A DNA stretch of 64,000 bases from Prevotella multiformis DSM 16608 (lineage in GTDB: Bacteria > Bacteroidota > Bacteroidia > Bacteroidales > Bacteroidaceae): positions 42,683 through 106,682 of the forward strand of contig NZ_GL872282.1 of the NCBI RefSeq assembly GCF_000191065.1, read 5' to 3'. The translations under genes were made by a program, and so were the position numbers. Shown here piece by piece: positions 1-64,000 of this stretch. Within the stretch, counting starts at the first letter, position 1. Each line of letters opens with the position of its first letter. A model generated the notes under the pieces. The model did no database searches and had not been told where the DNA came from. It saw nothing but the letters and a program-made list of their open reading frames with translations.

Positions 1-381
1 GCGCATCATCGAAGATGACAAATCGAGTGTTATCTCCTTGACTGTCTTTCGTTTAGAAAGGTTTATCTTCTTGAGAACCTGGATGACGTCCTCAGCCTTG
101 GTCCCTTTAACCACAGCTACCAAAGTCCCTTTTCCGCCCTTTCCCGCCTTGTTGGTCAGAAAAGTATAAACCTCGCCACTGCTTAGACAGGTCTCATCAA
201 TACTTAGACTCTCTCCTATGTTATCTTCAAACAATAGCCAGTCTTGAGCATGATCCAACTGATTCCAGCTACGATAATCACTGAAATGTTCCTTGTACTG
301 TGTGGATAACAGCTTGCCATTTACGCCATAGTGCGCACCAATGCTTGCGATGCTCTCTGCAGTGGACTCAATTCTATTCTT
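1..381 (-). mobile_element. ISAon1-type transposase, catalytic part (partial)
   Basis: The reading frame is open from about position 381 leftward off the window edge. It contains LSIDETCLSSGEVYTF and GTLVAVVKGT, typical of the DDE part of ISAon1/ISL3-like Bacteroidetes transposases, in which the Asp-containing 'IDET' strand is part of the catalytic fold. It lies just downstream of, and in a different frame from, the N-terminal transposase ORF at 374-718. The junction is a T6A4 run followed by the upstream ORF's stop. Reading through would need a +1 change (for example loss of one A), so either two separate proteins or slippage is possible. The gene is cut by the window edge, so its completeness is unknown. 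I am confident of the family and not of the expression mechanism. Confidence 0.75.
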
Positions 382-718
382 TTAAAAAAGAAACGAACTC
401 GGGAGATAGTCTACTGCCCTCAGCCGTCAAATCATCATATGAATAAGTAAAGATCTCTCCGTTGGAACTGTCACGCCACTTGCGACGGCGGACATGGAGG
501 TAAACTGCTTTGCCACGAAGGGGAAAGTCCTGAATAACACGCTCGCTGGTAAAACCATAACTGCTTACAGTGCCTAACTTATGGTCTGACTTTTCCATGA
601 AGTTACGCTCGTCAAGCCAAAAGTCAAACTGCGAAACACTCTCGTGAATATCGACAACATCAAAGTAGTCGGCAAGTACATCTGGAAAGATGCAACGTAA
701 TAATTGGTGACTCTTCAT
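374..718 (-). CDS. ISAon1 family transposase, N-terminal region protein
   Basis: A 114-residue protein starting MKSHQLLRCIFPDVLADYF, with a basic segment around KAVYLHVRRRKWRD near residues 70-83. This matches the small first ORF typical of ISAon1-type elements, thought to be the DNA-binding zinc-ribbon/HTH-like part of the transposase. It ends in a run TTTTTTAAAAG just before the catalytic ORF (1-381). A TACCTTTG box at 723-730 (minus strand) sits only 4 nt before the ATG, too close for a normal leader. The outer end of the element was not located with certainty; it probably lies between 720 and 800. Confidence 0.75.
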   Translation of the reverse strand: MKSHQLLRCIFPDVLADYFDVVDIHESVSQFDFWLDERNFMEKSDHKLGTVSSYGFTSERVIQDFPLRGKAVYLHVRRRKWRDSSNGEIFTYSYDDLTAEGSRLSPEFVSFLKE

Positions 719-857
719 GATGCAAAGGTAATAAATACTTATGGAATTGTGTGCTTAAGAGGATAGGCTTGCAACTGGGTTTTAGGACTGACCCGAAAGA
801 ATCCATATCAGGCCGAAGATCAGTCGAAGATACAGAGAAGAGGAAAAAAAGGGGGAA

Positions 858-951
858 TAAAAAAAGTCCCAGACTGTTGTCTGGGACTGAAAGATTACCT
901 GTCTCACGACAACTAATCTTCTAACCTTAATAATCTAATACCATGAAAAAC
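858..951 (-). ncRNA. Candidate structured small RNA or orphan leader with terminator
   Basis: The minus strand carries a promoter (958-989), then about 90 nt with two clear hairpins. The first is at 892-919: arms AGATTA/TAATCT, a 2x2 internal loop, then TGTC/GACA closed by a GTGA (GNRA-type) tetraloop. The second is at 865-888: arms AGTCCCAGAC/GTCTGGGACT with a 4-nt loop, followed on the minus strand by seven T residues, an intrinsic terminator. No ORF of useful length fits. It could be a free small RNA, or a leader/attenuator whose downstream gene was displaced by the insertion sequence. I do not recognise it as a named Rfam family. The transcript start is inferred from the promoter. Confidence 0.6.
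865..888 (-). terminator. Intrinsic terminator of candidate sRNA
   Basis: A perfect 10-bp stem AGTCCCAGAC/GTCTGGGACT with a TGTT (TTGT region) loop, followed on the minus strand by a T7 tract (plus-strand A-run at 858-865). It could also end the GH125 transcript. Confidence 0.8.
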
Positions 952-957
952 ACGATG

Positions 958-989
958 CAAAGATATCCGTATTTTGTTATATTTGCAAA
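958..989 (-). promoter_or_regulatory. Bacteroidetes-type promoter for candidate sRNA
   Basis: On the minus strand a TTTG (plus 986-989) is followed after 20 nt by TATCTTTG (plus 958-965). This matches the known Bacteroidetes primary sigma consensus (TTTG, 19-21 nt, TAnnTTTG). The predicted start is near 951. Confidence 0.65.
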
Positions 990-1080
990 TATAAAACGTT
1001 AAATAAATTAAATCATTGGTTATTTGTCAAGTTATGGACAAAATAACTTGACATACATATACTTAAAGCTCCATTTTTTC

Positions 1081-2556
1081 TTACCTTATGCTATTTAACA
1101 GCTTCAGTTTCCCGTCATTGACCAGTTTGATGATCAGTTCACCGAAGAGGGTATTCTGCCAGGCAAACCAGTCACGGGTGTATTTTGTCGCATCATCCTT
1201 GTTGAAGCTCTCGTGCATGAATCCAGTACCCGCATCCGTGTTCATCAGCATCTCGATACATTTCCGTATTTCCTCGTCATCATGTGAGGTGAAGGCACGC
1301 ATCATGATGGACATCGGCCATATCATGTCATACCCTACATGAGGACCGCCGATTCCTTCCCCGGCCCTGCCGCGGAAGAAGTATGGATTGTCTTCGCTCC
1401 ACACATAGCGGCGTGTGTTCTGGTACACGGGGTCGTCGATGTCAATGTCACCGAGATAGGGCATTGCCAGCAGACTTGGCACATTGGCATCATCCATCAG
1501 GAAGTGATTGCCAAAGCCGTCCACTTCATAAGCGTATATCTTTCCATATTTCGGATGATTGTACACGGCATATTTCTGCAGGGCAGCGCTTACCTCATCG
1601 GCAAGACCGGTGCATTGAGCAGCGAGGTCAGCCCGTCCATTCACCTTGTCCAATATCTTTGCTGCCTTTCGCAAAGAAGTCACAGCCATGAAGTTGGATG
1701 GGACGAGAAACTGCAGTGTGGTTGCATCATCGGACGGCCGGAAGGCGGAGGCTATCAGTCCTACGGGCTTAACGGGTGCCCCCCACCCTGCATTGTTCAT
1801 GGTATCCAGCGCACGGTCCGTAACGCGCAGAAACCGATAGCTCCCCTTTCCCTCTTTTTTCTGCTGTTCGCGGAAAGTCTTGAGGATATTCCCAACCGCC
1901 TTGATCCATTCAGCCCCAAAGACACTTGTATCGCCTGTCACTTTCCAGTACTCAAAGGCAAGTCGGATGGGATAACAGAGAGAATCAATCTCGTATTTGC
2001 GTTCATGCAGTTCCGGTTTCATGTCCGTCTCATCACTCATCCAATTGCCGTCAGGGTCAGGCACTCTGTTGAAAGCATTGGCATAAGGGTCTATGTTGAT
2101 ACATTTCAACTGTCGGTTGATGACTCCTGCCAGCATTCTCTTCAGTTTCCGGTCCTTGCCGGCCAGCTGTAAATAGGGCCATACCTGTGCGCCGGAGTCG
2201 CGCAGCCACATGGCGGCAATGTCACCTGTATAGACGAAAGTATCTGGCGACCCGTCGACATCTTCACTGTAATGGACAGTAGTATCTAACGTGTTCGGAA
2301 AACAATTCTCAAACATCCAGGCCAGACGTCTGTTGTTCAGCTGTCGTACGATGCGTTGTATCTCTTTCTCAACAGCTTCTGAATGGAAAAGACGGTCGGC
2401 CTCTTTCGGACGCTTGGAAGGAAACTTCACGGCATCAGCCGGGCAGCAAAGCCCTTTTTCCAAAGCCGTACAGTTGATACTTGCGGCATCGCCAGACTGT
2501 GCCTGTAATGCCATGAGGGCAGTTAGTAGTGTGGAAATATAGGTAATCTTTCTCAT
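1081..2556 (-). CDS. GH125 exo-alpha-1,6-mannosidase, secreted
   Basis: A 491-residue protein with a signal peptide (about residues 1-24) and one glycoside hydrolase family 125 domain over most of its length. GH125 enzymes remove terminal alpha-1,6-linked mannose, by inversion, from N-glycans or yeast mannan. Family hallmarks are visible: MWLRDSG (residues 116-122), the probable catalytic acid Asp191 in YEIDSLCYP, and the probable base Glu449 in GFMHESFN. Length is normal for the family. The protein is probably periplasmic or surface-located. It stands alone, with no SusC/SusD pair nearby in the window, so its substrate cannot be read from context. The 348 bp upstream carry a dispersed repeat. 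Confidence 0.93.
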   Translation of the reverse strand: MRKITYISTLLTALMALQAQSGDAASINCTALEKGLCCPADAVKFPSKRPKEADRLFHSEAVEKEIQRIVRQLNNRRLAWMFENCFPNTLDTTVHYSEDVDGSPDTFVYTGDIAAMWLRDSGAQVWPYLQLAGKDRKLKRMLAGVINRQLKCINIDPYANAFNRVPDPDGNWMSDETDMKPELHERKYEIDSLCYPIRLAFEYWKVTGDTSVFGAEWIKAVGNILKTFREQQKKEGKGSYRFLRVTDRALDTMNNAGWGAPVKPVGLIASAFRPSDDATTLQFLVPSNFMAVTSLRKAAKILDKVNGRADLAAQCTGLADEVSAALQKYAVYNHPKYGKIYAYEVDGFGNHFLMDDANVPSLLAMPYLGDIDIDDPVYQNTRRYVWSEDNPYFFRGRAGEGIGGPHVGYDMIWPMSIMMRAFTSHDDEEIRKCIEMLMNTDAGTGFMHESFNKDDATKYTRDWFAWQNTLFGELIIKLVNDGKLKLLNSIR

Positions 2557-2904
2557 ACGTTATGATTGGTTTTTTATTTATTGTTGTTCAGTATAACTTA
2601 AAAGGTCATGGACTTCTATGCGTGACTTCCTTCCGATCGGTATTTTTCCATCGGCTTTGGAAGAGCAGGTTTCCCTCATCAGATATAGTACATCGGTTTC
2701 TGTTTTTTTGCGGCAGGCTGTTTTCTTCCGGTCCATAGATTGAAAGCGTAAGGGGTCTCAACACGACTGGTGTTTGCCAACGGTACCATCGGTGTCGGGC
2801 ATCAGCACACCGGCAGGAGGCCAGCTTTATCCCCGTCACAGCTTCATCTACCCAGTGCGAATGGCCGGTTGATACGGAGGGCGTTTATCGGGCAGCAGTA
2901 GTCC
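2557..2904. other. Intergenic region, no gene; holds dispersed repeat
   Basis: No convincing gene. The 77-codon minus-strand frame here (2606-2839) has an unlikely composition. The only structure seen is a hairpin-forming repeat at 2787-2840, which recurs at 54228-54280. Confidence 0.6.
2787..2840 (+). repeat. Dispersed hairpin repeat, copy 1
   Basis: About 50 bp similar to the minus strand of 54228-54280. The shared core is GTGTCGGGCATC(A/G)GCACA, followed by a matching AGGCC...TT...ATYCC tail. A 6-bp stem CGGTGT/ACACCG encloses an 11-nt loop. In the other copy the 3' arm is ACATTG, which keeps pairing through G-T pairs. The function is unknown. Confidence 0.55.
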
Positions 2905-4002
2905 TTATCCAAATTCATTGATGCAATCGACGACTTTCCGACAGTCTTCATCGCTCATTGCAGGATTGCAGGGCAAGGACAATTCCTGCCTGTGCAGGGC
3001 TTCCGTGACCGGATAGTGCAGACCGTTCCATTCCTGATAGGCCTGTTGCCGGTGAGGGGGGATGGGATAATGGATCATCGTCCCGATGCCCTTGTCCTTC
3101 AAATACTGCTGCAATCTGTCGCGTGAAGGACAGAAAACCGGAAAGATATGATAGACGTTGTCCCTTTCACGGTCGTCCGTCAATCTCACTTGTGGATGCT
3201 TGATCGTCTCATGATAGACCGTAGCTATCGTCTTGCGGCGGCGGTTCTCCTCTTCCAGATAGTTCAGCTTCACATTCAGTACGGCAGCCTGAATCTCATC
3301 CATGCGGCTGTTGATCCCTTTGAACTGAAACTCATACTTACGTGCCGAACCATAGTTGGCAATGCTGCGGATGGTCTGTGCCAACTCTTCATCATCAGTC
3401 GTTACGGCTCCCGCATCACCCAGTGCTCCGAGGTTCTTGCCCGGATAAAAGCTGTGGGCGGCTGCATTACCGAGACTTCCCGTGCGCCTCTCACCGAACC
3501 GACAGCCATGTGCCTGCGCATTGTCTTCAACAAGAAGCAGCTTATGACGCTGGCAAAGGTCACCAATCAGCGGAGTGTAAGAACAGCGGCCATAAAGATG
3601 TACCAGCATGATGGCGCGTGTCCTCTCGGTGATGGTGGCTTCAACAAGCTCGTCGTCCAGTTCAAGGGTATTGATGTCCGGCTCCACCAACACCGGGGTC
3701 AGCCTGTTTTCAGTTATTGCAAGAATCGTTGCAATGTATGTATTGGCCGGAACAACAACCTCATCACCCGCTTTCAATTGTCCTAACTCCATATAGGCAC
3801 GGAGGATGAGGCTGAGTGCGTCCAGCCCGTTTCCACAGGTCACACAGTGTTCGGTACCGATGAACCGGGCATAATTCTGCTCGAACAGGTTCGTTTCCTG
3901 TCCTTGCAGATACCATCCGGAACGCACGACACGTTCAACGGCATTGGCGATTTCATCGCCGTGGAGGTCTGTTATATCTTTGAGAGATAGGTAGTCGATC
4001 AT
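2905..4002 (-). CDS. DegT/DnrJ/EryC1/StrS sugar aminotransferase (FdtB-like)
   Basis: A 365-residue PLP-dependent aminotransferase of the sugar aminotransferase (fold type I) family. It has [11 protein letters not shown] at about 82-92, [10 protein letters not shown] at 157-166 (Asp160 contacts the PLP ring nitrogen) and [15 protein letters not shown], whose Lys189 should form the PLP aldimine. With an FdtA-like 3,4-ketoisomerase and RfbB in the same cluster, the likely reaction is transamination at C3 of dTDP-3-keto-6-deoxyhexose, giving dTDP-Fuc3N or dTDP-Qui3N. The epimer cannot be decided from sequence. The start lies 1 nt after the stop of the acyltransferase gene, so the two are almost certainly co-transcribed. 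Confidence 0.9.
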
Positions 4003-4003
4003 T

Positions 4004-4990
4004 TTATTTACGTATTGTTGGAAGACAAGAAGAAGTGAGTAGATCTCCAGTTATCTCCCATTCATATTGGTCGTAACATACAGCCCGTCCTCCAAAGCCT
4101 TCCTTTTGCTGAATTAACCCTGCATTGAGAAAACATCCGGAGTCCTCATTTGAAGTGCCAAAGTCGAAGTAGTGTACATCTTTATAGTCTTCTTTGATAA
4201 TCTGATAACAAATGGCATCAATGGCATGAAGTTCCTTCCCCTCCGAAGTAGCAGATATATACTGTGTATGAATGACGTTATGTGTGGTATAAAGCAGGAT
4301 TCCTGCGAGGTATTTCTCATCTTGTCTGGCCATATACAAAGGAGTGTTGTCGGGAAACCGACGATGTAGCAAGGTCATTTCTTCAAGTGAATGGACAGGC
4401 TTCGCATGGTGTACTTCTCGTAAGTTTGCCGTAAGTATATTCCAAAACAGGCTTAACTTCTCACTATTTCGTTCGATTATCAGATTCTCTTTTAGGGAAC
4501 TTTTAACACCATGACGTCTATCCCTTCTCCATTTTACAGGGTTTGTCTGATCAACAGCAGACGCTATATACCGATATTTAAGGTGCGCTCTACAGACGTG
4601 AAAGAGTGCGTATAAATCTTCTTCCGCTGGTATTTTATGGTAGATCCAAGGGATGCATTTATAAAGGACACGCCGTATTCCATGTGCATAGAGGAATCTG
4701 TTGATTTCAAGGAAAGCCTCACATACACCTACGGCAGTCGCAGTTGCATTTGTAATAAGTCCTCCATAGGTCAGTCCCTGATGTGAGCAAATTGTTGCAC
4801 CGACCCTATTGGCAGGTAAAAGGGCATAGAGCCGTCCTTCCCGATAGATCATCAACGAGCAATCAAGGAACCTGTCGGCATGATAATCCATGTAAGAACG
4901 ATTGAAAAGGAATGTCCCTTGCTTCGATTTCTGCACGAAGTCATCCCATTCAGATTCCTGTTCTTTAGTGTATTGCCTTACTTCAAACAT
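4004..4990 (-). CDS. GNAT/FemAB-like acyltransferase
   Basis: A 328-residue soluble protein resembling the FemAB-like GNAT acyltransferases (Acetyltransf_6 type). It has a C-terminal segment [20 protein letters not shown] and [14 protein letters not shown] (roughly residues 245-295). Its place between an FdtA-like isomerase and an FdtB-like aminotransferase suggests it N-acylates the new amino sugar, but this family also includes aminoacyl transferases acting elsewhere, so the acyl donor is unknown. The DNA is more AT-rich than its neighbours, as often seen in exchanged polysaccharide genes. Its stop nearly touches the fdtB-like start (1 nt), and 119 bp separate it from the isomerase gene. 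Confidence 0.75.
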
Positions 4991-5109
4991 TCTATATCAA
5001 GATTTATACGTGGCTCAATAAAGGCCGGGGTCTGTCGAGCACGTCAAGACCAGTACTGTCAAGGTTATTAATCCTATGCTGATCCTGGGATAAAAGCATT
5101 GCCTCATAA

Positions 5110-5529
5110 CTACTTATGGCTTAAATAGTCGATAAAATCATCATAGTTGCGGATGTAGTCGGCCTCGTCAAAGGGATCTTCAGCCAATACAAGGCACACA
5201 GCACCCGACGAGAAGTCATCGAGTGTGCGCCATAGATCTGTGTTGACGAGCAATCCCTGATAAGGATGATTCAGCAGGAAGGACTCTTTCCCATGGCCAT
5301 CGTCCAGCGTAACAGTGAATGATCCGCTTACAGCAATAATGAATTCACGGCAATGCTTATGTGCATGCCCCCCTCTGGAAGTACCTGATGGGACATCATA
5401 GGTCCAATAAGCCCGGGCCATCTGAAAGGGTATGTCCTTCATTCCCTGGGCTACGGTCAGGTTGCCACGAGGGTCGACTACCTTCTGTAATGAGATGATC
5501 TTCCCTAATGAAGTCGGCTTGTCTTTCAT
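5110..5529 (-). CDS. fdtA: dTDP-4-oxo-6-deoxy-glucose 3,4-ketoisomerase (FdtA/QdtA-like)
   Basis: A cupin of the WxcM-like/FdtA family that moves the keto group of dTDP-4-keto-6-deoxyglucose from C4 to C3. It shows RGGHAHKHCREF, whose two histidines (55 and 57, counted from the ATG) are the catalytic/binding pair of the family, then LDDGHG, GLLVNTDLWRTLDDFSSGAVCLVLA and YIRNYDDFIDYL. Two starts are possible: GTG at 5556, only 2 nt after the purT stop, or ATG at 5529. I chose the ATG because it gives the usual family length of about 139 residues. Translational coupling with purT would favour the GTG. The product feeds the aminotransferase at 2905-4002. Confidence 0.88.
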   Translation of the reverse strand: MKDKPTSLGKIISLQKVVDPRGNLTVAQGMKDIPFQMARAYWTYDVPSGTSRGGHAHKHCREFIIAVSGSFTVTLDDGHGKESFLLNHPYQGLLVNTDLWRTLDDFSSGAVCLVLAEDPFDEADYIRNYDDFIDYLSHK

Positions 5530-5557
5530 CTCCTCAATTTCCTGTTTTCCAGACACT

Positions 5558-6739
5558 TCACTTCTTCATATACGGGTCAGTGCCTAATACGGTCTCTGCC
5601 ACACGTCTCGCCTTCCTGCGAAGAGCATCCATATCGGTGCCGACATCACCATAGCAGAGTGCTACCCCCATACGTCTCCCCACATGAGCAACCGGCTTGC
5701 CGAAGATGCGCAGACGTGTGCGGTCTTCCCCGCAGGCGTCTGTCAGGTGATACGACAATGGCTTTCCCGATTCAACCGGAGAAAGGATGACGGCCGAACA
5801 GCCTGCATGCTCCAGATGGACGGCCGGTATCGGCAGCCCCATCACAGCACGGAAATGTAATTCAAATTCATTGAAATTCGTTGTGTGTGCCAAAGTGACC
5901 ATCCCAGTATCGTGCGGACGGGGAGACAGCTCGGAGAAGATGACCTCCCCTTGCTTTGTCAGGAAGAACTCGACACCCCATATACCATACCCTGTCAGAG
6001 CACGTGTCACTTCGCCGGCGATGTGTTCAGCCTGTCTCAGAGCTTCTTCCGGGAGGGCAAAGGGCTGCCAGCTCTCGCGATAGTCGCCGCCTTTCTGCAC
6101 ATGACCGATAGGGGGACAGAAGAGAGTCGGGCCGTTCTTCTGGGTAACGGTCAGCAAGGTGAACTCGCTTTCAAAGTCGATGAACTCTTCTATAATGACC
6201 TCTTTTACATCGCCGCGCGCCCCTTCCATGGCGTTCCTGTAAGCTTCTGCCAGTTCTTCGTCATTGTGGACGTAGCTCTGCCCATGTCCGCTGGAACTCA
6301 TCAGAGGCTTTACCACACATGGGAAACCGATTACATCCGCAGCCGTCTTGAACTCATCATAAGACTTGGCATAGAAGTATTTTGCCGTTCTCAATCCCAG
6401 ATCGAGTGCGGCAAGATCACGTATGGCACGCCGGTTCATCGTGAAATTAACGGCGCGTGCCGATGGAGCGACTTGTATTCCTCTCTGTTCGTAGTCGAGC
6501 AGCCGCTCCGTACGGATCGCCTCTATCTCGGGAACAATCAGGTCGGGGGCATGAAACTCGACCACAGCATCAAGAGCCGTACCGTCAAGCATGTCTATCA
6601 CTTCCGACTCATCGGCCACCTGCATCGCCGGCGCATTGTCATAACTGTCGCAGGCAATGACGTACTGGCCTGCGCGCTTTACCGCAATGGCGAACTCCTT
6701 TCCCAGCTCGCCGGAACCTAATAACAAGATTTTCTTCAT
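5558..6739 (-). CDS. purT: Formate-dependent phosphoribosylglycinamide formyltransferase PurT
   Basis: A 393-residue ATP-grasp enzyme that makes formyl-GAR from GAR, formate and ATP in purine synthesis (the folate-free third step). The N-terminal [17 protein letters not shown] (8-24), central [16 protein letters not shown] (about 150-165) and [16 protein letters not shown] (about 270-285, metal/ATP site) are those of PurT, at full length. It sits within the sugar cluster, 1-2 nt before the fdtA-like gene and 196 bp after rfbB. This is an odd guest in such a set, and the operon order probably reflects shared transcription rather than shared function. Confidence 0.95.
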
Positions 6740-6935
6740 GTGAGGTGTTGTTTATATATAATGTAAAAGGGTGTGATTCTCAAGATCCTTGCCTGTCGTC
6801 CCAGTTCCATCAGGGATGGACCGGCGAGATCCCTTGTAAATCCGGTCTGATATCATGCGGGTGTCTGGAATCAACTGCAGATTTGATGCTTATCTGTTAT
6901 TTCCATATTGCAGTTTGCCGTGGACACCTTGCATT

Positions 6936-8090
6936 TTATCTTCCTTTCTTCGTGTACATCCTATCGTAGTATTTCTGGTAATCTCCCGAAGTGACCTCCC
7001 GGATCCAGTCTTGATGTTCCAGATTCCATCGGATCGTCTTCACGATGCCGTCAGCAAACATTGTCTCAGGATACCATCCCAGCTCATTCTTGATCTTTGT
7101 CGGATCAATGGCGTAACGTGCATCATGTCCGAGACGGTCGGGGACATACGTGATCAGATGCTCATTGATCCAGCTGATGTCAATATCCCCATGACTGTCC
7201 TTTTCCTGTTTCTTGAGGATATTGCGCAGACTTTTGTCCGCCTCCATCATGTCATGGATGGTCCTGATGGTGAGTTTGACAATGTCTATGTTCTTCATCT
7301 CATTGTGACCGCCTACATTATAGACTTCCCCCTCACGTCCTTCACGTACGACCATATCAATGGCTTTGCAATGGTCTTCCACGTAAAGCCAGTCGCGTAC
7401 ATTCAGTCCTTCTCCATAGACAGGGAGCTTCTTCCCTTCGAGAATGTTATTGATAATCAGCGGTATCAGCTTCTCCGGGAAATGATAAGGTCCATAGTTG
7501 TTGGAACAGCGCGTGATACTGACGGGCATGTGGTAGGTATCCCGATAAGCCATTACAAACAGGTCGGCACTGGTCTTGCTGGCTGAATAAGGGCTATGCG
7601 GACAAAGCGGTGTCTGTTCGGTGAAGTACCCTTCTGTCCCCAGGGAGCCGTACACCTCGTCGGTAGACACCTGATGATAACGTTTCCCTGTCTTCCATAC
7701 AGGATAACCCTGCTCGTCCTTGCCGGTCACCCATGCGCGGCGTGCAGCGTCCAAGAGATTCTGCGTACCGAGAATGTTGACGGAGAGAAAGAGCTGAGGG
7801 TCTTCTATCGAACGGTCGACATGGCTCTCTGCCGCAAAGTTGACAAGATAATCAATATCGTTCTCTGCAAACAGCCGGTCGACGAGTTCCCGGTCACGGA
7901 TGTCACCTTTCACAAACACACAACGTTTACCGTCTATGTCCTCTTTGATGGTGCCAAGATTTCCGGCATATGTGAGCGCATCGAGAATGATTACCTTGAT
8001 ATCTTCGTTTGCATACTTTCTGTGAAGCAGGTACTTGATGTAGTTAGCGCCGATGAAGCCGGCAGCTCCGGTTACTAAATAGGTTTTCAT
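6936..8090 (-). CDS. rfbB: dTDP-glucose 4,6-dehydratase RfbB
   Basis: A 384-residue extended short-chain dehydrogenase. It has a Rossmann motif TGAAGFIGANY (7-17), the Thr/Asp/Glu signature STDEVYG (142-148) and YSASK (168-172, Tyr/Lys pair). The enzyme converts dTDP-glucose to dTDP-4-keto-6-deoxyglucose, the branch point for rhamnose and for 3-amino-3,6-dideoxyhexoses. No rfbA, rfbC or rfbD lies beside it, while the 3,4-ketoisomerase and aminotransferase do, which points to the amino-sugar branch here. It is slightly longer than enterobacterial RfbB, as usual in Bacteroidetes. Confidence 0.95.
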   Translation of the reverse strand: MKTYLVTGAAGFIGANYIKYLLHRKYANEDIKVIILDALTYAGNLGTIKEDIDGKRCVFVKGDIRDRELVDRLFAENDIDYLVNFAAESHVDRSIEDPQLFLSVNILGTQNLLDAARRAWVTGKDEQGYPVWKTGKRYHQVSTDEVYGSLGTEGYFTEQTPLCPHSPYSASKTSADLFVMAYRDTYHMPVSITRCSNNYGPYHFPEKLIPLIINNILEGKKLPVYGEGLNVRDWLYVEDHCKAIDMVVREGREGEVYNVGGHNEMKNIDIVKLTIRTIHDMMEADKSLRNILKKQEKDSHGDIDISWINEHLITYVPDRLGHDARYAIDPTKIKNELGWYPETMFADGIVKTIRWNLEHQDWIREVTSGDYQKYYDRMYTKKGR

Positions 8091-8223
8091 ATCTTCTGTT
8101 TATTTTATATTCCTTACTTTTACTGCATTCCCGGCGGATATGATGCACAATATCCTGACTGAGGCCGGAAAGCGGAGACGGCTCACTCCCCCTCCCTGTA
8201 CACAGCCGGGCAAAGCCTGAAGA

Positions 8224-8733
8224 TCAAAGCGCCGCCAGCTTGTCTCCCAGTGTGATGACTTCACAGTCCGAGAATTTATTGCCCTCAATGTTCAGTCTGA
8301 CCAAGGTGCGTTCCTTGTGCCATCCCCGCATACCTGCCGCACCAGGATTGATATGCAGCAGATTCAGTGTTCTGTCGAACTGTATCTTGAGGATGTGCGA
8401 ATGTCCGTCGACGAAGAGGTCGGGCGGCGAAGCATAGAGCATACGCTGTACCGAACGGTCGTAGCGTCCGGGATATCCGCCGATATGTTTCAGCAGCACA
8501 TCCACTTCCTCGCACCGGAAGCGCAGTATGTCACGGTAGCGTGCCCGCATGTCGTAGTCGTCGATATTGCCGCAGACGGCACGGAAGACGGGTTTCATCG
8601 CCTCGAACCTGTCCGCCACCTCCATCGATCCGATGTCACCGGCATGCCATATCTCATCACATTCACCAAGATAATACTCGTACTTGTCATCCCAGTAGCC
8701 ATGGGTGTCAGAGAGAATCCCGATCCGTTTCAT
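8224..8733 (-). CDS. YfcE/MJ0936-type metallophosphoesterase
   Basis: A 169-residue calcineurin-like phosphoesterase with all family metal-binding blocks in order: SDTHG (8-12), HAGDIG (30-35), GNIDDYD (about 55-61), GHSHIL and HINPGAAGM near the C-terminus. Related enzymes such as E. coli YfcE hydrolyse phosphodiesters with manganese; the natural substrate is not known. Its ATG overlaps the stop of the upstream kinase-like gene by 4 bp (ATGA), so the two are translationally coupled. Confidence 0.88.
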   Translation of the reverse strand: MKRIGILSDTHGYWDDKYEYYLGECDEIWHAGDIGSMEVADRFEAMKPVFRAVCGNIDDYDMRARYRDILRFRCEEVDVLLKHIGGYPGRYDRSVQRMLYASPPDLFVDGHSHILKIQFDRTLNLLHINPGAAGMRGWHKERTLVRLNIEGNKFSDCEVITLGDKLAAL

Positions 8734-9353
8734 CGCTGGAGTTTTCTTCTGATAAATTCGGCAATCAGTTCCTTCGTGCCTTCCGTCCCCAGAATACTGG
8801 CATCCACGCAGAGGTCATAGCTCTCCGCCGCTCCCCAGGTCTTGGCCGTGTAGTAGTTGTAATACTTGGCACGTTCGCTCTCTCCGTTCTCAATGATCTT
8901 CTGCGCCTCCTCTTCCGTACAGCCACGACGCTGACAGACGTTGGCGACACGGGTCGGCATCGAGGCCGTAATGAAGATGTTGACCGTATGGGGATTGTCG
9001 CGCAGCACATAGTCAGCGGTTCTTCCCACAAACACGCAGCGTGGATTCTTATCGGCAACCTCACGGATGGCGTCGCTCTGGAACTGGTAAAGACTTTCCT
9101 GGGAAAAGTTGTTCTTGTAGAAATCATTATCTGCCAGAAGGGGGAGATGAATGTTGAAGTGGCTCTTCAGAAATCCTTTCTGCTCATCGTTCTGCTCGAA
9201 GAATTTTTCGGAGAAACCGCTCTCCTTGGCCGCAAGATTGAGAATCTCACGGTCGTAAAACTGGCAGTCGAACTCATCTGCCAGCAGCCTTGCGATGACC
9301 CGGCCACCGCTTCCGATCTGCCTTCCGATGTTTATGATCAGTTTCTTGTCCAT
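8730..9353 (-). CDS. Cytidylate kinase-like family protein
   Basis: A 207-residue P-loop protein of the cytidylate-kinase-like group common in Bacteroidetes and Firmicutes. The N-terminal IINIGRQIGSGGRVIARLLA carries a variant P-loop (GRQIGSGG), followed by FYDREIL and, further on, FVGRTADYVL. It is not the canonical Cmk, which differs in sequence, so the phosphoryl acceptor is uncertain. It overlaps the phosphoesterase by 4 bp and follows the MATE gene by 21 bp, suggesting a three-gene unit. Confidence 0.85.
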   Translation of the reverse strand: MDKKLIINIGRQIGSGGRVIARLLADEFDCQFYDREILNLAAKESGFSEKFFEQNDEQKGFLKSHFNIHLPLLADNDFYKNNFSQESLYQFQSDAIREVADKNPRCVFVGRTADYVLRDNPHTVNIFITASMPTRVANVCQRRGCTEEEAQKIIENGESERAKYYNYYTAKTWGAAESYDLCVDASILGTEGTKELIAEFIRRKLQR

Positions 9354-9374
9354 CTTTTAGGTTTTGGTTTATGG

Positions 9375-10742
9375 TCAGCTTCTTGATTGTTCTTTGGGCT
9401 GATGTGTCAGCCGGCGCATATAGACGAACATGATGACCGCCGCCACAAGTGATGCCGTGAAGTCGCTGGCGGGAAGAGACGACCACACCCCGTCCAGACC
9501 GAAGAAGTGAGGCAGGACGGCAAGCAGAGGAATGAGGAACAGCAGCTGCCGTGACAGGGAAAGGAAAATACTGATCTTCACCTTGCCGATACACTGGAAG
9601 AAGTTGGTCACTACCATCTGGAAGCCGATGAACGGGAACATCATCATGTTTATCTTTATAGCCTTGATAGCCTGTCGGATCAGTTCTGTGTCTGTCGTAA
9701 ACATACGGGCACAGTAATAAGGGGCGAGATGGGCGGTCAGCCAGCCTGTCACCATGATGCCTGTCGCAGCGAAGACCGCCAGCTTCACGACCCGCATCAG
9801 CCGGTCGGTCTGCTGGGAACCGTAGTTATAGCCTGCTATCGGCTGCATACCTTGATTCAGTCCGATCACGAACATCACGAAGATCATCGCAATGCTGTTC
9901 GCTATCCCATAAGCACCGACAGCCATGTCACCGCCATATCTTACCAGCTGGTTGTTGATGAAGATCACGACGACACACGCACAAACATTCATCAGGAAAG
10001 GGGAAATGCCGATGGCGATGATATTCTCTACCAGATGCCGCCGCAGCCTGTAGATTCCACGCTTCAGATGGAGCAGCTCCTTCTGATTGGCAAACTGCTC
10101 CATCTGCCAGCAGAGTGCCAGTGCCTGTGAGATAATCGTGGCGAAGGCCGCCCCCCGTATTCCCCAGTGCCACCACCAGATGAAAACGACATCCAGAAGA
10201 ATGTTCATCACCACGGTGAAGAGGGTGGCCATCATCGCCTGCCGCGGTTTGGATGCCGCCCGCAGGACAGCGTTCATTCCGAAATACATGTGCGAGATGA
10301 CATTGCCGGCCAGGATAATCTCCATGAAGCTCCTGGCGTATGGGATCGTGGCATCACTGGCTCCGAAGAAACGCAGGATCGGATCAAGGAACAGAAGACA
10401 GATCACACTGAACGAGATTCCTATAAGAAGATTCAGCGTCACGGTATTGCCGAGGATGTTCTCGGCAGTGGCATAGTCACGCTGTCCTAACTTCACACTG
10501 ATCGCCGTCGACGCTCCCACACCGACCGCCGCGCCGAAAGCGCTGGCAAGGTTCATGAAAGGGAAGGTGATGGCAAGTCCGGAAATAGCCATCGGACCTA
10601 CTACCTGACCGATAAAGACGCGGTCGATGATATTGTAGAGGGAGGCTGCCGTCATGGCAACGATCGCCGGCAGTGCATATTGCACCAGCAGTCTGCCAAC
10701 GGATTTTGTTCCCAGTTCCAGTGTCGCCTTCTTGTTATTCAT
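9375..10742 (-). CDS. MATE family efflux transporter
   Basis: A 455-residue polytopic membrane protein with about 12 hydrophobic segments in two similar halves. The early LLVQYALPAIVAMTAASLYNIIDRVFIGQ-type stretch is characteristic of the MATE (MatE) family, which exports drugs or cationic metabolites with Na+ or H+. The frame can be read from a TTG at 10745, but the ATG at 10742 is the likely start. It is the first gene of the minus-strand run and is followed 21 bp later by the kinase-like gene. Upstream lies a 600-bp-type repeat element (10847-11330). Confidence 0.92.
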   Translation of the reverse strand: MNNKKATLELGTKSVGRLLVQYALPAIVAMTAASLYNIIDRVFIGQVVGPMAISGLAITFPFMNLASAFGAAVGVGASTAISVKLGQRDYATAENILGNTVTLNLLIGISFSVICLLFLDPILRFFGASDATIPYARSFMEIILAGNVISHMYFGMNAVLRAASKPRQAMMATLFTVVMNILLDVVFIWWWHWGIRGAAFATIISQALALCWQMEQFANQKELLHLKRGIYRLRRHLVENIIAIGISPFLMNVCACVVVIFINNQLVRYGGDMAVGAYGIANSIAMIFVMFVIGLNQGMQPIAGYNYGSQQTDRLMRVVKLAVFAATGIMVTGWLTAHLAPYYCARMFTTDTELIRQAIKAIKINMMMFPFIGFQMVVTNFFQCIGKVKISIFLSLSRQLLFLIPLLAVLPHFFGLDGVWSSLPASDFTASLVAAVIMFVYMRRLTHQPKEQSRS

Positions 10743-10846
10743 CAAGATTCCATTCTCTGTTTACGAAGGAATGACATTCATTCCATACTATGTCTGCAAA
10801 AGTACGAAAAAAAGCTGAGAAACATCGGATTGTTCCCATAATTTCC

Positions 10847-11330
10847 GGTTCTTCCGTTAAATGCGTGGATGCTTTTCGTATAGCTTTAACGGAAGAACCG
10901 AAGTTATCCATAAAAAAACATTGCCAAGACCGTCGACTGTCTATCCTGTTGTCATCCTCCGATACAAAGACCTTCTCATTTTTATACGTTGAAAAGACAG
11001 ATAAGAATATGAAAATTCGTTACATAATTTCAAACAAAACAGCTGCAGATATAAAAAACACGTGTAAAAAGCAGGTTTGTAACCAGCAGTCAATCAGTTG
11101 GTTATCAAATCGTTCGTAAAAGGTGCCTGATTGGACTCCAAAAGGGCGTTGGTAACACGCTGAAAGAGCACCTGTTGCAAGTCAATCAGGCATCTTTTAG
11201 AAGCCAGAAGAGCATGTGTAAGCTTTGGTTGCATGAAAACAGTTTACAGACACCGATGATATGGGAATAAGTCGTTTGTAGAAGACTGTAAGATACGCTG
11301 ATGGATGGCCATCGCATCTATTTCCTACGC
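10847..11330 (+). repeat. 600-bp dispersed element, copy A (right end decayed)
   Basis: It begins with a 53-bp palindrome at 10847-10899: GGTTCTTCCGTTAAA, a 23-nt loop, then TTTAACGGAAGAACC. The body is similar to 19826-20432, 28601-28975 and the minus strand of 58811-59413. The best-conserved block (11121-11218) differs from copy C at about two positions. Homology fades around 11330, before the expected right end. It is non-coding: the apparent frame is not maintained in other copies. Confidence 0.85.
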
Positions 11331-11412
11331 CTGTCGTTTCTCAACCGCTTCCAGGCATCCGAAGAGCTGCAGACTGTTCTCGCTGCCGGTAACAGATCGA
11401 AAGGGCGCGCGC

Positions 11413-11478
11413 CGTCAACACACTTAGTGTTCATCGTCAACACACTTAGTGTTCATCGTCAGCACGCTTGGTTTTCAT
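11413..11478 (+). repeat. Tandem 22-bp palindromic units (3)
   Basis: Two identical units CGTCAACACACTTAGTGTTCAT and a diverged third. Each contains arms AACAC/GTGTT around a 5-nt loop. The period is exactly 22 bp, the same as in the arrays at 28518-28556 and 43462-43544, although the arm sequences differ. Confidence 0.8.
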
Positions 11479-11785
11479 CGACAGCATATCGGCTGATGAC
11501 GGACAAGCTGATTCCTTCCCTGCACAATCAATAGGGGACTGATGCCTGCCTGCACGGAAAGAGTTTACCGAACCACAGCCTTTATTCCCTTTATTACGCG
11601 AGCTGTGCGGCCTTCTTTTTCAGTCGTTCCTCCTGCGGCATTGTCATTTAGGAAGGAAAGAATCCGGGCTTCTATGATGGCAAAAACGATCAAAGACCAA
11701 TTTTGGGATCTGCCGTCAACATGACTTTTCAGAACAAACCAAAAGATTATCTTCATCGAAAACCTTGATTATAAATTATAATTTG

Positions 11786-11793
11786 TATCTTTG
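11786..11793 (+). promoter_or_regulatory. Probable -7 box for gmd
   Basis: TATCTTTG, 43 nt before the gmd ATG, matches the Bacteroidetes TAnnTTTG box. The upstream -33 element is weak (TTGA). Confidence 0.45.
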
Positions 11794-11835
11794 TGCGATT
11801 ATTGGAAGAAAACAGTTTGACTCAAAAGACATACA

Positions 11836-12927
11836 ATGAAGAAAACAGCACTTATTACAGGCGTTACCGGACAGGACGGATCTTATCTGGCGGAATTGCT
11901 GCTCCAGAAAGGATATGACGTGCACGGTACCATTCGCCGTTCGTCCGTGGATTTCCGTGAGCGCATCGCTCATCTGGAGGGACTCCCCCATTTCCATCTG
12001 CACTATGCCGACCTTGGCGACTCGATGAGTATCCTGGGCGTAATCAGCAGAGTGCGTCCGGATGAAATCTACAACCTTGCCGCACAGAGCCATGTGCAGG
12101 TAAGTTTCGACTCTCCAGAGTTCACCGCAGATGTAGATGCCGTGGGCGTACTGCGCATCCTGGAAGCTGTCCGCCAGCTGGGCATGACCGAAACCTGCCG
12201 CATCTACCAGGCATCGACATCCGAACTGTATGGGAAGGTAGAAGAAGTCCCGCAGAATGAGAACACCCCGTTCCATCCCTACAGCCCATACGCTGTCGCC
12301 AAACAGTATGGGTTCTGGATTGTGAGGGAATATCGAGAGGCGTACAACATGTATTGCTGCTCCGGCATTCTCTTCAATCATGAAAGCGAACGGCGGGGGG
12401 AGACTTTCGTTACCCGCAAGATCACACTTGCCGCAGCACGCATCAAACAGGGCAAGCAGGAAAAGCTCTATCTGGGAAACCTCGGCTCTCTCCGCGACTG
12501 GGGATATGCCAAAGACTACGTGGAGTGCATGTGGCTGATCCTCCAGCAGGACAAACCGGAAGACTTCGTCATTGCGACAGGCGTACAGCACAGTGTGCGG
12601 GAGTTCTGCTACTACGCTTTCAAGCACATCGGTATCGAACTTGAATTCAAGGGAGAGGGAATGGAGGAAAAAGGTATCGACAAGGCAACCGGAAAGGTGC
12701 TCATCGAAGTAAGCCCTGATTTCTACCGTCCAACGGATGTAGTCAACCTATGGGGCGACCCGACGAAGGCGAAGGCTAAACTCGGATGGAATCCTAACAG
12801 TACCAGCTTTGAAGAGCTTGTCGACCTGATGGTGGACAGCGATATGGCCAAAGTGGCTTCTGAAGGGGCTGCGGAGAAGGTAAGGACAAATCTGGAGGAG
12901 TATCTGGAGAAAGGAATCGTGAAGTAG
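11836..12927 (+). CDS. gmd: GDP-mannose 4,6-dehydratase
   Basis: A 363-residue extended SDR with [13 protein letters not shown] at 9-21 (NADP-binding), [10 protein letters not shown] at 126-135 and the catalytic Tyr152/Lys156 pair in YAVAK. It converts GDP-mannose to GDP-4-keto-6-deoxymannose, the first committed step to GDP-L-fucose. The partner fcl follows on the same strand, but 493 bp away rather than directly adjacent. In Bacteroidales, GDP-fucose supplies capsule and O-linked protein glycosylation. Confidence 0.96.
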
Positions 12928-13420
12928 ACGTCCGATCCGTCCTGTGGAGGCTGGAGTACCGTTCCGCTCCTCTTCCGGCAGGGAGAGGAGGGCTGCCGGA
13001 CGGGAGGAGCTGCGTATTGCCCCCCACGCAGGAAGTACATCCCGTAGAAACCGCCGGTGGACTTTGTAAGGATAAAAAAAAAGTGTGAGAAAACTGAGTG
13101 TGTCTCTTCGCAAGCGGAAGAAGCACCTGTATTCTTGCGGAGCATGCAGTTGGCCACGACCCTTGGACGGCTCTTTTCCTTTCGGACAGGCAGATGCAGT
13201 CTTCTCCTGAAAAGCTGAAGTGCGGCTGTGCAGGAGGGATGGGAGGCGAAAGGTGCCGTAGAAAGGCAAAGGCACAGGGGAGGGCTGCTTCTGTTTCTTC
13301 GGACAACGTGAAGCCTTTGTGACCTGTCAAAGGCATAACCTCTTATCAAGATGCCCATGGCCACGGGATTTCCGCCAGGTACTCTCTCCGCAGGGAGACG
13401 CTAAGAAGAACTTATGAATT
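12928..13420. other. Gap inside the gmd-fcl pair, no gene seen
   Basis: 493 bp of normal G+C content with no convincing frame. A small hairpin GCCTTTG/CAAAGGC with an 8-nt loop lies near 13311-13333. The overlapping minus-strand frames are mutually exclusive and low in complexity. Confidence 0.5.
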
Positions 13421-14623
13421 ATGGATAAGAACAGTAAAATATACATTGCAGGACACCACGGACTGGTGGGCTCTGCTATTTGGAACAATCTGCTTCAGCG
13501 AGGGTACACAAACCTCGTCGGACGAAGTCATAAGGAACTGGATCTGACCGACCAGCAGGCTGTAAAGAGATTCTTCGACAAGGAGAAGCCTGACGCTGTT
13601 GTCCTTGCCGCCGCTTTTGTCGGAGGAATTATGGCCAATTCTCTGTACCGTGCCGATTTCATCATGCAGAACATGAAGATACAGTGCAATGTCATAGAGC
13701 AGAGTTATCTCCATGGAGTAAAGAAACTCCTTTTCCTCGGAAGTACCTGTATCTACCCGAAGAATGCGCCGCAGCCCATGCGTGAGGATGCCCTTCTGAC
13801 ATCACCGTTGGAATATACCAACGAGGAATACGCCATTGCCAAGATTGCCGGACTGAAAATGTGCGAGAGCTATAACCTCCAGTATGGAACCGATTACATA
13901 GCCGTTATGCCGACCAACCTCTACGGCCCGAATGATAATTTCCATCTGGAGAACTCCCATGTAATGCCTGCCATGATGCGAAAGGTCTATCTTGCCAGAC
14001 TCATCCATGAGGGGGACTGGGATGCCATCCGTAATGACATGGACAGACGGCCGATCAATCCGACAGACAAGCTCCGCAAGGAGATCGGGGAAGGAAATGT
14101 AGACGGCAGGAGCGACAAGGAACGCATCCTGCAGGCGCTTGCTTTCTACGGCATCGGAAACAACTGCGTGACATTGTGGGGAGACGGCAGTCCGCTGCGT
14201 GAGTTCCTGTGGAGTGAAGACATGGCGGATGCCAGTGTCCATATTCTGCTGAATGTAGACTTTAAAGACATCATCGGCATAGAGAAGTATTCCAGCGTCT
14301 TTTACGGATCCAGGATTGACGGGACGGTAGACCGCAACAACTCTGAGGGACGGGGCGGAGCGATCCCCTCATTAGGCGAGATACGCAACTGTCACATCAA
14401 TATCGGGACCGGCAAGGAACTGACCATAAAGGAACTTGCAGAGCTTGTCAGGAAGACGGTTCATTTCGGAGGAGACATTATCTGGGATGCGGAAAAACCC
14501 AATGGTACTCCGCGCAAACTTATCAACGTAGACAAGCTGCACAGCCTCGGATGGACACACAAGGTGGAGATTGAGGAAGGTGTGGAAAAACTCTATGAAT
14601 GGTATCAGAACAGCTTGAAATGA
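13421..14623 (+). CDS. fcl: GDP-L-fucose synthase
   Basis: A 400-residue SDR with GHHGLVGSAIW at 11-21, LGSTCIYPKNAPQPM at about 106-120 and the Tyr137/Lys141 pair in EYAIAK. It catalyses 3,5-epimerisation and 4-reduction of GDP-4-keto-6-deoxymannose to GDP-L-fucose. It is about 80 residues longer than the E. coli enzyme because of an insertion near residues 190-240 (DWDAIRNDMDRRPINP...), a form usual in Bacteroidetes. It completes the pathway begun by gmd. Confidence 0.95.
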   Translation: MDKNSKIYIAGHHGLVGSAIWNNLLQRGYTNLVGRSHKELDLTDQQAVKRFFDKEKPDAVVLAAAFVGGIMANSLYRADFIMQNMKIQCNVIEQSYLHGVKKLLFLGSTCIYPKNAPQPMREDALLTSPLEYTNEEYAIAKIAGLKMCESYNLQYGTDYIAVMPTNLYGPNDNFHLENSHVMPAMMRKVYLARLIHEGDWDAIRNDMDRRPINPTDKLRKEIGEGNVDGRSDKERILQALAFYGIGNNCVTLWGDGSPLREFLWSEDMADASVHILLNVDFKDIIGIEKYSSVFYGSRIDGTVDRNNSEGRGGAIPSLGEIRNCHINIGTGKELTIKELAELVRKTVHFGGDIIWDAEKPNGTPRKLINVDKLHSLGWTHKVEIEEGVEKLYEWYQNSLK

Positions 14624-14730
14624 ACGGATGCCAGACGACGGGGCGAATCGGACAGGTCGGCTCCGTTCGGTCTGGCAGATCCACGAACAAAACGAGTCCG
14701 GACAATTTATTCATTTTAACCTTTAAAAAT

Positions 14731-16845
14731 ATGAAGAAACAAGTATTACTAACCGCGGCAGTACTGTCCGCAACCAGCATGATGGCACAGAAACTGACGT
14801 ACCCGCAGGCACCGAAGGACGGGACGGTAGACACTTACTTCGGTGTGCAGGTGGCCGATCCCTACCGTCCGTTAGAGAACGACAGCTCCAAGGCGACGGC
14901 TGAGTGGGTGGCTGCAGAAAACAAGGTGACACAGGAATATCTCTCCCGCATTCCGTTCCGGGGGAAACTCCTGAAGCGCATGAAGGAACTGGCTAATTAC
15001 GAGAAGGTGTCTGCTCCTTCTTACATCAAGTCCATCGGCAAGTGGCTCTTCTATAAGAACGACGGTCTGCAGAACCAGAGTGTTCTCTATATGATGGACC
15101 GGCTCGGAGACGAGAAGAACGCCCGGGTTCTCCTCAACCCCAACCAGCTGTCAACCGACGGGACCGTGGCTCTGAAAGGCATTTATTTCTCTCACAACGG
15201 GAAATATGCCGCCTACTCCATTTCGCGCAGCGGGAGCGACTGGCAGGAGTTTTATGTGATGGATGCCAAGACCGGCAGACTGCTTGACGACCATCTTGTG
15301 TGGGCAAAGTTCTCGAGTGCGGCATGGAAAGGCGACGGCTTCTATTATAGTGCTTATGACGCACCGCAGAAAGGACATGAATTCAGCAATGTAAATTCGG
15401 TACAGAAGATTTACTACCACAAGGTCGGCACTCCGCAGTCTGAGGATATTCTCTTCTATCAGAATCCTGCCAATCCCATGCGTTTCTATTCCGTTTACGT
15501 GAATGAGGACGAGACGATGATGTTCCTCTATGAGAGCGGTGCAGGATCCGGAAACCGTGTTTATGTACGCGATCTGCGCCAGCCGGAAGGCCAGTTCATC
15601 CAGATGACATCCGACCTAGATCTGCAATACAGTCTGATAGAGACTGTCGGGGACAGAATGTATTTCCTCACGAATGACGGTGCCCCGAAGAACCGGCTGA
15701 TGGTCACCGACCTCGGGCATCCTGGTTTCAACGAGTGGAAGACCCTCGTCCCGGAATCCAAGGATATGCTCGAAGCTGTTACCTTTGCTGACGGGAAGAT
15801 GATCCTCAACTACATGAAGGATGCTTCCAATCATGCCTATGTCTATTCCATGGACGGGAAACAGCTGTCTGAGATCAAACTTCCTACGGTGGGCAGTGCT
15901 GCTTTCTACGGCGAAAAAGACAGGAAAGAAGTATTTTATTCATTCTCGTCTTTCACCGTTCCGACGAGCAATTACCAGTACGACCTCGCCACAGGTGCCA
16001 GCAAGGTTTACTCTGCACCAAAGGTGAAATTCAAGGAATCTGATTATGTAAGTGAACAGGTTTTCTATCCCAGCAAGGATGGAACAAGGATTCCTCTTTT
16101 CATCACTTATAAAAAGGGATTGAAGCGCAATGGCAGAAACCCGGTCTATCTCTATGCTTACGGAGGTTTCAATATTGCCATGCCTCCCTACTTCTCTTCC
16201 AACCGTATCCCATTCCTTGAGAACGGTGGAATCTACGCACAGGCCTGTCTGCGCGGTGGCAGTGAATACGGAGAAGAATGGCACATTGCCGGTACGAAAA
16301 TGCAGAAGCAGAATGTTTTCGATGATTTCATCGCCGCTGGTGAATGGCTCATCAAGAATAAATACACAAGCAAAGACTACCTTGCCATTGTCGGCGGGTC
16401 AAACGGCGGACTGCTTATCGGTGCTTGCATGACACAACGCCCCGACCTTTTCAAGGTCTGTATTCCGGAAGTGGGGGTAATGGATATGCTGCGTTACCAT
16501 AAGTTCACCATCGGATGGAACTGGGCACCGGATTATGGGACAAGTGCAGACTCAAAGGAGATGTTCGAGTACCTCCGTGCCTACTCTCCCCTCCACAACC
16601 TCCGGCCGGGCACACGTTATCCGGCTACAATGATTACTACTGCCGACCACGACGACCGTGTCGTACCGGCTCACTCGTTCAAGTTCGCAGCGACTCTGCA
16701 GGCTGACAATGCTGCCGATACACCGACGATCATCCGCATTGACACCAAGGCGGGACATGGAAGCGGAAAGCCCTTGTCGAAGCAGCTGGAAGAGCATGCG
16801 GATATTTATGGCTTCATCCTGTACAACATGGGGCTGAAGTATTAA
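14731..16845 (+). CDS. Prolyl oligopeptidase family serine peptidase (S9A), secreted
   Basis: The frame is open from 14599, but the ATG at 14731 begins a clear signal peptide (MKKQVLLTAAVLSATSMMA) and gives a 704-residue protein. The N-terminal beta-propeller (about 40-430) is followed by an alpha/beta-hydrolase domain. The catalytic triad is visible: Ser557 in GGSNGG, Asp in TADHDDRVVP (about 641) and His676 in KAGHGSG, spaced as in prolyl oligopeptidase. It should cleave short peptides after proline in the periplasm. It is probably monocistronic or distal to fcl. Confidence 0.93.
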   Translation: MKKQVLLTAAVLSATSMMAQKLTYPQAPKDGTVDTYFGVQVADPYRPLENDSSKATAEWVAAENKVTQEYLSRIPFRGKLLKRMKELANYEKVSAPSYIKSIGKWLFYKNDGLQNQSVLYMMDRLGDEKNARVLLNPNQLSTDGTVALKGIYFSHNGKYAAYSISRSGSDWQEFYVMDAKTGRLLDDHLVWAKFSSAAWKGDGFYYSAYDAPQKGHEFSNVNSVQKIYYHKVGTPQSEDILFYQNPANPMRFYSVYVNEDETMMFLYESGAGSGNRVYVRDLRQPEGQFIQMTSDLDLQYSLIETVGDRMYFLTNDGAPKNRLMVTDLGHPGFNEWKTLVPESKDMLEAVTFADGKMILNYMKDASNHAYVYSMDGKQLSEIKLPTVGSAAFYGEKDRKEVFYSFSSFTVPTSNYQYDLATGASKVYSAPKVKFKESDYVSEQVFYPSKDGTRIPLFITYKKGLKRNGRNPVYLYAYGGFNIAMPPYFSSNRIPFLENGGIYAQACLRGGSEYGEEWHIAGTKMQKQNVFDDFIAAGEWLIKNKYTSKDYLAIVGGSNGGLLIGACMTQRPDLFKVCIPEVGVMDMLRYHKFTIGWNWAPDYGTSADSKEMFEYLRAYSPLHNLRPGTRYPATMITTADHDDRVVPAHSFKFAATLQADNAADTPTIIRIDTKAGHGSGKPLSKQLEEHADIYGFILYNMGLKY

Positions 16846-17056
16846 GGGAGAATCGCCGTCTCTCTGAAGCCAATGGAGCCGTGCCGGCTGTCCCATCGCA
16901 GGAAGCCTGTTGTGAGGCATAGGCTTCACTCCGTTGGCTTCTGTCCGCGAGAAACGGAACGGCGGCTGCGTTAAACGAAAGGAACAAAGCGAAGCCTGCC
17001 CCCATGGAACGGGTGTCTGGCAATGCGGCTTCTTTAGAACATTACCTTATATAAGT
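16846..17056. other. Short intergenic region with nested inverted repeats
   Basis: GAAGCCAATGGAG (near 16866) pairs at 12 of 13 positions with CTCCGTTGGCTTC (near 16929). Inside lies a second stem GAAGCCT/AGGCTTC. There is no T-run, so it is not a classical terminator. An upstream extension of the yaaA frame into this region (from 16934) is rejected. Confidence 0.45.
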
Positions 17057-17854
17057 ATGCAGATTCTGTTAGCGTCAGCAAAGACAATGAACCGTACCAC
17101 CAAGGTTCTCACTCTACCTATGCATCTGCCTCGTTTCCGAAAGGAAGCGGGGCAGATGGCGTTAGAGCTGGGCGATCTCTCTGTAGAGACACTTGCCAAA
17201 GAACTCCATTGTAGCCGGAAAATTGCAATGGAAAACAAACTGCGGTATCAGGATTTCTTCAATGAGGAAGGACTGCTGCCCGCATTGCTCGCTTATTATG
17301 GGCAGGCATACAAATGCCTGAAGGCACAGGAATATAGTCTGGAGGATATGTGCTTTGCCGACCGGCATCTTTGGATTACAAGTTTTCTTTATGGATTGTT
17401 ACGCCCTTTGGACCTCATCCATCCATACCGGCTGGAGGGGAAGACCCAGCTGTCTTCCACAGGTGCGAAGAACATGTTTGCTTATTGGAAACCCCGTCTC
17501 ACCGATATGCTCATCAAGGCTGTGAAGAAAGACGACGGTATTCTTGTTCATCTGGCGACAGAAGAGTTCCAACATCTCTTCGACTGGAAACGGATGCAAA
17601 AAGAAATAAGCATTATCCAGCCGCTCTTCATGGTGGAACAGGAAGACCGCCTCAAAGCTGTCAGTGTCTATTCCAAAAGCTGCAGAGGGGCTATGACAAG
17701 CTATATCCTGCGCAAACGGCTTGACAGTCCGGCCGACCTTCTTGGCTTTGAGTATGAAGGATTCGTCTATCAGCCGGGTTATGGAGACGAGGCGCATCCG
17801 CATTTCATCTCACAAATGCCGGTACAATCCTCCTTTAAACCAGGGAAATACTGA
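17057..17854 (+). CDS. yaaA: YaaA family peroxide stress protein
   Basis: A 265-residue protein of the YaaA/DUF328 family. E. coli YaaA lowers free intracellular iron and limits Fenton damage during peroxide stress, and it has a DNA-binding cantaloupe-type fold. Family features seen are MQILLASAKTM at the N-terminus, ITSFLYGLLRPLDLIHPYRLEG (about 108-130), LATEEFQHLF and VYSKSCRGAMTSYIL. The frame extends upstream to 16934, but the ATG at 17057 starts exactly where the family starts. A small ORF follows 60 bp later. Confidence 0.92.
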   Translation: MQILLASAKTMNRTTKVLTLPMHLPRFRKEAGQMALELGDLSVETLAKELHCSRKIAMENKLRYQDFFNEEGLLPALLAYYGQAYKCLKAQEYSLEDMCFADRHLWITSFLYGLLRPLDLIHPYRLEGKTQLSSTGAKNMFAYWKPRLTDMLIKAVKKDDGILVHLATEEFQHLFDWKRMQKEISIIQPLFMVEQEDRLKAVSVYSKSCRGAMTSYILRKRLDSPADLLGFEYEGFVYQPGYGDEAHPHFISQMPVQSSFKPGKY

Positions 17855-17914
17855 TGACATCTGATCGGAAGAGTCACATAAAAGATTTACAGACAATAGA
17901 AAACAAAATTTATC

Positions 17915-18112
17915 ATGTCAATAGAAGAATATCGCCGGCAAATACTTACAGCCTTGCTCGCCAAGACCAATACCAAAGGTGAACCCTGTTTCGACGAGTC
18001 ATCTGCCAGGGAACTCCTCGCACAGCTCTCGGATGAAGAACTCAAAGAGGGACTCCTGTTCAATACACCTGAAGACGTAGCAGATGTCTTGTCCGGTGTA
18101 GGGAAATTATAG
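17915..18112 (+). CDS. Small conserved-looking protein, 65 residues
   Basis: An acidic, helical 65-residue protein (MSIEEYRRQILTALLAKT... ending VADVLSGVGKL) with good codon use and no gaps. There is no signal peptide or membrane segment. I do not recognise a named family. It lies 60 bp after yaaA on the same strand and may be co-transcribed. It marks the end of ordinary chromosome before the AT-rich patch. Confidence 0.6.
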   Translation: MSIEEYRRQILTALLAKTNTKGEPCFDESSARELLAQLSDEELKEGLLFNTPEDVADVLSGVGKL

Positions 18113-18256
18113 ACAGGCTAATACACTGCCTACGGAAAAAATATTTTTCCTCATGCGCACATTCAATTCGTAAGTGCGGAATCCCTCGATGAGTAATAGT
18201 TTGCAAAAACTATGAAGAACACCGGGGGACTGCGGCAAGGGATCTGCGCCTCCTAA

Positions 18257-18412
18257 GAGCATATTCAAGTATCGAGATATAAAATAAATAATGGGCCGGC
18301 GAATAATGATATTTCTGAAATTGATTTTAAGAAGAATTCCGTTATTGTAACCACATACGATAATAGGGGAAAGGAAGAATTGATCCATCCTGGGAGACCA
18401 ATCATTATATAA
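18257..18412 (+). pseudogene. C-terminal fragment of an unknown AT-rich gene
   Basis: A 51-codon frame without a start, from just after a TAA at 18254 to a TAA at 18410-18412. It reads like real protein (EHIQVSRYKINNG ... NSVIVTTYDNRGKEEL ... HPGRPIII). No upstream continuation is found. Given the neighbours it is most likely the remnant of an Rhs-associated toxin tip or an immunity gene. The family is not recognised. Confidence 0.4.
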
Positions 18413-18533
18413 ACATAACTTGTACTGGTGAGAGTGGCTTAATTAGATTTTAGTCATGGAATTATCCTTTCATCACAGAATGTCTGGAAATTAGCGGTAT
18501 AAATGGAATGCACCAATTGTTTATTTTGCCAAG

Positions 18534-19118
18534 ATGAAGAAAATCATAGGAGTATTTTTGATTATAGGAGTGCTTTGTGCAATAGGAGATGTTTGCATAG
18601 ACAGAGTACCTCATAATTATAAAATTATAAATGCGAATTTACAAAAAATAAAAATAAAAGGAAATACTTATGACAATTATTATTTGCTGACATTCGATGT
18701 AGTATATTGCAATTTTACTTATGAATTTTTTAAAGCGCCATTTCCTCCCGGGAGAAATGGAAGCATTGATAGCTTGTGTTCTATTAAAGTGTTGGATAAG
18801 AGAGGATATGACATGACTGACAGGTTCTCTCAGGACAGTATACAGCGCAATGAAGGAAGAAGTCTGTATGTTGTCTATCCTAAACGATCAGATAGTACAG
18901 TGATAGAAGCAGATGTGGAAAAGTCCGTTATGAACATTACCAATAAGATAAATTCCAACATTGATGAAAATAGAATGTTTAGAATTGAGACGGGGAGAAT
19001 ACTAAAGCTGAGACATACAAAGATGACTCCAGCATCGTTAAAAGTGGAATTCAAAGGGAGAGAGATTACAAGTAAAGTAGTTAGTAGGGGTTCTACCGTT
19101 TACTATGCTTTCGACTGA
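18534..19118 (+). CDS. Hypothetical membrane-anchored or exported protein
   Basis: A 194-residue AT-rich gene whose product starts with a hydrophobic signal or anchor (MKKIIGVFLIIGVLCAIGDVC), followed by a polar, beta-rich domain. No family is recognised. It lies directly before an Rhs fragment, overlapping it by 14 bp in another frame, in a patch of Rhs/immunity debris, so it may be an immunity or accessory protein of a lost Rhs system. Base composition differs strongly from the flanking chromosome, which suggests transfer. Confidence 0.55.
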   Translation: MKKIIGVFLIIGVLCAIGDVCIDRVPHNYKIINANLQKIKIKGNTYDNYYLLTFDVVYCNFTYEFFKAPFPPGRNGSIDSLCSIKVLDKRGYDMTDRFSQDSIQRNEGRSLYVVYPKRSDSTVIEADVEKSVMNITNKINSNIDENRMFRIETGRILKLRHTKMTPASLKVEFKGREITSKVVSRGSTVYYAFD

Positions 19119-19614
19119 CAATAAAGAACCTCACGTTGATTTTATCACCTGCGACAGCTTGAACCGTATGCGGATGATGACTTGTCCTGACGGCGAGGTC
19201 GTCACCTATCACTACAACTACAATGCGGCAGGACAAATAGATGGTCTTACGAGCAATAAACCGGGACGTCAGAGCGTTATTGTTGACAGGATAGGTTACG
19301 ACAAAGAGGGTCATACGGTCTATACGAAGCTCGGCAACGGCACGGAGACAACCTATACCTACGAGAGGCAGCGTGAGCGTCTGCAGGCGATGCGCCTTGC
19401 AGCGGACGGTCAGACTGTCATGGAGAACAGGTATCGTTATGATGCTGTGGAAAATATCCTCGGTATCACGAATGCCGCCAACCCAACGTCGCTGACGAAA
19501 CTCAACAAGGCGAAGCTGGGAGGAAGGAGTATGCATACATGTCAGTTGGAAAGAAAGTGCAATCACCTGAAGATTATGGTGGTCAATAAAAATGGAATGC
19601 AGACAAGTCCGTAG
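19105..19614 (+). pseudogene. Rhs/YD-repeat protein fragment
   Basis: The frame encodes typical YD repeats: YHYNYNAAGQIDGL, IGYDKEGHTVYTKLGNGTETTYTYE and NRYRYDAVENILGITNAANP. These are the spacings of bacterial Rhs/Tc-toxin shells of Bacteroidetes. Only about 130 residues of shell remain. The long N-terminal shell and the C-terminal RHS core with its toxin tip are both missing, and the frame drifts into unrelated sequence after GGRSMHT. Its G+C is higher than the neighbouring debris. It is a relic of a polymorphic toxin gene. Confidence 0.8.
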
Positions 19615-19715
19615 ACCTCTTTTATTAATGATCTCAGGCTGTGCCGTATATTTATTCTACAGTATTATAGTTGTTTATTACGATACTCAAGCAATAGAAT
19701 CTGGTTCAATTATAT

Positions 19716-19825
19716 GGTTTTTCCGTTAAATGTATAGATTGGAAGAATAAAGGCTTATACACTTGCAGGGTATGACTGTCCAACATTAGACGGCCTTACA
19801 AAGGAGGATAAACTACAAGATAAAA
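19716..19825 (-). repeat. Detached inverted right arm of the 600-bp element
   Basis: Starts GGTTTTTCCGTTAAA and matches, base for base in many stretches, the first 110 bp of the element at 58811 (for example CACTTGCAGGGTATG and GGAGGATAAACTACAAGATAAAA). It corresponds to the right arm, inverted, and abuts complete copy B, so copy B is flanked by two right arms in opposite orientation. Confidence 0.75.
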
Positions 19826-20432
19826 GGTTCTTTCGTTAAATGTGTAGATGCTTTTCATATAGCTTTAACGGAAGAACCGAAGTGATTGATGAAACAAAAA
19901 CATGGCCAAGACTGTCAACTGTCTATCCTGTCATCAGCCTCTGAGTCAAAGACCTTTTCAATTTTAATACGTTGAAAAGACAGATAAGATTTTGAAAGAC
20001 CATTACATAATTTCAAACAAATCATCTGTAAATGTAAAGAACACGTGCAAAAATCGAGTTTGTAACCAGCAGTCAATCAATCGGTTGTTAAGTCGTTTGT
20101 AAGAGGTGCCTGATTGGACTTCAAAAGGGCGTTGGTAACACGCTAAAGGAGCACCTGTTGCAAGTCAATCAGGCATCTTTTAGAAGCCAGAAGAGCATGT
20201 GTCAGCTTTGAACTGCACAAAAATGTTTACAAACACCGATGATATGGAAATAAAATGTATGTAAAAGACGGAAAGACAGGCTGATGGACAGGCATCGTAT
20301 CAATTTGTCTTTTCTGCCCTTTTATCTTGTAGTTTACCTTCTTTTGTAAAACCATCCGCTTGGGGAAAGTCATACTATGCAAGTACACAAGCTTTTTATT
20401 CTATTCCCATCTATCCATTTAACGGAAGAACC
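19826..20432 (+). repeat. 600-bp dispersed element, copy B (complete)
   Basis: 607 bp running from a palindromic left end (GGTTCTTTCGTTAAA at 19826-19840 with TTTAACGGAAGAACC at 19864-19878) to the right end TTTAACGGAAGAACC at 20418-20432. It contains the conserved core with GCGTTGGTAACACGC and AAGTCAATCAGGCATC. No long ORF is present. It interrupts the Rhs/immunity region: gene remnants start immediately after the right end. Confidence 0.88.
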
Positions 20433-20460
20433 AAAAGATACCCTAGAGGCTTTCAATTCC

Positions 20461-20686
20461 ATGGAACTAATATGTTGCCAAGAACTTATGGACTTGTATC
20501 TCTGGGAAACAGGATGCACCTAAGGTGTTTATCTTTGATTTGGGAGAAGATGAAAATGGACGGAATCACTTTTCACTTTGCGCTTATAGTAATTATGTGT
20601 CTTGTGCGATTCCAGGGACATTATGCTTCAAAAATAAGAGTCACGATGCTGTCCATACAGAAGACCTCTATATATCTTATATTTGA
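20461..20686 (+). pseudogene. Frameshifted small gene, likely immunity-type remnant
   Basis: Starting at ATG 20461, the frame reads MELICCQELMDLYLW. After a GGG at 20504-20506 the protein-like sequence continues one frame over: KQDAPKVFIFDLGEDENGR ... CFKNKSHDAVHTEDLYISYI, to a TGA at 20684-20686. Removing one G would give a continuous product of about 74 residues. The single-frame 83-codon ORF here is a mixture and not the real product. The upstream part may have been removed when repeat copy B arrived. No family is recognised. Confidence 0.5.
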
Positions 20687-20799
20687 CTATCAACAAGTTA
20701 CATTCCACGGGGTTCTCATGTAAGGGAGGGAAGAGGTCTCAATGCCAAAAAGGGATCGTATCCAGAAAAAACATTGTATTTTTTAACCATAAATAAGCA

Positions 20800-21189
20800 A
20801 TGGATTTTACACTATTTGAAAATGCAACAAGCGTATCTGCTATATACAAGAGATCTCTGCCTACTTTTACGAAAATAGAAGTTGTCAAGATCACTATTAT
20901 ACCAGGAGAAGATACTGAACTGATTTTAACTTTAGATACAACAGAACTGCCTGAAGTTTTACCTTTAAAGTGGTCCAAAAAAAGAATAAATACTGTTCAG
21001 TTCGAAATAGACTTTATAGATGTTGATCTAAAAAAAATCTGTCTTACTAAAAGTATGGATTATAATTTTATAATGCAGAGAAAGGATGAAAAAAATGTTG
21101 TTATATTAAAGAATCTTTTAGATAATAAGGAAATTACTTTTGATTCAAAGTGGGCTTATATTAGGAATATATCTGGATATGAAAAATAA
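20800..21189 (+). CDS. Imm50-like immunity protein
   Basis: A 129-residue AT-rich protein whose pattern resembles immunity protein 50: an early beta strand with 'I.PGEDTELILTLDTTELPE', then PLKWSKKRINTVQFEIDFIDV (about 50-70), and a C-terminal ITFDSKWAYIRNISGYEK. Imm50 proteins are thought to neutralise polymorphic toxins. No intact toxin remains next to it; the nearest is the Rhs fragment at 19105-19614. It is therefore an orphan immunity gene, possibly retained for protection against neighbours. The family call rests on motif memory only. Confidence 0.55.
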   Translation: MDFTLFENATSVSAIYKRSLPTFTKIEVVKITIIPGEDTELILTLDTTELPEVLPLKWSKKRINTVQFEIDFIDVDLKKICLTKSMDYNFIMQRKDEKNVVILKNLLDNKEITFDSKWAYIRNISGYEK

Positions 21190-21439
21190 GACCACCCTAA
21201 TGCCGGTGGGAAGGATATGGCCTGCTCTGACGGCAGGCAACCTCCTGAAGAAACTCACGGCTGGGTTCAGAAAGTGGCACTCTATGGGAATCAGGATTTG
21301 AGCATGCTGTCCGTCCATCTCGGGAAGGTGGCGCTAAGAATATAGACAATAATGCCATAAAACATGGAGCTGGTCCTGGTCCTGCTCTTATTTTATTATA
21401 CCAGCATCAGGATATGTTCTTTTACAAAATAAACTTATT
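21190..21439. other. Decayed sequence between immunity-type genes
   Basis: Higher G+C than the flanks. One frame stays open (DHPNAGGKDMACSDGRQ...) from 21189 to about 21345 but has no start and no recognisable family. It is probably Rhs-related debris. Confidence 0.35.
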
Positions 21440-21730
21440 ATGGAATATTCATATTTTATAAAGAGAAATATCAACTTTTTTAAAAATAATGGATATACTC
21501 TATATCCGAATGGGAATCAAGTATATAGACGGATAGATGATTATGATGTGCTGATCACAGATTATACAGGGAAGAAACTATCATTAGATCTTTTGATTGT
21601 CTTTGAACTTTGGATAAAAAATAATATAACAGATGTCCTCATCTTTAGAAAGATGTATAAGAGAACATTTTTTTGTCCTAGAATGGAAAAGATTGATAAA
21701 GAAATAGCAAAGATAATAGAAGAATTTTAG
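21440..21730 (+). CDS. Hypothetical 96-residue protein
   Basis: An intact AT-rich ORF (MEYSYFIKRNINFFKNNGYTL... ending IDKEIAKIIEEF) with no signal peptide, probably a small alpha/beta protein. It sits in the series of immunity-like genes and may be one itself. I do not recognise a family. The composition fits the surrounding transferred patch. Confidence 0.5.
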   Translation: MEYSYFIKRNINFFKNNGYTLYPNGNQVYRRIDDYDVLITDYTGKKLSLDLLIVFELWIKNNITDVLIFRKMYKRTFFCPRMEKIDKEIAKIIEEF

Positions 21731-21750
21731 CCTTCGAATCCTATGTATAG

Positions 21751-22090
21751 ATGATAAATAGAATGGTACACTCTATACCTGACAACTTCTATGATGTGTT
21801 TAGTGCTGTGCCAGCAAATGAGTCTGGAATGCTAAACGATAGACGTACAGGGTGGAAAGCTCTTTTACCAATTTGCAATAGACGATCAGGACTTAGCGTA
21901 CATCCAGATATTAATTTATCTGTTACAAAGGGCAGCTTTGGTACAGTCGGTTGTTACGGAAAATCTAAATGAATGGAAATTCTTTAATAAGTTGATTACT
22001 CCTAGTGGGACACATAGGATGATTTTTAACATCAAAGGTAATCCAAATTGTGTCGATGAATGTAAAGCTGGTTCTCGTCTTGTTCAATAG
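21751..22090 (+). pseudogene. Frameshifted small gene in immunity region
   Basis: The first part reads MINRMVHSIPDNFYDVFSAVPANESGMLN. Near 21836-21840 the protein-like reading moves one base forward into TIDVQGGKLFYQFAIDDQ ... LLQRAALVQSVV ... GTHRMIFNIKGNPNCVDEC, to a TAG at 22088-22090. The second half looks much more like protein than the continuing first frame, so a one-base insertion (an extra A in TAAACG) is the simplest explanation. The intact product would be about 112 residues. The function is unknown. Confidence 0.45.
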
Positions 22091-22256
22091 CTTATTTACC
22101 ATACAAGCTTGTGTTGGACAAGAAAGAGTAGATGGGAAAATAGATGTTGCAGAACATGTTAAGAAGGAGGTTTCTGTGCCGTCAGACACATCTGTTAATG
22201 GCATAATATTAGACGATACCGTTTCTTTAAATAATATTTTCGAGAGTCTCATGTAA
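22056..22256 (+). CDS. Small secreted or lipoprotein-like hypothetical protein
   Basis: 66 residues from the ATG at 22056 (a GTG at 22050 is in frame). A signal peptide-like start, MNVKLVLVLFNSLFTIQAC, is followed by an acidic tail ending LNNIFESLM. It may be a lipoprotein (Cys in IQAC), though the box is not ideal. It overlaps the end of the preceding frameshifted gene and its stop overlaps the next start, so it could be a truncated N-terminal remnant. Confidence 0.4.
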   Translation: MNVKLVLVLFNSLFTIQACVGQERVDGKIDVAEHVKKEVSVPSDTSVNGIILDDTVSLNNIFESLM

Positions 22257-22789
22257 TGGAGTTTTACAGAGGTTTCAGAATAGTAAATCAAAATCATTTG
22301 AGCATGTTTTTAAAGAATAAAAAAAGAATTATCAATTATTTCGTGTTGATTATAGGTTTTGGCGTGTGGGAATCATGTCATTCTAAAGTCCAACATGTTT
22401 TAGTCCCTGTAGATAATGTCAGATCTTATAAACTGAGCGAAAATCACGACACAACAACTATTATCGAAGAAAGAGATGACTACTCTCGAACCGTAATTAA
22501 ATTTTATAAAGACAACAGTGAGGTTTTTACTTCCGACTACGGTGGACATAAAGAATTACTGATGTCCACAACAGAGATGTTGGATACCGTATATTCTGGA
22601 GACGCTAATTATAGGAATCACCGGATTCAGATAAAACAAGAAAACCCCAATCTGTTTTCTACATCTATATATCATATTGATGTAAAGCCTGTGTTGCTTT
22701 TAACAATCTATTATGACCATTCATATAGCATAAAAGCTATCCGTAATTGGTTAGTATATACGACTTACAAATCGAAACATGACGAATGA
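22256..22789 (+). CDS. Hypothetical lipoprotein
   Basis: The frame opens at 22256. The ATG at 22304 gives MFLKNKKRIINYFVLIIGFGVWESC, a plausible lipoprotein signal, so the real product is probably about 161 residues. The mature part is polar and beta-rich (RSYKLSENHDTTTIIEERDDYSRTV...). No family is recognised. It is strongly AT-rich, the last gene of the accessory patch. Confidence 0.5.
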   Translation: MEFYRGFRIVNQNHLSMFLKNKKRIINYFVLIIGFGVWESCHSKVQHVLVPVDNVRSYKLSENHDTTTIIEERDDYSRTVIKFYKDNSEVFTSDYGGHKELLMSTTEMLDTVYSGDANYRNHRIQIKQENPNLFSTSIYHIDVKPVLLLTIYYDHSYSIKAIRNWLVYTTYKSKHDE

Positions 22790-22869
22790 GAGTTCTTTCA
22801 ACAATATGAGATGCAAGAGAAGGGGGGGGCGTACTGGTCTTGATTTAATTAAAAGTGATGGTTGCATGA

Positions 22870-23033
22870 GAGAGTGTGTCAAAACTCAAAATTCAGAAAA
22901 GCCTCCCCTTCCTATTGACGGTTCTGATCCCCTTAGACATCAAACAACCGCTATCATCGAGCTATCGGCTCTTTGGCAGCGGTTGTTCTTTACAAATGGC
23001 AGCTGTCTTGAAGTCGGGTTTTGACACGCCCTC
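22870..23033. mobile_element. MITE-like element, 164 bp
   Basis: Terminal inverted repeats GAGAGTGTGTCAAAACTC (22870-22887) and the complement of GAGGGCGTGTCAAAACCC (23016-23033) match at 15 of 18 positions. They resemble ends of Bacteroidetes insertion sequences that begin GAG.GTGTGTCAAAA. Inside there is no ORF, but a 10-bp palindrome AACAACCGCT/AGCGGTTGTT is present. No clear target duplication was seen. It lies just downstream of the valS stop and could act as its transcript end. Confidence 0.6.
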
Positions 23034-23059
23034 CTTCATGTTGGAGATTAAAATAGATT

Positions 23060-25753
23060 TTACTTTTTCCTCAGCTCTTCAAGATTTGCCTTCAAAGCAG
23101 CAATCTTTTCTTCGGAGTCGCTCTGTTTCTTGCGCTCACGCTCAACGACGGCCTCAGGTGCATGGGCAACGAAGTTCTCGTTAGAGAGTTTCTTCTTGAT
23201 GCCGGCGAGGAAGCCTTCGAGGTGCAGGAGTTCCTTCTCCTGCTTCTCTATTTCAGCCGCCACATCGATCAGGTCGCCGACAGGTACTGCAAACGAGTCC
23301 GTTCCGACCATGAAACCGGAGGCATCCCCCGACTTCTCCGTTACGACTTCGATGGCTTTCAGGTTTGCCATCTTTGTGATGACGCTGTTGTATGCCTCGT
23401 AGTTGTTCTGGCCGATGGCATCGAGTTCCAGTTCTACCTTCGGAGCGATGTTCTTCTGGTTGCGGACGGTACGCACACCCCCGACGATGGCCTTTACCTG
23501 CTCGATGTCTTCCATGAGCCTCAGCTCGTCCTTGCCTGGAGCCGGGAGGCGCAGCTCGTCACACATAATGCTCTCGCCGTCTTTGCGGTCGTAGAGGTGC
23601 TGCCACAATTCTTCGGTGATGAACGGCATGAACGGATGCAGCATCTTCAGCAGGGCATTGAAGAAACGGAGTGTCGCCTCGTAGGTCGTCCTGTCAATCG
23701 GTTTGCCGTATTCGGGTTTGATCATCTCCAGGTACCAGCTTGAGAACTCGTCCCAGAAGAGGCGGTAGACAGTCATCAGTGCCTCGGAGATACGGTAGCT
23801 TCTGAACTGTTCGTCCATCTCTGCATTCACAGCCTTCAGCTTGGCATCGAACCACTCCACGGCAATCCGGCTTGCCTGCGGCTGTTCCGTGTCGGCTGTC
23901 TGCCAGCCCTGTACCAGCCGGAAAGCATTCCAAATCTTGTTGTTGAAGTTACGTCCCTGCTCGCAAAGTGTCTCGTCGAAGAGGATGTCGTTGCCTGCCG
24001 GAGCGGAAAGCATCATGCCCATGCGGACACCGTCGGCACCGTATTTCTCGATGAGCATGATCGGGTCGGGAGAGTTACCGAGGCTCTTACTCATCTTACG
24101 TCCGAGCTTGTCACGTACAATACCTGTAAAGTAGACGTGCTTGAACGGGAACTTGCCACGGTACTCGTAGCCCGCCATGATCATGCGTGCCACCCAGAAG
24201 AAGATGATGTCCGGACCCGTTACGAGATCGCTGGTAGGATAATAGTAGCTGATTTCCTCGTTGTCCGGATGGTTGATGCCGTCGAAGACGGAAATCGGCC
24301 ACAGCCAGCTTGAGAACCATGTGTCCATACAGTCGCTCTCCTGTTCGAGGTCGGCAGCGGTTACTGAAGGGTTGATTTCCTGTGCCAACTTCAATGCCTC
24401 TTCTTCTGTCTCTGCAACAACGGTTGCATTCTTACCCTCCGCATCTTTGAAGTAATAGGCAGGTATACGATGTCCCCACCAGAGCTGGCGGCTGATGCAC
24501 CAGTCCTTGATATTCTCGAGCCAGTGGCGGTAAGTGTTCTTGTACTTTTTCGGATAGAACTCGATTTCGTCGTCCATGACGGGAGAGAGGGCGATGTCGG
24601 CAAAGTGCTGCATCCTGAGGAACCACTGCGTGGAGAGCTTCGGCTCGATCGGCACGTTCGTACGCTCGGAGAATCCCACCTTGTTGTCATAGTCCTCAAC
24701 CTTCTCCATCAAGCCCGCAGCTTCCAAGTCCTTTGAAATCTGCTTACGTACATCCATACGGTCCTGCCCCACATAGAGGCCCGCCGCCTCAGAGATTGTT
24801 CCGTTATCATTGAAGATGTCGATGGTTTCCAGTCCATGCTTCAAACCAAGCGCATGGTCGTTTACGTCGTGAGCAGGTGTTACCTTCAAACAACCTGTGC
24901 CGAACTGAATGTCAACGTATGAGTCCTCAATAACTGGAATCACACGGTTTACCAATGGAACGATGACATGCAGCCCCTTCAACCAAGTATTCTTAACGTC
25001 CTCTGGGTTGATACACATGGCTGTGTCCCCCATGATAGTCTCCGGACGAGTAGTGGCAACAACTGCATAGTAGCCCTTCTCATCCTTGTGCATCACGTTG
25101 CCTTCATCCTTGCGTTCAACCCTTGCCTGGTCTTCCGAAGCAACATAATATTTAAGGTGATAGAGCTTTGAATGTTCATCCTTATAGATTACCTCCTCAT
25201 CGGAGAGGGCTGTCTGTGCCTGCGGATCCCAGTTGACCATGCGCACGCCACGGTAGATGTAACCTTTATTATACAGGTCGCAGAACACCTTGATGACGCT
25301 CCGGCTGCGGGTCTCGTCCATGGTGAAAGCCGTACGGTCCCAGTCGCAGGAACAACCCAGGCGGCGCAGCTGTTTGAGGATAATGCCACCGTGCTCGCGT
25401 GTCCAGTCCCATGCGTGCTCAAGGAACTGCTCACGGGTGAGGTCGGTCTTCTTGATGCCTTCCTGTGCCAGTCTGTTCACGACCTTCGCCTCAGTCGCAA
25501 TGCTGGCGTGGTCAGTGCCCGGCACCCAGCAGGCATTCTTGCCCTCCATGCGGGCACGCCTGACCAAGATGTCCTGAATCGTATTGTTCAGCATATGTCC
25601 CATGTGGAGCACCCCCGTAACGTTGGGCGGCGGAATCACCACGGTATAAGGCTCACGGCCATCAGGCTTAGAACTGAAAAGCTTGTTGTCCAGCCAGTAC
25701 TGGTACCATTTCGATTCCACAATCTGTGGATCATACTTGCTTGCTAAATCCAT
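23060..25753 (-). CDS. valS: Valine--tRNA ligase
   Basis: 897 residues, a class Ia synthetase. The HIGH-type motif lies in [17 protein letters not shown] (about 42-58). The editing (CP1) domain has [14 protein letters not shown]-like sequence ([14 protein letters not shown]). KMSKS lies in [14 protein letters not shown], followed by the anticodon-binding domain and a C-terminal coiled coil ([23 protein letters not shown]...) typical of ValRS. It charges tRNA-Val and edits threonine. It is transcribed away from mazG; a TACTTTTG box (25800-25807, minus) may be its promoter. Confidence 0.98.
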
Positions 25754-25829
25754 TTGTTTCGTATAATATTATTTCTTTATTATCTTTAAAATAACGCTGC
25801 AAAAGTACAAAAAATCCACCTAAAAAGCG

Positions 25830-25837
25830 TATCTTTG
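25830..25837 (+). promoter_or_regulatory. Probable -7 box for mazG
   Basis: TATCTTTG, followed by GC, 63 nt before the mazG TTG. It lies back to back with a minus-strand TACTTTTG (25800-25807) for valS. The -33 elements are not clear. Confidence 0.4.
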
Positions 25838-25899
25838 CAACAATAATAGTACCCGGATGAGTACTTTAACGTATATCTTCAACATTAAACATCAAGACA

Positions 25900-26781
25900 T
25901 TGCATACAAAAGAAGAGAAACTCGAAGCCTTTGCCCGGCTTCTGGATATTCAGGAGCGTTTGCGTAAAGAGTGCCCTTGGGACAGGAAACAAACCAATGA
26001 AAGCCTGCGTCCCAATACGATAGAGGAGACTTTCGAGCTGGCAGACGCCCTCATGAAGAACGACTCCAAGAACATCTGCAAGGAACTGGGGGATGTCATG
26101 GAACACGTCATTTTCTATTCCATGCTCGGCGAAGAAAAGGAAGACTTCGATGTGGCTGATGTCTGCAATGCGCAGTCAGACAAACTCATGTTCCGCCACG
26201 ACTTCATCGACTGGACAGGATGGAGCGTGACACATCCGGATATGACCGTCAATGCTTCCGGACAGGTTGTCTACAAAGACGAACTTGGAAAGGAAGCTGC
26301 CGACAGCCAGCAGGCGACTCCCGACACGGCTTCGCAGGTGGAATCGACATGGGAACAACGCAAGCAGCGCGAACGTGACGGCAACACCTCCGTACTTTCC
26401 GGCGTACCCGATTCGCTGCCCAGCCTTATCAAGGCCTACCGCATCCAGGACAAGGCACGCAACGTAGGCTTCGACTGGAAGGAGAAGGAGCAGGTGTGGG
26501 AGAAGGTCTATGAGGAGCTGGACGAACTGAAGGCTGAATTGAAGAAAGACGACAGACAACATTCAACCGAGGAGCTGGGCGACTTCCTTTTCTCGGTCAT
26601 CAATGCGGCACGTCTCTATCATCTCAACCCGGACAATGCACTGGAACATACTAACCAGAAGTTTATCAGACGGTTCAGTTACATTGAAGAGAAAGCCAAG
26701 GAAAAAGGTGTCACTATCAAAGACCTGACGCTTGCGAAGATGGACCGGCTGTGGGAAGAAGCCAAGACGGCTGACCGCTGA
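25900..26781 (+). CDS. mazG: Nucleoside triphosphate pyrophosphohydrolase MazG
   Basis: About 293 residues with two MazG repeats. The first (about 10-100) has RKECPWDRKQTNESLRPNTIEETFELADAL and ELGDVMEHVIF; the second (about 175-270) has KARNVGFDWKEKEQVWEKVYEELDEL and EELGDFLFSVIN. The paired ExxE/ExxD sets bind magnesium. It hydrolyses NTPs and dNTPs to monophosphates, affecting damaged nucleotides and ppGpp levels. An insertion of about 60 polar residues separates the repeats. No ATG fits the family start; a TTG at 25900 does. Confidence 0.93.
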   Translation: MHTKEEKLEAFARLLDIQERLRKECPWDRKQTNESLRPNTIEETFELADALMKNDSKNICKELGDVMEHVIFYSMLGEEKEDFDVADVCNAQSDKLMFRHDFIDWTGWSVTHPDMTVNASGQVVYKDELGKEAADSQQATPDTASQVESTWEQRKQRERDGNTSVLSGVPDSLPSLIKAYRIQDKARNVGFDWKEKEQVWEKVYEELDELKAELKKDDRQHSTEELGDFLFSVINAARLYHLNPDNALEHTNQKFIRRFSYIEEKAKEKGVTIKDLTLAKMDRLWEEAKTADR

Positions 26782-26825
26782 TGTCCATCGCCAATTTTAA
26801 AGATATAAATCAGACTCCAAAGAAT

Positions 26826-27383
26826 ATGAGAAATGCTTTTTATTTTATCGTTTCACTGCTGGTCCTTGCTTCAGCAATCTCCTGCAAGGACAGCAAGCCC
26901 AAGGCCGTGATGACACAGGAAAACGGGCAGACCGACACGCTTGCGACCGGTGACAGCACCGTTTATGGAACGATGGTGGACGGCGGGATGAATTCCATCG
27001 TTCTGCTAACCGACAACGGAGACACCATTGTGTATCTCACCAATCCTAATGATACTGTCGATGTTGTCAAGGGCGGAAAGCTCAACGGCGACCGCTTCGC
27101 CATTATCGGCTATAAGGAATACGGCGACCGCTTCATGCGTTCAGCCATCAACCTCACCTCGCTGTTGGGTAACTGGATCAGCCTTGACCGTAACTTTGAA
27201 ATCAAAGAAGACGGTACCGTCACATCCAGTCTGCAGTCGGAAAAGAATCCTTGGACCTCGTGGAAGATATGGAACGGGAAACTGATCCTGTCCAAGGATA
27301 CCTTCGAGGTAGACAACCTCGGTGCAGACTCTCTGGCATTGGAAAACAAAAACGGTATTTTCGTATTTACCAGAGGAAAGTAA
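26826..27383 (+). CDS. Lipoprotein, paralogue of the one at 30190-30990
   Basis: The frame extends to 26781, but the ATG at 26826 gives a clean lipoprotein signal MRNAFYFIVSLLVLASAISC, with Cys20 as the lipidated residue (185 residues in all). The mature part contains GDSTVYGTMVDGGMNSIVLL and SWKIWNGKLILSKDT. These align with GDSTRYGLACDGCSDSVIVLL and SWHIFNGRLYIYKDT in the minus-strand lipoprotein about 3 kb away. The C-terminal part looks lipocalin-like, but no family is certain. It follows mazG closely. Confidence 0.7.
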   Translation: MRNAFYFIVSLLVLASAISCKDSKPKAVMTQENGQTDTLATGDSTVYGTMVDGGMNSIVLLTDNGDTIVYLTNPNDTVDVVKGGKLNGDRFAIIGYKEYGDRFMRSAINLTSLLGNWISLDRNFEIKEDGTVTSSLQSEKNPWTSWKIWNGKLILSKDTFEVDNLGADSLALENKNGIFVFTRGK

Positions 27384-27532
27384 ATCGAATGGTGTGAGGT
27401 CGGGAGCTTATCTGCAAGAGAGGATGTCCTCGTCTGGACGACAGACCGACCGTGTACGACCGGATGGGGGTATCTGTCCTTACTGTCTCACCTGCCAGCA
27501 TCCCTGACATACACTTCTATTCAAAGCATCTT

Positions 27533-28447
27533 ATGGAACCATTCACCGTAAGGATCCTTGGCTGTGGCAGCGCCCTGCCGACTTTGCAGCATTTCCCCTC
27601 TTCGCAGGTCGTAGAACTTAGGGAGAAGCAGTTCTTGATCGACTGCGGGGAAGGAACGCAGATCCAGCTCCGCCGACTGCACATACGTTTCTCGAGGATT
27701 ATAGCCGTATTCATCAGCCACCTGCACGGTGACCACTGCTTCGGTCTGCCGGGCATGCTGTCCACGTTCGGCATGACGGGGCGTACCGCTCCTTTGCATC
27801 TCTATGCGCCTGCTACCTTTGAGCCGGTTCTCCGTCAGATGCTTGACTTTTTCTGTCAGAATTTAGGTTTTGAAGTCGTCTACCATCCCGTTGATACCAC
27901 CTTGCACAGGGTGGTCTATGAAGACAGGAGTCTGACCGTGGAGACGGTTCCTTTGCAGCATCGCATAGAATGTTGCGGTTACCTGTTCCGGGAGAAACCG
28001 ACACTTCCGCATATCCGTCGTGACATGCTCGACTTTTATCATATCCCCGTCAGCCAGATCAACAACATCAAAGCCGGTGCAGACTGGACGACACCGGAGG
28101 GATTTCTTGTTCCTAACAGCCGGCTGACATACCCTTCCAATCCCCCCCGCAGCTATGCTTATTGCTCGGACACCCGATATTTCAAGACGCTTTGCAAACT
28201 GGTCAAAGGGGTCAACACCCTCTATCATGAAAGCACCTACACGACCGAAGATGTCAAACGCGCCCGTCTCTATTGGCACAGCACATCGCATCAGGCAGCA
28301 CAGGTAGCCCGTGATGCAGGTGTGGGAAAACTGCTCTTAGGGCATTATTCCGCCCGCTATGGGAATGAGGAGAAGCTGCTGGAGGAAGCCAAAGAAGTAT
28401 TTCCAAATACTTTCTTGACACAGGAAGGGAAGACCTTCGAAATCTGA
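27533..28447 (+). CDS. rnz: Ribonuclease Z
   Basis: 304 residues from the ATG at 27533 (the frame opens earlier, at 27452). A metallo-beta-lactamase fold RNase with LGCGSALPT at 9-17, the metal motif HLHGDH at 63-68, the exosite region in the middle, and YCSDTRYF and HESTYTTED with SHQAAQVA, all hallmarks of tRNase Z. It removes 3' trailers from tRNA precursors. It ends about 70 bp before a 22-bp palindromic array and repeat copy C. Confidence 0.95.
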   Translation: MEPFTVRILGCGSALPTLQHFPSSQVVELREKQFLIDCGEGTQIQLRRLHIRFSRIIAVFISHLHGDHCFGLPGMLSTFGMTGRTAPLHLYAPATFEPVLRQMLDFFCQNLGFEVVYHPVDTTLHRVVYEDRSLTVETVPLQHRIECCGYLFREKPTLPHIRRDMLDFYHIPVSQINNIKAGADWTTPEGFLVPNSRLTYPSNPPRSYAYCSDTRYFKTLCKLVKGVNTLYHESTYTTEDVKRARLYWHSTSHQAAQVARDAGVGKLLLGHYSARYGNEEKLLEEAKEVFPNTFLTQEGKTFEI

Positions 28448-28517
28448 ATAAATCTGTTCCTTTACGGCAGGCATAAGTCTCACCAGGCAATTTTACATAA
28501 TGTGCTGTTGACAAACC

Positions 28518-28556
28518 GTGTTAAGGGCTAACACCAGTCGTGTTAAAGGCTCGCAC
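28518..28556 (+). repeat. Two-unit 22-bp palindromic array
   Basis: The first unit GTGTTAAGGGCTAACAC (6-bp arms, 5-nt loop) is followed 22 bp later by the decayed unit GTGTTAAAGGCTCGCAC. The architecture is the same as at 43462-43544 but with a different arm sequence. Confidence 0.6.
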
Positions 28557-28600
28557 GTTTGTCATCTGCCACCCGGATAAAAACAACTTGGTAGCAAACA

Positions 28601-28975
28601 CAGATATGATTTTAAAAAACCATTACATAATTTCAAACAAATCACCTGCAAATATGAAATACACGTGCAAAAAGCAAGTTTGCAACCAGCAGCCAGTCAA
28701 TCAGTTATCAAGCCGTTCAAAAAAGGTGCTTGATTGGACTTCAAAAGGGCGTTGGTAACACGCTGAAAGAGCACCTGTTGCAAGTCAATCAGGCATCTTT
28801 TAGAAGCCAGAAGAGCATGTGTTGCTTTGAACTGCATGAAAACAGTTTACAAACACCGATGGTATGGGAATAATTTGTCTGTAGAAGACGGAAAGACATG
28901 CTGATGTACAGGCATCATATCAATTCGCCTTTTCAGCATCTTGTCTTGTAGTTTATCCTCCTTTGTCTGACATTT
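28601..28975 (+). repeat. 600-bp dispersed element, copy C (truncated both sides)
   Basis: Homology to copy B starts around 28601 (AGATATGATTTTAAAAAACC) and ends around 28975 (AGTTTATCCTCCTTTG). Both GGTTCTTCCGTTAAA ends are missing. The central block is nearly identical to copy A. It lies between rnz and aroB. Confidence 0.85.
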
Positions 28976-29115
28976 CCAATTGTTGCACACAGGCAGAACC
29001 ATCTGCGCAAGAATGTAGTCAATAGTATTAAAGTGTGTGAAATATCCATTCTATTCCATCATGTTGTAACAGAAAAAACTTATTTTTGTGTAAGTATTAA
29101 TATAGGAGAAAGCTT

Positions 29116-30162
29116 ATGGGACAGAATGTGATCATATCGGAATTGTTCGGAAAAGATCTGGCGGCGGCCATCTCGGAGTGTGAACACGACAGAACCTTTG
29201 TACTTGTCGATGAGACGACACGTGCGAAATGCTGGGATTGTGTCAAGGACTACTTCTGCCTGAAAGGCGCACGGCTCATCACGATTGGAACAACCGACAG
29301 CTGCAAGACCGTCGAGACACTCACAGAAGTATGGAAGGCTTTGCAGGAGGGAGGGGCAACACGTCATTCACTACTTGTCAATCTGGGGGGAGGAATGGTG
29401 ACCGACCTTGGAGGATTTGCCGCCTCGACCTTCAAACGTGGAATCAACTTCATCAATGTTCCGACGACACTCCTCGCCATGGTGGATGCCAGCGTGGGGG
29501 GAAAGACCGGTGTCAACTTCGGAGGACTGAAGAATGAAATCGGCATGTTCTCTGATGCGGCTTTCGTCATCCTTTATACCGGATGGCTCAAGACCCTTGA
29601 TGAAGAGAACATCCGTAGCGGATATGCGGAGATGCTGAAGCACGGCCTGATTGCGGATAAGACAATGTGGGCAGAGTTGGTCGGCTTTGACCTTGCACGG
29701 CCTGACCTGTCGAAACTCTCGGTGATGCTCGGGAAGAGCGTCAAGGTGAAGGAACGTATCGTGGAAGAGGATCCGCATGAGAAGGGAATCAGGAAGGCTC
29801 TGAATCTCGGGCACACATTCGGTCATGCTTTTGAGGCATGGTCATTGAGACGCAAGCCGGTCCTCCACGGATATGCCGTTGCCTTCGGATTGATAGCCGA
29901 ACTTTACCTGTCGGCTGCCTTGACAGGATTCCCTGCCGAACAGATGAGGCAGACCGTCAGCTTTATCCGTGCCTTTTATGGTGTCCTTCCCTTTACCTGC
30001 AATGACTATCCCGAACTGATAGAGCTGATGCACCACGACAAGAAGAACCGGGGCAGTGAAATCAATGTCACACTTCTGTCGGGAATCGGCGAGGTCCGCA
30101 TCGACCAGACCCTATCCGAAGAGGAGGTCCGGGAGGCGCTTGATTTTGTCCGTGAGGGATAG
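29116..30162 (+). CDS. aroB: 3-dehydroquinate synthase
   Basis: 348 residues. It has the NAD site LLVNLGGGMVTDLGGFAASTFKRGINFINVPTTLLA-type region (about 90-125) with GGG and DLGG, then DASVGGKTGVN, and zinc ligands in SGYAEMLKHGLIAD (Glu) and LNLGHTFGHAFE (His pair). It converts DAHP to 3-dehydroquinate, step two of the shikimate pathway. It stands alone in this window. Confidence 0.96.
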   Translation: MGQNVIISELFGKDLAAAISECEHDRTFVLVDETTRAKCWDCVKDYFCLKGARLITIGTTDSCKTVETLTEVWKALQEGGATRHSLLVNLGGGMVTDLGGFAASTFKRGINFINVPTTLLAMVDASVGGKTGVNFGGLKNEIGMFSDAAFVILYTGWLKTLDEENIRSGYAEMLKHGLIADKTMWAELVGFDLARPDLSKLSVMLGKSVKVKERIVEEDPHEKGIRKALNLGHTFGHAFEAWSLRRKPVLHGYAVAFGLIAELYLSAALTGFPAEQMRQTVSFIRAFYGVLPFTCNDYPELIELMHHDKKNRGSEINVTLLSGIGEVRIDQTLSEEEVREALDFVREG

Positions 30163-30189
30163 ACAAGGTGACAGGAGAAGTGATGCGTG

Positions 30190-30990
30190 CTATTTAGCTT
30201 GGTTCTTCGATTCTGCTTCCTGTGCCTCCTTGTTCGCCTCCATGGCGTTTTTCTTCCGATGGTACTGCATCACCTTCTTGCCGAAGAGGGCGGCCATGGA
30301 GTCGGCTGAGAGATAGCGCATGGAGCCGGAGTCGAAGCCGACGGAATCCTGCGGAATACGGTGTCCCTGCTCATCAACCGTATCTTTGTAGATATATAGC
30401 CTTCCGTTGAAAATATGCCAGCTGGTATAGACGGTCACCTTCGGATATTCCACCGGGCTCTCGTCCTCCAGCGAATTGGATTTGATGATATAGCCTACCG
30501 GAGAAGCCTGGTTGTAGCTTTTCAAAGTGAATCCGTACTCCCTGGGGATAAACAGCGCGGCCTTCATGGAGTCGCTCATCTCTGCCATGATTTCATCCTC
30601 CGACTTCGTCGGGTTCGGCTTCAGCTTCGGTACGACCTGGAACGTCCACGTGCCTTTCATCTGTTCGAGGTCGATGACCATCTCCGCCTCATAAGGGTCG
30701 ATAGGGTTCGGTACGATCGCCAGTTCGTCTCCGATCTCCGGCGTACCGTACACCTGACCGTTGCGTTTGGCCGTAACGATGTCGAACTTTATCGGATCTC
30801 CTCCCTCGTTCGGCAGGAGGACAATCACCGAATCGGAGCATCCGTCGCACGCCAGACCGTATCGGGTACTGTCGCCTTTCAGCTGGGTCTCCACGTCGAT
30901 AGCGCCTTGGTCGCCCGTCGTAGCCTGATTGTAACAGGCCGTGAGCAGCAGCAGGAACAGACTGGCAAAGGGAAAAGACAATTTCTTCAT
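30190..30990 (-). CDS. Lipoprotein, paralogue of the one at 26826-27383
   Basis: The start was chosen at 30990 (MKKLSFPFASLFLLLLTAC), which gives a clear lipobox with Cys19 and 266 residues; the frame extends 21 bp further. A repeated theme shared with the other lipoprotein is GDSTRYG...VIVLL and TSWHIFNGRLYIYKDT. A C-terminal charged, helical tail (HRKKNAMEANKEAQEAESKNQ) is extra. The function is unknown; it is probably anchored in the outer or inner membrane facing the periplasm. It converges with aroB. Confidence 0.7.
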   Translation of the reverse strand: MKKLSFPFASLFLLLLTACYNQATTGDQGAIDVETQLKGDSTRYGLACDGCSDSVIVLLPNEGGDPIKFDIVTAKRNGQVYGTPEIGDELAIVPNPIDPYEAEMVIDLEQMKGTWTFQVVPKLKPNPTKSEDEIMAEMSDSMKAALFIPREYGFTLKSYNQASPVGYIIKSNSLEDESPVEYPKVTVYTSWHIFNGRLYIYKDTVDEQGHRIPQDSVGFDSGSMRYLSADSMAALFGKKVMQYHRKKNAMEANKEAQEAESKNQAK

Positions 30991-31046
30991 GTATTTACTT
31001 TTAGACTGCAAAGTTAGTCAATTATTGCAAAAAATATTAGCTGTCA

Positions 31047-31077
31047 GTTGTTTTTTGGAAAAATTTATCTAATTTTG
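31047..31077 (+). promoter_or_regulatory. Promoter for the carboxyltransferase gene
   Basis: GTTG (31047-31050), a 19-nt spacer, then TAATTTTG (31070-31077), a fair match to the Bacteroidetes consensus, 55 nt before the ATG. Confidence 0.5.
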
Positions 31078-31131
31078 CAGGTCAGATTGCAGTCTGCAAT
31101 CCCTTCATTTAGATAACAACAGAAAACATAT

Positions 31132-32910
31132 ATGGGAAAGAAAATTCAGTTCAGTCTCATTTACCGAGACATGTGGCAAAGCTCTGGTAAGTTCCAGCCA
31201 CGCAAGGATCAGTTGGTACGTATTGCGCCTGTTTTCATCGAGATGGGCTGTTTCGCACGTGTAGAAACAAACGGCGGTGCCTTCGAACAGGTGAACCTCC
31301 TCGCCGGTGAGAACCCGAACGAGTCTGTCCGTGCCTACACCAGAATCCTGCATGAGGCCGGCATCAAGACCCACATGCTCGACCGCGGTCTGAATGCACT
31401 GCGTATGTACCCTGTTCCTGACGACGTGCGTGCGATGATGTACCGTGTGAAGCATGCGCAGGGCGTGGACATCACCCGTCTTTTCGACGGTCTGAACGAC
31501 ATCCGCAACATCGCCCCGGCACTGAAGTGGGCGAAGGAAGGCGGCATGACACCTCAGGGTACGCTCTGCATCACCACCTCCCCTATCCACACCATCGAAT
31601 ACTACTGCAAGCTGGCCGACGAGGAGATTGCTGCCGGTGCGGAGGAACTCTGTCTGAAGGACATGGCCGGTATCGGCCAGCCGGTCTTCCTCGGTGAACT
31701 GACGCGCCGCATCAAGGAGAAGCATCCGGACATTCTTCTGGAGTACCACGGGCACTCCGGCCCCGGCCTTTCCATGGCCTCCATGCTCGAAGTTGCCAAG
31801 AACGGCATCGACATTCTCGATGTTGCCATCGAGCCGCTGTCATGGGGCAAGGTTCATCCGGATGTCATCTCCGTACAGAGCATGCTGAAAAACGCCGGCT
31901 TCGACGTTCCAGATATCAACATGGACGCCTATATGAAGGCACGCGCCATGACCCAGGAGTTCATCGATGAGTGGCTCGGCTACTTCATCAACCCACAGAA
32001 CAAGTACATGAGTTCGCTGCTGCTTACCTGCGGTCTGCCGGGCGGCATGATGGGATCGATGATGGCCGACCTCGGCGGCATCCGCACGACAATCAACAAT
32101 CTCCGCAGGAAGAAGGGCGAACCGGAGCTTTCAGTAGACGATATGCTCATCAAACTGTTCGACGAGGTGGCATACGTATGGCCGCGCGTCGGCTACCCTC
32201 CATTGGTGACCCCCTTCTCGCAATATACCAAGAACATCGCCCTGATGAACCTCCTCACCCTCGAGCAGGGCAAGGGACGTTTCGTGATGATGGACGATTC
32301 CATGTGGGGCATGATTCTCGGCAAGAGCGGTCGTGTACCTGGTGAAATCTGCCAGGAGCTGAAGGATCTTGCCAAGCAGAAAGGTCTCGAGTTCACCGAT
32401 GCCGACCCGCATACCCTGCTCCCCAACGCACTCGACGACTTCCGCAAGGAAATGGACGAGAACGGATGGGACTACGGTCAGGACGATGAGGAACTCTTCG
32501 AGCTGGCCATGCACCCGGAACAGTACCGCAACTACAAGAGCGGACAGGCTAAGAAGAACTTCCTTGCCGACCTGCAGGCCGCCAAGGATGCCAAGCTCGG
32601 CGCCAAGGTCAGCCCGGAGGAGGCGGCAGCCTTCAAGCATGCCAAGGCCGACGCCATCGTCGCACCGGTCAAGGGTCAGCTCTTCTGGGAGTTCCAGGGC
32701 GACGGCGAAGCTGCTCCGGCAGTCGAGCCGTACATCGGAAAGGAATACAAGGAGGGCGATGTCTTCTGTTACATCCAGGCTCCATGGGGCGAGTTCGTCA
32801 CCGTCCCTGCCGCTCTCGGCGGCAAGCTGGTTGAAATCAATGCCAAGCAGGGTGCCAAGGTGGGCAAGGGTGATGTCATCGCCTACATCGAGAGAGCTCA
32901 CGAAGCATAA
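31132..32910 (+). CDS. Pyruvate carboxylase subunit B/oxaloacetate decarboxylase alpha-type carboxyltransferase, biotin site lost
   Basis: 592 residues. An HMGL-like TIM barrel (about 1-270) has YRDMWQSSGKF, LFDGLNDIRNI, CLKDMAG (Lys of the active site) and EYHGHSGPGL (metal histidines). A conserved PYC_OADA domain follows (about 290-470) with LTCGLPGGMMGSM. The C-terminal 70 residues have the shape of a biotinyl domain, but the acceptor motif EAMKM is replaced by QAPWG at 549-553, so the lysine is absent. It must therefore act with a separate biotin carrier or do something else. It is related to sodium-pump decarboxylases and is highly expressed by codon use. Confidence 0.9.
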   Translation: MGKKIQFSLIYRDMWQSSGKFQPRKDQLVRIAPVFIEMGCFARVETNGGAFEQVNLLAGENPNESVRAYTRILHEAGIKTHMLDRGLNALRMYPVPDDVRAMMYRVKHAQGVDITRLFDGLNDIRNIAPALKWAKEGGMTPQGTLCITTSPIHTIEYYCKLADEEIAAGAEELCLKDMAGIGQPVFLGELTRRIKEKHPDILLEYHGHSGPGLSMASMLEVAKNGIDILDVAIEPLSWGKVHPDVISVQSMLKNAGFDVPDINMDAYMKARAMTQEFIDEWLGYFINPQNKYMSSLLLTCGLPGGMMGSMMADLGGIRTTINNLRRKKGEPELSVDDMLIKLFDEVAYVWPRVGYPPLVTPFSQYTKNIALMNLLTLEQGKGRFVMMDDSMWGMILGKSGRVPGEICQELKDLAKQKGLEFTDADPHTLLPNALDDFRKEMDENGWDYGQDDEELFELAMHPEQYRNYKSGQAKKNFLADLQAAKDAKLGAKVSPEEAAAFKHAKADAIVAPVKGQLFWEFQGDGEAAPAVEPYIGKEYKEGDVFCYIQAPWGEFVTVPAALGGKLVEINAKQGAKVGKGDVIAYIERAHEA

Positions 32911-32927
32911 AGATATTTTAAATGATC

Positions 32928-32990
32928 AAAGCCATGCTTCCTCGTTCATGTCGGTGAATGCCGGCAGGGAGAGGAGGCATGGCTTTTTTG
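32928..32990 (+). terminator. Terminator of the carboxyltransferase gene
   Basis: AAAGCCATGCTTCCTC pairs with GAGGAGGCATGGCTTT (15 of 16) across a 27-nt loop, followed by a T6 run. Confidence 0.8.
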
Positions 32991-33212
32991 ATGGAAGGAA
33001 ACGGCCAGACAGCATATATAGAACAGCGGTACCGCTGCCGGCAAGAAGCTCAACGGGACTGTCAGGAACGGTAAAGCCCACAGATACATGGGCTTTGGTC
33101 GGATAACGGCCGATTCTTATAATCACAGGGTAGCTGGAGCCTTGACAGCAGAAAGGTATAATGTTCCCAAGGATGCCGTCCTCCCCCTACTCCATCTATA
33201 CAACAACAAGCA

Positions 33213-33773
33213 ATGGATTATCAGGCAATCATAGACAAATATTATCCCGAAGACAATGCTCTGCGCCACATCCTCCTTGTCCACAGCCGCTCCGTAGCCG
33301 ACAAGGCTCTCGCCATCGCCGGTCATCATCCTGAGCTGGAATTTGACAGACGGTTCATTGAAGAGGCTGCCATGTTGCACGACATCGGAATCGTGCGCTG
33401 CAATGCGCCCGGCATACAGTGTTTCGGCAGCGAACCTTACATCTGTCATGGACACATCGGAGCCGGGATGTTGCTTGCAGAAGGTTTCCCGCGACATGCC
33501 CGCGTCTGCGAACGCCACACCGGAGCAGGCATCACTCGTAAACAGATACTCGTACAGCATCTGCCCCTTCCCATGCACGACTTCCTGCCTGAGACACCGG
33601 AAGAGAAACTTATCTGCTATGCTGACAAGTTCTTCTCCAAGAGCCATCTCGATCACGAAAAGAGTCTGGAGGAAGCAGAAACAAGTCTTGCGAAATTCGG
33701 AGAGGAAGGATTGCAACGTTTCAGAACATGGGAACAGATGTTCCGCATCGTTCCAGATGAAGAAGACGCATGA
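33213..33773 (+). CDS. HD domain phosphohydrolase (HDIG type)
   Basis: 186 residues with an HD fold. LLVHSRSVADKALAIA carries the first His (about 24), EEAAMLHDIGIVR the HD pair (about 55-56), then HGHIGAG and ERHTGAGI, and YADKFFS with the last Asp. Such proteins are metal-dependent phosphatases or phosphodiesterases; bacterial relatives are often labelled 'HDIG domain-containing' and the substrate is unknown. It ends 4 bp before the convergent tatD stop. Confidence 0.85.
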   Translation: MDYQAIIDKYYPEDNALRHILLVHSRSVADKALAIAGHHPELEFDRRFIEEAAMLHDIGIVRCNAPGIQCFGSEPYICHGHIGAGMLLAEGFPRHARVCERHTGAGITRKQILVQHLPLPMHDFLPETPEEKLICYADKFFSKSHLDHEKSLEEAETSLAKFGEEGLQRFRTWEQMFRIVPDEEDA

Positions 33774-33777
33774 CACG

Positions 33778-34593
33778 TCAGATCTCCACGCCGAACACAC
33801 GCCTTACATTCTCATTTGTCTGACGGGCGATAGCAGCCTCGTCGACGGCATAGCAGGCAGCAAGAGTACGCATCACCTCTACGATGAAAGCGCTCTCGTT
33901 GCGCTGTCCACGGTGTGGGACAGGAGCCATGTAAGGGCTGTCGGTCTCGAGGACGATGCGGTCCAAGGGAACCGCCGCAGGAAGATCCTCACGCAGATGG
34001 CTGCTCTTGAACGTTGACACGCCACCGATACCAAGGACGAAACGGTCGAAACGGAGGAACGCCTCGGCTTCTTTCCGGTTGCCTGTAAAACAGTGAAAGA
34101 CACCGCCTGGCAATTCCCTCTCATAAGCACGCATGACGCGCAGCAGTTCATTCTGCGCCTTCCGGCAGTGAATCATCAGCGGAAGCCGTGTCTCCACGCT
34201 CCACTTCACGGCCTCCTCGAAGGCGGCAAGCTGCTGCCGTTCGTATTCGCGCGACCAATAGAAGTCCAGCCCCACCTCACCGATGGCAACGACCGTCTCG
34301 CCCGGCAGCACCGTTCCCTCCGCCTTCTGACGGAGCGAAAGGAGGATGCGCTGGTGCATGGCAGCCAGCACTTCACGCCAGTCGTCACGCACCTCTTCGG
34401 GCTGCAGGCCGATCATGGGCCAGCAGGTGTCAGGGAACTGACGGCAGACAGCCAGGACGGAGTCAACCGACTTCAAGTCGATGGCAGGCAGGAAGATCTT
34501 TCCAACTCCGGCCTCATGGGCACGGCGCACGACCTCCGGAAGGTCGGTCTTGAAATCTTCTACATCTAAATGGGCGTGGGTGTCGATGATCAT
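33778..34593 (-). CDS. tatD: TatD family metal-dependent DNase/hydrolase
   Basis: 271 residues, an amidohydrolase-type barrel. The N-terminal metal motif is IDTHAHLD (3-10). It also has GEVGLDFYW (Glu ligand), PLMIHCRKAQNE (His), GGVFHCFTGNRKEA and VLETDSPYMAPVPHRGQRNE (Asp ligand), all standard TatD blocks. TatD proteins are 3'-5' exonucleases linked with DNA repair and turnover. The order polyprenyl synthase then tatD, both on the minus strand, suggests co-transcription across about 130 bp. Confidence 0.93.
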   Translation of the reverse strand: MIIDTHAHLDVEDFKTDLPEVVRRAHEAGVGKIFLPAIDLKSVDSVLAVCRQFPDTCWPMIGLQPEEVRDDWREVLAAMHQRILLSLRQKAEGTVLPGETVVAIGEVGLDFYWSREYERQQLAAFEEAVKWSVETRLPLMIHCRKAQNELLRVMRAYERELPGGVFHCFTGNRKEAEAFLRFDRFVLGIGGVSTFKSSHLREDLPAAVPLDRIVLETDSPYMAPVPHRGQRNESAFIVEVMRTLAACYAVDEAAIARQTNENVRRVFGVEI

Positions 34594-34725
34594 TTGTATG
34601 GGTAATAAAAAAGAAAGTATCTCCGAACTCCTGCAAAGGAGGAGGATATGAGATGGTCGAGATGGAAATGCAGATGGAGATAGGCGGTGAAATGCGGAGG
34701 AACGGATGAAGCCAGATACAGCTTG

Positions 34726-35700
34726 TCAACGCTGTCTATGCAGCAGTTTCTGTGCGTATGCCATCAGTTCGGTCTTGCGTTCATCAGAGACATTCACGGC
34801 GGCAAGATACTTGTTTGCCTCATCGAAATAATGATTGATGCAGTCTATCGCCATTCTGTCTACACCTATCTTGTTATACAATGCCGTGACGGCCGCCACT
34901 TTCTCGTTGCGGTGGAACGACTCACAGCCGATCCACTTCTCCAGCTCCTTCCGCTGGCGTGCATTCGCCTTGTTGAGCGCATTGATCAGCATATACGTCT
35001 TCTTGTTCGACGTGATGTCCCCCCCGATTTTCTTGCCGAAAACCTTGGGATCCCCATAAACATCCAGGTAATCGTCCTGCAGCTGGAACGCCAGTCCGAT
35101 CTGTTCGCCGAACTTATAGAGATTGTCCATATCCTCAGAAGGCGCATCGGCCAGTATGGCACCGATTTTCATCGCACAGGCCAGCAGGACACTGGTCTTG
35201 AGCCGGATCATCTCGATGTACTCCGCTTCCGTCACATCGTTCCGGTGCTCAAATTCCATGTCGTACTGCTGTCCCTCCCCTATTTCAAGTGCCGTCACGG
35301 TGAAGAGCCGCAGCACATCCCGCAGGTGTCTGTCGTCGCACTGCTGCATCCGCTCGAATGCCAGGACAAGCATCGAGTCGCCCGAGAGGATGGCCGTATT
35401 GGCATCCCAGCGCACGTGTACCGTCTGCTGTCCGCGGCGCAGCGGGGCGTCGTCCATGAGGTCGTCGTGCAGGAGCGTGTAGTTGTGATAGGTCTCAAGG
35501 GCGCACGCCGGAGAGAGAATGGTCTCAGGGTCGTCCCTGAAGAGGTTGTAGGACAGAAGCATCAGCGTCGGACGTATGCGCTTCCCTCCCAGCGAGAGTA
35601 CATATCTGATCGGTTCGTACAGGCTCTGCGGCCTGCGTCCGTAAGAGAGATTGCCTATATACTCGTTTACTTTGTCGAGAATTTCATCAGCAGTGTACAT
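34726..35700 (-). CDS. Polyprenyl (trans-prenyl) diphosphate synthase
   Basis: 324 residues from the ATG at 35700; the longer frame to 35739 adds an unlikely leader. It has the first aspartate-rich motif DDLMDD with RRG (FARM, about 80-90), GGKRIRPTL earlier (isopentenyl-PP binding), and the second motif DDYLD (SARM) in FQLQDDYLDVYGD. It extends allylic diphosphates with IPP, and the chain length cannot be fixed from sequence. The product may serve menaquinone side chains or general isoprenoids. A 343-codon frame on the opposite strand is a shadow. Confidence 0.93.
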   Translation of the reverse strand: MYTADEILDKVNEYIGNLSYGRRPQSLYEPIRYVLSLGGKRIRPTLMLLSYNLFRDDPETILSPACALETYHNYTLLHDDLMDDAPLRRGQQTVHVRWDANTAILSGDSMLVLAFERMQQCDDRHLRDVLRLFTVTALEIGEGQQYDMEFEHRNDVTEAEYIEMIRLKTSVLLACAMKIGAILADAPSEDMDNLYKFGEQIGLAFQLQDDYLDVYGDPKVFGKKIGGDITSNKKTYMLINALNKANARQRKELEKWIGCESFHRNEKVAAVTALYNKIGVDRMAIDCINHYFDEANKYLAAVNVSDERKTELMAYAQKLLHRQR

Positions 35701-35773
35701 GATAGTGCGTTTGGTTAAACAGTTATTTTCTTTTTTCACCGGCGATGGATCCGCCTTTGCATATCAGGGGGCG

Positions 35774-36571
35774 TCATGAGAGCTGGAAGACGATGGGAAT
35801 CTCCACAAGTGAACGGCACGGGCGGTTCTTTTCGATTCCCGGCTTCCATCTGCCCATCGTCCTGAGAACCCGCAGTGCCTCGGCATTGAGCACAGGAATC
35901 TTCCCGCTCTTCACCCGGACATCGTCCACCGTTCCGTCCACATTGATGATGAAGGTGATGTTCACCGTCCCCTGCACCTGCTTCTGCTTTGCATCGACGG
36001 GGTACTGCAGCGTCTTCGTAAGCCACTTCATGAACTCCACCCATCCGCCGGGCGGCGTCGGTGTCTGGGAGAGAATGCGCTTGCTGACTTTGTCGTCATA
36101 GCGTTCCGCCTCCTCTTCAGAAGGGTCATCGGTCATCTTCTCCATCTCCTTCTTTGCCTCTTCCTTTACTTTGGGCGGCTCGGGCGTAGTGGTCACCATC
36201 GGCATCACGACAGCCTCGTCGCTCACCTGCGGAGCCCCCGTCTTCCTGTCGTTGGCGTTCATGCTGCCCACGTCGTGCGGTGTCACCTTGTTGGGGATGT
36301 CGCGCCGCTTGAGGTTGAGCATATCCTCTATGGTCGGTTTCTTCTCGTCCTGTTTCTTCGCCAGGTCCTGCTGGTCGATGGCCGGCAGCATATCCATGTC
36401 GTGGAGCGTCACATTCTTCAAGGTCCTGGAGTCGGCCGCATCATCATCCGTACCTGCCGCATTGTATTCCATCGCCACAAAAAAGACAGAGAGGGCGATG
36501 ATGATTCCCAGAAGGAAACCAACCCACCGCTTATTCTCCAGGTCTGCCCTGTCCGACTTCTTTATTTCCAA
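35774..36571 (-). CDS. tonB: Energy transducer TonB
   Basis: Cytoplasmic start, then one membrane segment (WVGFLLGIIIALSVFFVAM), a long charged periplasmic linker and a C-terminal TonB domain (about 180-265; PVDAKQKQVQGTVNITFIINVDGTVDDVRV, LRVLRTMGRWKPG). It couples the proton motive force to TonB-dependent outer-membrane transporters. The start choice matters: the open frame reaches 36667, but a TTG at 36571 gives (M)EIKKSDRADLENKRW, the exact N-terminus usual in Bacteroidetes TonB, and 265 residues. The longer leader (RRRGFSCDACHG...) looks non-coding. Confidence 0.9.
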   Translation of the reverse strand: MEIKKSDRADLENKRWVGFLLGIIIALSVFFVAMEYNAAGTDDDAADSRTLKNVTLHDMDMLPAIDQQDLAKKQDEKKPTIEDMLNLKRRDIPNKVTPHDVGSMNANDRKTGAPQVSDEAVVMPMVTTTPEPPKVKEEAKKEMEKMTDDPSEEEAERYDDKVSKRILSQTPTPPGGWVEFMKWLTKTLQYPVDAKQKQVQGTVNITFIINVDGTVDDVRVKSGKIPVLNAEALRVLRTMGRWKPGIEKNRPCRSLVEIPIVFQLS

Positions 36572-36724
36572 GACAAAATATACTAAATGTGCGCTTACGC
36601 CGTTATACAAACCATGGCAGGCATCGCAGGAAAATCCTCTGCGCCGCGCCGGAAGTTCAAAAGACAAAAGTAATAAGATATTCGGAAAAAGCAGTAACTT
36701 TGCCGAGAAATTAAGTCAGATCAG

Positions 36725-37669
36725 ATGAAAAAAATCGTTTCTGCACTCCTGCTAACGCTTTTTTCTGCTGCCATGCAGGCACAGGAGAGCCAGACAGAAT
36801 ACAACTTCCTGCGGCTGCCGCTGAGCGCACACGCTGCTGCACTGGGCGGAGAGAACATCACCGTCATCGAGGACGACCCTTCGCTGATGTTCTCCAACCC
36901 GGCCCTGGCAGCATCGGTGAGCGACAGGACCGTGGGAATCAACTACATGAACTATATGCATGGAGTCAACTATATGGGGGCTTCCTATACCAAGGCCCTG
37001 GGCGAGAAAGCCACCGTCGCCGGCGGCGTACAGTACATGAACTACGGACGGATGAAGGAGACCGACGAAAACAACGTGCAGACAGGCACCTTCAACGCCA
37101 GCGACATTGCCGTCGAGGGCATCTTCGCCTACGAACTGGCACGGAACATCGTGGGCGGCATCACGGCGAAGTTCATCACGTCCTACATCGGACATTACAA
37201 TTCGATGGCGGTAGGCGTAGACCTCGGTCTGAACTGGTATGAGCCGGAGGAACAGTGGTCGGTGTCACTGGTCGCCAAGAACCTCGGTGGCCAGATCAAG
37301 GCCTATGAGGAGGATTACGGCAAGATGCCGACGGATGTGCAGGTGGGTGTGAGCAAGACCTTCGCCGCTCTGCCCGTCAGGCTGTCGGCGACGCTCGTCG
37401 ACCTTACCCATTACAACTACCGCCTTGCCGATCACCTCGACCTCGGCCTCGACCTCCTGCTTTCCGAGAGTATATGGATCGGCGCAGGCTACAATCTCCG
37501 CCGGGCTGACGAGATGACCGTCGGCAAGGCGGAGGATGCCTCTGCGCACGGAGCAGGCTTCAGCATCGGCGGCGGCATCAACCTTGAACGATTCAAGCTG
37601 AACCTTGCCTACGGGAAATACCATGCCGCCAGCAGTTCGGTACTGGTCAACCTGGCCTATTCTTTCTGA
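36725..37669 (+). CDS. porQ: Type IX secretion system protein PorQ
   Basis: 314 residues with a signal peptide (cleaved after AMQA) and an outer-membrane beta-barrel ending in a terminal aromatic (NLAYSF). The N-terminal FLRLPLSAHAAALGGENITVIEDDPSLMFSNPAL is the PorQ/PorV-type (FadL-like) signature. In Porphyromonas PorQ is needed for attachment of T9SS cargo, with PorZ, at the cell surface. No porZ or porU neighbours are seen here. The plug gene of the same system lies 2 kb downstream. Confidence 0.85.
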   Translation: MKKIVSALLLTLFSAAMQAQESQTEYNFLRLPLSAHAAALGGENITVIEDDPSLMFSNPALAASVSDRTVGINYMNYMHGVNYMGASYTKALGEKATVAGGVQYMNYGRMKETDENNVQTGTFNASDIAVEGIFAYELARNIVGGITAKFITSYIGHYNSMAVGVDLGLNWYEPEEQWSVSLVAKNLGGQIKAYEEDYGKMPTDVQVGVSKTFAALPVRLSATLVDLTHYNYRLADHLDLGLDLLLSESIWIGAGYNLRRADEMTVGKAEDASAHGAGFSIGGGINLERFKLNLAYGKYHAASSSVLVNLAYSF

Positions 37670-38047
37670 CGGGCTCATGCCGACTGCCCGATGACGGCTC
37701 AAGGACAGTACGCTCATTATGAGCAGGCTTAAAGAACACTCTTGATGGATTTCTGCCTGTTAAGTGACAGAAACAGCTTCCTCCTTGAAGGAACAGGACG
37801 TTGCCATGCGACTGAAAGTAATATAAATGAGACAACTTCGTAGAAAACAGGAGAATGCCCAGAACGGACAGCCTCTATCCTTCTCGTCAGTACACAAGTT
37901 TCAAAAAAATTATCCCCCGATTCGCATCGAGGGATAACAACAACACAAACACAAAATAAAGCAGGATACACCTGCAATACTGTTTTTGTTTGCAAATACA
38001 GACTTTGTTAATCGTAGAATATTTTTTTAAACCTTGGATCTCTGTCT
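37670..38047. other. Convergent intergenic region porQ/galE
   Basis: 378 bp without a gene. It has a minor palindrome GCTCATTATGAGC near 37721 and a strong minus-strand terminator at 37903-37937. Confidence 0.6.
37903..37937 (-). terminator. Terminator of galE
   Basis: Stem TTATCCC-C-CGAT/ATCG-A-GGGATAA with a short loop, followed on the minus strand by a T7 run (A-run at 37903-37909). Confidence 0.8.
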
Positions 38048-39085
38048 TTACATCACGCCATCGGCTCTGAGTTTTTCCTGCCATTTCCATGCTGATGCAA
38101 GAACATCAGACAAAGGAGTCTCAGCCTTCCAGCCTAACACCGTGTTGGCCTTGGTACAGTCTCCCCAGATCTTTTCTATGTCTCCCTCACGGCGCGGGCC
38201 GAACTTCCAGTTTACTTTTACTCCTGTGGCCTTTTCAAAGGTCTCCACTATTTCCTTGGTAGAATTGCCATGTCCCGTTCCGATATTGAAGTACTCGATG
38301 TTGTCAGTATCCTGATCCAACACACGTGCCATGGCCGCTACGTGAGCCTTTGCCAGATCGACGACATAGATATAGTCACGGATACAGGTTCCGTCTGGCG
38401 TGTCATAGTCATTGCCGAAGATGGTAAGCTGCTTCCTGATGCCCATCGCCGTCTGCGTAACATAAGGAATCAGATTGTTGGGGACACCGTTCGGCAACTC
38501 TCCGATCAAAGCAGAGGGGTGCGCACCGATGGGATTGAAATATCTCAGGACGATGCTCTTGATATTGGCGCCGCTATGGATATAGTCCAGGATGATCTGC
38601 TCGTTGATTTCTTTTGTGTTACCGTATGGAGAAGTCGCTTTCTGGTGAGGGGCATCCTCTGTAACCGGTAGATTCTCCGGTCTGGGTTGCCCATAGACGG
38701 TACAGGAACTTGAGAAGATAAATCCTTTCACATTATATGCCGGCATAAGTTCCAGCAGATTGATCAGAGAAACGATATTGTTCCGATAGTACAGCAGCGG
38801 CTCCTGCACGCTTTCACCGACGGCTTTAGATGCGGCGAAGTGGATAATCCCTTCTGTCTTCGGGTACTTACGGAAAACATTTTCTGTTGCCTCACGGTCG
38901 CGAAGATCAATCTGTTCAAATGCAGGACGTACACCCGTTATCTTCTCGATGCCATCCAGCACCTCTATCTTCGAATTAGACAGATTGTCGACGATTACCA
39001 CGTCGTATCCGGCTTCAATCAGTTCGACACTCGTATGCGAACCGATAAAACCGGTTCCTCCTGTAACAAGAATTGTTTGTTTCAT
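38048..39085 (-). CDS. galE: UDP-glucose 4-epimerase
   Basis: 345 residues, an extended SDR with VTGGTGFIGSHTSVELIEAG (6-25), FSSSCTVYG (about 122-130), the YGNTK catalytic Tyr/Lys and YFNPIGAHPSALIGE (typical GalE). It interconverts UDP-glucose and UDP-galactose for sugar catabolism and surface polysaccharides. It is monocistronic by its context: terminator downstream, divergent gene upstream. Confidence 0.95.
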   Translation of the reverse strand: MKQTILVTGGTGFIGSHTSVELIEAGYDVVIVDNLSNSKIEVLDGIEKITGVRPAFEQIDLRDREATENVFRKYPKTEGIIHFAASKAVGESVQEPLLYYRNNIVSLINLLELMPAYNVKGFIFSSSCTVYGQPRPENLPVTEDAPHQKATSPYGNTKEINEQIILDYIHSGANIKSIVLRYFNPIGAHPSALIGELPNGVPNNLIPYVTQTAMGIRKQLTIFGNDYDTPDGTCIRDYIYVVDLAKAHVAAMARVLDQDTDNIEYFNIGTGHGNSTKEIVETFEKATGVKVNWKFGPRREGDIEKIWGDCTKANTVLGWKAETPLSDVLASAWKWQEKLRADGVM

Positions 39086-39220
39086 TTTATCTTTCGTTTT
39101 TCTTTATTTAGGCTGACCTGCATCCATCAGTTTCGCTGCAAAGTTAGTGTTTTTTTTGTTACTTTCAAAAAAAAGAATGTAAAAAAGTTCGCTGATTTCT
39201 ACATAATCGAAAACTTTTTG

Positions 39221-39228
39221 TATATTTG
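39221..39228 (+). promoter_or_regulatory. Probable -7 box for the 39257 gene
   Basis: TATATTTG, followed by GC, 28 nt before the ATG at 39257, matches TAnnTTTG. The -33 element is weak. Confidence 0.45.
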
Positions 39229-39256
39229 CCAGAACAATATCAATACATACCGAGAC

Positions 39257-39703
39257 ATGACAGAAACCGAGCAGACCCAGCAGCAGATTGAACGTTTCCT
39301 GAAGAAAATCGCACAGAAATTCACGGCCGGCGGCTGTGACATGCCCATGACGGACATTCATCTGCGCGCCTCACAGGACAGTGGAGATCTTATGGCATTT
39401 GATGACAGCGACAACGAGATTACCCGTTGTGTCGTCAGTCAGTGGATTGACGACAAGAGCGACAATTTCTATCCGGAGGCGGCGGTCATCCTGCGTCAAG
39501 AGCTCAACCGCATCAAAGAGGTGACGGAGAATCTGTCGATCATGAAACCTTACAGCTTCCTGCTCGAGGATGATGACAAAAACAATGTCGCGGAACTGTA
39601 TCTTGTAGACGACGATATGGCAATCTTAGGAGGCGACCTCATGCAGGGGCTGGACGAAGAACTTGACAGTTTCCTGGAAGATATTTTGAATCAGGAGAAA
39701 TGA
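39257..39703 (+). CDS. Conserved acidic hypothetical protein
   Basis: 148 residues, very acidic, with many aspartates (for example EDDDKNNVAELYLVDDD and DEELDSFLEDIL). There is no signal peptide. The frame is open far upstream, but the ATG at 39257 follows a good promoter box, and the upstream part is antisense to galE. Its stop overlaps the start of the plug gene by 4 bp (ATGA), so the two are translationally coupled. The family is known to me only as a conserved Bacteroidales protein without an assigned function; it may assist the T9SS plug by context. Confidence 0.75.
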   Translation: MTETEQTQQQIERFLKKIAQKFTAGGCDMPMTDIHLRASQDSGDLMAFDDSDNEITRCVVSQWIDDKSDNFYPEAAVILRQELNRIKEVTENLSIMKPYSFLLEDDDKNNVAELYLVDDDMAILGGDLMQGLDEELDSFLEDILNQEK

Positions 39704-40968
39704 AGCAAAGGATCTTGAGGCTTCTCTTTTGCCTGGCGTGTCTTTCGGCGGTTCCCATGTCTGCACAGCGGCATGAAATACGGGATGCCCGAATCCGTTC
39801 TCTACAGGTAATTGCTGATGGAAGGTGGATGGAGCTGCCGGTCATGATGCTCAACACCGGAAAAATAAGCATCGATTTTGACGACCTCACGCACACTTAC
39901 CGGCGGATGACTTACCGGCTGGAACATTGTGAAGCCGACTGGCAGCCCTCTACGGGTCTGTTCGACAGTGATGTTGCCAGCGGTTTCCTGTCAGGGAATA
40001 CGATCGACAACGTCAAGGGCTCCGTGCTCACAAACACGTTATACACCCACTACCATCTGGATATTCCCAACGAAAAATGCAGTCCCAGGCTGTCTGGGAA
40101 TTACAGGCTGTATGTGTACGATGATGAAACCCCTGATACCCCTCTGCTCACTGCCTGCTTTATGCTTTTAGAACCGGCAGACCGATCCATGGGGGTAAAA
40201 CTGAATGTCACGACACATACGGACAAGACCATCAACGACAGACACCAGCAGTTGGAAATGCAGGTCGATTACGGTAACAACAGGGTCAACTATCCGCAGC
40301 AGCAGATCAAGACCGTTGTGATGCAGAACAGGAACTGGATAGATGCCCGATGGAACAGCAGGCCACAATATGTGATGGCGGATGGACTGCGCTGGAAGCA
40401 CGCCCCCGATTATATTTTCCCGGCAGGCAACGAATACCGTAAATTCGAGATTCTCTCTACCGATGCCGCCTCGATGGGAATCGACAGGATAAGCTGGGAC
40501 GGAAGCCACTTCCACGTCTATCCCTTCGCCGCATCACCGCTGTTGAATTACATCTATGACGAGGATGCCGACGGTGCCTTCCTCATTCGCAATTCAGACA
40601 ATATGGACATAAACACCGCCAGTGATTATGTCTTTGTCCACTTCCGGCTCAGCACGCCGTCCCCCTACCCTTACGATATCTATCTCAATGGTGACTGGAC
40701 GTATAGCCGCCTGCTGCCATCCTACAAGATGACTTATGATGCTGAAAAAAGATGTTATGAAGCGACAGTGCCTTTAAAATTCGGCTATTATAATTATCAA
40801 TTCCTTGCAGTGGATGGACAAGGGGAAATCCTTCCTTTCAGTGTAGACAAAGGCCATTTTCAGACGGAAAACAGCTATCAGGCACTCATTTATTTCCGAC
40901 CACAAGGAGGCAGGACAGACAGACTTGTAGCCTATGCCAATGTAAGATTCGTGAAAGGGTCGTTCTGA
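39700..40968 (+). CDS. Type IX secretion system plug protein (DUF5103)
   Basis: 422 residues with a signal peptide (cut after SAQ, about residue 23). The N-terminal plug domain has DARIRSLQVIADG and MTYRLEHCEADWQPS; the middle and C-terminal beta domains have RNWIDARWNSRPQYVMADG and PYPYDIYLNGDWTYSRLLPSYKM. This matches the protein that closes the SprA/Sov translocon pore on its periplasmic side in Flavobacterium. It is coupled to the acidic gene just upstream. It converges on rho with a shared bidirectional terminator. Confidence 0.85.
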   Translation: MKQRILRLLFCLACLSAVPMSAQRHEIRDARIRSLQVIADGRWMELPVMMLNTGKISIDFDDLTHTYRRMTYRLEHCEADWQPSTGLFDSDVASGFLSGNTIDNVKGSVLTNTLYTHYHLDIPNEKCSPRLSGNYRLYVYDDETPDTPLLTACFMLLEPADRSMGVKLNVTTHTDKTINDRHQQLEMQVDYGNNRVNYPQQQIKTVVMQNRNWIDARWNSRPQYVMADGLRWKHAPDYIFPAGNEYRKFEILSTDAASMGIDRISWDGSHFHVYPFAASPLLNYIYDEDADGAFLIRNSDNMDINTASDYVFVHFRLSTPSPYPYDIYLNGDWTYSRLLPSYKMTYDAEKRCYEATVPLKFGYYNYQFLAVDGQGEILPFSVDKGHFQTENSYQALIYFRPQGGRTDRLVAYANVRFVKGSF

Positions 40969-41154
40969 CCGTTTCCACGGCGGACATATCTTCCTCTTGT
41001 GAACAGGTCAGCTTGCAGAGGCCTTGACGCACCTTGTCAGACTTCCTCTGCGCTCTTCCCCGTGCAAAACATCCACAAGGCCTTTTCATGGGGGTGCAAG
41101 AGCCGACCCTTGAAAGGGACTGGAATCTTTCGATACATCCATCCAAAACATCAG

Positions 41155-41208
41155 AAAAAGTGCATCAGAGAGCGGAACAGAACCGTCCTGCCCTCTGATG
41201 CACTTTTA
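41155..41208. terminator. Bidirectional terminator between plug gene and rho
   Basis: AAAAAGTGCATCAGAG and CTCTGATGCACTTTT form a perfect long stem with about a 20-nt loop. A-runs on one side and T-runs on the other serve both strands. Confidence 0.88.
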
Positions 41209-41219
41209 TTCTTGCACCC

Positions 41220-43184
41220 TTAGTCGTTCATCGACATCAGGAACTCGTCATTATCCTTTGTACGGGCCATGCGGTCATGGATAGAGTTCATCGCCTCAAT
41301 AGAGTTCATATCGGCAATATACTTTCGAAGAATCCACATGCGGTCGAGTGTGGTGCGGTCCTGCAGAAGATCATCACGGCGTGTACTTGACGCAACCAGA
41401 TTGACTGCGGGGAAGATACGCTTATTGCTGAGGCTGCGGTCAAGCTGCAGCTCCATGTTTCCTGTTCCCTTGAATTCCTCGAAGATGACTTCATCCATCT
41501 TGGAGCCCGTATCAATCAAAGCTGTCGCGATGATGGTCAGTGAGCCGCCCCCCTCTATGTTGCGGGCTGCTCCGAAAAACCGTTTCGGTTTTTGCAGCGC
41601 ATTGGCATCGACACCACCTGTCAGTACCTTTCCGGAGGCTGGAGCCACCGTGTTGTAAGCACGTGCCAGACGCGTGATGGAGTCGAGGAAGATGACAACG
41701 TCATGTCCGCACTCAACCATACGCTTGGCTTTTTCCAATACGATGCCTGCAATCTTCACATGACGTTCTGCCGGTTCATCAAACGTAGAGGCAATGACCT
41801 CTGCATTGACTGTACGCGCCATGTCCGTAACCTCCTCGGGACGCTCGTCAATCAGGAGCATCATCAGGTATGCTTCCGGATGGTTGGCGGCAATGGCATT
41901 GGCAATATCCTTCATCAGGATGGTCTTTCCTGTCTTAGGCTGTGCAACGATCAGGGCACGCTGTCCTTTGCCGATAGGTGAGAAAAGATCCACAATCCGG
42001 GTAGACAAGTTCGTTGTATTCGGGTCGCCGCATAGCGAGAACTTCTCTTCCGGGAATAGCGGTGTAAGATGTTCGAAAGGAATACGGTCGCGGACTTCAG
42101 AAGGTTTCCTGCCGTTGATCTTGTCGATACTGGTCAGCGGGAAATACTTCTCTCCCTCGCGCGGCGGACGGACATGGCATTCCACCACGTCACCCGTCTT
42201 CAAGCCAAACTGCTTTATCTGGCTGTTGGCTATATAGACATCGTCCGGCGACGACAGATAGTTGTAATCACTCGAACGGAGGAAACCATAACCGTCCGGC
42301 ATTATCTCGAGTACGCCATTCGCCTTGATAAGGTCGGAAAAATCATAGCTTTCCGTGTTGTCAGAGGCGGCCATGCTGTCGTACGAATGCATTGAGGACA
42401 TCTGTGCAGGTGTCGTCGGCTGGTCGAACATATCGTAGTTCGGAACAATACCCTGATCCTCTATCGGTAAGTCGACAACAGGAATGAAGTCTGTTCCGTC
42501 ACCCGGGTCTCCGCTCCAGACTCCCTCCGGACCGGCCGGTGAATTGGCTGTTTCATTATTCATATTGTGGGCATTCACTTTTTCTTTCAGCCGTGCAAGG
42601 AGTTCGTCCTTTCCATCGGTTTCTTCCTGTGACTGGCCGCCTGCAAACTGGTCTTCGGGAATGAAGTCCTCCGGGGCAGAAGGCTTGGCAGGTTCTTTCT
42701 GCTGCTCGGAATCATTCTGTCCGCCTTTCTCATCCCCCTGTTCGGCCTTTGCTTTGATGGCTGCCTCCGCAGCCGCAATGGCTTCCAGTTCGGCCTTCGA
42801 CTTGCGGCCGCGATGTTTCGGAATGGAAGCCAGAATCTCTTCCGGTGTCATTTCCGATTTTTTGCTGCTCTGCTGTTCTGGAAGGTCCTTGAACAAGGTG
42901 GTCTGGACGGAAGCGCCGGCAGTCTTGTTCTTCTGCATGTCAAAGTTTTCTCCTTCCTCTCCATGCACCGAATAGACCCGGTCCGTATCTTTCCGCGCTA
43001 TTCTCGTACGCTTGCGCTTTGACTCCAGTGGATGTGCCGTGCCCACCTCTTCTGCCTGACGATCAAGGATGGCGTAGACGAGTTTGTCCTTGTCATCACC
43101 TGGCGTATAGACGGCACCGGTTTTCTGGGCTATCGCTTCAAGCTCAGAAACGTCTTTGTCTAATAATTCTTCTTTGCTTAACAT
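41220..43184 (-). CDS. rho: Transcription termination factor Rho with long polar insertion
   Basis: 654 residues. The N-terminal Rho_N-like helix bundle (about 1-45) is followed by about 240 polar, low-complexity residues (rich in E, K, Q, S, P, D), then the RNA-binding cold-shock fold ([20 protein letters not shown]...) and the RecA-like ATPase with Walker A AQPKTGKT and [13 protein letters not shown]. It is about 235 residues longer than E. coli Rho. In Bacteroides thetaiotaomicron a comparable disordered insertion drives phase separation of Rho (published work); this protein has the same layout. It terminates untranslated transcripts. Confidence 0.96.
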
Positions 43185-43461
43185 ATATAATATGTATGGG
43201 AAATTACATCTGATAGCATTGATGTTTCATAAGCAGAAACATCCGTAAATGTGTCTTTTTGTGCCGCAAAGGTATAATAAAAATCTGAACCACACAAGAA
43301 TTATCCTGTTTTTTTAAGACGACTCCATTGAGAAAGAGGGCTTTCGGCAAGGAGAAACGGTAGCTGACGGGGGGAAGTCCCCCTTACGGAAGATGAAACC
43401 TTCCACAGGCAGTCTCAGCCTTCTCCGCACACTTCCTGCCGCTCATCCACAAAGACTGCGA

Positions 43462-43544
43462 TTCCCAGCGGCCGGGAATATGATTCCCAACGGCTGGGAA
43501 CAGCGTTCCCAACGGCTGGGAATCCGAGTCCCAACCGCTGGGAA
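43462..43544. repeat. Four-unit 22-bp palindromic array
   Basis: Units TTCCCAGCGGCCGGGAA, TTCCCAACGGCTGGGAA (twice) and TCCCAACCGCTGGGAA start at 43462, 43484, 43506 and 43529 (22-bp period). Each has 6-bp arms TTCCCA/TGGGAA and a 5-nt centre, with about 5-nt spacers of different sequence. It lies between the rho start and the DUF4301 stop, both minus-strand genes. Confidence 0.85.
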
Positions 43545-43591
43545 CAAATCCGACCGTACGTGCAGCATGTATTTCCGTACGGTTGCGGGCA

Positions 43592-45109
43592 TTACTGATG
43601 CTGCTCACGCAGCAGGTCGTTGACAGTCTTTACAGGATTGAATGTCCCAAGCGGCACTTCCACAAAGACAGTGTTCCAGTCGCTCATGGCTCCGTTCCAC
43701 AGGCCTGGCAGTTCCAGCGCTTTCAGGTCGCGTCCGTTCTTTGACTTCGCACTGATGAATCCTGTTGACTTGTCTACATAGGCCGTCAGGTTGAAAGCTT
43801 CGCCTTTGTAGTTCCTAATGGCACACACGAGATCTACCGGGTTGAAGTGCGTCCCCTCCGTGAACATTCTCATGGAAGCCTCGTCCTTCTTGTCGATCTG
43901 CGAACTCTCGAGTATCTGAAGGCTGACCGTGCCATCCTCGTTGTAAGCCCGGAACGGACCTCCTCCCGGTTCGCCCACATTCTTCACCATGCCGCATACC
44001 CGCATCGGCCGGTTCAGCTTCTTGTAGAGATATGCAGCCAGTGCAGCATCATCGAGATCCGAAATGTCCTGCTTCTTGCAGAAAAGCGCATTCTGTACGA
44101 AGCCGGCCATCTCCTCCAGTTCCGCATGGCTGCAGGTTCCTCCGTCCAGTTTCCGGAGGTAGTCAAAAGCCCGTTTCTGCAGTGCGACGAGTCTCCCTGC
44201 AAGAACCATCTTCCAATCAACGGATAAATCCTTCAGTCTGTCGGGAACGACATTGTCAATGTTCTTGATGAAAACGATTTCCGCCTCCAGATCGTTCAGG
44301 TTCTCTATCAAGGCTCCGTGTCCGCCCGGACGGAACAGCAGCGAACCGTCTTCGTTGCGGAAAGGGGTGTTGTCGAGGTTTACCGCAATGGTGTCTGTGC
44401 TGGGCTTCTGTTCTGAGAACGTGACGTCGAACCCGATTCCGAATTTCGCCTCGTATTCCGACTGTTTCTCCGCTACCTTCTGCTTGAAGAGGTGCAGGTG
44501 TTCATGCGATACGGTGAAGTGTACATGCGCCTTCCTGCCGCTCTCCGCATAGCGTGCGGCTTCCACCAGGTGTTCTTCCATGGGCGTGCGCGCCCCATCC
44601 CCGTAAGAATGGAACAGGAGCAAGCCCTTCGGAAGCTGCCCGTAGTTCAGTCCCTCTTTGTTCAATAAGGCGGCGACGACGGCCTTGTAACGCCCTTCCG
44701 CCATCAGACTGTCCACGCTCTTGCCTTCCAGTTGCAGGCATTTGTCCGACAATTCCTCAAAGAAAGCAAAATGATGGATATTCGCAAAGAACTCCTTTTC
44801 AAAGTCGCTCGCAGGTATCTCGTGATCCCCATTGAGGAAAGCGAAGAGATTCTTGAACATACGGCTGGCTGCACCTGATGCCGGGACGAACTTGACCACC
44901 CGGTGTCCAGCCGACTGGTATTCTTTCCATTCCCGGCAGGCCTCCTCGCAGGCTGTCTCGTCCAGCACCTCGACACCTTTTCCCGGGGTGGCGGCACCTT
45001 CCAGTTTCAGAAAAGGAAATCCCCGTCTGAACTCTTCGAGCTGGCGGTTGATCTGCTCCTCGCTTATCCCTTTCTCAAGAATCTGTCTTAGGTCTTCTTT
45101 ATTCAACAT
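43592..45109 (-). CDS. DUF4301 family protein
   Basis: 505 residues from MLNKEDLRQILEKG; the frame extends upstream to 45148, but this start fits the family. Recognisable stretches are FVPASGAASRMFKNL (about 75-90, a glycine/serine-rich loop of nucleotidyltransferase type), LPKGLLLFHSYGDGARTPMEEHL and LLFRPGGHGALIENLNDL. The fold resembles sugar-nucleotide pyrophosphorylases, and the reaction is not known to me. The family is common in Bacteroidetes. It is divergent from the RSH gene. Confidence 0.85.
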   Translation of the reverse strand: MLNKEDLRQILEKGISEEQINRQLEEFRRGFPFLKLEGAATPGKGVEVLDETACEEACREWKEYQSAGHRVVKFVPASGAASRMFKNLFAFLNGDHEIPASDFEKEFFANIHHFAFFEELSDKCLQLEGKSVDSLMAEGRYKAVVAALLNKEGLNYGQLPKGLLLFHSYGDGARTPMEEHLVEAARYAESGRKAHVHFTVSHEHLHLFKQKVAEKQSEYEAKFGIGFDVTFSEQKPSTDTIAVNLDNTPFRNEDGSLLFRPGGHGALIENLNDLEAEIVFIKNIDNVVPDRLKDLSVDWKMVLAGRLVALQKRAFDYLRKLDGGTCSHAELEEMAGFVQNALFCKKQDISDLDDAALAAYLYKKLNRPMRVCGMVKNVGEPGGGPFRAYNEDGTVSLQILESSQIDKKDEASMRMFTEGTHFNPVDLVCAIRNYKGEAFNLTAYVDKSTGFISAKSKNGRDLKALELPGLWNGAMSDWNTVFVEVPLGTFNPVKTVNDLLREQHQ

Positions 45110-45218
45110 AATCGGTAAAGTATTAAAAAGATTGTTTTGTAAATGCAAAAATAACGAATTAAATTGGAAAGAAGAAACTAATTGTCACTTTTATTTCCGA
45201 TTATATCGTTTTTCTTTG

Positions 45219-45226
45219 TACCTTTG
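45219..45226 (+). promoter_or_regulatory. Probable -7 box of the RSH gene
   Basis: TACCTTTG, followed by TC, about 20 nt before the ATG at 45246, matches TAnnTTTG. The -33 element is unclear. Confidence 0.4.
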
Positions 45227-45245
45227 TCCATGAACTATAAACGGA

Positions 45246-47465
45246 ATGTTGCCTATGGAGGAGAAATTCATTTATACGGATGAAGAGAAGGAGAGGTCTG
45301 AACAGATACTTACGGAATTGCAGGATACCCTTGGACAGTCGTTTCTCGAAAACGACCTGCCGAAGCTGCGCAATCATTTGAGCAGGTCGATTGCAGCCAA
45401 TGCCATCCGACGTAATGTCTTCGGACTGAATCCCATCCTTTGCGCACTGCAGACAGCCGCTATCGCCGTCAAGGATATTGGGCTGAAGCGCGATTCTGTT
45501 CTTGCAATTCTCCTGCATCAGAGCGTCCAGGACGGTAATCTGACGCTTGAGGAGATTGACAGCCGGTTTGGAGAGGGAGTCTCAAAGATCATTCACGGAC
45601 TGATCCGTATCCGGATGCTATACCAGAAGACCCCTGTCATAGAGAGTGAGAACTTCCGGAATCTTCTGCTTTCTTTTGCGGAGGACATGCGTGTCATCCT
45701 GATTATGATCGCCGACCGTGTCAATCTCATGCGGCAGATCCGTGATGTCGAAAACAAGGAGGCGCAGCGCAGCGTGTCCGAAGAGGCAAGCTATCTTTAT
45801 GCCCCTTTGGCACACAAGCTGGGACTGTACCAGCTGAAAAGCGAGCTGGAGGATCTCTCCCTGAAATACCTCGAGCATGACGCATACTACCTTATAAAAG
45901 ACAAGCTGAATGCCACCAAGGCGGCCCGCGATGCGTATATCAGCAGCTTCATCACCCCTGTCAGCGAACATCTGAAGGCGGCTGGGCTGAAGTTCCATAT
46001 CAAAGGACGGACAAAGTCCATCCACTCTATCTGGCAGAAGATGAAGAAGCAGAAGTGCGGGTTTGAAGGTATCTACGACCTTTTCGCCATCCGTATCATT
46101 CTCGACTCCCCGGCAGACAAGGAGAAGATGCAGTGCTGGCAGGCCTATTCCATCGTGACGGATATGTATCAGCCCAATCCGAAGCGGCTGCGGGACTGGC
46201 TTTCTGTGCCGAAATCCAACGGTTATGAGTGTCTGCACATTACGGTTCTCGGCCCGGACAAGAAATGGGTGGAAGTACAGATACGTACAGAACGCATGGA
46301 CGAGATTGCCGAGCACGGTCTGGCTGCCCACTGGCGGTACAAGGGGGTGAAGGCGGAAGGCGGCATGGACGACTGGCTGGCTTCCATCCGTGCGGCTCTT
46401 GAAGCCGGAGACAACCTTGAGGTGATGGATCAGTTCAAGTCTGATCTTTACGAAAAGGAGATCTATGTCTTCACCCCCAAGGGTGACCTGCTGAAATTCC
46501 CCAAGGGAGTAACCGTACTCGACTTCGCCTATCACATTCATTCCAAGATCGGCAATCAGTGTGTGGGAGGGAAAATCAATGGCAAGAACGTGTCCTTCCG
46601 TACCGAGCTGCACAGTGGCGATACGGTGGAAATCCTCACGTCAACGACACAGAAGCCCAAGCAGGAGTGGCTCAACATCTGCAAATCGTCACGGGCAAAG
46701 GCCAAGATTCGTCTGGCACTGAAAGAAACGCAGGTCAAGGACGGACTCTATGCCAAGGAACTCCTCGAACGGCGGTTCAAGAACAAGAAGATAGACATAG
46801 AAGAGGCGACCATGGGGCATCTTCTGCGAAAGATGGGATTCAAGGAAGTGTCTGAGTTCTATAAGCAGATCGCCGAGGAAAAGCTCGATCCCAACTACAT
46901 CATCGAGGAATATCAGAAGGTCTACAACCACGACCACAATCTCAATCAGCCCAAAGAGGCTGAAAGTGCGGAGAACTTTGAATTTGAGAACCCGTCGACC
47001 GAGTTCCTGAAGAAGAACGATGATGTACTTGTCATCGACCAGAACTTGAAGGGGCTGGACTTCTCGCTTGCCAAATGCTGCCATCCGATCTATGGCGATC
47101 CCGTCTTCGGGTTTGTGACCGTCAGCGGAGGTATCAAAATCCACCGCTGTGACTGCCCCAATGCACCGGAGATGCGTAAGCGTTTCGGTTATCGGATAGT
47201 CAAGGCACGCTGGAGCGGAAAAGGCACGTCCCAGTATGCCATCACCCTGCGGGTCATCGGAAATGATGATATAGGGATTGTAAGCAATATTTCGAACATC
47301 ATTTCCAAAGACGAGAAAATCGTCATGCGTTCCATCAACATCGATTCGCATGACGGACTGTTCTCCGGCAACCTTGTCGTTCTGCTTGACGACAATTCAA
47401 AACTGAATATGCTCATCAAAAAGCTTAGGACGGTAAAAGGTGTCAAAGAGGTCGTGAGGATATGA
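45246..47465 (+). CDS. relA: Long RSH protein, (p)ppGpp synthetase with degenerate hydrolase domain (RelA-like)
   Basis: 739 residues with full RSH order: HD domain (about 45-200), synthetase (about 235-370), TGS (YVFTPKGDLLKFPKGVTVLDFAYHIHSK, about 400), a helical/zinc-finger region with AKCCHPIYGD, and a C-terminal ACT domain. In the hydrolase the HDxxED motif reads HQSVQD and the first histidine is Asn (FGLNPIL), so metal binding should fail. The synthetase keeps YDLFAIRII, KSNGYECLHITVLGP and VEVQIRTERMDEIAEHGLAAHWRYK, and carries RLRD at the RxKD/ExDD position. It is therefore probably a synthetase only. The start could be ATG 45246 or ATG 45255. Confidence 0.92.
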   Translation: MLPMEEKFIYTDEEKERSEQILTELQDTLGQSFLENDLPKLRNHLSRSIAANAIRRNVFGLNPILCALQTAAIAVKDIGLKRDSVLAILLHQSVQDGNLTLEEIDSRFGEGVSKIIHGLIRIRMLYQKTPVIESENFRNLLLSFAEDMRVILIMIADRVNLMRQIRDVENKEAQRSVSEEASYLYAPLAHKLGLYQLKSELEDLSLKYLEHDAYYLIKDKLNATKAARDAYISSFITPVSEHLKAAGLKFHIKGRTKSIHSIWQKMKKQKCGFEGIYDLFAIRIILDSPADKEKMQCWQAYSIVTDMYQPNPKRLRDWLSVPKSNGYECLHITVLGPDKKWVEVQIRTERMDEIAEHGLAAHWRYKGVKAEGGMDDWLASIRAALEAGDNLEVMDQFKSDLYEKEIYVFTPKGDLLKFPKGVTVLDFAYHIHSKIGNQCVGGKINGKNVSFRTELHSGDTVEILTSTTQKPKQEWLNICKSSRAKAKIRLALKETQVKDGLYAKELLERRFKNKKIDIEEATMGHLLRKMGFKEVSEFYKQIAEEKLDPNYIIEEYQKVYNHDHNLNQPKEAESAENFEFENPSTEFLKKNDDVLVIDQNLKGLDFSLAKCCHPIYGDPVFGFVTVSGGIKIHRCDCPNAPEMRKRFGYRIVKARWSGKGTSQYAITLRVIGNDDIGIVSNISNIISKDEKIVMRSINIDSHDGLFSGNLVVLLDDNSKLNMLIKKLRTVKGVKEVVRI

Positions 47466-47856
47466 TCTCCCGCTTTGAACGTGCATCAACCTGTCCTCGG
47501 GACTGCAGGATGAAGCGTGTCGGATTTTTCTAAAGAAAGAGACCGCAGCCACGTTTCATGTCATCCGACCTTGAGACAACAACAGGACAGCCCTTATATG
47601 ACGAATCGCATATAAGGGCTGTTTCCTGTTTATCCAATTACTTGGACAGCAACATGAAAGAATGTCTAAGCAATTGCCAATAGTGCCGACAGTCTTTTTG
47701 CTTGGGTGTATATCCACTACATGAAAGGGGAGGCACCGCCGGTTGTATTCCATCGGATGGGAGTGAATTGTCTGATTCCAATGCAAAGCCGATCTCCTTT
47801 GATCCGGATCTTTCATTTTCCGGCATCTTGCATAAGGCAAAGAACGACATCTTATT
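47466..47856. other. Convergent intergenic region after the RSH gene
   Basis: 391 bp with a strong terminator (47581-47630). Two short antiparallel frames follow (plus from 47702, minus from 47638) that cannot both be real and show no family. No other signal is seen. Confidence 0.5.
47581..47630 (+). terminator. Terminator of the RSH gene
   Basis: ACAGCCCTTATATG/CATATAAGGGCTGT perfect 14-bp stem with an 8-nt loop, followed by TTT. Outer AACAGG/CCTGTT arms extend it. Confidence 0.8.
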
Positions 47857-50031
47857 CTATTCCACCAGACTCAACATCAGAAAACAGTCTGTCTCTGAAA
47901 TGTTGTATCTGTTCAATATGCCGGCATCATTACGGAACTCTTCCAGAAGTTGGTCGCGACTGTTCTTGCTCCTTGTCATCCATTCTCGGAACAGTTCGGC
48001 TGCACGCCGTGTGTTTCCCTGTGCCCATTGGCAATAACCGGCATTGAGATAATCCTCACAGGTCGGCGTGGCTGCAAGAAGCCTGTCATAGATCTTCGAT
48101 GCTTTCTCAAGGCAGTTGTCTGACAGCATCGCCCAGGCAAGTACACGTTTCACGTTCTCGTCATCGGGATACTGATAGTCGAGGCGGAAAAGGTCGTCAC
48201 GAATCTCATTTGCCCTGTCCAACTTCAACAGCGCCACACAGCGGTTTAAAGTATAGTTCTTATGCGCCGGATCGAGTTTCAATAAATGGGCATAGACCTT
48301 TTCCGCCGTGCTGTAATCTTCACAGGCAAGTGCCGCCCGCGCCTTCCCTTTCAATGCCCACAGATTGTCAGATTCATGCTGCAGCGCCTTGTCAAAGAAC
48401 TGATAAGCCGCCTCCGGCCTGCCGATGTTGATATTTGTATAGCCCAGAAGAATCGCATAGCGCGGATCATCGCTCTGGAAGGTCGTGAGCAGTTCGGCAA
48501 GCTGGGTGAACCGATGATGCCTGTAAAGGTGTAATGCCATGCGCAGTTTGACCTCATCGAGCCCTGTCCCCATGAATGTCTTGTAGGTAAAAAAGAAAGT
48601 GTCTCCCATGAAGTTGCCCTTTCCGTTATCCACGAAAGGATTGATGAAATCATCTGCTGTACGATAGAGACGGAAAAAACGATAGAGATCCTGCAGATAA
48701 GTACGTCGAATAGCAACCGCATCCTGTGGATCATCTGTTGATGCAAGGGATCCCAGGGCCGCTTCAGAGCCCATTACTTCTTTCATGTTGGCAGGTAACT
48801 GGTTGATGACGTGCTCCAGAGCGAGTGCAAAAGAATACTTGTCCGAATCGCAGAAGTTACCTTTGTCCATGAGAATCTGTAGAAACTGTGAGTCTCCCAA
48901 ACGCTGTGTCGTCGTGCGCAAGGCCGGATGCTCCAAATAGAAGGGTGTAAACCAGTTTACCATATCCCTGAAGAATGGAAAACGTTTCATCTGTCTGAAA
49001 CCGCCGAAATAGATATCCGATCCCTGCTTCTGCATCTCCATCATCCGGCGTACCTTTTCTTCCATCTGTTCCATGCGTTTGTCTTCCGCATCCTGATGCA
49101 GGACATGCTCGATACTGTCGTCTTCCTTCTCGATGATACCGAGCCGGCCGATGGCAAGATTGGAACTGCGCATGAGGTCGGGCATGATGTCACGCTGGAT
49201 CTTGTCATTATCTTTCTCGGCATCCTGACTATAAAAGAACTGGATCTGGAGCGTCAACAGTTCGTGGGTGACGGCTGGATCCTGACAGAGTTCACGCACA
49301 AGCGACTCCTGTTCGGGAAAAATATCCATTCCTTCAAAGACCGACAGCACCCAGCCAACCAATGCGCGCTGGCGGACAGACTCGTCGGTGGAACGCCGGT
49401 AGACAGAGACAAGCGTCTTGAACTTATTGACATCAAACAGGTTCATGGCTCCCATGCTGATGGCGCTCACGATGATCTGCTGGTCGCTGGAAACAATCGT
49501 CGGAGAAAGCAGCAGGTCGGTATAGAAGGCACTGTCTTCATCCGTCCATTGACAGGAGGTCCACAGCGCATTGAAAAGGCGGTCGACAAACTGGTGATGA
49601 CGGTCGTAGAGTTCGTTCTTCCTCCGTTCCCGCTCAGCCCCAGACCGTAATGACAGCATTGCGATTTCCGACACGAAGGCCTCCAGAACCGTCCGGATAA
49701 GGTCGTGGCTCATGTTCAGATGGTCACTTGTCCGAAAAGCATCAATATATGCGCCGGTATTCTTGCACCGCCAGCTGATTTCGAGATTGGCAGTGACCCG
49801 ATAGAGCCGCTGCAGTAAAGCCCGATAGAGCGACTCGCGTTGACGGTCCGGATAGCCCTTTCCCATGTAGTCTACCATCAGCTGGTAATCAGTTCGAATG
49901 GAGTCGAACTCTCTATGCCCTATGAGGGATGGATGCTGGATGTACAGCTGTTCTAATACTTCAATGGCTTTTCCCAGCCATTTGTCCATCAAAAGGTTAA
50001 CCGCTTTGCTTAGAATATCCTCTACGTTCAC
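47857..50031 (-). CDS. Tetratricopeptide repeat protein
   Basis: 724 residues, cytoplasmic in appearance and almost entirely helical. TPR-like units are clear at the C-terminal end (about 535-690): PRYAILLGYTNINIGRPEAAYQFF, DNLWALKGKARAALACEDYSTAEKVY and CEDYLNAGYCQWAQGNTRRAAELF. The start is a GTG at 50031, which keeps MNVEDILSKAVNLLMDKW; an ATG at 49989 is the alternative. The N-terminal 500 residues are helical repeats of unknown kind. The role is presumably a protein-protein scaffold. It converges with the RSH gene. Confidence 0.8.
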   Translation of the reverse strand: MNVEDILSKAVNLLMDKWLGKAIEVLEQLYIQHPSLIGHREFDSIRTDYQLMVDYMGKGYPDRQRESLYRALLQRLYRVTANLEISWRCKNTGAYIDAFRTSDHLNMSHDLIRTVLEAFVSEIAMLSLRSGAERERRKNELYDRHHQFVDRLFNALWTSCQWTDEDSAFYTDLLLSPTIVSSDQQIIVSAISMGAMNLFDVNKFKTLVSVYRRSTDESVRQRALVGWVLSVFEGMDIFPEQESLVRELCQDPAVTHELLTLQIQFFYSQDAEKDNDKIQRDIMPDLMRSSNLAIGRLGIIEKEDDSIEHVLHQDAEDKRMEQMEEKVRRMMEMQKQGSDIYFGGFRQMKRFPFFRDMVNWFTPFYLEHPALRTTTQRLGDSQFLQILMDKGNFCDSDKYSFALALEHVINQLPANMKEVMGSEAALGSLASTDDPQDAVAIRRTYLQDLYRFFRLYRTADDFINPFVDNGKGNFMGDTFFFTYKTFMGTGLDEVKLRMALHLYRHHRFTQLAELLTTFQSDDPRYAILLGYTNINIGRPEAAYQFFDKALQHESDNLWALKGKARAALACEDYSTAEKVYAHLLKLDPAHKNYTLNRCVALLKLDRANEIRDDLFRLDYQYPDDENVKRVLAWAMLSDNCLEKASKIYDRLLAATPTCEDYLNAGYCQWAQGNTRRAAELFREWMTRSKNSRDQLLEEFRNDAGILNRYNISETDCFLMLSLVE

Positions 50032-50068
50032 CGTCTTGTGCTTTTATTACTAATATCCAGTTCTGTTC

Positions 50069-50980
50069 TTACTTTCCGCTCGTCAGGAAATTATGAACCA
50101 TGAGCAGATCCGATCGTCGGGGCGGCCCGATCTTCGTGTACTTGATGTCAGGCAGCGCACGTACCGTAGCATCGTCCACTTTCATGTACTTCTTTATCAG
50201 ATCGGCATAATATTTCACGCCCTTTTTGTTAATCTGATCTACCGCCTTGTCGTACGCCTCGGCAAAAGCCGCTTCTTCGGTCTGGCGACGAACCTTATCC
50301 ATCACGGCCACCACTCCGAGGTGTACGCCGGCATCTGCCGAACTGAAGATAACGTTGTTGTCAGCCTGCAAGGCCTTTGCAGCCTGCGGTTCGGCAAGCC
50401 AGTAGGCATCAATCTCGTGGTTCTGCAACATACGCAGCCGTACCATCACATCATTGATCTGTACACGGAATACCTGATACTTGGGCTTGCCTTTCCGTAC
50501 TGCCAGATTGGTCAGCAGGTCGGTTGCTGAATATCGGGTCATTGCGACAATCTTGTCACTGAGGTCAGACAGCTTCTTCAGCTTGGAGCCGTGGTCTGCT
50601 ATCAGCTGCCAGTCGAGATTCGTATCCGTCAGATAGTGCATCAGCACTTTCCGCTTGTGCTTCAACCGTTCTGTACGAACGAGATCGGTGAAAGCCGCCT
50701 GAACACTCCCGCCGGCCATTGCCGTATCGCAGTCCATCTGGGCATTGAATCTGCAAAGTCTGACATCTACTTTAGCAGAATCATACAGAAGGCTGTCTTT
50801 CAACAGGTAAGCAGGAAGACAGTCCATTGTCGGCATCACAGCGATCTTGTAAGCCTTCTGATAAGCTTCCTGCTCTGCAAGTCTCTGTGCCAGCCGCTCT
50901 GCCTGCCGTTCCTTGTCGCTCTTGCCACAGCCGGCAAAAATGAGTACAAAGAGTATGGATAGGGAATTGATAAGTTTCAT
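50069..50980 (-). CDS. ABC-type substrate-binding lipoprotein (NMT1/SsuA-like)
   Basis: 303 residues with a lipoprotein signal MKLINSLSILFVLIFAGC (Cys18), a short charged helical stretch, then a periplasmic binding fold starting YKIAVMPTMDCLPAYLLKDSLLY. AMAGGSVQAAFTDLV and LQNHEIDAYWLAEPQAAKAL are the motifs seen in nitrate/sulfonate/thiamine-precursor binding proteins. No permease or ATPase gene is adjacent, so the ligand and transporter are unknown. It is 37 bp upstream of the TPR gene on the same strand. Confidence 0.8.
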   Translation of the reverse strand: MKLINSLSILFVLIFAGCGKSDKERQAERLAQRLAEQEAYQKAYKIAVMPTMDCLPAYLLKDSLLYDSAKVDVRLCRFNAQMDCDTAMAGGSVQAAFTDLVRTERLKHKRKVLMHYLTDTNLDWQLIADHGSKLKKLSDLSDKIVAMTRYSATDLLTNLAVRKGKPKYQVFRVQINDVMVRLRMLQNHEIDAYWLAEPQAAKALQADNNVIFSSADAGVHLGVVAVMDKVRRQTEEAAFAEAYDKAVDQINKKGVKYYADLIKKYMKVDDATVRALPDIKYTKIGPPRRSDLLMVHNFLTSGK

Positions 50981-51004
50981 ATAGTTGCAAATTTAAGAAT
51001 AAAT

Positions 51005-51034
51005 TTTGGAACTAAAAAAAACTTATTACTTTTG
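51005..51034 (+). promoter_or_regulatory. radA promoter
   Basis: TTTG (51005-51008), an 18-nt spacer, TACTTTTG (51027-51034), only 8 nt before the radA ATG, so the message is nearly leaderless. Confidence 0.5.
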
Positions 51035-51042
51035 TCCTACTT

Positions 51043-52443
51043 ATGGCAAAAGACAAAATTGCTTATGTCTGCAGCAACTGCGGACAGGAAAGTGCGAAAT
51101 GGATAGGCAAATGCCCCAGCTGCGGGCAATGGAACACATTTAAGGAAATCCGTATTGCCGCCGATACGGGCACCCAGGCAGCCCGGCATGCCGCTACGTC
51201 GCTGCGCAACAAGGGGACAGGCGGTGCGGTCTCTGTGCTGGCCAATAAACCCCAGCGGCTGCGTGACGTGTCTTCGCACGATGAACCGCGGCTGGACCTG
51301 CATGACGGAGAGCTGAACAGAGTGCTGGGGGGAGGACTGGTTCCGGGAAGCATCGTTTTGCTGGGCGGCGAACCCGGTATCGGAAAGAGTACGCTGACCC
51401 TCCAGACAATCCTCCACATGACGCAGCGTGTACTCTATGTCAGTGGCGAGGAAAGCCCCCATCAGATAAAGATGCGTGCCGAACGCATAACGAAGGATAT
51501 TGCTGAAAACGTCATCATCCTGTCAGAAACATCACTTGAACATATCTTCGAGCACATTCGGGACGTACAGCCGGATCTGGTGGTCGTGGATTCCATCCAG
51601 ACCATCTCAACAGAAGATGTGGACAGCAGTCCGGGGAGCATCACGCAGGTACGTGAATGTGCGTCCGCACTGTTGCGCTTTGCCAAGACGAGCGGTGTGC
51701 CCGTGATACTCATCGGGCATATCAACAAGGAAGGAAGCATTGCGGGGCCGAAGATACTGGAGCATATCGTTGATACCGTCATTCAGTTTGAAGGCGACCA
51801 GCATTATATGTATCGCATACTCCGCAGCATCAAGAACCGTTTCGGTTCGACTTCCGAGTTAGGTATTTATGAAATGGAGCAGCAGGGATTACGACAGGTG
51901 AGCAATCCTTCCGAACTGCTGCTTGCAGAAGACCATGAGGGACTGTCAGGGGTGGCTATTTCAAGTACTATTGAAGGAATCAGACCTTTTCTTGTTGAGA
52001 CACAGGCTCTTGTGTCTTCTGCTGCATACGGAACTCCACAACGTTCAGCAACGGGATTTGACCAGCGCAGACTGAACATGCTGCTTGCCGTACTGGAAAA
52101 ACGGGTGGGCTTCAAACTTATGCAGAAAGACGTGTTCCTGAACATTGCCGGCGGACTCCGTGTGACGGACATGGCCATGGACTTGAGTGTCATAGCCGCC
52201 GTCCTCTCATCGAATGTTGACACACCGATAGAACAAGGATGGTGTATGTGCGGTGAGGTGGGACTTAGCGGCGAGGTGCGTCCGGTAAGCCGGATAGAGC
52301 AGCGTATAGCTGAAGCCGAAAAGCTGGGGTTCAGTCATATCATTCTCCCGAAGTACAACCTGTCTGGGCTCAAGGGGAAATACAAGATACAGCTCCATCC
52401 CGTCAGAAAGGTGGAAGAAGCTCTCCGGGCATTGTTCGGTTGA
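51043..52443 (+). CDS. radA: DNA repair protein RadA
   Basis: 466 residues. The zinc finger has Cys10, Cys13, Cys24 and Cys27; Walker A is GGEPGIGKST (about 107-116); Walker B is LVVVDSIQT; the RadA-specific KNRFGST motif is present; and the C-terminal domain is Lon-like (SATGFDQRRLNMLLAVLEKR..., GEVGLSGEVRPVSRIEQR). RadA is a hexameric branch-migration helicase in homologous recombination. Normal length and intact motifs. Confidence 0.97.
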   Translation: MAKDKIAYVCSNCGQESAKWIGKCPSCGQWNTFKEIRIAADTGTQAARHAATSLRNKGTGGAVSVLANKPQRLRDVSSHDEPRLDLHDGELNRVLGGGLVPGSIVLLGGEPGIGKSTLTLQTILHMTQRVLYVSGEESPHQIKMRAERITKDIAENVIILSETSLEHIFEHIRDVQPDLVVVDSIQTISTEDVDSSPGSITQVRECASALLRFAKTSGVPVILIGHINKEGSIAGPKILEHIVDTVIQFEGDQHYMYRILRSIKNRFGSTSELGIYEMEQQGLRQVSNPSELLLAEDHEGLSGVAISSTIEGIRPFLVETQALVSSAAYGTPQRSATGFDQRRLNMLLAVLEKRVGFKLMQKDVFLNIAGGLRVTDMAMDLSVIAAVLSSNVDTPIEQGWCMCGEVGLSGEVRPVSRIEQRIAEAEKLGFSHIILPKYNLSGLKGKYKIQLHPVRKVEEALRALFG

Positions 52444-52506
52444 TGGCCGGATAAGGTTAGGAAACCGTGCGGCAGCAGGCAGGAAAATATCCGTTTCTTA
52501 CGTTGC

Positions 52507-53187
52507 CTACTCATTGATATAGGCACGGATGGCATCAGCCCAGACTTCATAGCCTTTGGCAGTCAGATGAAGTCCGTCACGACAGCAGTCCTCACGCATG
52601 GTCTTGGAACGATCCCCAAGGAGCGGAGTATAGAGATCGATGAAGGTGAGGGAATGGCGGATACAATAGTCCTCCAGCCTGTGGTTCAGCTGGATGATCA
52701 TGTCCTCTTTTCCTTTCAGGAGCTTCCAGACACCGACACGTTCATTCAGCGGCAGGAGACTTTGCACATAGATCCGCGTGTCCGGATTGTTCCTGCGGAT
52801 TGTTTCGATGACACGGACGATCCCTTGAAAGGTACGATCAACGGTCCATCCATGACTCAGGTCGTTTGTTCCGCACTCAAAGAATATCTTGCTGGGCTTA
52901 TACGGCAACACCTGATTGAGGCGGTTGAGGATGCCCCTGCTGTCGTCTCCGATGATTCCGCGGTTGACGATCTTCGCCACATCCGGGAAAAAACGATTCC
53001 AGTCCTCCCCATACTCGGAGTGGCTGTCACCCAACATGATGATTGCCCCATCAGGTAACCTCCCCTCCCTCTGAAACTGCCTTACCTTTGCATCATAATG
53101 TTTTGTCCCATGATACATCACTTTCTGAGCCTGTACAGAAAGGAGAGTCAAGAGGAAAGAGAGAGATAGAAAGCGTAGTCTCATCAT
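52507..53187 (-). CDS. SGNH/GDSL family hydrolase, secreted
   Basis: 226 residues with a signal peptide (MMRLRFLSLSFLLTLLSVQAQ; the second ATG may be used). SGNH blocks are complete: IIMLGDSHSEYG (Ser nucleophile, about 52), NRGIIGDDSRG (Gly), ECGTNDLSHG (Asn) and DGLHLTAKGYEVW (Asp/His). Relatives are sialate or acetylxylan esterases and platelet-activating-factor acetylhydrolase-like enzymes; the substrate cannot be told. It is probably periplasmic and acts on glycans. Confidence 0.9.
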   Translation of the reverse strand: MMRLRFLSLSFLLTLLSVQAQKVMYHGTKHYDAKVRQFQREGRLPDGAIIMLGDSHSEYGEDWNRFFPDVAKIVNRGIIGDDSRGILNRLNQVLPYKPSKIFFECGTNDLSHGWTVDRTFQGIVRVIETIRRNNPDTRIYVQSLLPLNERVGVWKLLKGKEDMIIQLNHRLEDYCIRHSLTFIDLYTPLLGDRSKTMREDCCRDGLHLTAKGYEVWADAIRAYINE

Positions 53188-53255
53188 GCCTGAATTTGTC
53201 TTATAGTAAAGTTATTTCTATGCAAAAGTAAACAAAAAGGGGCAGACTGGGAAAG

Positions 53256-53299
53256 AAAAGTCCGGTTATCTATCCTGAAGGACAGATAGCCGGACTTTC
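53256..53299 (-). terminator. Terminator downstream of SLT-type gene
   Basis: AAAGTCCGG-TATCT-TCC pairs with GGA-AGATA-CCGGACTTT (two mismatches) around a TGAA loop. On the minus strand TTTTC follows. Confidence 0.7.
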
Positions 53300-53334
53300 T
53301 CATAAGGATTTTCCTAAATCATCTGTGTTCTCCG

Positions 53335-53754
53335 TCAATTCAATCTGCGCATGACTTTGCGGAGATAAGCCTGTGTCTTCGAAACGCTATAGCGGATGCC
53401 CCCGCTCCATAAGCGAATAGCCTTCTCTATGCTGTTCAACGGATTGTGAAAGCCCTGGATAATGACGAACATCTCCTTTGATTTGGAAGCACTGAAACGA
53501 TCGGAGAGCGAATAACGCTTCTTGCTGCCAGAACTCTTGAGGATGTTGTTGCATTCTTTCACCAGTACAGGCGAAATCTGCAGCACACCCACATAAGAGC
53601 CATTGACAGCCGCAGCATTTCCCTTGCTTTCAATCTGGATGATAGCATTCATCACGGGTTCCCAGTCGAAGCCGTCATCTTTGGCAGATACTTCAACGTG
53701 TGAAGCAAAAATCATTAAGAAACAAATACTTACTACTTTTAAAATTCTCATCAT
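53335..53754 (-). CDS. Lytic transglycosylase-like (lysozyme-fold) exported protein
   Basis: 139 residues with a signal peptide (about 1-24, ends VSAKD). The mature part begins with a lysozyme-like signature, MNAIIQIESKGNAAAVNGSYVGVLQISP, in which Glu43 would be the catalytic acid. SLT-type domains have the same I.ES.GN..AVN....G..QI.P pattern. It is shorter than standard Slt and keeps only the minimal fold. It would cut peptidoglycan in the periplasm. Confidence 0.75.
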   Translation of the reverse strand: MMRILKVVSICFLMIFASHVEVSAKDDGFDWEPVMNAIIQIESKGNAAAVNGSYVGVLQISPVLVKECNNILKSSGSKKRYSLSDRFSASKSKEMFVIIQGFHNPLNSIEKAIRLWSGGIRYSVSKTQAYLRKVMRRLN

Positions 53755-54464
53755 TAAATCTTTTCCGAAGCCTTGGAAAGTGCTTCAAACAGCTGCTTTC
53801 TACGGCGTGTTCCTATGTGAGAATGAGTTACCACCACGCCTCGGCTTCATGTTAATGTTGCAAATGTACGAAAAATATACCTGTAAACCAACCATTTAAG
53901 AATAATTATATAAAGTTTGAAATGAATTTAGATTCTCAGAAAGGATGTGAACTCGCAGCTGTTTGAGGTCATAGGCAGCTTTTTCGAGGCCATACCTGAT
54001 AATTTGCAGCAGTGGAAAAGAATGCGTAACTTTGTCCTGAAAATCGGCAAACAAGACAACAGGACAAGGAAAGAAAACAGGACTTGAGAAAGACCACCCG
54101 ATTTGATCGGGCTGCGGGGGGCGGACGCAAGTCTCCTCCTGCCCAAAGCGGTCGCAAAGGCAGCTGCCTCAGACCGCTGCACCTCTTCCGTGAAGGTCGG
54201 CCGGTCTCTCTTGCTGTATGGCATGATGACGCCAGGAATGAACCCGGCCTCTTTCCAATGTGCCGATGCCCGACACCGGGCGTATTGATGGCCCACACGC
54301 TTACAATCTGTCGCCCATATGGAAAGCAAAGCTATGCGCGTGAAAGGAAAAGCTGATGATGCCACATAAAACAAAATGAGACAAAGCGTTGGCCGTATTC
54401 CTGTCAACGACAGAGCAATGTGAGATTTTCAGGACATGCCTTGATAGAATCAAAGTTAGAAAAG
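53755..54464. other. Long intergenic region, no gene
   Basis: About 700 bp. It contains the second copy of the dispersed hairpin repeat (54228-54280, minus). Several short overlapping frames are present, none with a start, composition or family that I can support. Confidence 0.55.
54228..54280 (-). repeat. Dispersed hairpin repeat, copy 2
   Basis: The minus strand matches 2787-2840 (core GTGTCGGGCATCGGCACA). Arms CGGTGT and ACATTG still pair with two G-T pairs, suggesting conservation of structure rather than sequence. Confidence 0.55.
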
Positions 54465-55253
54465 ATGGTGAAACGAAGAAGAAAACGTAACAACAGGAAA
54501 TATAAGAACGGAAAGCTGTGGCGGTTGGCGGGCTGTGGCCTGGCTGCTCTGACCATGCTTCTGATCATAGACCTCAAACCATGGCACAGACCGCATGCGA
54601 CAGTCAGCGACAAATGGCCCTATCACGACATGACGGAAGGGGAATACGCCAAAGACTTTGACGGCCTTGACATCTCCCGACATCAAGGAAGGATACACTG
54701 GGATGAGCTGGTAGATGAGAATCCGCAGCTGCAATTTGTTTACATAAAGGCGACGGAGGGAAGTTCAATGGCAGACCCTTTCTATAAACAGAATTTTGAA
54801 GAAGCGAAAAGAAAGAGGCTGCTTGTCGGTTCCTACCACTTCCTTACTCGCCGTACATCGATGTCCGAGCAGGTTGATAATTTTCTGTCACATATTGATT
54901 TGGACAGGCAGGATCTGCTGCTGCTCGTCGACATAGAAAAAGACGGTACACGGGGCTGGAACCGCAGACTCATCCAGAAGAACCTTGCAGAGTTTATCCG
55001 CCTGGTAAAGGACCGTACAGGTCATGCACCTATGATTTATACCAATGAAGTGTACTACCATCAGAATCTCTATCCGGACTTCAACCGTTATCACCTGTTC
55101 ATTGCAAACTATAACGTCTCTCCTGAACTACTTGGTGCAAAGCATGATATATGGCAATCAAGCAAGCGTGGAAGAGTACGTGGCATCTGGACCTATGTAG
55201 ATATAGACCGGCTGCGGGAGGGGGTATCGGTAGATGCTATCAAGATGCCTTGA
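54465..55253 (+). CDS. GH25 lysozyme, membrane-anchored
   Basis: 262 residues from the ATG at 54465 (the frame opens at 54420). A very basic N-terminus (MVKRRRKRNNRKYKNGK) precedes one membrane segment (AGCGLAALTMLLIIDL), so the catalytic domain sits in the periplasm. GH25 features are FDGLDISRHQGRIHWD (Asp of the DxxH motif), FVYIKATEGSSM, SYHFLT and LLLVDIEKDG (the DxE catalytic pair). These are N-acetylmuramidases that cleave peptidoglycan. The gene stands alone after a long non-coding stretch. Confidence 0.9.
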   Translation: MVKRRRKRNNRKYKNGKLWRLAGCGLAALTMLLIIDLKPWHRPHATVSDKWPYHDMTEGEYAKDFDGLDISRHQGRIHWDELVDENPQLQFVYIKATEGSSMADPFYKQNFEEAKRKRLLVGSYHFLTRRTSMSEQVDNFLSHIDLDRQDLLLLVDIEKDGTRGWNRRLIQKNLAEFIRLVKDRTGHAPMIYTNEVYYHQNLYPDFNRYHLFIANYNVSPELLGAKHDIWQSSKRGRVRGIWTYVDIDRLREGVSVDAIKMP

Positions 55254-55361
55254 CCCCTATTCCCCCTCACGGTAAGTTGCTGTTGTCAACGATGACCACT
55301 GCCTTTCCTTACCCGTCAGCCTCTGGCATCACCCGTCACCGTCAGTTTCCACCAGCCGGCT

Positions 55362-57893
55362 TTACCCGATGACCTTAAATCTGGCGAACTTCAGCAGGAG
55401 CTGCTTTCTCCCGGCATTACGGAACTCGACGGTTGCCTTTGCATTCTCACCTGTACCCTCGAGCCCCAAGACTTTACCGATGCCGAACCGCTGATGTTCA
55501 ATGGTCATCCCCACACGAAGCCCGGACGTTGAGGCCGAGGCGGAATCTGCTGCACTGGAAGAAGAAGCTGGGAGTGTCCTTCCCCCATTTGTCATTGCAG
55601 AAGAAAGCCGCTTGAAGTTGCCTCCTTCGCAGAGAATCCTGCGCTTTGTACGCTCGGACAGGGGATCAACTGCCGCCTCCGGCCGCTTCCGTTCCGTAAT
55701 CTTCGGTTTCGGATCAGCACGGAACTGGCTGGCTACCGGGTTCGCATTCTGCCATCGAGCCCCCATCTGTCTGTATTCCTGTCCCCATGGACGACTGCCC
55801 GTATAGGGCCGGTTAGGTTCATATTCACGTGTACTTCCGCCACTCCGCTTACATGGATCATCATCCCAAGGCATTTTCTGCCGTTGAGTTCTAAAGACAT
55901 CGGAACCATTGTTCTCCTCCTGAAGCAGTGAAGCATCTATATCGTCCAGGAAACGGCTGGGATCATCAACCTGCATCGTCCCGTACCGGAAACGATTCCT
56001 GGCGTTTGTCAGAATACAATGCCGTTCCGCACGTGTAATGGCCACATAAAGCAGCCGACGCTCCTCTTCCACCTCGCGTCTCGAACCGGATGCCATCGGA
56101 CTCGGAAAGACGTTCTCCTCCAGTCCGACGACAAATACAGTGGGAAATTCCAGTCCCTTCGCTGCATGAATCGTCATCAGGGTCACTTTGGGCGTGTCGT
56201 CGTCTTTTTTGTCAGCGTCAGTATACAAAGCCACTTCCTGAAGATAGTCGGTCAAATAAACGTTCTCTTCCCGGCCTTCCTCCCGGCCGATGTCGACAAA
56301 ATCCTGCATAGCCGACATGAACTCTTCCAGATTCTCACGCCGTGCCAGATCTTCCGGGTCTCTCCCCGAACGAATATCTGCACCGATGCCGCTTTCCTCT
56401 ATGATTTCACTCCCCAGCTCATAGGCGTCAGTCAGTGCCGCCTTTTTTATAAATCCACTGATCAACGTCTTGAAAGCAAGGAGCTTCGTCAATGTCCCCT
56501 TGTTGACATTCAGTCCGTATCCAATCGGGTTGAGGATTGTCTCCCACAGCGAGACAGCATGGTGCTGGGCACAGTCGACGATCTTCTGGACCGTCGTGCT
56601 GCCGATTCCGCGTGCCGGATAATTGATGATCCTCCGGAAAGCCTCTTCGTCATCAGGATTGGCAACCAGACGGAAATAGGCGATGATGTCCTTGATTTCC
56701 TTTCTCTGATAGAAAGACAGTCCACCGATGATTTTATAGGGTATCCCTTGCTTGCGGAACTCATCTTCAAAAGGACGGCTCTGCGCATTCGTCCGATAGA
56801 GGATGGCAAAGCTGCCATAATCACATCGTTCATCACGTTTGATACGCCTCAGCTCACCGGCCACGACCATCGCCTCTTCCCGGTCGCTGTAACAGGGCTT
56901 GTAAAGCACCTTATGTCCTTCGCCCTCTTCTGAATAGACCTCCTTGGGAATCTGCCGCTCATTGTGTTTCATCAGCGAGTTCGCAGCCTGCACGATAAGC
57001 TGTGTGGACCTGTAATTCCGCTCCAGCTTGAAAAGTCTTGCATCGGTGAACTTCTCTCTGAAGTCAAGGATGTTGTCGATATTCGCCCCGCGGAAAGAAT
57101 AGATGCTCTGGTAGTCATCGCCCACGACACAGACGCGGCGGTGTGTATTCGCCAGCTGGCTGATGATGCTCACCTGGGCAAAGTTGGTGTCCTGGTACTC
57201 GTCTACAAGAATATACTCAAAGAGCTGTCCATACTTTTTCCTTACATCCACGTGGTCGCGGAAAAGAAGATAAGTATACAGCAGAATGTCATCAAAGTCC
57301 ATGGCGTTCGCCTGCCGGCATCTCGCCTCGTAAGCCTTGTAGATCTGATAGACTGCCGGCATACGGACAATCCTGTCCCGATTGAGTGCAGCACGGTCTT
57401 CTGCATATTCAGAAGCCGTTATGAGGCGGTTCTTTGCCATGGAGATGAAGTTATGAACCGCTGCCGGCTTATAGGTCTTCTCATCGAGTCCCAAGGCTTT
57501 TACAATGCTCTTGATGAGTGAACGTGAATCGGTCTCATCATAGATGGTAAAATTGTGTCCGAATCCTATCAGTTCGCCTTCACTACGAAGGATACGGGCA
57601 AAGATGGAGTGGAAAGTGCCCATGTATAGCCGTCGTGCCTCACCTGCCGTCGTGATCTGCGCTATTCGTTCTTTCATCTCCTTCGCCGCCTTGTTCGTGA
57701 ACGTAAGCGCAAGGATATTCCAGGGTTTCAGCCCTTTCTCGAGCAGATAAGCTATCTTATACGTAAGTACACGGGTCTTGCCGGATCCGGCACCGGCAAT
57801 CACCAGTGAGGGACCTGCACAATATTCTACTGCTTTGCGCTGGCTTTCATTCAAAGCGCTGAGGAGTTCTTCTTCCCTTTCTTGATGATCCAT
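55362..57893 (-). CDS. UvrD/PcrA-type ATP-dependent helicase
   Basis: 843 residues, superfamily 1A. The Q motif LNESQRKAVEY, Walker A IAGAGSGKTRVLT (about 31-43), LALTFTNKAAKEM (Ia), ILVDEYQDTN (motif II), VVGDDYQSIYSFRGA (III), NYRST (IV), VTLMTIHAAKGLEFPTVFVVGLEE (V) and LLYVAITRAE (VI) are all present. The C-terminal tail, after a variable serine/alanine-rich linker, has MTIEHQRFGIGKVLGLEG...KQLLLKFA, the PcrA-type Tudor-like domain that contacts RNA polymerase. It unwinds DNA in repair and replication conflicts. Confidence 0.95.
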   Translation of the reverse strand: MDHQEREEELLSALNESQRKAVEYCAGPSLVIAGAGSGKTRVLTYKIAYLLEKGLKPWNILALTFTNKAAKEMKERIAQITTAGEARRLYMGTFHSIFARILRSEGELIGFGHNFTIYDETDSRSLIKSIVKALGLDEKTYKPAAVHNFISMAKNRLITASEYAEDRAALNRDRIVRMPAVYQIYKAYEARCRQANAMDFDDILLYTYLLFRDHVDVRKKYGQLFEYILVDEYQDTNFAQVSIISQLANTHRRVCVVGDDYQSIYSFRGANIDNILDFREKFTDARLFKLERNYRSTQLIVQAANSLMKHNERQIPKEVYSEEGEGHKVLYKPCYSDREEAMVVAGELRRIKRDERCDYGSFAILYRTNAQSRPFEDEFRKQGIPYKIIGGLSFYQRKEIKDIIAYFRLVANPDDEEAFRRIINYPARGIGSTTVQKIVDCAQHHAVSLWETILNPIGYGLNVNKGTLTKLLAFKTLISGFIKKAALTDAYELGSEIIEESGIGADIRSGRDPEDLARRENLEEFMSAMQDFVDIGREEGREENVYLTDYLQEVALYTDADKKDDDTPKVTLMTIHAAKGLEFPTVFVVGLEENVFPSPMASGSRREVEEERRLLYVAITRAERHCILTNARNRFRYGTMQVDDPSRFLDDIDASLLQEENNGSDVFRTQRQKMPWDDDPCKRSGGSTREYEPNRPYTGSRPWGQEYRQMGARWQNANPVASQFRADPKPKITERKRPEAAVDPLSERTKRRILCEGGNFKRLSSAMTNGGRTLPASSSSAADSASASTSGLRVGMTIEHQRFGIGKVLGLEGTGENAKATVEFRNAGRKQLLLKFARFKVIG

Positions 57894-57962
57894 TTTGCTT
57901 TTTCAGGAGATAATCTTTATTCGGTCATTAAACAGAATGGCAGAACAATATGCCTTTCTGCA

Positions 57963-58655
57963 TTATTCATGTTCCTCGGGAAAAGGAGCGATAAAAGTCA
58001 TCTGATGTTCGATCTGTCCGGTCCGTTTACGCATATAGGGACCCGGTGTCTTGGAAGAGAATCGGCGTGGATTGGGCAAGGTAGCCGCTATAAGCGCACA
58101 GTCGCGCCGATCCAGCTGTATGGCCTCCATCCCGAAATTCTGTTTGGCACAGGCTTCTACACCATAGATACCATCGCCCATCTCAATTGAGTTCAGATAA
58201 ACTTCCATAATGCGTTGCTTGCTCCACAAGGTCTCTATGAGGAATGTGAAATAAGCCTCCAGCCCCTTCCTCACCCACGAACGTCCCTGCCATAGAAAGA
58301 CATTCTTTGCCGTCTGCTGCGAAATAGTCGAACCGCCACGCAGTTTCTTGCCTTTCTTCAGATGCTCCTCCGCCGCCATCTCTATAGCCTGGTAGTCAAA
58401 TCCGTGATGGATCAGAAACCGTTGGTCTTCACTTGCCATCACGGCTACCGGCATCGACTTCGGCATCTTTTCCAGAGGAATCCAGTCATGATAGAGTTTG
58501 ACGGACTCCCCCTTCCCTATCTGCTCAAAGCAGCGGCTGATCATCAGAGGAGTAAAATACACAGGGACGAAGCGATAGGCCACTACCGTCAATATTGTGG
58601 AAATAAAGGTCAGGACAAATACCCACCTTATCACTTTAAGAACCTTCTTAACCAT
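57963..58655 (-). CDS. mtgA: Monofunctional biosynthetic peptidoglycan transglycosylase
   Basis: 230 residues with one N-terminal membrane segment and a GT51 domain. MASEDQRFLIHHGFDY carries the catalytic Glu, followed by RGGSTISQQTAKNVFLW, RKGLEAYFTFLIE, YLNSIEMGDGIYGVEACAKQNFG and LIAATLPNPRRFS. It polymerises lipid II into glycan strands without a transpeptidase domain. It follows uvrD-type helicase gene order on the same strand, 69 bp upstream. Repeat element copy D lies just upstream. Confidence 0.95.
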   Translation of the reverse strand: MVKKVLKVIRWVFVLTFISTILTVVAYRFVPVYFTPLMISRCFEQIGKGESVKLYHDWIPLEKMPKSMPVAVMASEDQRFLIHHGFDYQAIEMAAEEHLKKGKKLRGGSTISQQTAKNVFLWQGRSWVRKGLEAYFTFLIETLWSKQRIMEVYLNSIEMGDGIYGVEACAKQNFGMEAIQLDRRDCALIAATLPNPRRFSSKTPGPYMRKRTGQIEHQMTFIAPFPEEHE

Positions 58656-59502
58656 AGGGAATGAATTTCTGTCTGCAAAGTTACTAAATCTTATCGGATG
58701 GCAAGCAGGCAGGAATGGATTTTTCTACACAAGGCAGACATCCATCATCAGCCTCAGGTCCGTCTGATATTGGACGCCTGCAGCAAAAGCCAGATCAACC
58801 CGTTTAAGAGAGTTCTTCCGTTAAATACATAGATTGGACATGGATAAAGGCTTATGCACTTGCAGGGTATGGCTGTCCAGGATCAGAGGGGCTTCAAAGG
58901 AGGATAAACTACAAGATAAAATGCAGAAAAGGAAAATTGATACGATGCCTGTCCATCAGCCTGTCTTTCCGTCTTCTACAACCAACTTATTCCCACATCA
59001 TCGGTGTTTGTAAACTGTTTTCATGCAACCCAAGCTGACATATGCCCTTCTGGCTTCTGAAAGATGCCTGATTGACTTGCAACAGATGCTCTTTTAGCGT
59101 GTTACCAACGTCCTTTTGAAGACCAATTAAGCGCCTTTTACAAACGACTTAATAACCAATTGATTGACTGTTGGTTACAAACCTACTTTCTGCACGTTTC
59201 TTTTATATTTGCAGATGATTTGTTTGGGATTATGTAATGACTTTTAAGAATCTCATCTGTCTTTTCACCATATTAAATTGAAAAGACTTTTATATCGGAG
59301 GATGATAACAGGATAGCCAGCTGACGGTCTTGGCTGTGTTTTTGTTGAATGAATCACTTCGGTTCTTCCGTTAAAGCCATACGAAAAGCATCCAAGCATT
59401 TAACGGAAGAACCTTTCAAAAGAAGGAAATCCAGCAATTTTTTGGGGATTGTACAAAAGCAGGAACCGGCCGGTTTTATCCGTACATCCGTCCTTTCCGT
59501 CC
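58656..59502. other. Long intergenic region holding repeat copy D
   Basis: 847 bp with no gene. Two thirds is repeat element copy D (58811-59413); the rest has no recognisable feature. Confidence 0.75.
58811..59413 (-). repeat. 600-bp dispersed element, copy D (complete, inverted)
   Basis: 603 bp in reverse orientation relative to copies A-C. The right end is AGTTCTTCCGTTAAA (58811-58825); the left-end palindrome is GGTTCTTCCGTTAAA ... TTTAACGGAAGAACC (59361-59413, 53 bp). The most diverged copy: in the block equivalent to the A/C reading frame it has an in-frame TAG, showing the element is not coding. No target-site duplication is evident. Confidence 0.88.
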
Positions 59503-60177
59503 TCATTGAAAGTGCCCGATGGCCTGCCAAAGTGCGTCATCAGGCAAAGGAGACTCTACACAGATGTTCTCTTTGGAAACGGGATGGACGAACTCTACGC
59601 GATGACTCAGCAGACTGATACTGCCGTCAGGATTGGAACGGGGTGCTCCGTATTTCAGATCCCCCTTTATGGGACTGTCAATATTGGACAGCTGGCAGCG
59701 GATCTGATGATGGCGGCCTGTCATGAGGTTGATTTCCAGCAGCGTGTACCGGTCAGACCGGTTGATGGTCTTATAATGCAAGACAGACTTCTTGGCGGTC
59801 GGAATCTGGTGGTTATAAGCATAGCTTTTGTTCTGCCGCTCATTGCGCACAAGCCAGTCGGTCAATGTCGCCTCCGGATCGAGAGGAGGACGTGTGACAA
59901 TCGCCCAATAAGTCTTGTGGATCTCGCCATTGCGGAACATATTGTTCAGACGCGTCAGTGCCTTTGAGGTTTTCGCAAAGACAACCAGCCCCGATACAGG
60001 ACGGTCAAGCCTGTGAACGACCCCAAGAAAGACATTACCGGGTTTCTGGTACTTCTCTTTTATCCATCGCCTGACGATCTCTGAAAGCGGCTCATCACCG
60101 GACTTGTCTGCCTGGACGATTTCGCCCGGCTCCTTGTAGACAATGATAATGTGGTTATCTTCGTAAAGTACTTGCAT
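59503..60177 (-). CDS. RluA family RNA pseudouridine synthase
   Basis: 224 residues from the ATG at 60177 (MQVLYEDNHIIIVYKEPGE, the usual family start); the longer frame to 60252 is rejected. The catalytic-loop signature VVHRLDRPVSGLVVFAKTSKAL (Asp in HRLDR) is present, as are TGRHHQIRCQLS and HRVEFVHPVSKE. It isomerises uridines in rRNA or tRNA; the target base is unknown. No S4 domain is present, so it resembles RluA/RluC short forms (TruC-like). Confidence 0.92.
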   Translation of the reverse strand: MQVLYEDNHIIIVYKEPGEIVQADKSGDEPLSEIVRRWIKEKYQKPGNVFLGVVHRLDRPVSGLVVFAKTSKALTRLNNMFRNGEIHKTYWAIVTRPPLDPEATLTDWLVRNERQNKSYAYNHQIPTAKKSVLHYKTINRSDRYTLLEINLMTGRHHQIRCQLSNIDSPIKGDLKYGAPRSNPDGSISLLSHRVEFVHPVSKENICVESPLPDDALWQAIGHFQ

Positions 60178-60340
60178 AGTATAGTAAGGAAAAAGGGAAT
60201 CTCCCCCTGCTCCTCCATCAAGGAAAGATAGCTGACGGAAACGGATTCCCACCGGACATCATAAGCCCCTGTCCCGGGACAGCAAGGGAGATTCTGACAT
60301 TGAGCTTCCCCCTTCCCATAACAGGAAAGGGGAAACGGAA

Positions 60341-61087
60341 TTACATATTCATACCACCGTCAACCTGGATAACCTGACCGGATACGTAGCTTGACAGGTC
60401 GGAAGCGAGATAGACAGCCGTATTGGCAATATCATCGACCGTACCGCCACGGCGAAGCGGAATCTTGGAAATCCATTCCTTGCGGATGTTCTGCGGCAAG
60501 GCCTGTGTCATAGCGGTGTCGATGAAACCGGGAGCAATGGCATTGGCACGGATGCCCTTGGGACCCATCTCCTGACCGATGCTCTTTGCCAAAGCGATAA
60601 GGCCGGCCTTCGAAGCTGCATAGTTGGCCTGACCGGCATTGCCATGTACCCCTACCACACTTGCCATGTTGATGATGCTTCCGCTGCGCTGCCGCATCAT
60701 CACCGGGATACAGGCATGGATGAAATTGAAGGCACTCTTCAGGTTTACAGCAATGACGGCATCCCACTGCTGCTCGGTCATACGGAGCATGAGACCGTCC
60801 TTCGTGATTCCGGCATTATTGACAAGGATGTCGATAGAACCAAACTCTTCCTTGACCAGACCGACAACCTCTTCCGTCTGTGCGAAGTCGGCGGCATTGC
60901 TTGCATAGCCCTTGGCCTTTACGCCTTTTGCAGCGATTTCCGCCTCGGTAGCCTTGCCGTTCTCGTCGATGACAAGGTCGGTGAATGCAATATTTGCACC
61001 TTCTTCTGCGAACCTCAATGCGATAGCCTTGCCGATACCGCGTGCAGCACCTGTAATGAGGGCTGTCTTTCCTTCCAATAATTTCAT
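60341..61087 (-). CDS. fabG: 3-oxoacyl-[acyl-carrier-protein] reductase
   Basis: 248 residues, a classical SDR. TGAARGIGKAIALRFAEEGA (12-31), NNAGITKDGLMLRM (about 89-102), the Ser/Tyr/Lys triad in SVVGVHGNAGQANYAASKAG (about 142-162), and the C-terminal YVSGQVIQVDGGMNM. It reduces beta-ketoacyl-ACP with NADPH in fatty-acid elongation. A TetR-type gene lies 132 bp upstream on the same strand, a pair often seen in Bacteroidales. Confidence 0.95.
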   Translation of the reverse strand: MKLLEGKTALITGAARGIGKAIALRFAEEGANIAFTDLVIDENGKATEAEIAAKGVKAKGYASNAADFAQTEEVVGLVKEEFGSIDILVNNAGITKDGLMLRMTEQQWDAVIAVNLKSAFNFIHACIPVMMRQRSGSIINMASVVGVHGNAGQANYAASKAGLIALAKSIGQEMGPKGIRANAIAPGFIDTAMTQALPQNIRKEWISKIPLRRGGTVDDIANTAVYLASDLSSYVSGQVIQVDGGMNM

Positions 61088-61219
61088 GTTGTTTTGATTT
61101 ATACTGTTAGTTCCTATATTTGTTATGTTGATTTCTGATGATTGCCAGACCGGTACACTTCAGATAGAACGTACCTGCAAGGAGACCTCTTCCTGTACCG
61201 TGCCAGCGGACAAGACGGA

Positions 61220-61813
61220 CTACTTCAGCCCGCTTTTGCCCAATGCACCATATACGACCTTGGCAACCAAGGGACGGGAGGACTCTTCCGTCAGTCCGTG
61301 TCCGAGGCGGCCATAGATGAACGGCACCTCTAGCCCCTTGATGCAATAATGTGTGATGTCTGCGACCAGTTCGACATTGTCAATATCAAACTCACCGTCT
61401 TCCTTGGCATCCGCATAGACCTTGCGGAAGAGTTCGATTTCGTCTTCATCAAAGTTCTTGCGGACCTTCTCGACCATCCATATATTCCGGAAGAACTCCG
61501 CACGCAGATTGCCGTTGCGCATCACGGTCTCCTTGATCATGCTGAGATGTGTGTATATCAGCTCAATGATTTTGTCCTGCGGACTGATCTTCTTCGCGGC
61601 TACCTCGTCCAGTTTGTCCGACAACCGTTCCAGCTCCGACTCTATGACGGCATAATATACGTCATCCTTGCTCTTGAAGTAAGTATAGAGCGTACGCCTT
61701 CCCTTTTCCGAAGCCTTCGCTATATCGTTCATTGTCGTGTTGGCAATGCCGTTCTTTGCAAAGAGCTGGCGTGCCACATCAACAAGTTTCTGTCTGGTTT
61801 TCGATATTGACAT
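61220..61813 (-). CDS. TetR/AcrR family transcriptional regulator
   Basis: 197 residues. The N-terminal helix-turn-helix (about 1-50): RQKLVDVARQLFAKNGIANTTMNDIAKASEKGRRTLYTYFKSKDDV. The C-terminal part is a helical ligand-binding domain ending KVVYGALGKSGL. Its place directly upstream of fabG suggests control of fatty-acid synthesis, by position only. Its ligand is unknown. Confidence 0.92.
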   Translation of the reverse strand: MSISKTRQKLVDVARQLFAKNGIANTTMNDIAKASEKGRRTLYTYFKSKDDVYYAVIESELERLSDKLDEVAAKKISPQDKIIELIYTHLSMIKETVMRNGNLRAEFFRNIWMVEKVRKNFDEDEIELFRKVYADAKEDGEFDIDNVELVADITHYCIKGLEVPFIYGRLGHGLTEESSRPLVAKVVYGALGKSGLK

Positions 61814-62063
61814 ACCTTTGTTATTCCTCTGTTATACGATTTGCACATCGCAAATATCATGTGCAAAATTATATATTATCTTGCAGACTTACAAATTTAG
61901 AGAGGAAAAGTTTGATATTATTTAATCTTTTTATCCTGTCGGTTGTTCTATTTCTCTATTTTCTGATGTCGTTTTTCCTTTCCCCTCGAAGTGTCCTGAC
62001 CCGAGACGGGAAGCCCTCCCGGGCACAGAAGCCCCCCTCTTCCCGCCCGCCAGACAGGACGGT

Positions 62064-63044
62064 TCACCGTATCCGTGCAATCCGAATACCGATACTTGAA
62101 GGATGCGACATCATATAATGGTAGAAAGTCTCTACGGGCTCTATTACCTGACGGCCGTTCTGTTCAAGACTCGATGCGTTCAGCATATGCAGTCCGTCCC
62201 TATGCCAGACCGCAAAGCCAAGATGCGTGGTGTCCAGTTCACGTTTGCTGGTTACAATGGCAATTATGTCTCCGTCACGGACCACCGTTTTGAGCAGCCC
62301 GCTGTTTCCCAGCTGGCTCTTGGGAATATAACGTATCCTCGTTCCATTGCTTGCATCCTCCAGTTTCTTCAGTCCGGCGACACGCTCCGGACTGTTTTTC
62401 AGCATATCGTATGCCGGTGCATTCAGGGTCATGTAGTTGATCTTCAGAGTCTGGACAGCTGTAAAAGGAGGAACGGGGGTATTGATTTCCGCAATGAATC
62501 CCATGCGGACATTGTCCTCCAGCCACCAGTGGAAATAATGCAGACGGTTCAGGTATCCGGTCTTCCCGCCTCGATAACGTATCTGCTCCAACTGATGTAC
62601 GAAGTCGGAAAAACGGATTTCATCTCTTTCTATACACAAAACCAACGCAGTTACAGTCTCTATGAAGGTGGTGCAGTCCAGTCCGTGCAGATTAACCACC
62701 AGCTTCTCATCTGTATTCCGGTCCAGTGTATGTGCCACGTACGGTGTGCCGACAAAAATCCTGGCAACTTTCAAGATGAGCTGCCCGTGAGAAAGCCGGC
62801 GCCGCAGAGGGACGGTTTCCCGCAGAATCCTGCACACCAGCATACTGTCAGCCTTTGAAAATCTGTCAACATAGGTCGGCAGCGTGTCGCTCGCAGTCAT
62901 CTTTCTGTCTGAAGCGGTGTATGACCGCTGCCGTATCAGGTCTGTTGTGTCGGCTGTTACAGTCTGCTGTTCCTGCCTGCTCTTCGCTCCGCATGCGGTC
63001 AGGACAAACAGGGGCGGAAAGATAAAGATATACTTCAGTTTCAT
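62064..63044 (-). CDS. DUF1460 family lipoprotein, amidase-like
   Basis: 326 residues from the ATG at 63044 (MKLKYIFIFPPLFVLTAC, Cys18 lipidated). The DUF1460 domain (about 75-325) is NlpC/P60-like: HGLDCTTFIETVTALVLC holds the probable catalytic Cys, YFHWWLEDNV follows, and DTTHLGFAVWHRDGLHMLNASS contains the His. Structural studies of the family suggest N-acetylmuramoyl-L-alanine amidase activity. It is probably a periplasmic wall or muropeptide-processing enzyme. Confidence 0.88.
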   Translation of the reverse strand: MKLKYIFIFPPLFVLTACGAKSRQEQQTVTADTTDLIRQRSYTASDRKMTASDTLPTYVDRFSKADSMLVCRILRETVPLRRRLSHGQLILKVARIFVGTPYVAHTLDRNTDEKLVVNLHGLDCTTFIETVTALVLCIERDEIRFSDFVHQLEQIRYRGGKTGYLNRLHYFHWWLEDNVRMGFIAEINTPVPPFTAVQTLKINYMTLNAPAYDMLKNSPERVAGLKKLEDASNGTRIRYIPKSQLGNSGLLKTVVRDGDIIAIVTSKRELDTTHLGFAVWHRDGLHMLNASSLEQNGRQVIEPVETFYHYMMSHPSSIGIRIARIR

Positions 63045-63473
63045 TCTCATAATCAATGATCATACTAACTTTTACAAATTGTTAAATACGATTCGGAAAC
63101 AGCTTCAGAATCAGTGCATTCGTTGAGCTTAAATCGCACGGTGTTCTGTGTGCAGATTCTCTTAAACAGGCCGTTCCTTACAGTGTCCGGAAAGACATGC
63201 CCTCTACCTCCAACTGGCTGCGTTGATTTTCAGCAGCGTGCAGCACGCCTTTGTCACGAAACAATGGTTCCGTACCGGCAGCAGACCGCAATGGTGTTGA
63301 CGCCCAGCACGCATGGTGTCCACCAACAGAACAGGTGGTGACAGGCATCCGCACGAAAGCCGGAGGTGGTGACTTCCCGGTCAATGGAATCTTTATAAGC
63401 AAGCGGCTGATGACAGGCGGATGGGAAATGTCCACCGGACAGCGATATCCCTGGAGTCCTGTTGCACGGCCTT
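63045..63473. other. Intergenic region, no feature seen
   Basis: About 430 bp between two minus-strand envelope genes. Several short frames on both strands are low-quality. No repeat or terminator was recognised. Confidence 0.5.
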
Positions 63474-64000
63474 CTACTTCATCTTCCTCCTGCCAAAATT
63501 GAAGCCGGCATACAGATTCACGTTCCCGAAGAAATTGTTGGTTGAGAACTTGCTTCGCCGGTAATTATAGGCATGGAAGACTGCGCTCATGCCCGCATAC
63601 CATCTGCTGTTGTTCCATACAAGTCCGAAACGTCCGATGCCGTCAAAATTGATGTTGTTGAACTTGAAGTCGCTGAAAGAGAAACTGCGGTGTGTGACAT
63701 CGCCCGTACTCCGCTTATACGCCAGTGCCATGGAGAGCGAACCCGCCAGCAGCCAGTTATGGGCAAACACCCAGTTGTAGGCATATCCTCCGCTGACCGA
63801 AACATCCGTGTATTTCACCTGACTGAACATCAGCGTACTGTCGATCGGCGTGTCGTCCAGCCGGCTGCCCATCCGGTCGGCAACGATCCTGCCCAGTTCC
63901 TCCCAGTCTACATCCAGACTGTGGCGGGTATATCCGATGCCGATCAGCGGGCTTCCCGCCGAATGGCGTTGTATCGTGCTCTGGCTGAAGGCCGCCGGAT
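63474..64000 (-). CDS. DUF4421 family protein (partial, 5' end off window)
   Basis: The frame is open from the stop at 63474 to the right edge, at least 175 codons. Sequence before the first internal Met also reads as protein (FSQSTIQRHSAGSPLIGIGYTRH...), so the true start lies beyond 64000. The C-terminal part has alternating strands ending FFGNVNLYAGFNFGRRK, an outer-membrane-barrel-like pattern fitting DUF4421. The function is unknown. Confidence 0.8.
   Translation of the reverse strand, partial: PAAFSQSTIQRHSAGSPLIGIGYTRHSLDVDWEELGRIVADRMGSRLDDTPIDSTLMFSQVKYTDVSVSGGYAYNWVFAHNWLLAGSLSMALAYKRSTGDVTHRSFSFSDFKFNNINFDGIGRFGLVWNNSRWYAGMSAVFHAYNYRRSKFSTNNFFGNVNLYAGFNFGRRKMK

Follow-up and report, generated by a model that had tools for sequence, protein, structure and literature searches.

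The AT-rich region at positions 18113-22870 of the window (the whole stretch of 64,000 nucleotides of Prevotella multiformis DSM 16608 DNA that was analysed) is best explained as an eroded tandem array of Rhs toxin and immunity genes in which the immunity genes were kept, a reading to which we give a probability of roughly 0.8. The toxins of this region, of a kind deployed against rival bacteria, are deleted or broken, one being reduced to its last codons, and the Imm50, 96-aa and 177-aa genes are whole. The first-pass annotation, made from the sequence alone, had proposed a decayed polymorphic-toxin locus with kept immunity genes, and this proposal is supported by homologies of the individual modules and by the arrays of related species.

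Layout and composition of the region

The region is pieced together from Rhs-core fragments, toxin tails, immunity genes (some intact, some broken) and a repeat element, with the following features:

18257-18409, + strand, possible immunity-gene remnant (weak match)
18534-19118, + strand, candidate immunity gene, an intact ORF of 194 aa that begins with a hydrophobic leader
19147-19546, + strand, Rhs core fragment (DNA alignment to intact cores and RHS_repeat match)
19542-19589, + strand, toxin gene reduced to its final codons, which are joined onto the Rhs core (by eye)
19544-19712, + strand, beginning of an immunity gene that is frameshifted and interrupted by the repeat
19716-20436, + strand, MITE-like repeat (an inverted end piece of 110 bp, then a full copy at 19825-20436)
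20437-20723, + strand, remnant with ORFs in shifted frames (20472-20723 and 20525-20686)
20800-21189, + strand, whole Imm50 gene, 129 aa (PF15594)
21193-21275, + strand, short Rhs remnant, 83 bp (76-80% identity, E 1e-13)
21329-21439, + strand, toxin-tail remnant with indels (alignment to P. ihumii)
21440-21730, + strand, whole 96-aa immunity gene (95% amino acid identity to the P. ihumii homologue)
21751-22090, + strand, remnant in shifted frames (21751-21972 and 21938-22090), perhaps a toxin by position only, no family
22050-22256, + strand, possible truncated immunity gene, an ORF of 68 aa whose start resembles a leader (by eye)
22256-22789, + strand, whole 177-aa lipoprotein-like immunity gene (homologues behind an HExxxH Rhs tip)
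22870-23033, no strand assigned, 164-bp stretch with 16-bp inverted ends that closes the region before valS

The earlier description of the contents of the region holds: an Rhs shell fragment, an Imm50-like gene, three small genes without a recognised family (whole ORFs of 194, 96 and 177 aa), two frameshifted genes and a repeat element are all present at the positions above. The sharp difference in composition is also real, with 36.7% GC against 49.6% across the window and 47.0% in the next-lowest non-overlapping stretch of the same length. We considered low GC as a mark of decay and rejected it: nine toxin tips and immunity genes in the larger Rhs arrays of the P. multiformis genome have 29-39% GC, so that an AT-rich composition is the usual state of such cassettes.

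Every retained gene is encoded on the + strand, so that the Imm50, 96-aa, 177-aa and perhaps 194-aa genes represent several immunity genes in one orientation, with 250 to 1681 bases between whole genes. No whole toxin lies between the immunity genes, but Rhs-core and toxin-tail remnants do. The pieces of the region have counterparts in larger arrays of the same genome and of relatives, where Rhs core, C-terminal toxin and immunity gene form repeated modules. Homology is very strong for the 177-aa gene, for the stretch 21329-21780 and for the Rhs core. The Rhs core fragment shares 78-91% DNA identity with the cores of two larger arrays in the P. multiformis genome and with those of P. ihumii (G186) and P. 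vespertina (G003), and an RHS_repeat match covers 19105-19614 (E 7.7e-6). Read by eye, the codons at 19542-19589 correspond to the end of the toxin that precedes an immunity gene in the second Rhs array of the genome, where a whole 149-aa ORF shares 84.6% DNA identity with the frameshifted gene start at 19544-19712. In P. ihumii, P. vespertina and the array of P. multiformis itself, the sequence that matches the short Rhs remnant at 21193-21275 precedes the matches to 19153-19546 by about 350 bp. At 18257-18409, a 33-aa match (39% identity, E 0.002) points to a 162-aa immunity-like ORF in a P. ihumii Rhs array. No homologue outside the repeat was found for 20437-20723 or for 21751-22256, and the 68-aa ORF within the latter belongs to no Pfam or NCBIfam family.

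MITEs are miniature inverted-repeat elements. The repeat shares with them a short length, the lack of an ORF, inverted ends, target-site duplications and many copies, but at about 605 bp it is large for the class. We count roughly 80 copies, and 164 matches to the ends. Of 24 cases, 7 show flanking direct repeats identical at 8 of 8 positions and 15 agree at no fewer than 7, where mismatched flanks would be expected to yield 0.17 and 2.3 such cases; the repeat combines inverted ends with target-site duplications. In the 605-bp consensus, stop codons interrupt every one of the six frames, and no transposase of its own is encoded. We suggest that the toxins were removed by recombination between Rhs cores together with insertion of such mobile elements.

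The Rfam scan of the window returned no structured RNA above the gathering score, and models of anti-phage defence did not match any of four proteins. In none of the 12 relatives examined was YaaA found in the roughly 1.5 kb that follow valS, and because of this no empty, pre-insertion site can be defined. The genes found beyond valS in several of these 12 relatives resemble one another.

Immunity genes and their Rhs toxins in relatives

The first-pass annotation had suggested looking in related strains for Rhs toxins that are intact and accompanied by the corresponding immunity gene, and this gave a positive result for the Imm50, 96-aa and 177-aa genes. Homologues of the four small genes are not mostly away from toxin loci, the outcome that would have spoken against the proposal: Rhs adjoins 11 of their 15 places (the window's own excluded), the assignment being made by eye in G066 and by eye with weak matches in G085 and G254 (E 0.002 and 4e-4). 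None of the partner toxins found in relatives, namely Tox-HNH-EHHH for Imm50, the P. ihumii Rhs toxin for the 96-aa gene and the HExxxH toxin for the 177-aa gene, was found in the P. multiformis genome, whose completeness of 98% sets the scope of this search.

The Imm50 gene scores 45.7 bits against a curated cut-off of 27.1 for PF15594, and its product has no match in NCBIfam. Its homologues lie beside Rhs in two of four other places, two of the four being 33-aa fragments. One of these places, in G095, is the only one where a toxin of a listed partner class adjoins the gene: the Imm50 homologue is 6 nt behind an Rhs gene with a Tox-HNH-EHHH domain (PF15657, 2e-19). In the tables of PMC3482391 concerned here, the Tox-EHHH row lists Imm8 and Imm50, and the Imm50 row lists Tox-HHH and Ntox24.

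The first-pass annotation had regarded the unrecognised small proteins as candidates for new immunity families; this stands for the 96-aa and 177-aa proteins, and the 194-aa protein stays a candidate. The 96-aa family has no Pfam or NCBIfam model above cut-off. Its homologue in the only other place, in P. ihumii, is directly downstream of an Rhs toxin gene, a single-genome case in which the toxin gene holds an insertion element. The 194-aa ORF, likewise without a Pfam or NCBIfam family above cut-off, has relatives in four other places at 23-28% identity (best E about 1e-10). Two of the four are in Rhs arrays, with the upstream toxin readable in neither, and the other two have no Rhs nearby; we regard the gene as a weaker immunity candidate on these sequence comparisons.

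In P. ihumii, P. koreensis and other genomes, genes of the 177-aa lipoprotein-like family lie behind Rhs genes whose C-terminal toxins belong to one family, marked by an invariant HExxxH motif, and homologues of the 177-aa gene are beside Rhs in all six other places. Searching with a profile built from six family members, we found matches directly downstream of an HExxxH Rhs tip in G186, G085, G240, G197 and G191, and a homologue is likewise downstream of such a tip in OH937_COT-195. Nine genomes carry the HExxxH toxin: five have a whole toxin with a 177-aa homologue, one has a broken tail (G169, where a whole homologue follows a stop-ridden toxin tail), one has a weak profile match behind the tip (G006, E 0.0054, with one decoy scoring better at 9.7e-6), one has an ORF outside the profile (G200, E 2.4), and one ends at a contig edge. 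HExxxH is present in 7/7 aligned toxin tips, and the HExxH motif does not occur there. Neither the tips nor the 177-aa protein has a Pfam or NCBIfam model above cut-off, and plasmid records gave no match to the 177-aa protein. DNA homology of the 177-aa gene starts at 22276, and its start codon may lie further in. The predicted fold of its product (pLDDT 63.2) is an N-terminal helix followed mostly by strands, with no PDB structure below E 0.001 (best 0.025, a retinoic-acid-binding protein, TM 0.25); that of the toxin, predicted from three sequences, has a pLDDT of 39.8. A kinase was the best PDB match by sequence to a two-tip profile of the toxin (E 0.14), which we take as chance. The HExxxH toxin and 177-aa immunity pair appears to be undescribed so far, and the 177-aa protein may act by binding and blocking a metal-dependent HExxxH enzyme in the envelope.

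Signs of selective constraint and alternative explanations

At least two of the retained antidote genes look to be under selective constraint, judging by their substitution patterns. The dN/dS is 0.06 (0.01-0.15) for the 96-aa gene against P. ihumii, with zero indels, 0.33 (0.18-0.64) for the 177-aa gene against its relatives, and 0.17-0.26 for the Rhs core fragment against intact copies versus 0.06 among intact copies; these are pairwise averages in which the window's lineage is not isolated, and the partner lineage alone could lower them. The 111-bp toxin tail next to the 96-aa gene has four gaps against P. ihumii. As far as sequence can tell, this antidote has outlived its toxin, because its dN/dS is 0.06 while the adjacent toxin tail carries indels.

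The region could instead be pure debris, its whole immunity genes functionless now and merely not decayed yet. The modules around these genes are indeed broken, a promoter pattern of the Bacteroidetes type is found before none of the Imm50, 96-aa and 177-aa genes, and pairwise dN/dS cannot date the end of constraint. We nevertheless hold this to be rather unlikely, since three to four whole ORFs stand amid broken ones, the 96-aa gene combines low dN/dS and an unbroken frame with a gapped toxin tail beside it, and G169 repeats the pattern of a whole 177-aa homologue behind a broken toxin. Silent toxin/immunity cassettes may also be stored behind a main Rhs gene for recombination into use. Tandem cassettes are present in the two larger Rhs arrays of this genome, and cassette exchange between P. 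multiformis and P. ihumii through Rhs flanks is visible, the toxin/immunity part being 98.5-100% identical and the flanks 77-92%. The 18113-22870 region, however, lacks both a main Rhs gene and any whole toxin; apart from immunity genes it offers nothing that could be recombined into a weapon, and we judge such a reservoir improbable. That unrelated AT-rich small genes landed beside Rhs scraps by chance would fit the two 194-aa relatives and the G008 Imm50 homologue without Rhs nearby; we give it hardly any credence, as the 177-aa and 96-aa homologues are always beside Rhs (6/6 and 1/1 places), the 177-aa family tracks one toxin family, and the genes are sparse in the genus (2 to 6 of 249 genomes). 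We thus retain the eroded array with kept immunity genes, which would have been preserved as protection from Rhs toxins present today in related Prevotella.

Relation to known systems and implications

Orphan immunity is already a known phenomenon, in which bacteria retain antidotes to weapons by now found only in their neighbours, and the region fits this pattern. Polyimmunity loci, as outlined in the relevant passages of Zhang et al. 2012 (PMC3482391), likewise combine unrelated immunity genes in one orientation with no whole toxins between them. Here, Rhs-core fragments and toxin tails still lie between the genes, the gaps measure hundreds of bases in place of small intergenic distances, and a scan of five flanking genes (13421-17854 and 23060-26781) showed no recombinase gene. 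In Serratia marcescens Db10, orphan immunity genes located behind Rhs loci, for which protection was demonstrated (PMC10539506), also lack their own toxin and have the partner toxin in a related strain; in the account given there they follow a working Rhs-immunity pair, whereas this site has none. The rAID systems share the occurrence of orphan-immunity arrays in Bacteroidales but are linked with a recombinase and with immunity genes of the T6SS, while the present genes originate from an Rhs array and the five flanking genes scanned lack a recombinase. Tox-MPTase1-5, as presented in the corresponding section of PMC3482391, are Rhs-linked toxin tips with a His-Glu...His motif as well, but with HExxH spacing, whereas the 177-aa partner toxin has HExxxH and matches no Pfam or NCBIfam model above cut-off.

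We tentatively propose, at slightly less than even odds, that Prevotella Rhs arrays erode selectively, toxins being deleted or broken and antidotes kept under selection, and so act as a birthplace of orphan immunity and polyimmunity loci, and that the 177-aa lipoproteins and HExxxH toxins form an undescribed envelope-acting family. The locus offers a worked example of a toxin lost and an antidote retained, and its kept genes can be linked to toxins present in relatives today. Two immunity families (96 aa and 177 aa) and one toxin family, none of them with a Pfam or NCBIfam model above cut-off, emerge from it, and intact arrays in relatives allow unrecognised AT-rich small genes near Rhs scraps to be assigned. 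If protection is confirmed, the locus would be a record of past encounters among Prevotella species.

Composition and parts of the region

The region at 18113-22870 has a GC content of 36.7% against 49.6% for the whole window, and the next-lowest non-overlapping stretch of equal length reaches 47.0%, which bears out the AT-rich contrast with the flanks that the first-pass annotation had described. Rhs toxin/immunity cassettes usually have a low GC content, since nine toxin tips and immunity genes in the two larger Rhs arrays of the same genome have 29-39% GC. The region is bordered by yaaA and a 65-aa ORF on one side and by valS on the other, and the five flanking genes scanned are all ordinary (epimerase, prolyl oligopeptidase, YaaA, ValS, MazG). 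YaaA was next to valS in none of the 12 relatives examined, and therefore the region may sit at a gene-order break (about 23060, beyond valS). At the right border lies a 164-bp stretch (22870-23033) whose ends are inverted repeats of 16 bp; the window contains this end pattern twice, where 0.08 occurrences are expected.

Parts of the region
18257-18409, +, possible immunity remnant (weak match)
18534-19118, +, whole 194-aa ORF
19147-19546, +, Rhs core fragment
19542-19589, +, last codons of a toxin
to 19712, +, frameshifted start of that toxin's immunity gene
19716-20436, +, repeat element
to 20723, +, remnant of unknown kind, frames shifted
20800-21189, +, whole Imm50 gene
21193-21275, +, 83-bp Rhs remnant
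21329-21439, +, toxin tail
21440-21730, +, whole 96-aa gene
21751-22256, +, two shifted ORFs and a short ORF with a leader
22256-22789, +, whole 177-aa gene

Each of the two larger Rhs arrays is followed by tandem toxin/immunity modules, and one contains a 2996-aa ORF. The Rhs core of the region is 78-89% identical to these arrays, and one broken toxin/immunity pair matches at 84.6% DNA identity. AT-rich Rhs graveyards with small immunity-like ORFs are also present in a relative, G169, at L089 12600-17890 and L103 6586-10169 (33.1% and 30.2% GC against 41.9% and 40.6% in the flanks). In one G169 site the tail of a broken toxin is followed by a homologue of the 177-aa gene, and a second site holds fragments of Rhs and Imm50; their neighbors are, we presume, an Mrp-like gene and groEL, respectively.

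The repeat element (19825-20436) is MITE-like. Of 129 candidate matches 40 were scored, and 39 of these are long matches other than the element itself, at 80-95% identity. The 17-base pattern at its ends is found at 164 places in the genome with at most two mismatches, against one for a reversed control, which suggests roughly 80 copies. Both ends were located in 24 of 29 copies fetched; perfect 8-bp flanking direct repeats were found in 7 of the 24 (0.17 expected) and repeats matching at 7 or more of 8 positions in 15 (2.3 expected), where shifts of up to three bases are allowed and the expectation comes from pairing flanks of different copies. None were seen by eye around the window's own copy, and no reading frame stays open across the 605-bp consensus. 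The window also contains a full-length copy at 58811-59413 and a partial end at 10847-10899. Titles and abstract beginnings in the open literature on MITEs and Prevotella gave no account of this element.

Proposed partners of the retained genes

Five of 248 other genomes of the genus carry homologues of the 177-aa gene. The homologue in P. ihumii is 52% identical and overlaps the 3' end of a 3066-aa Rhs gene. P. koreensis has a distant homologue that overlaps an Rhs tip at its end, with a second homologue after it; the tips of these two species are 51% identical. The HExxxH motif is invariant in all seven aligned toxin tips. A search of 249 genomes with this tip, the proposed partner toxin, found it in nine and did not find it in the window's own genome. 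A 177-aa profile matches the gene directly behind the tip in P. ihumii (G186), P. koreensis (G085), G240, G197 and G191 (E 5.8e-74 to 4.9e-10), with two family genes in tandem in G240; in G169 the match lies behind a stop-ridden tail, which is all that remains of the toxin. The corresponding match is weak in G006 (E 0.0054), the ORF in G200 does not match the profile (E 2.4), and in G110 the contig edge is reached behind the tip. The 234 decoy ORFs, drawn from similar loci, include the already known member from P. vespertina (G003); apart from it, the top-scoring decoy (9.7e-6) is a different immunity-like ORF in the P. ihumii array, one that the remnant at 18257-18409 also resembles. The P. 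vespertina, P. ihumii and P. koreensis genomes carry the same genus label as the window's genome. A scan of 84,980 species (one genome each, single peptide pattern) returned four loci, in these three species and in OH937_COT-195, where the toxin-immunity order is the same. A lipoprotein-like leader, recognized by eye, suggests that the 177-aa family may provide protection in the envelope.

The 96-aa protein was found in one of 248 other genomes, that of P. ihumii (95% identity), where its gene starts about 8 nt beyond an Rhs toxin gene (whose end was read by eye). This toxin gene carries an insertion element, which we take to be of the IS66 type. In a search of 200 genomes, the toxin matched strongly only in P. 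ihumii; three matches in other genomes are weak and contain stops, and the window's genome gave none. In G095, an Imm50 (PF15594) homologue starts 6 nt after an Rhs gene with a Tox-HNH-EHHH tip, a family not found in the window's own genome. Zhang et al. 2012 (PMC3482391) list Imm50 in their row for Tox-EHHH, although their row for Imm50 gives Tox-HHH and Ntox24. Of the four distant relatives of the 194-aa gene, two lie within Rhs arrays; the other two do not, and one of these is in the window's own genome. This second family member (L101 6211-9961) has as neighbors a 353-aa ORF that matches no Pfam family and a pair of near-identical 78-aa ORFs, and no Rhs match lies close by.

No Pfam or NCBIfam model scores over its cut-off against the HExxxH tip or against the 96-aa or 177-aa protein. 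A title search of the open literature found no description of an HExxxH Rhs toxin, which does not prove its absence.

Probable selection, exchange and retention

Between the window and P. ihumii, the 96-aa gene shows 16 synonymous and 5 nonsynonymous changes and no indel; the toxin tail just 5' of it shows four gaps in its 111 bases. As pairwise averages, which do not isolate the window's lineage, dN/dS is 0.06 for the 96-aa gene (dS 0.37, dN 0.022; bootstrap 0.01-0.15), 0.33 (0.18-0.64) and 0.46 (0.27-0.76) for the 177-aa gene against P. vespertina and G169, and 0.17-0.26 for the Rhs core fragment against six intact copies, compared with 0.06 in two intact-intact comparisons. Synonymous sites of the 177-aa gene are saturated against P. 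ihumii. The higher ratio of the Rhs core fragment is as expected if constraint were relaxed. The strict promoter pattern of the Bacteroidetes type has no match in this region, and a looser form of it has a single match, inside the start of the 194-aa gene (0.35 expected); expression of the retained genes is therefore putative.

A toxin/immunity cassette of roughly 1.6 kb, shared by the genome's own second Rhs array (L092/L093) and that of P. ihumii (L087), shows 98.5-100% identity in each 200-bp step, while the identity of its Rhs flanks is 82-88% to the left and, to the right, 92% and then 77%, as recent recombination in the flanks would leave.

The region holds module arrays in which toxins are broken and several immunity genes whole, and the proposed partner toxins of Imm50, the 96-aa gene and the 177-aa gene were not found in the genome; the earlier proposal of a decayed polymorphic-toxin locus that has kept immunity genes is supported. 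Orphan Rhs immunity genes (PMC10539506) and polyimmunity loci (PMC3482391, section 39) are already known, with further precedent in PMC12247911 and treatment of orphan immunity in PMC12483513. Flank recombination of the same sort, together with mobile-element insertion, probably removed the toxins here, whereas the immunity genes would persist because neighbors carry those toxins.
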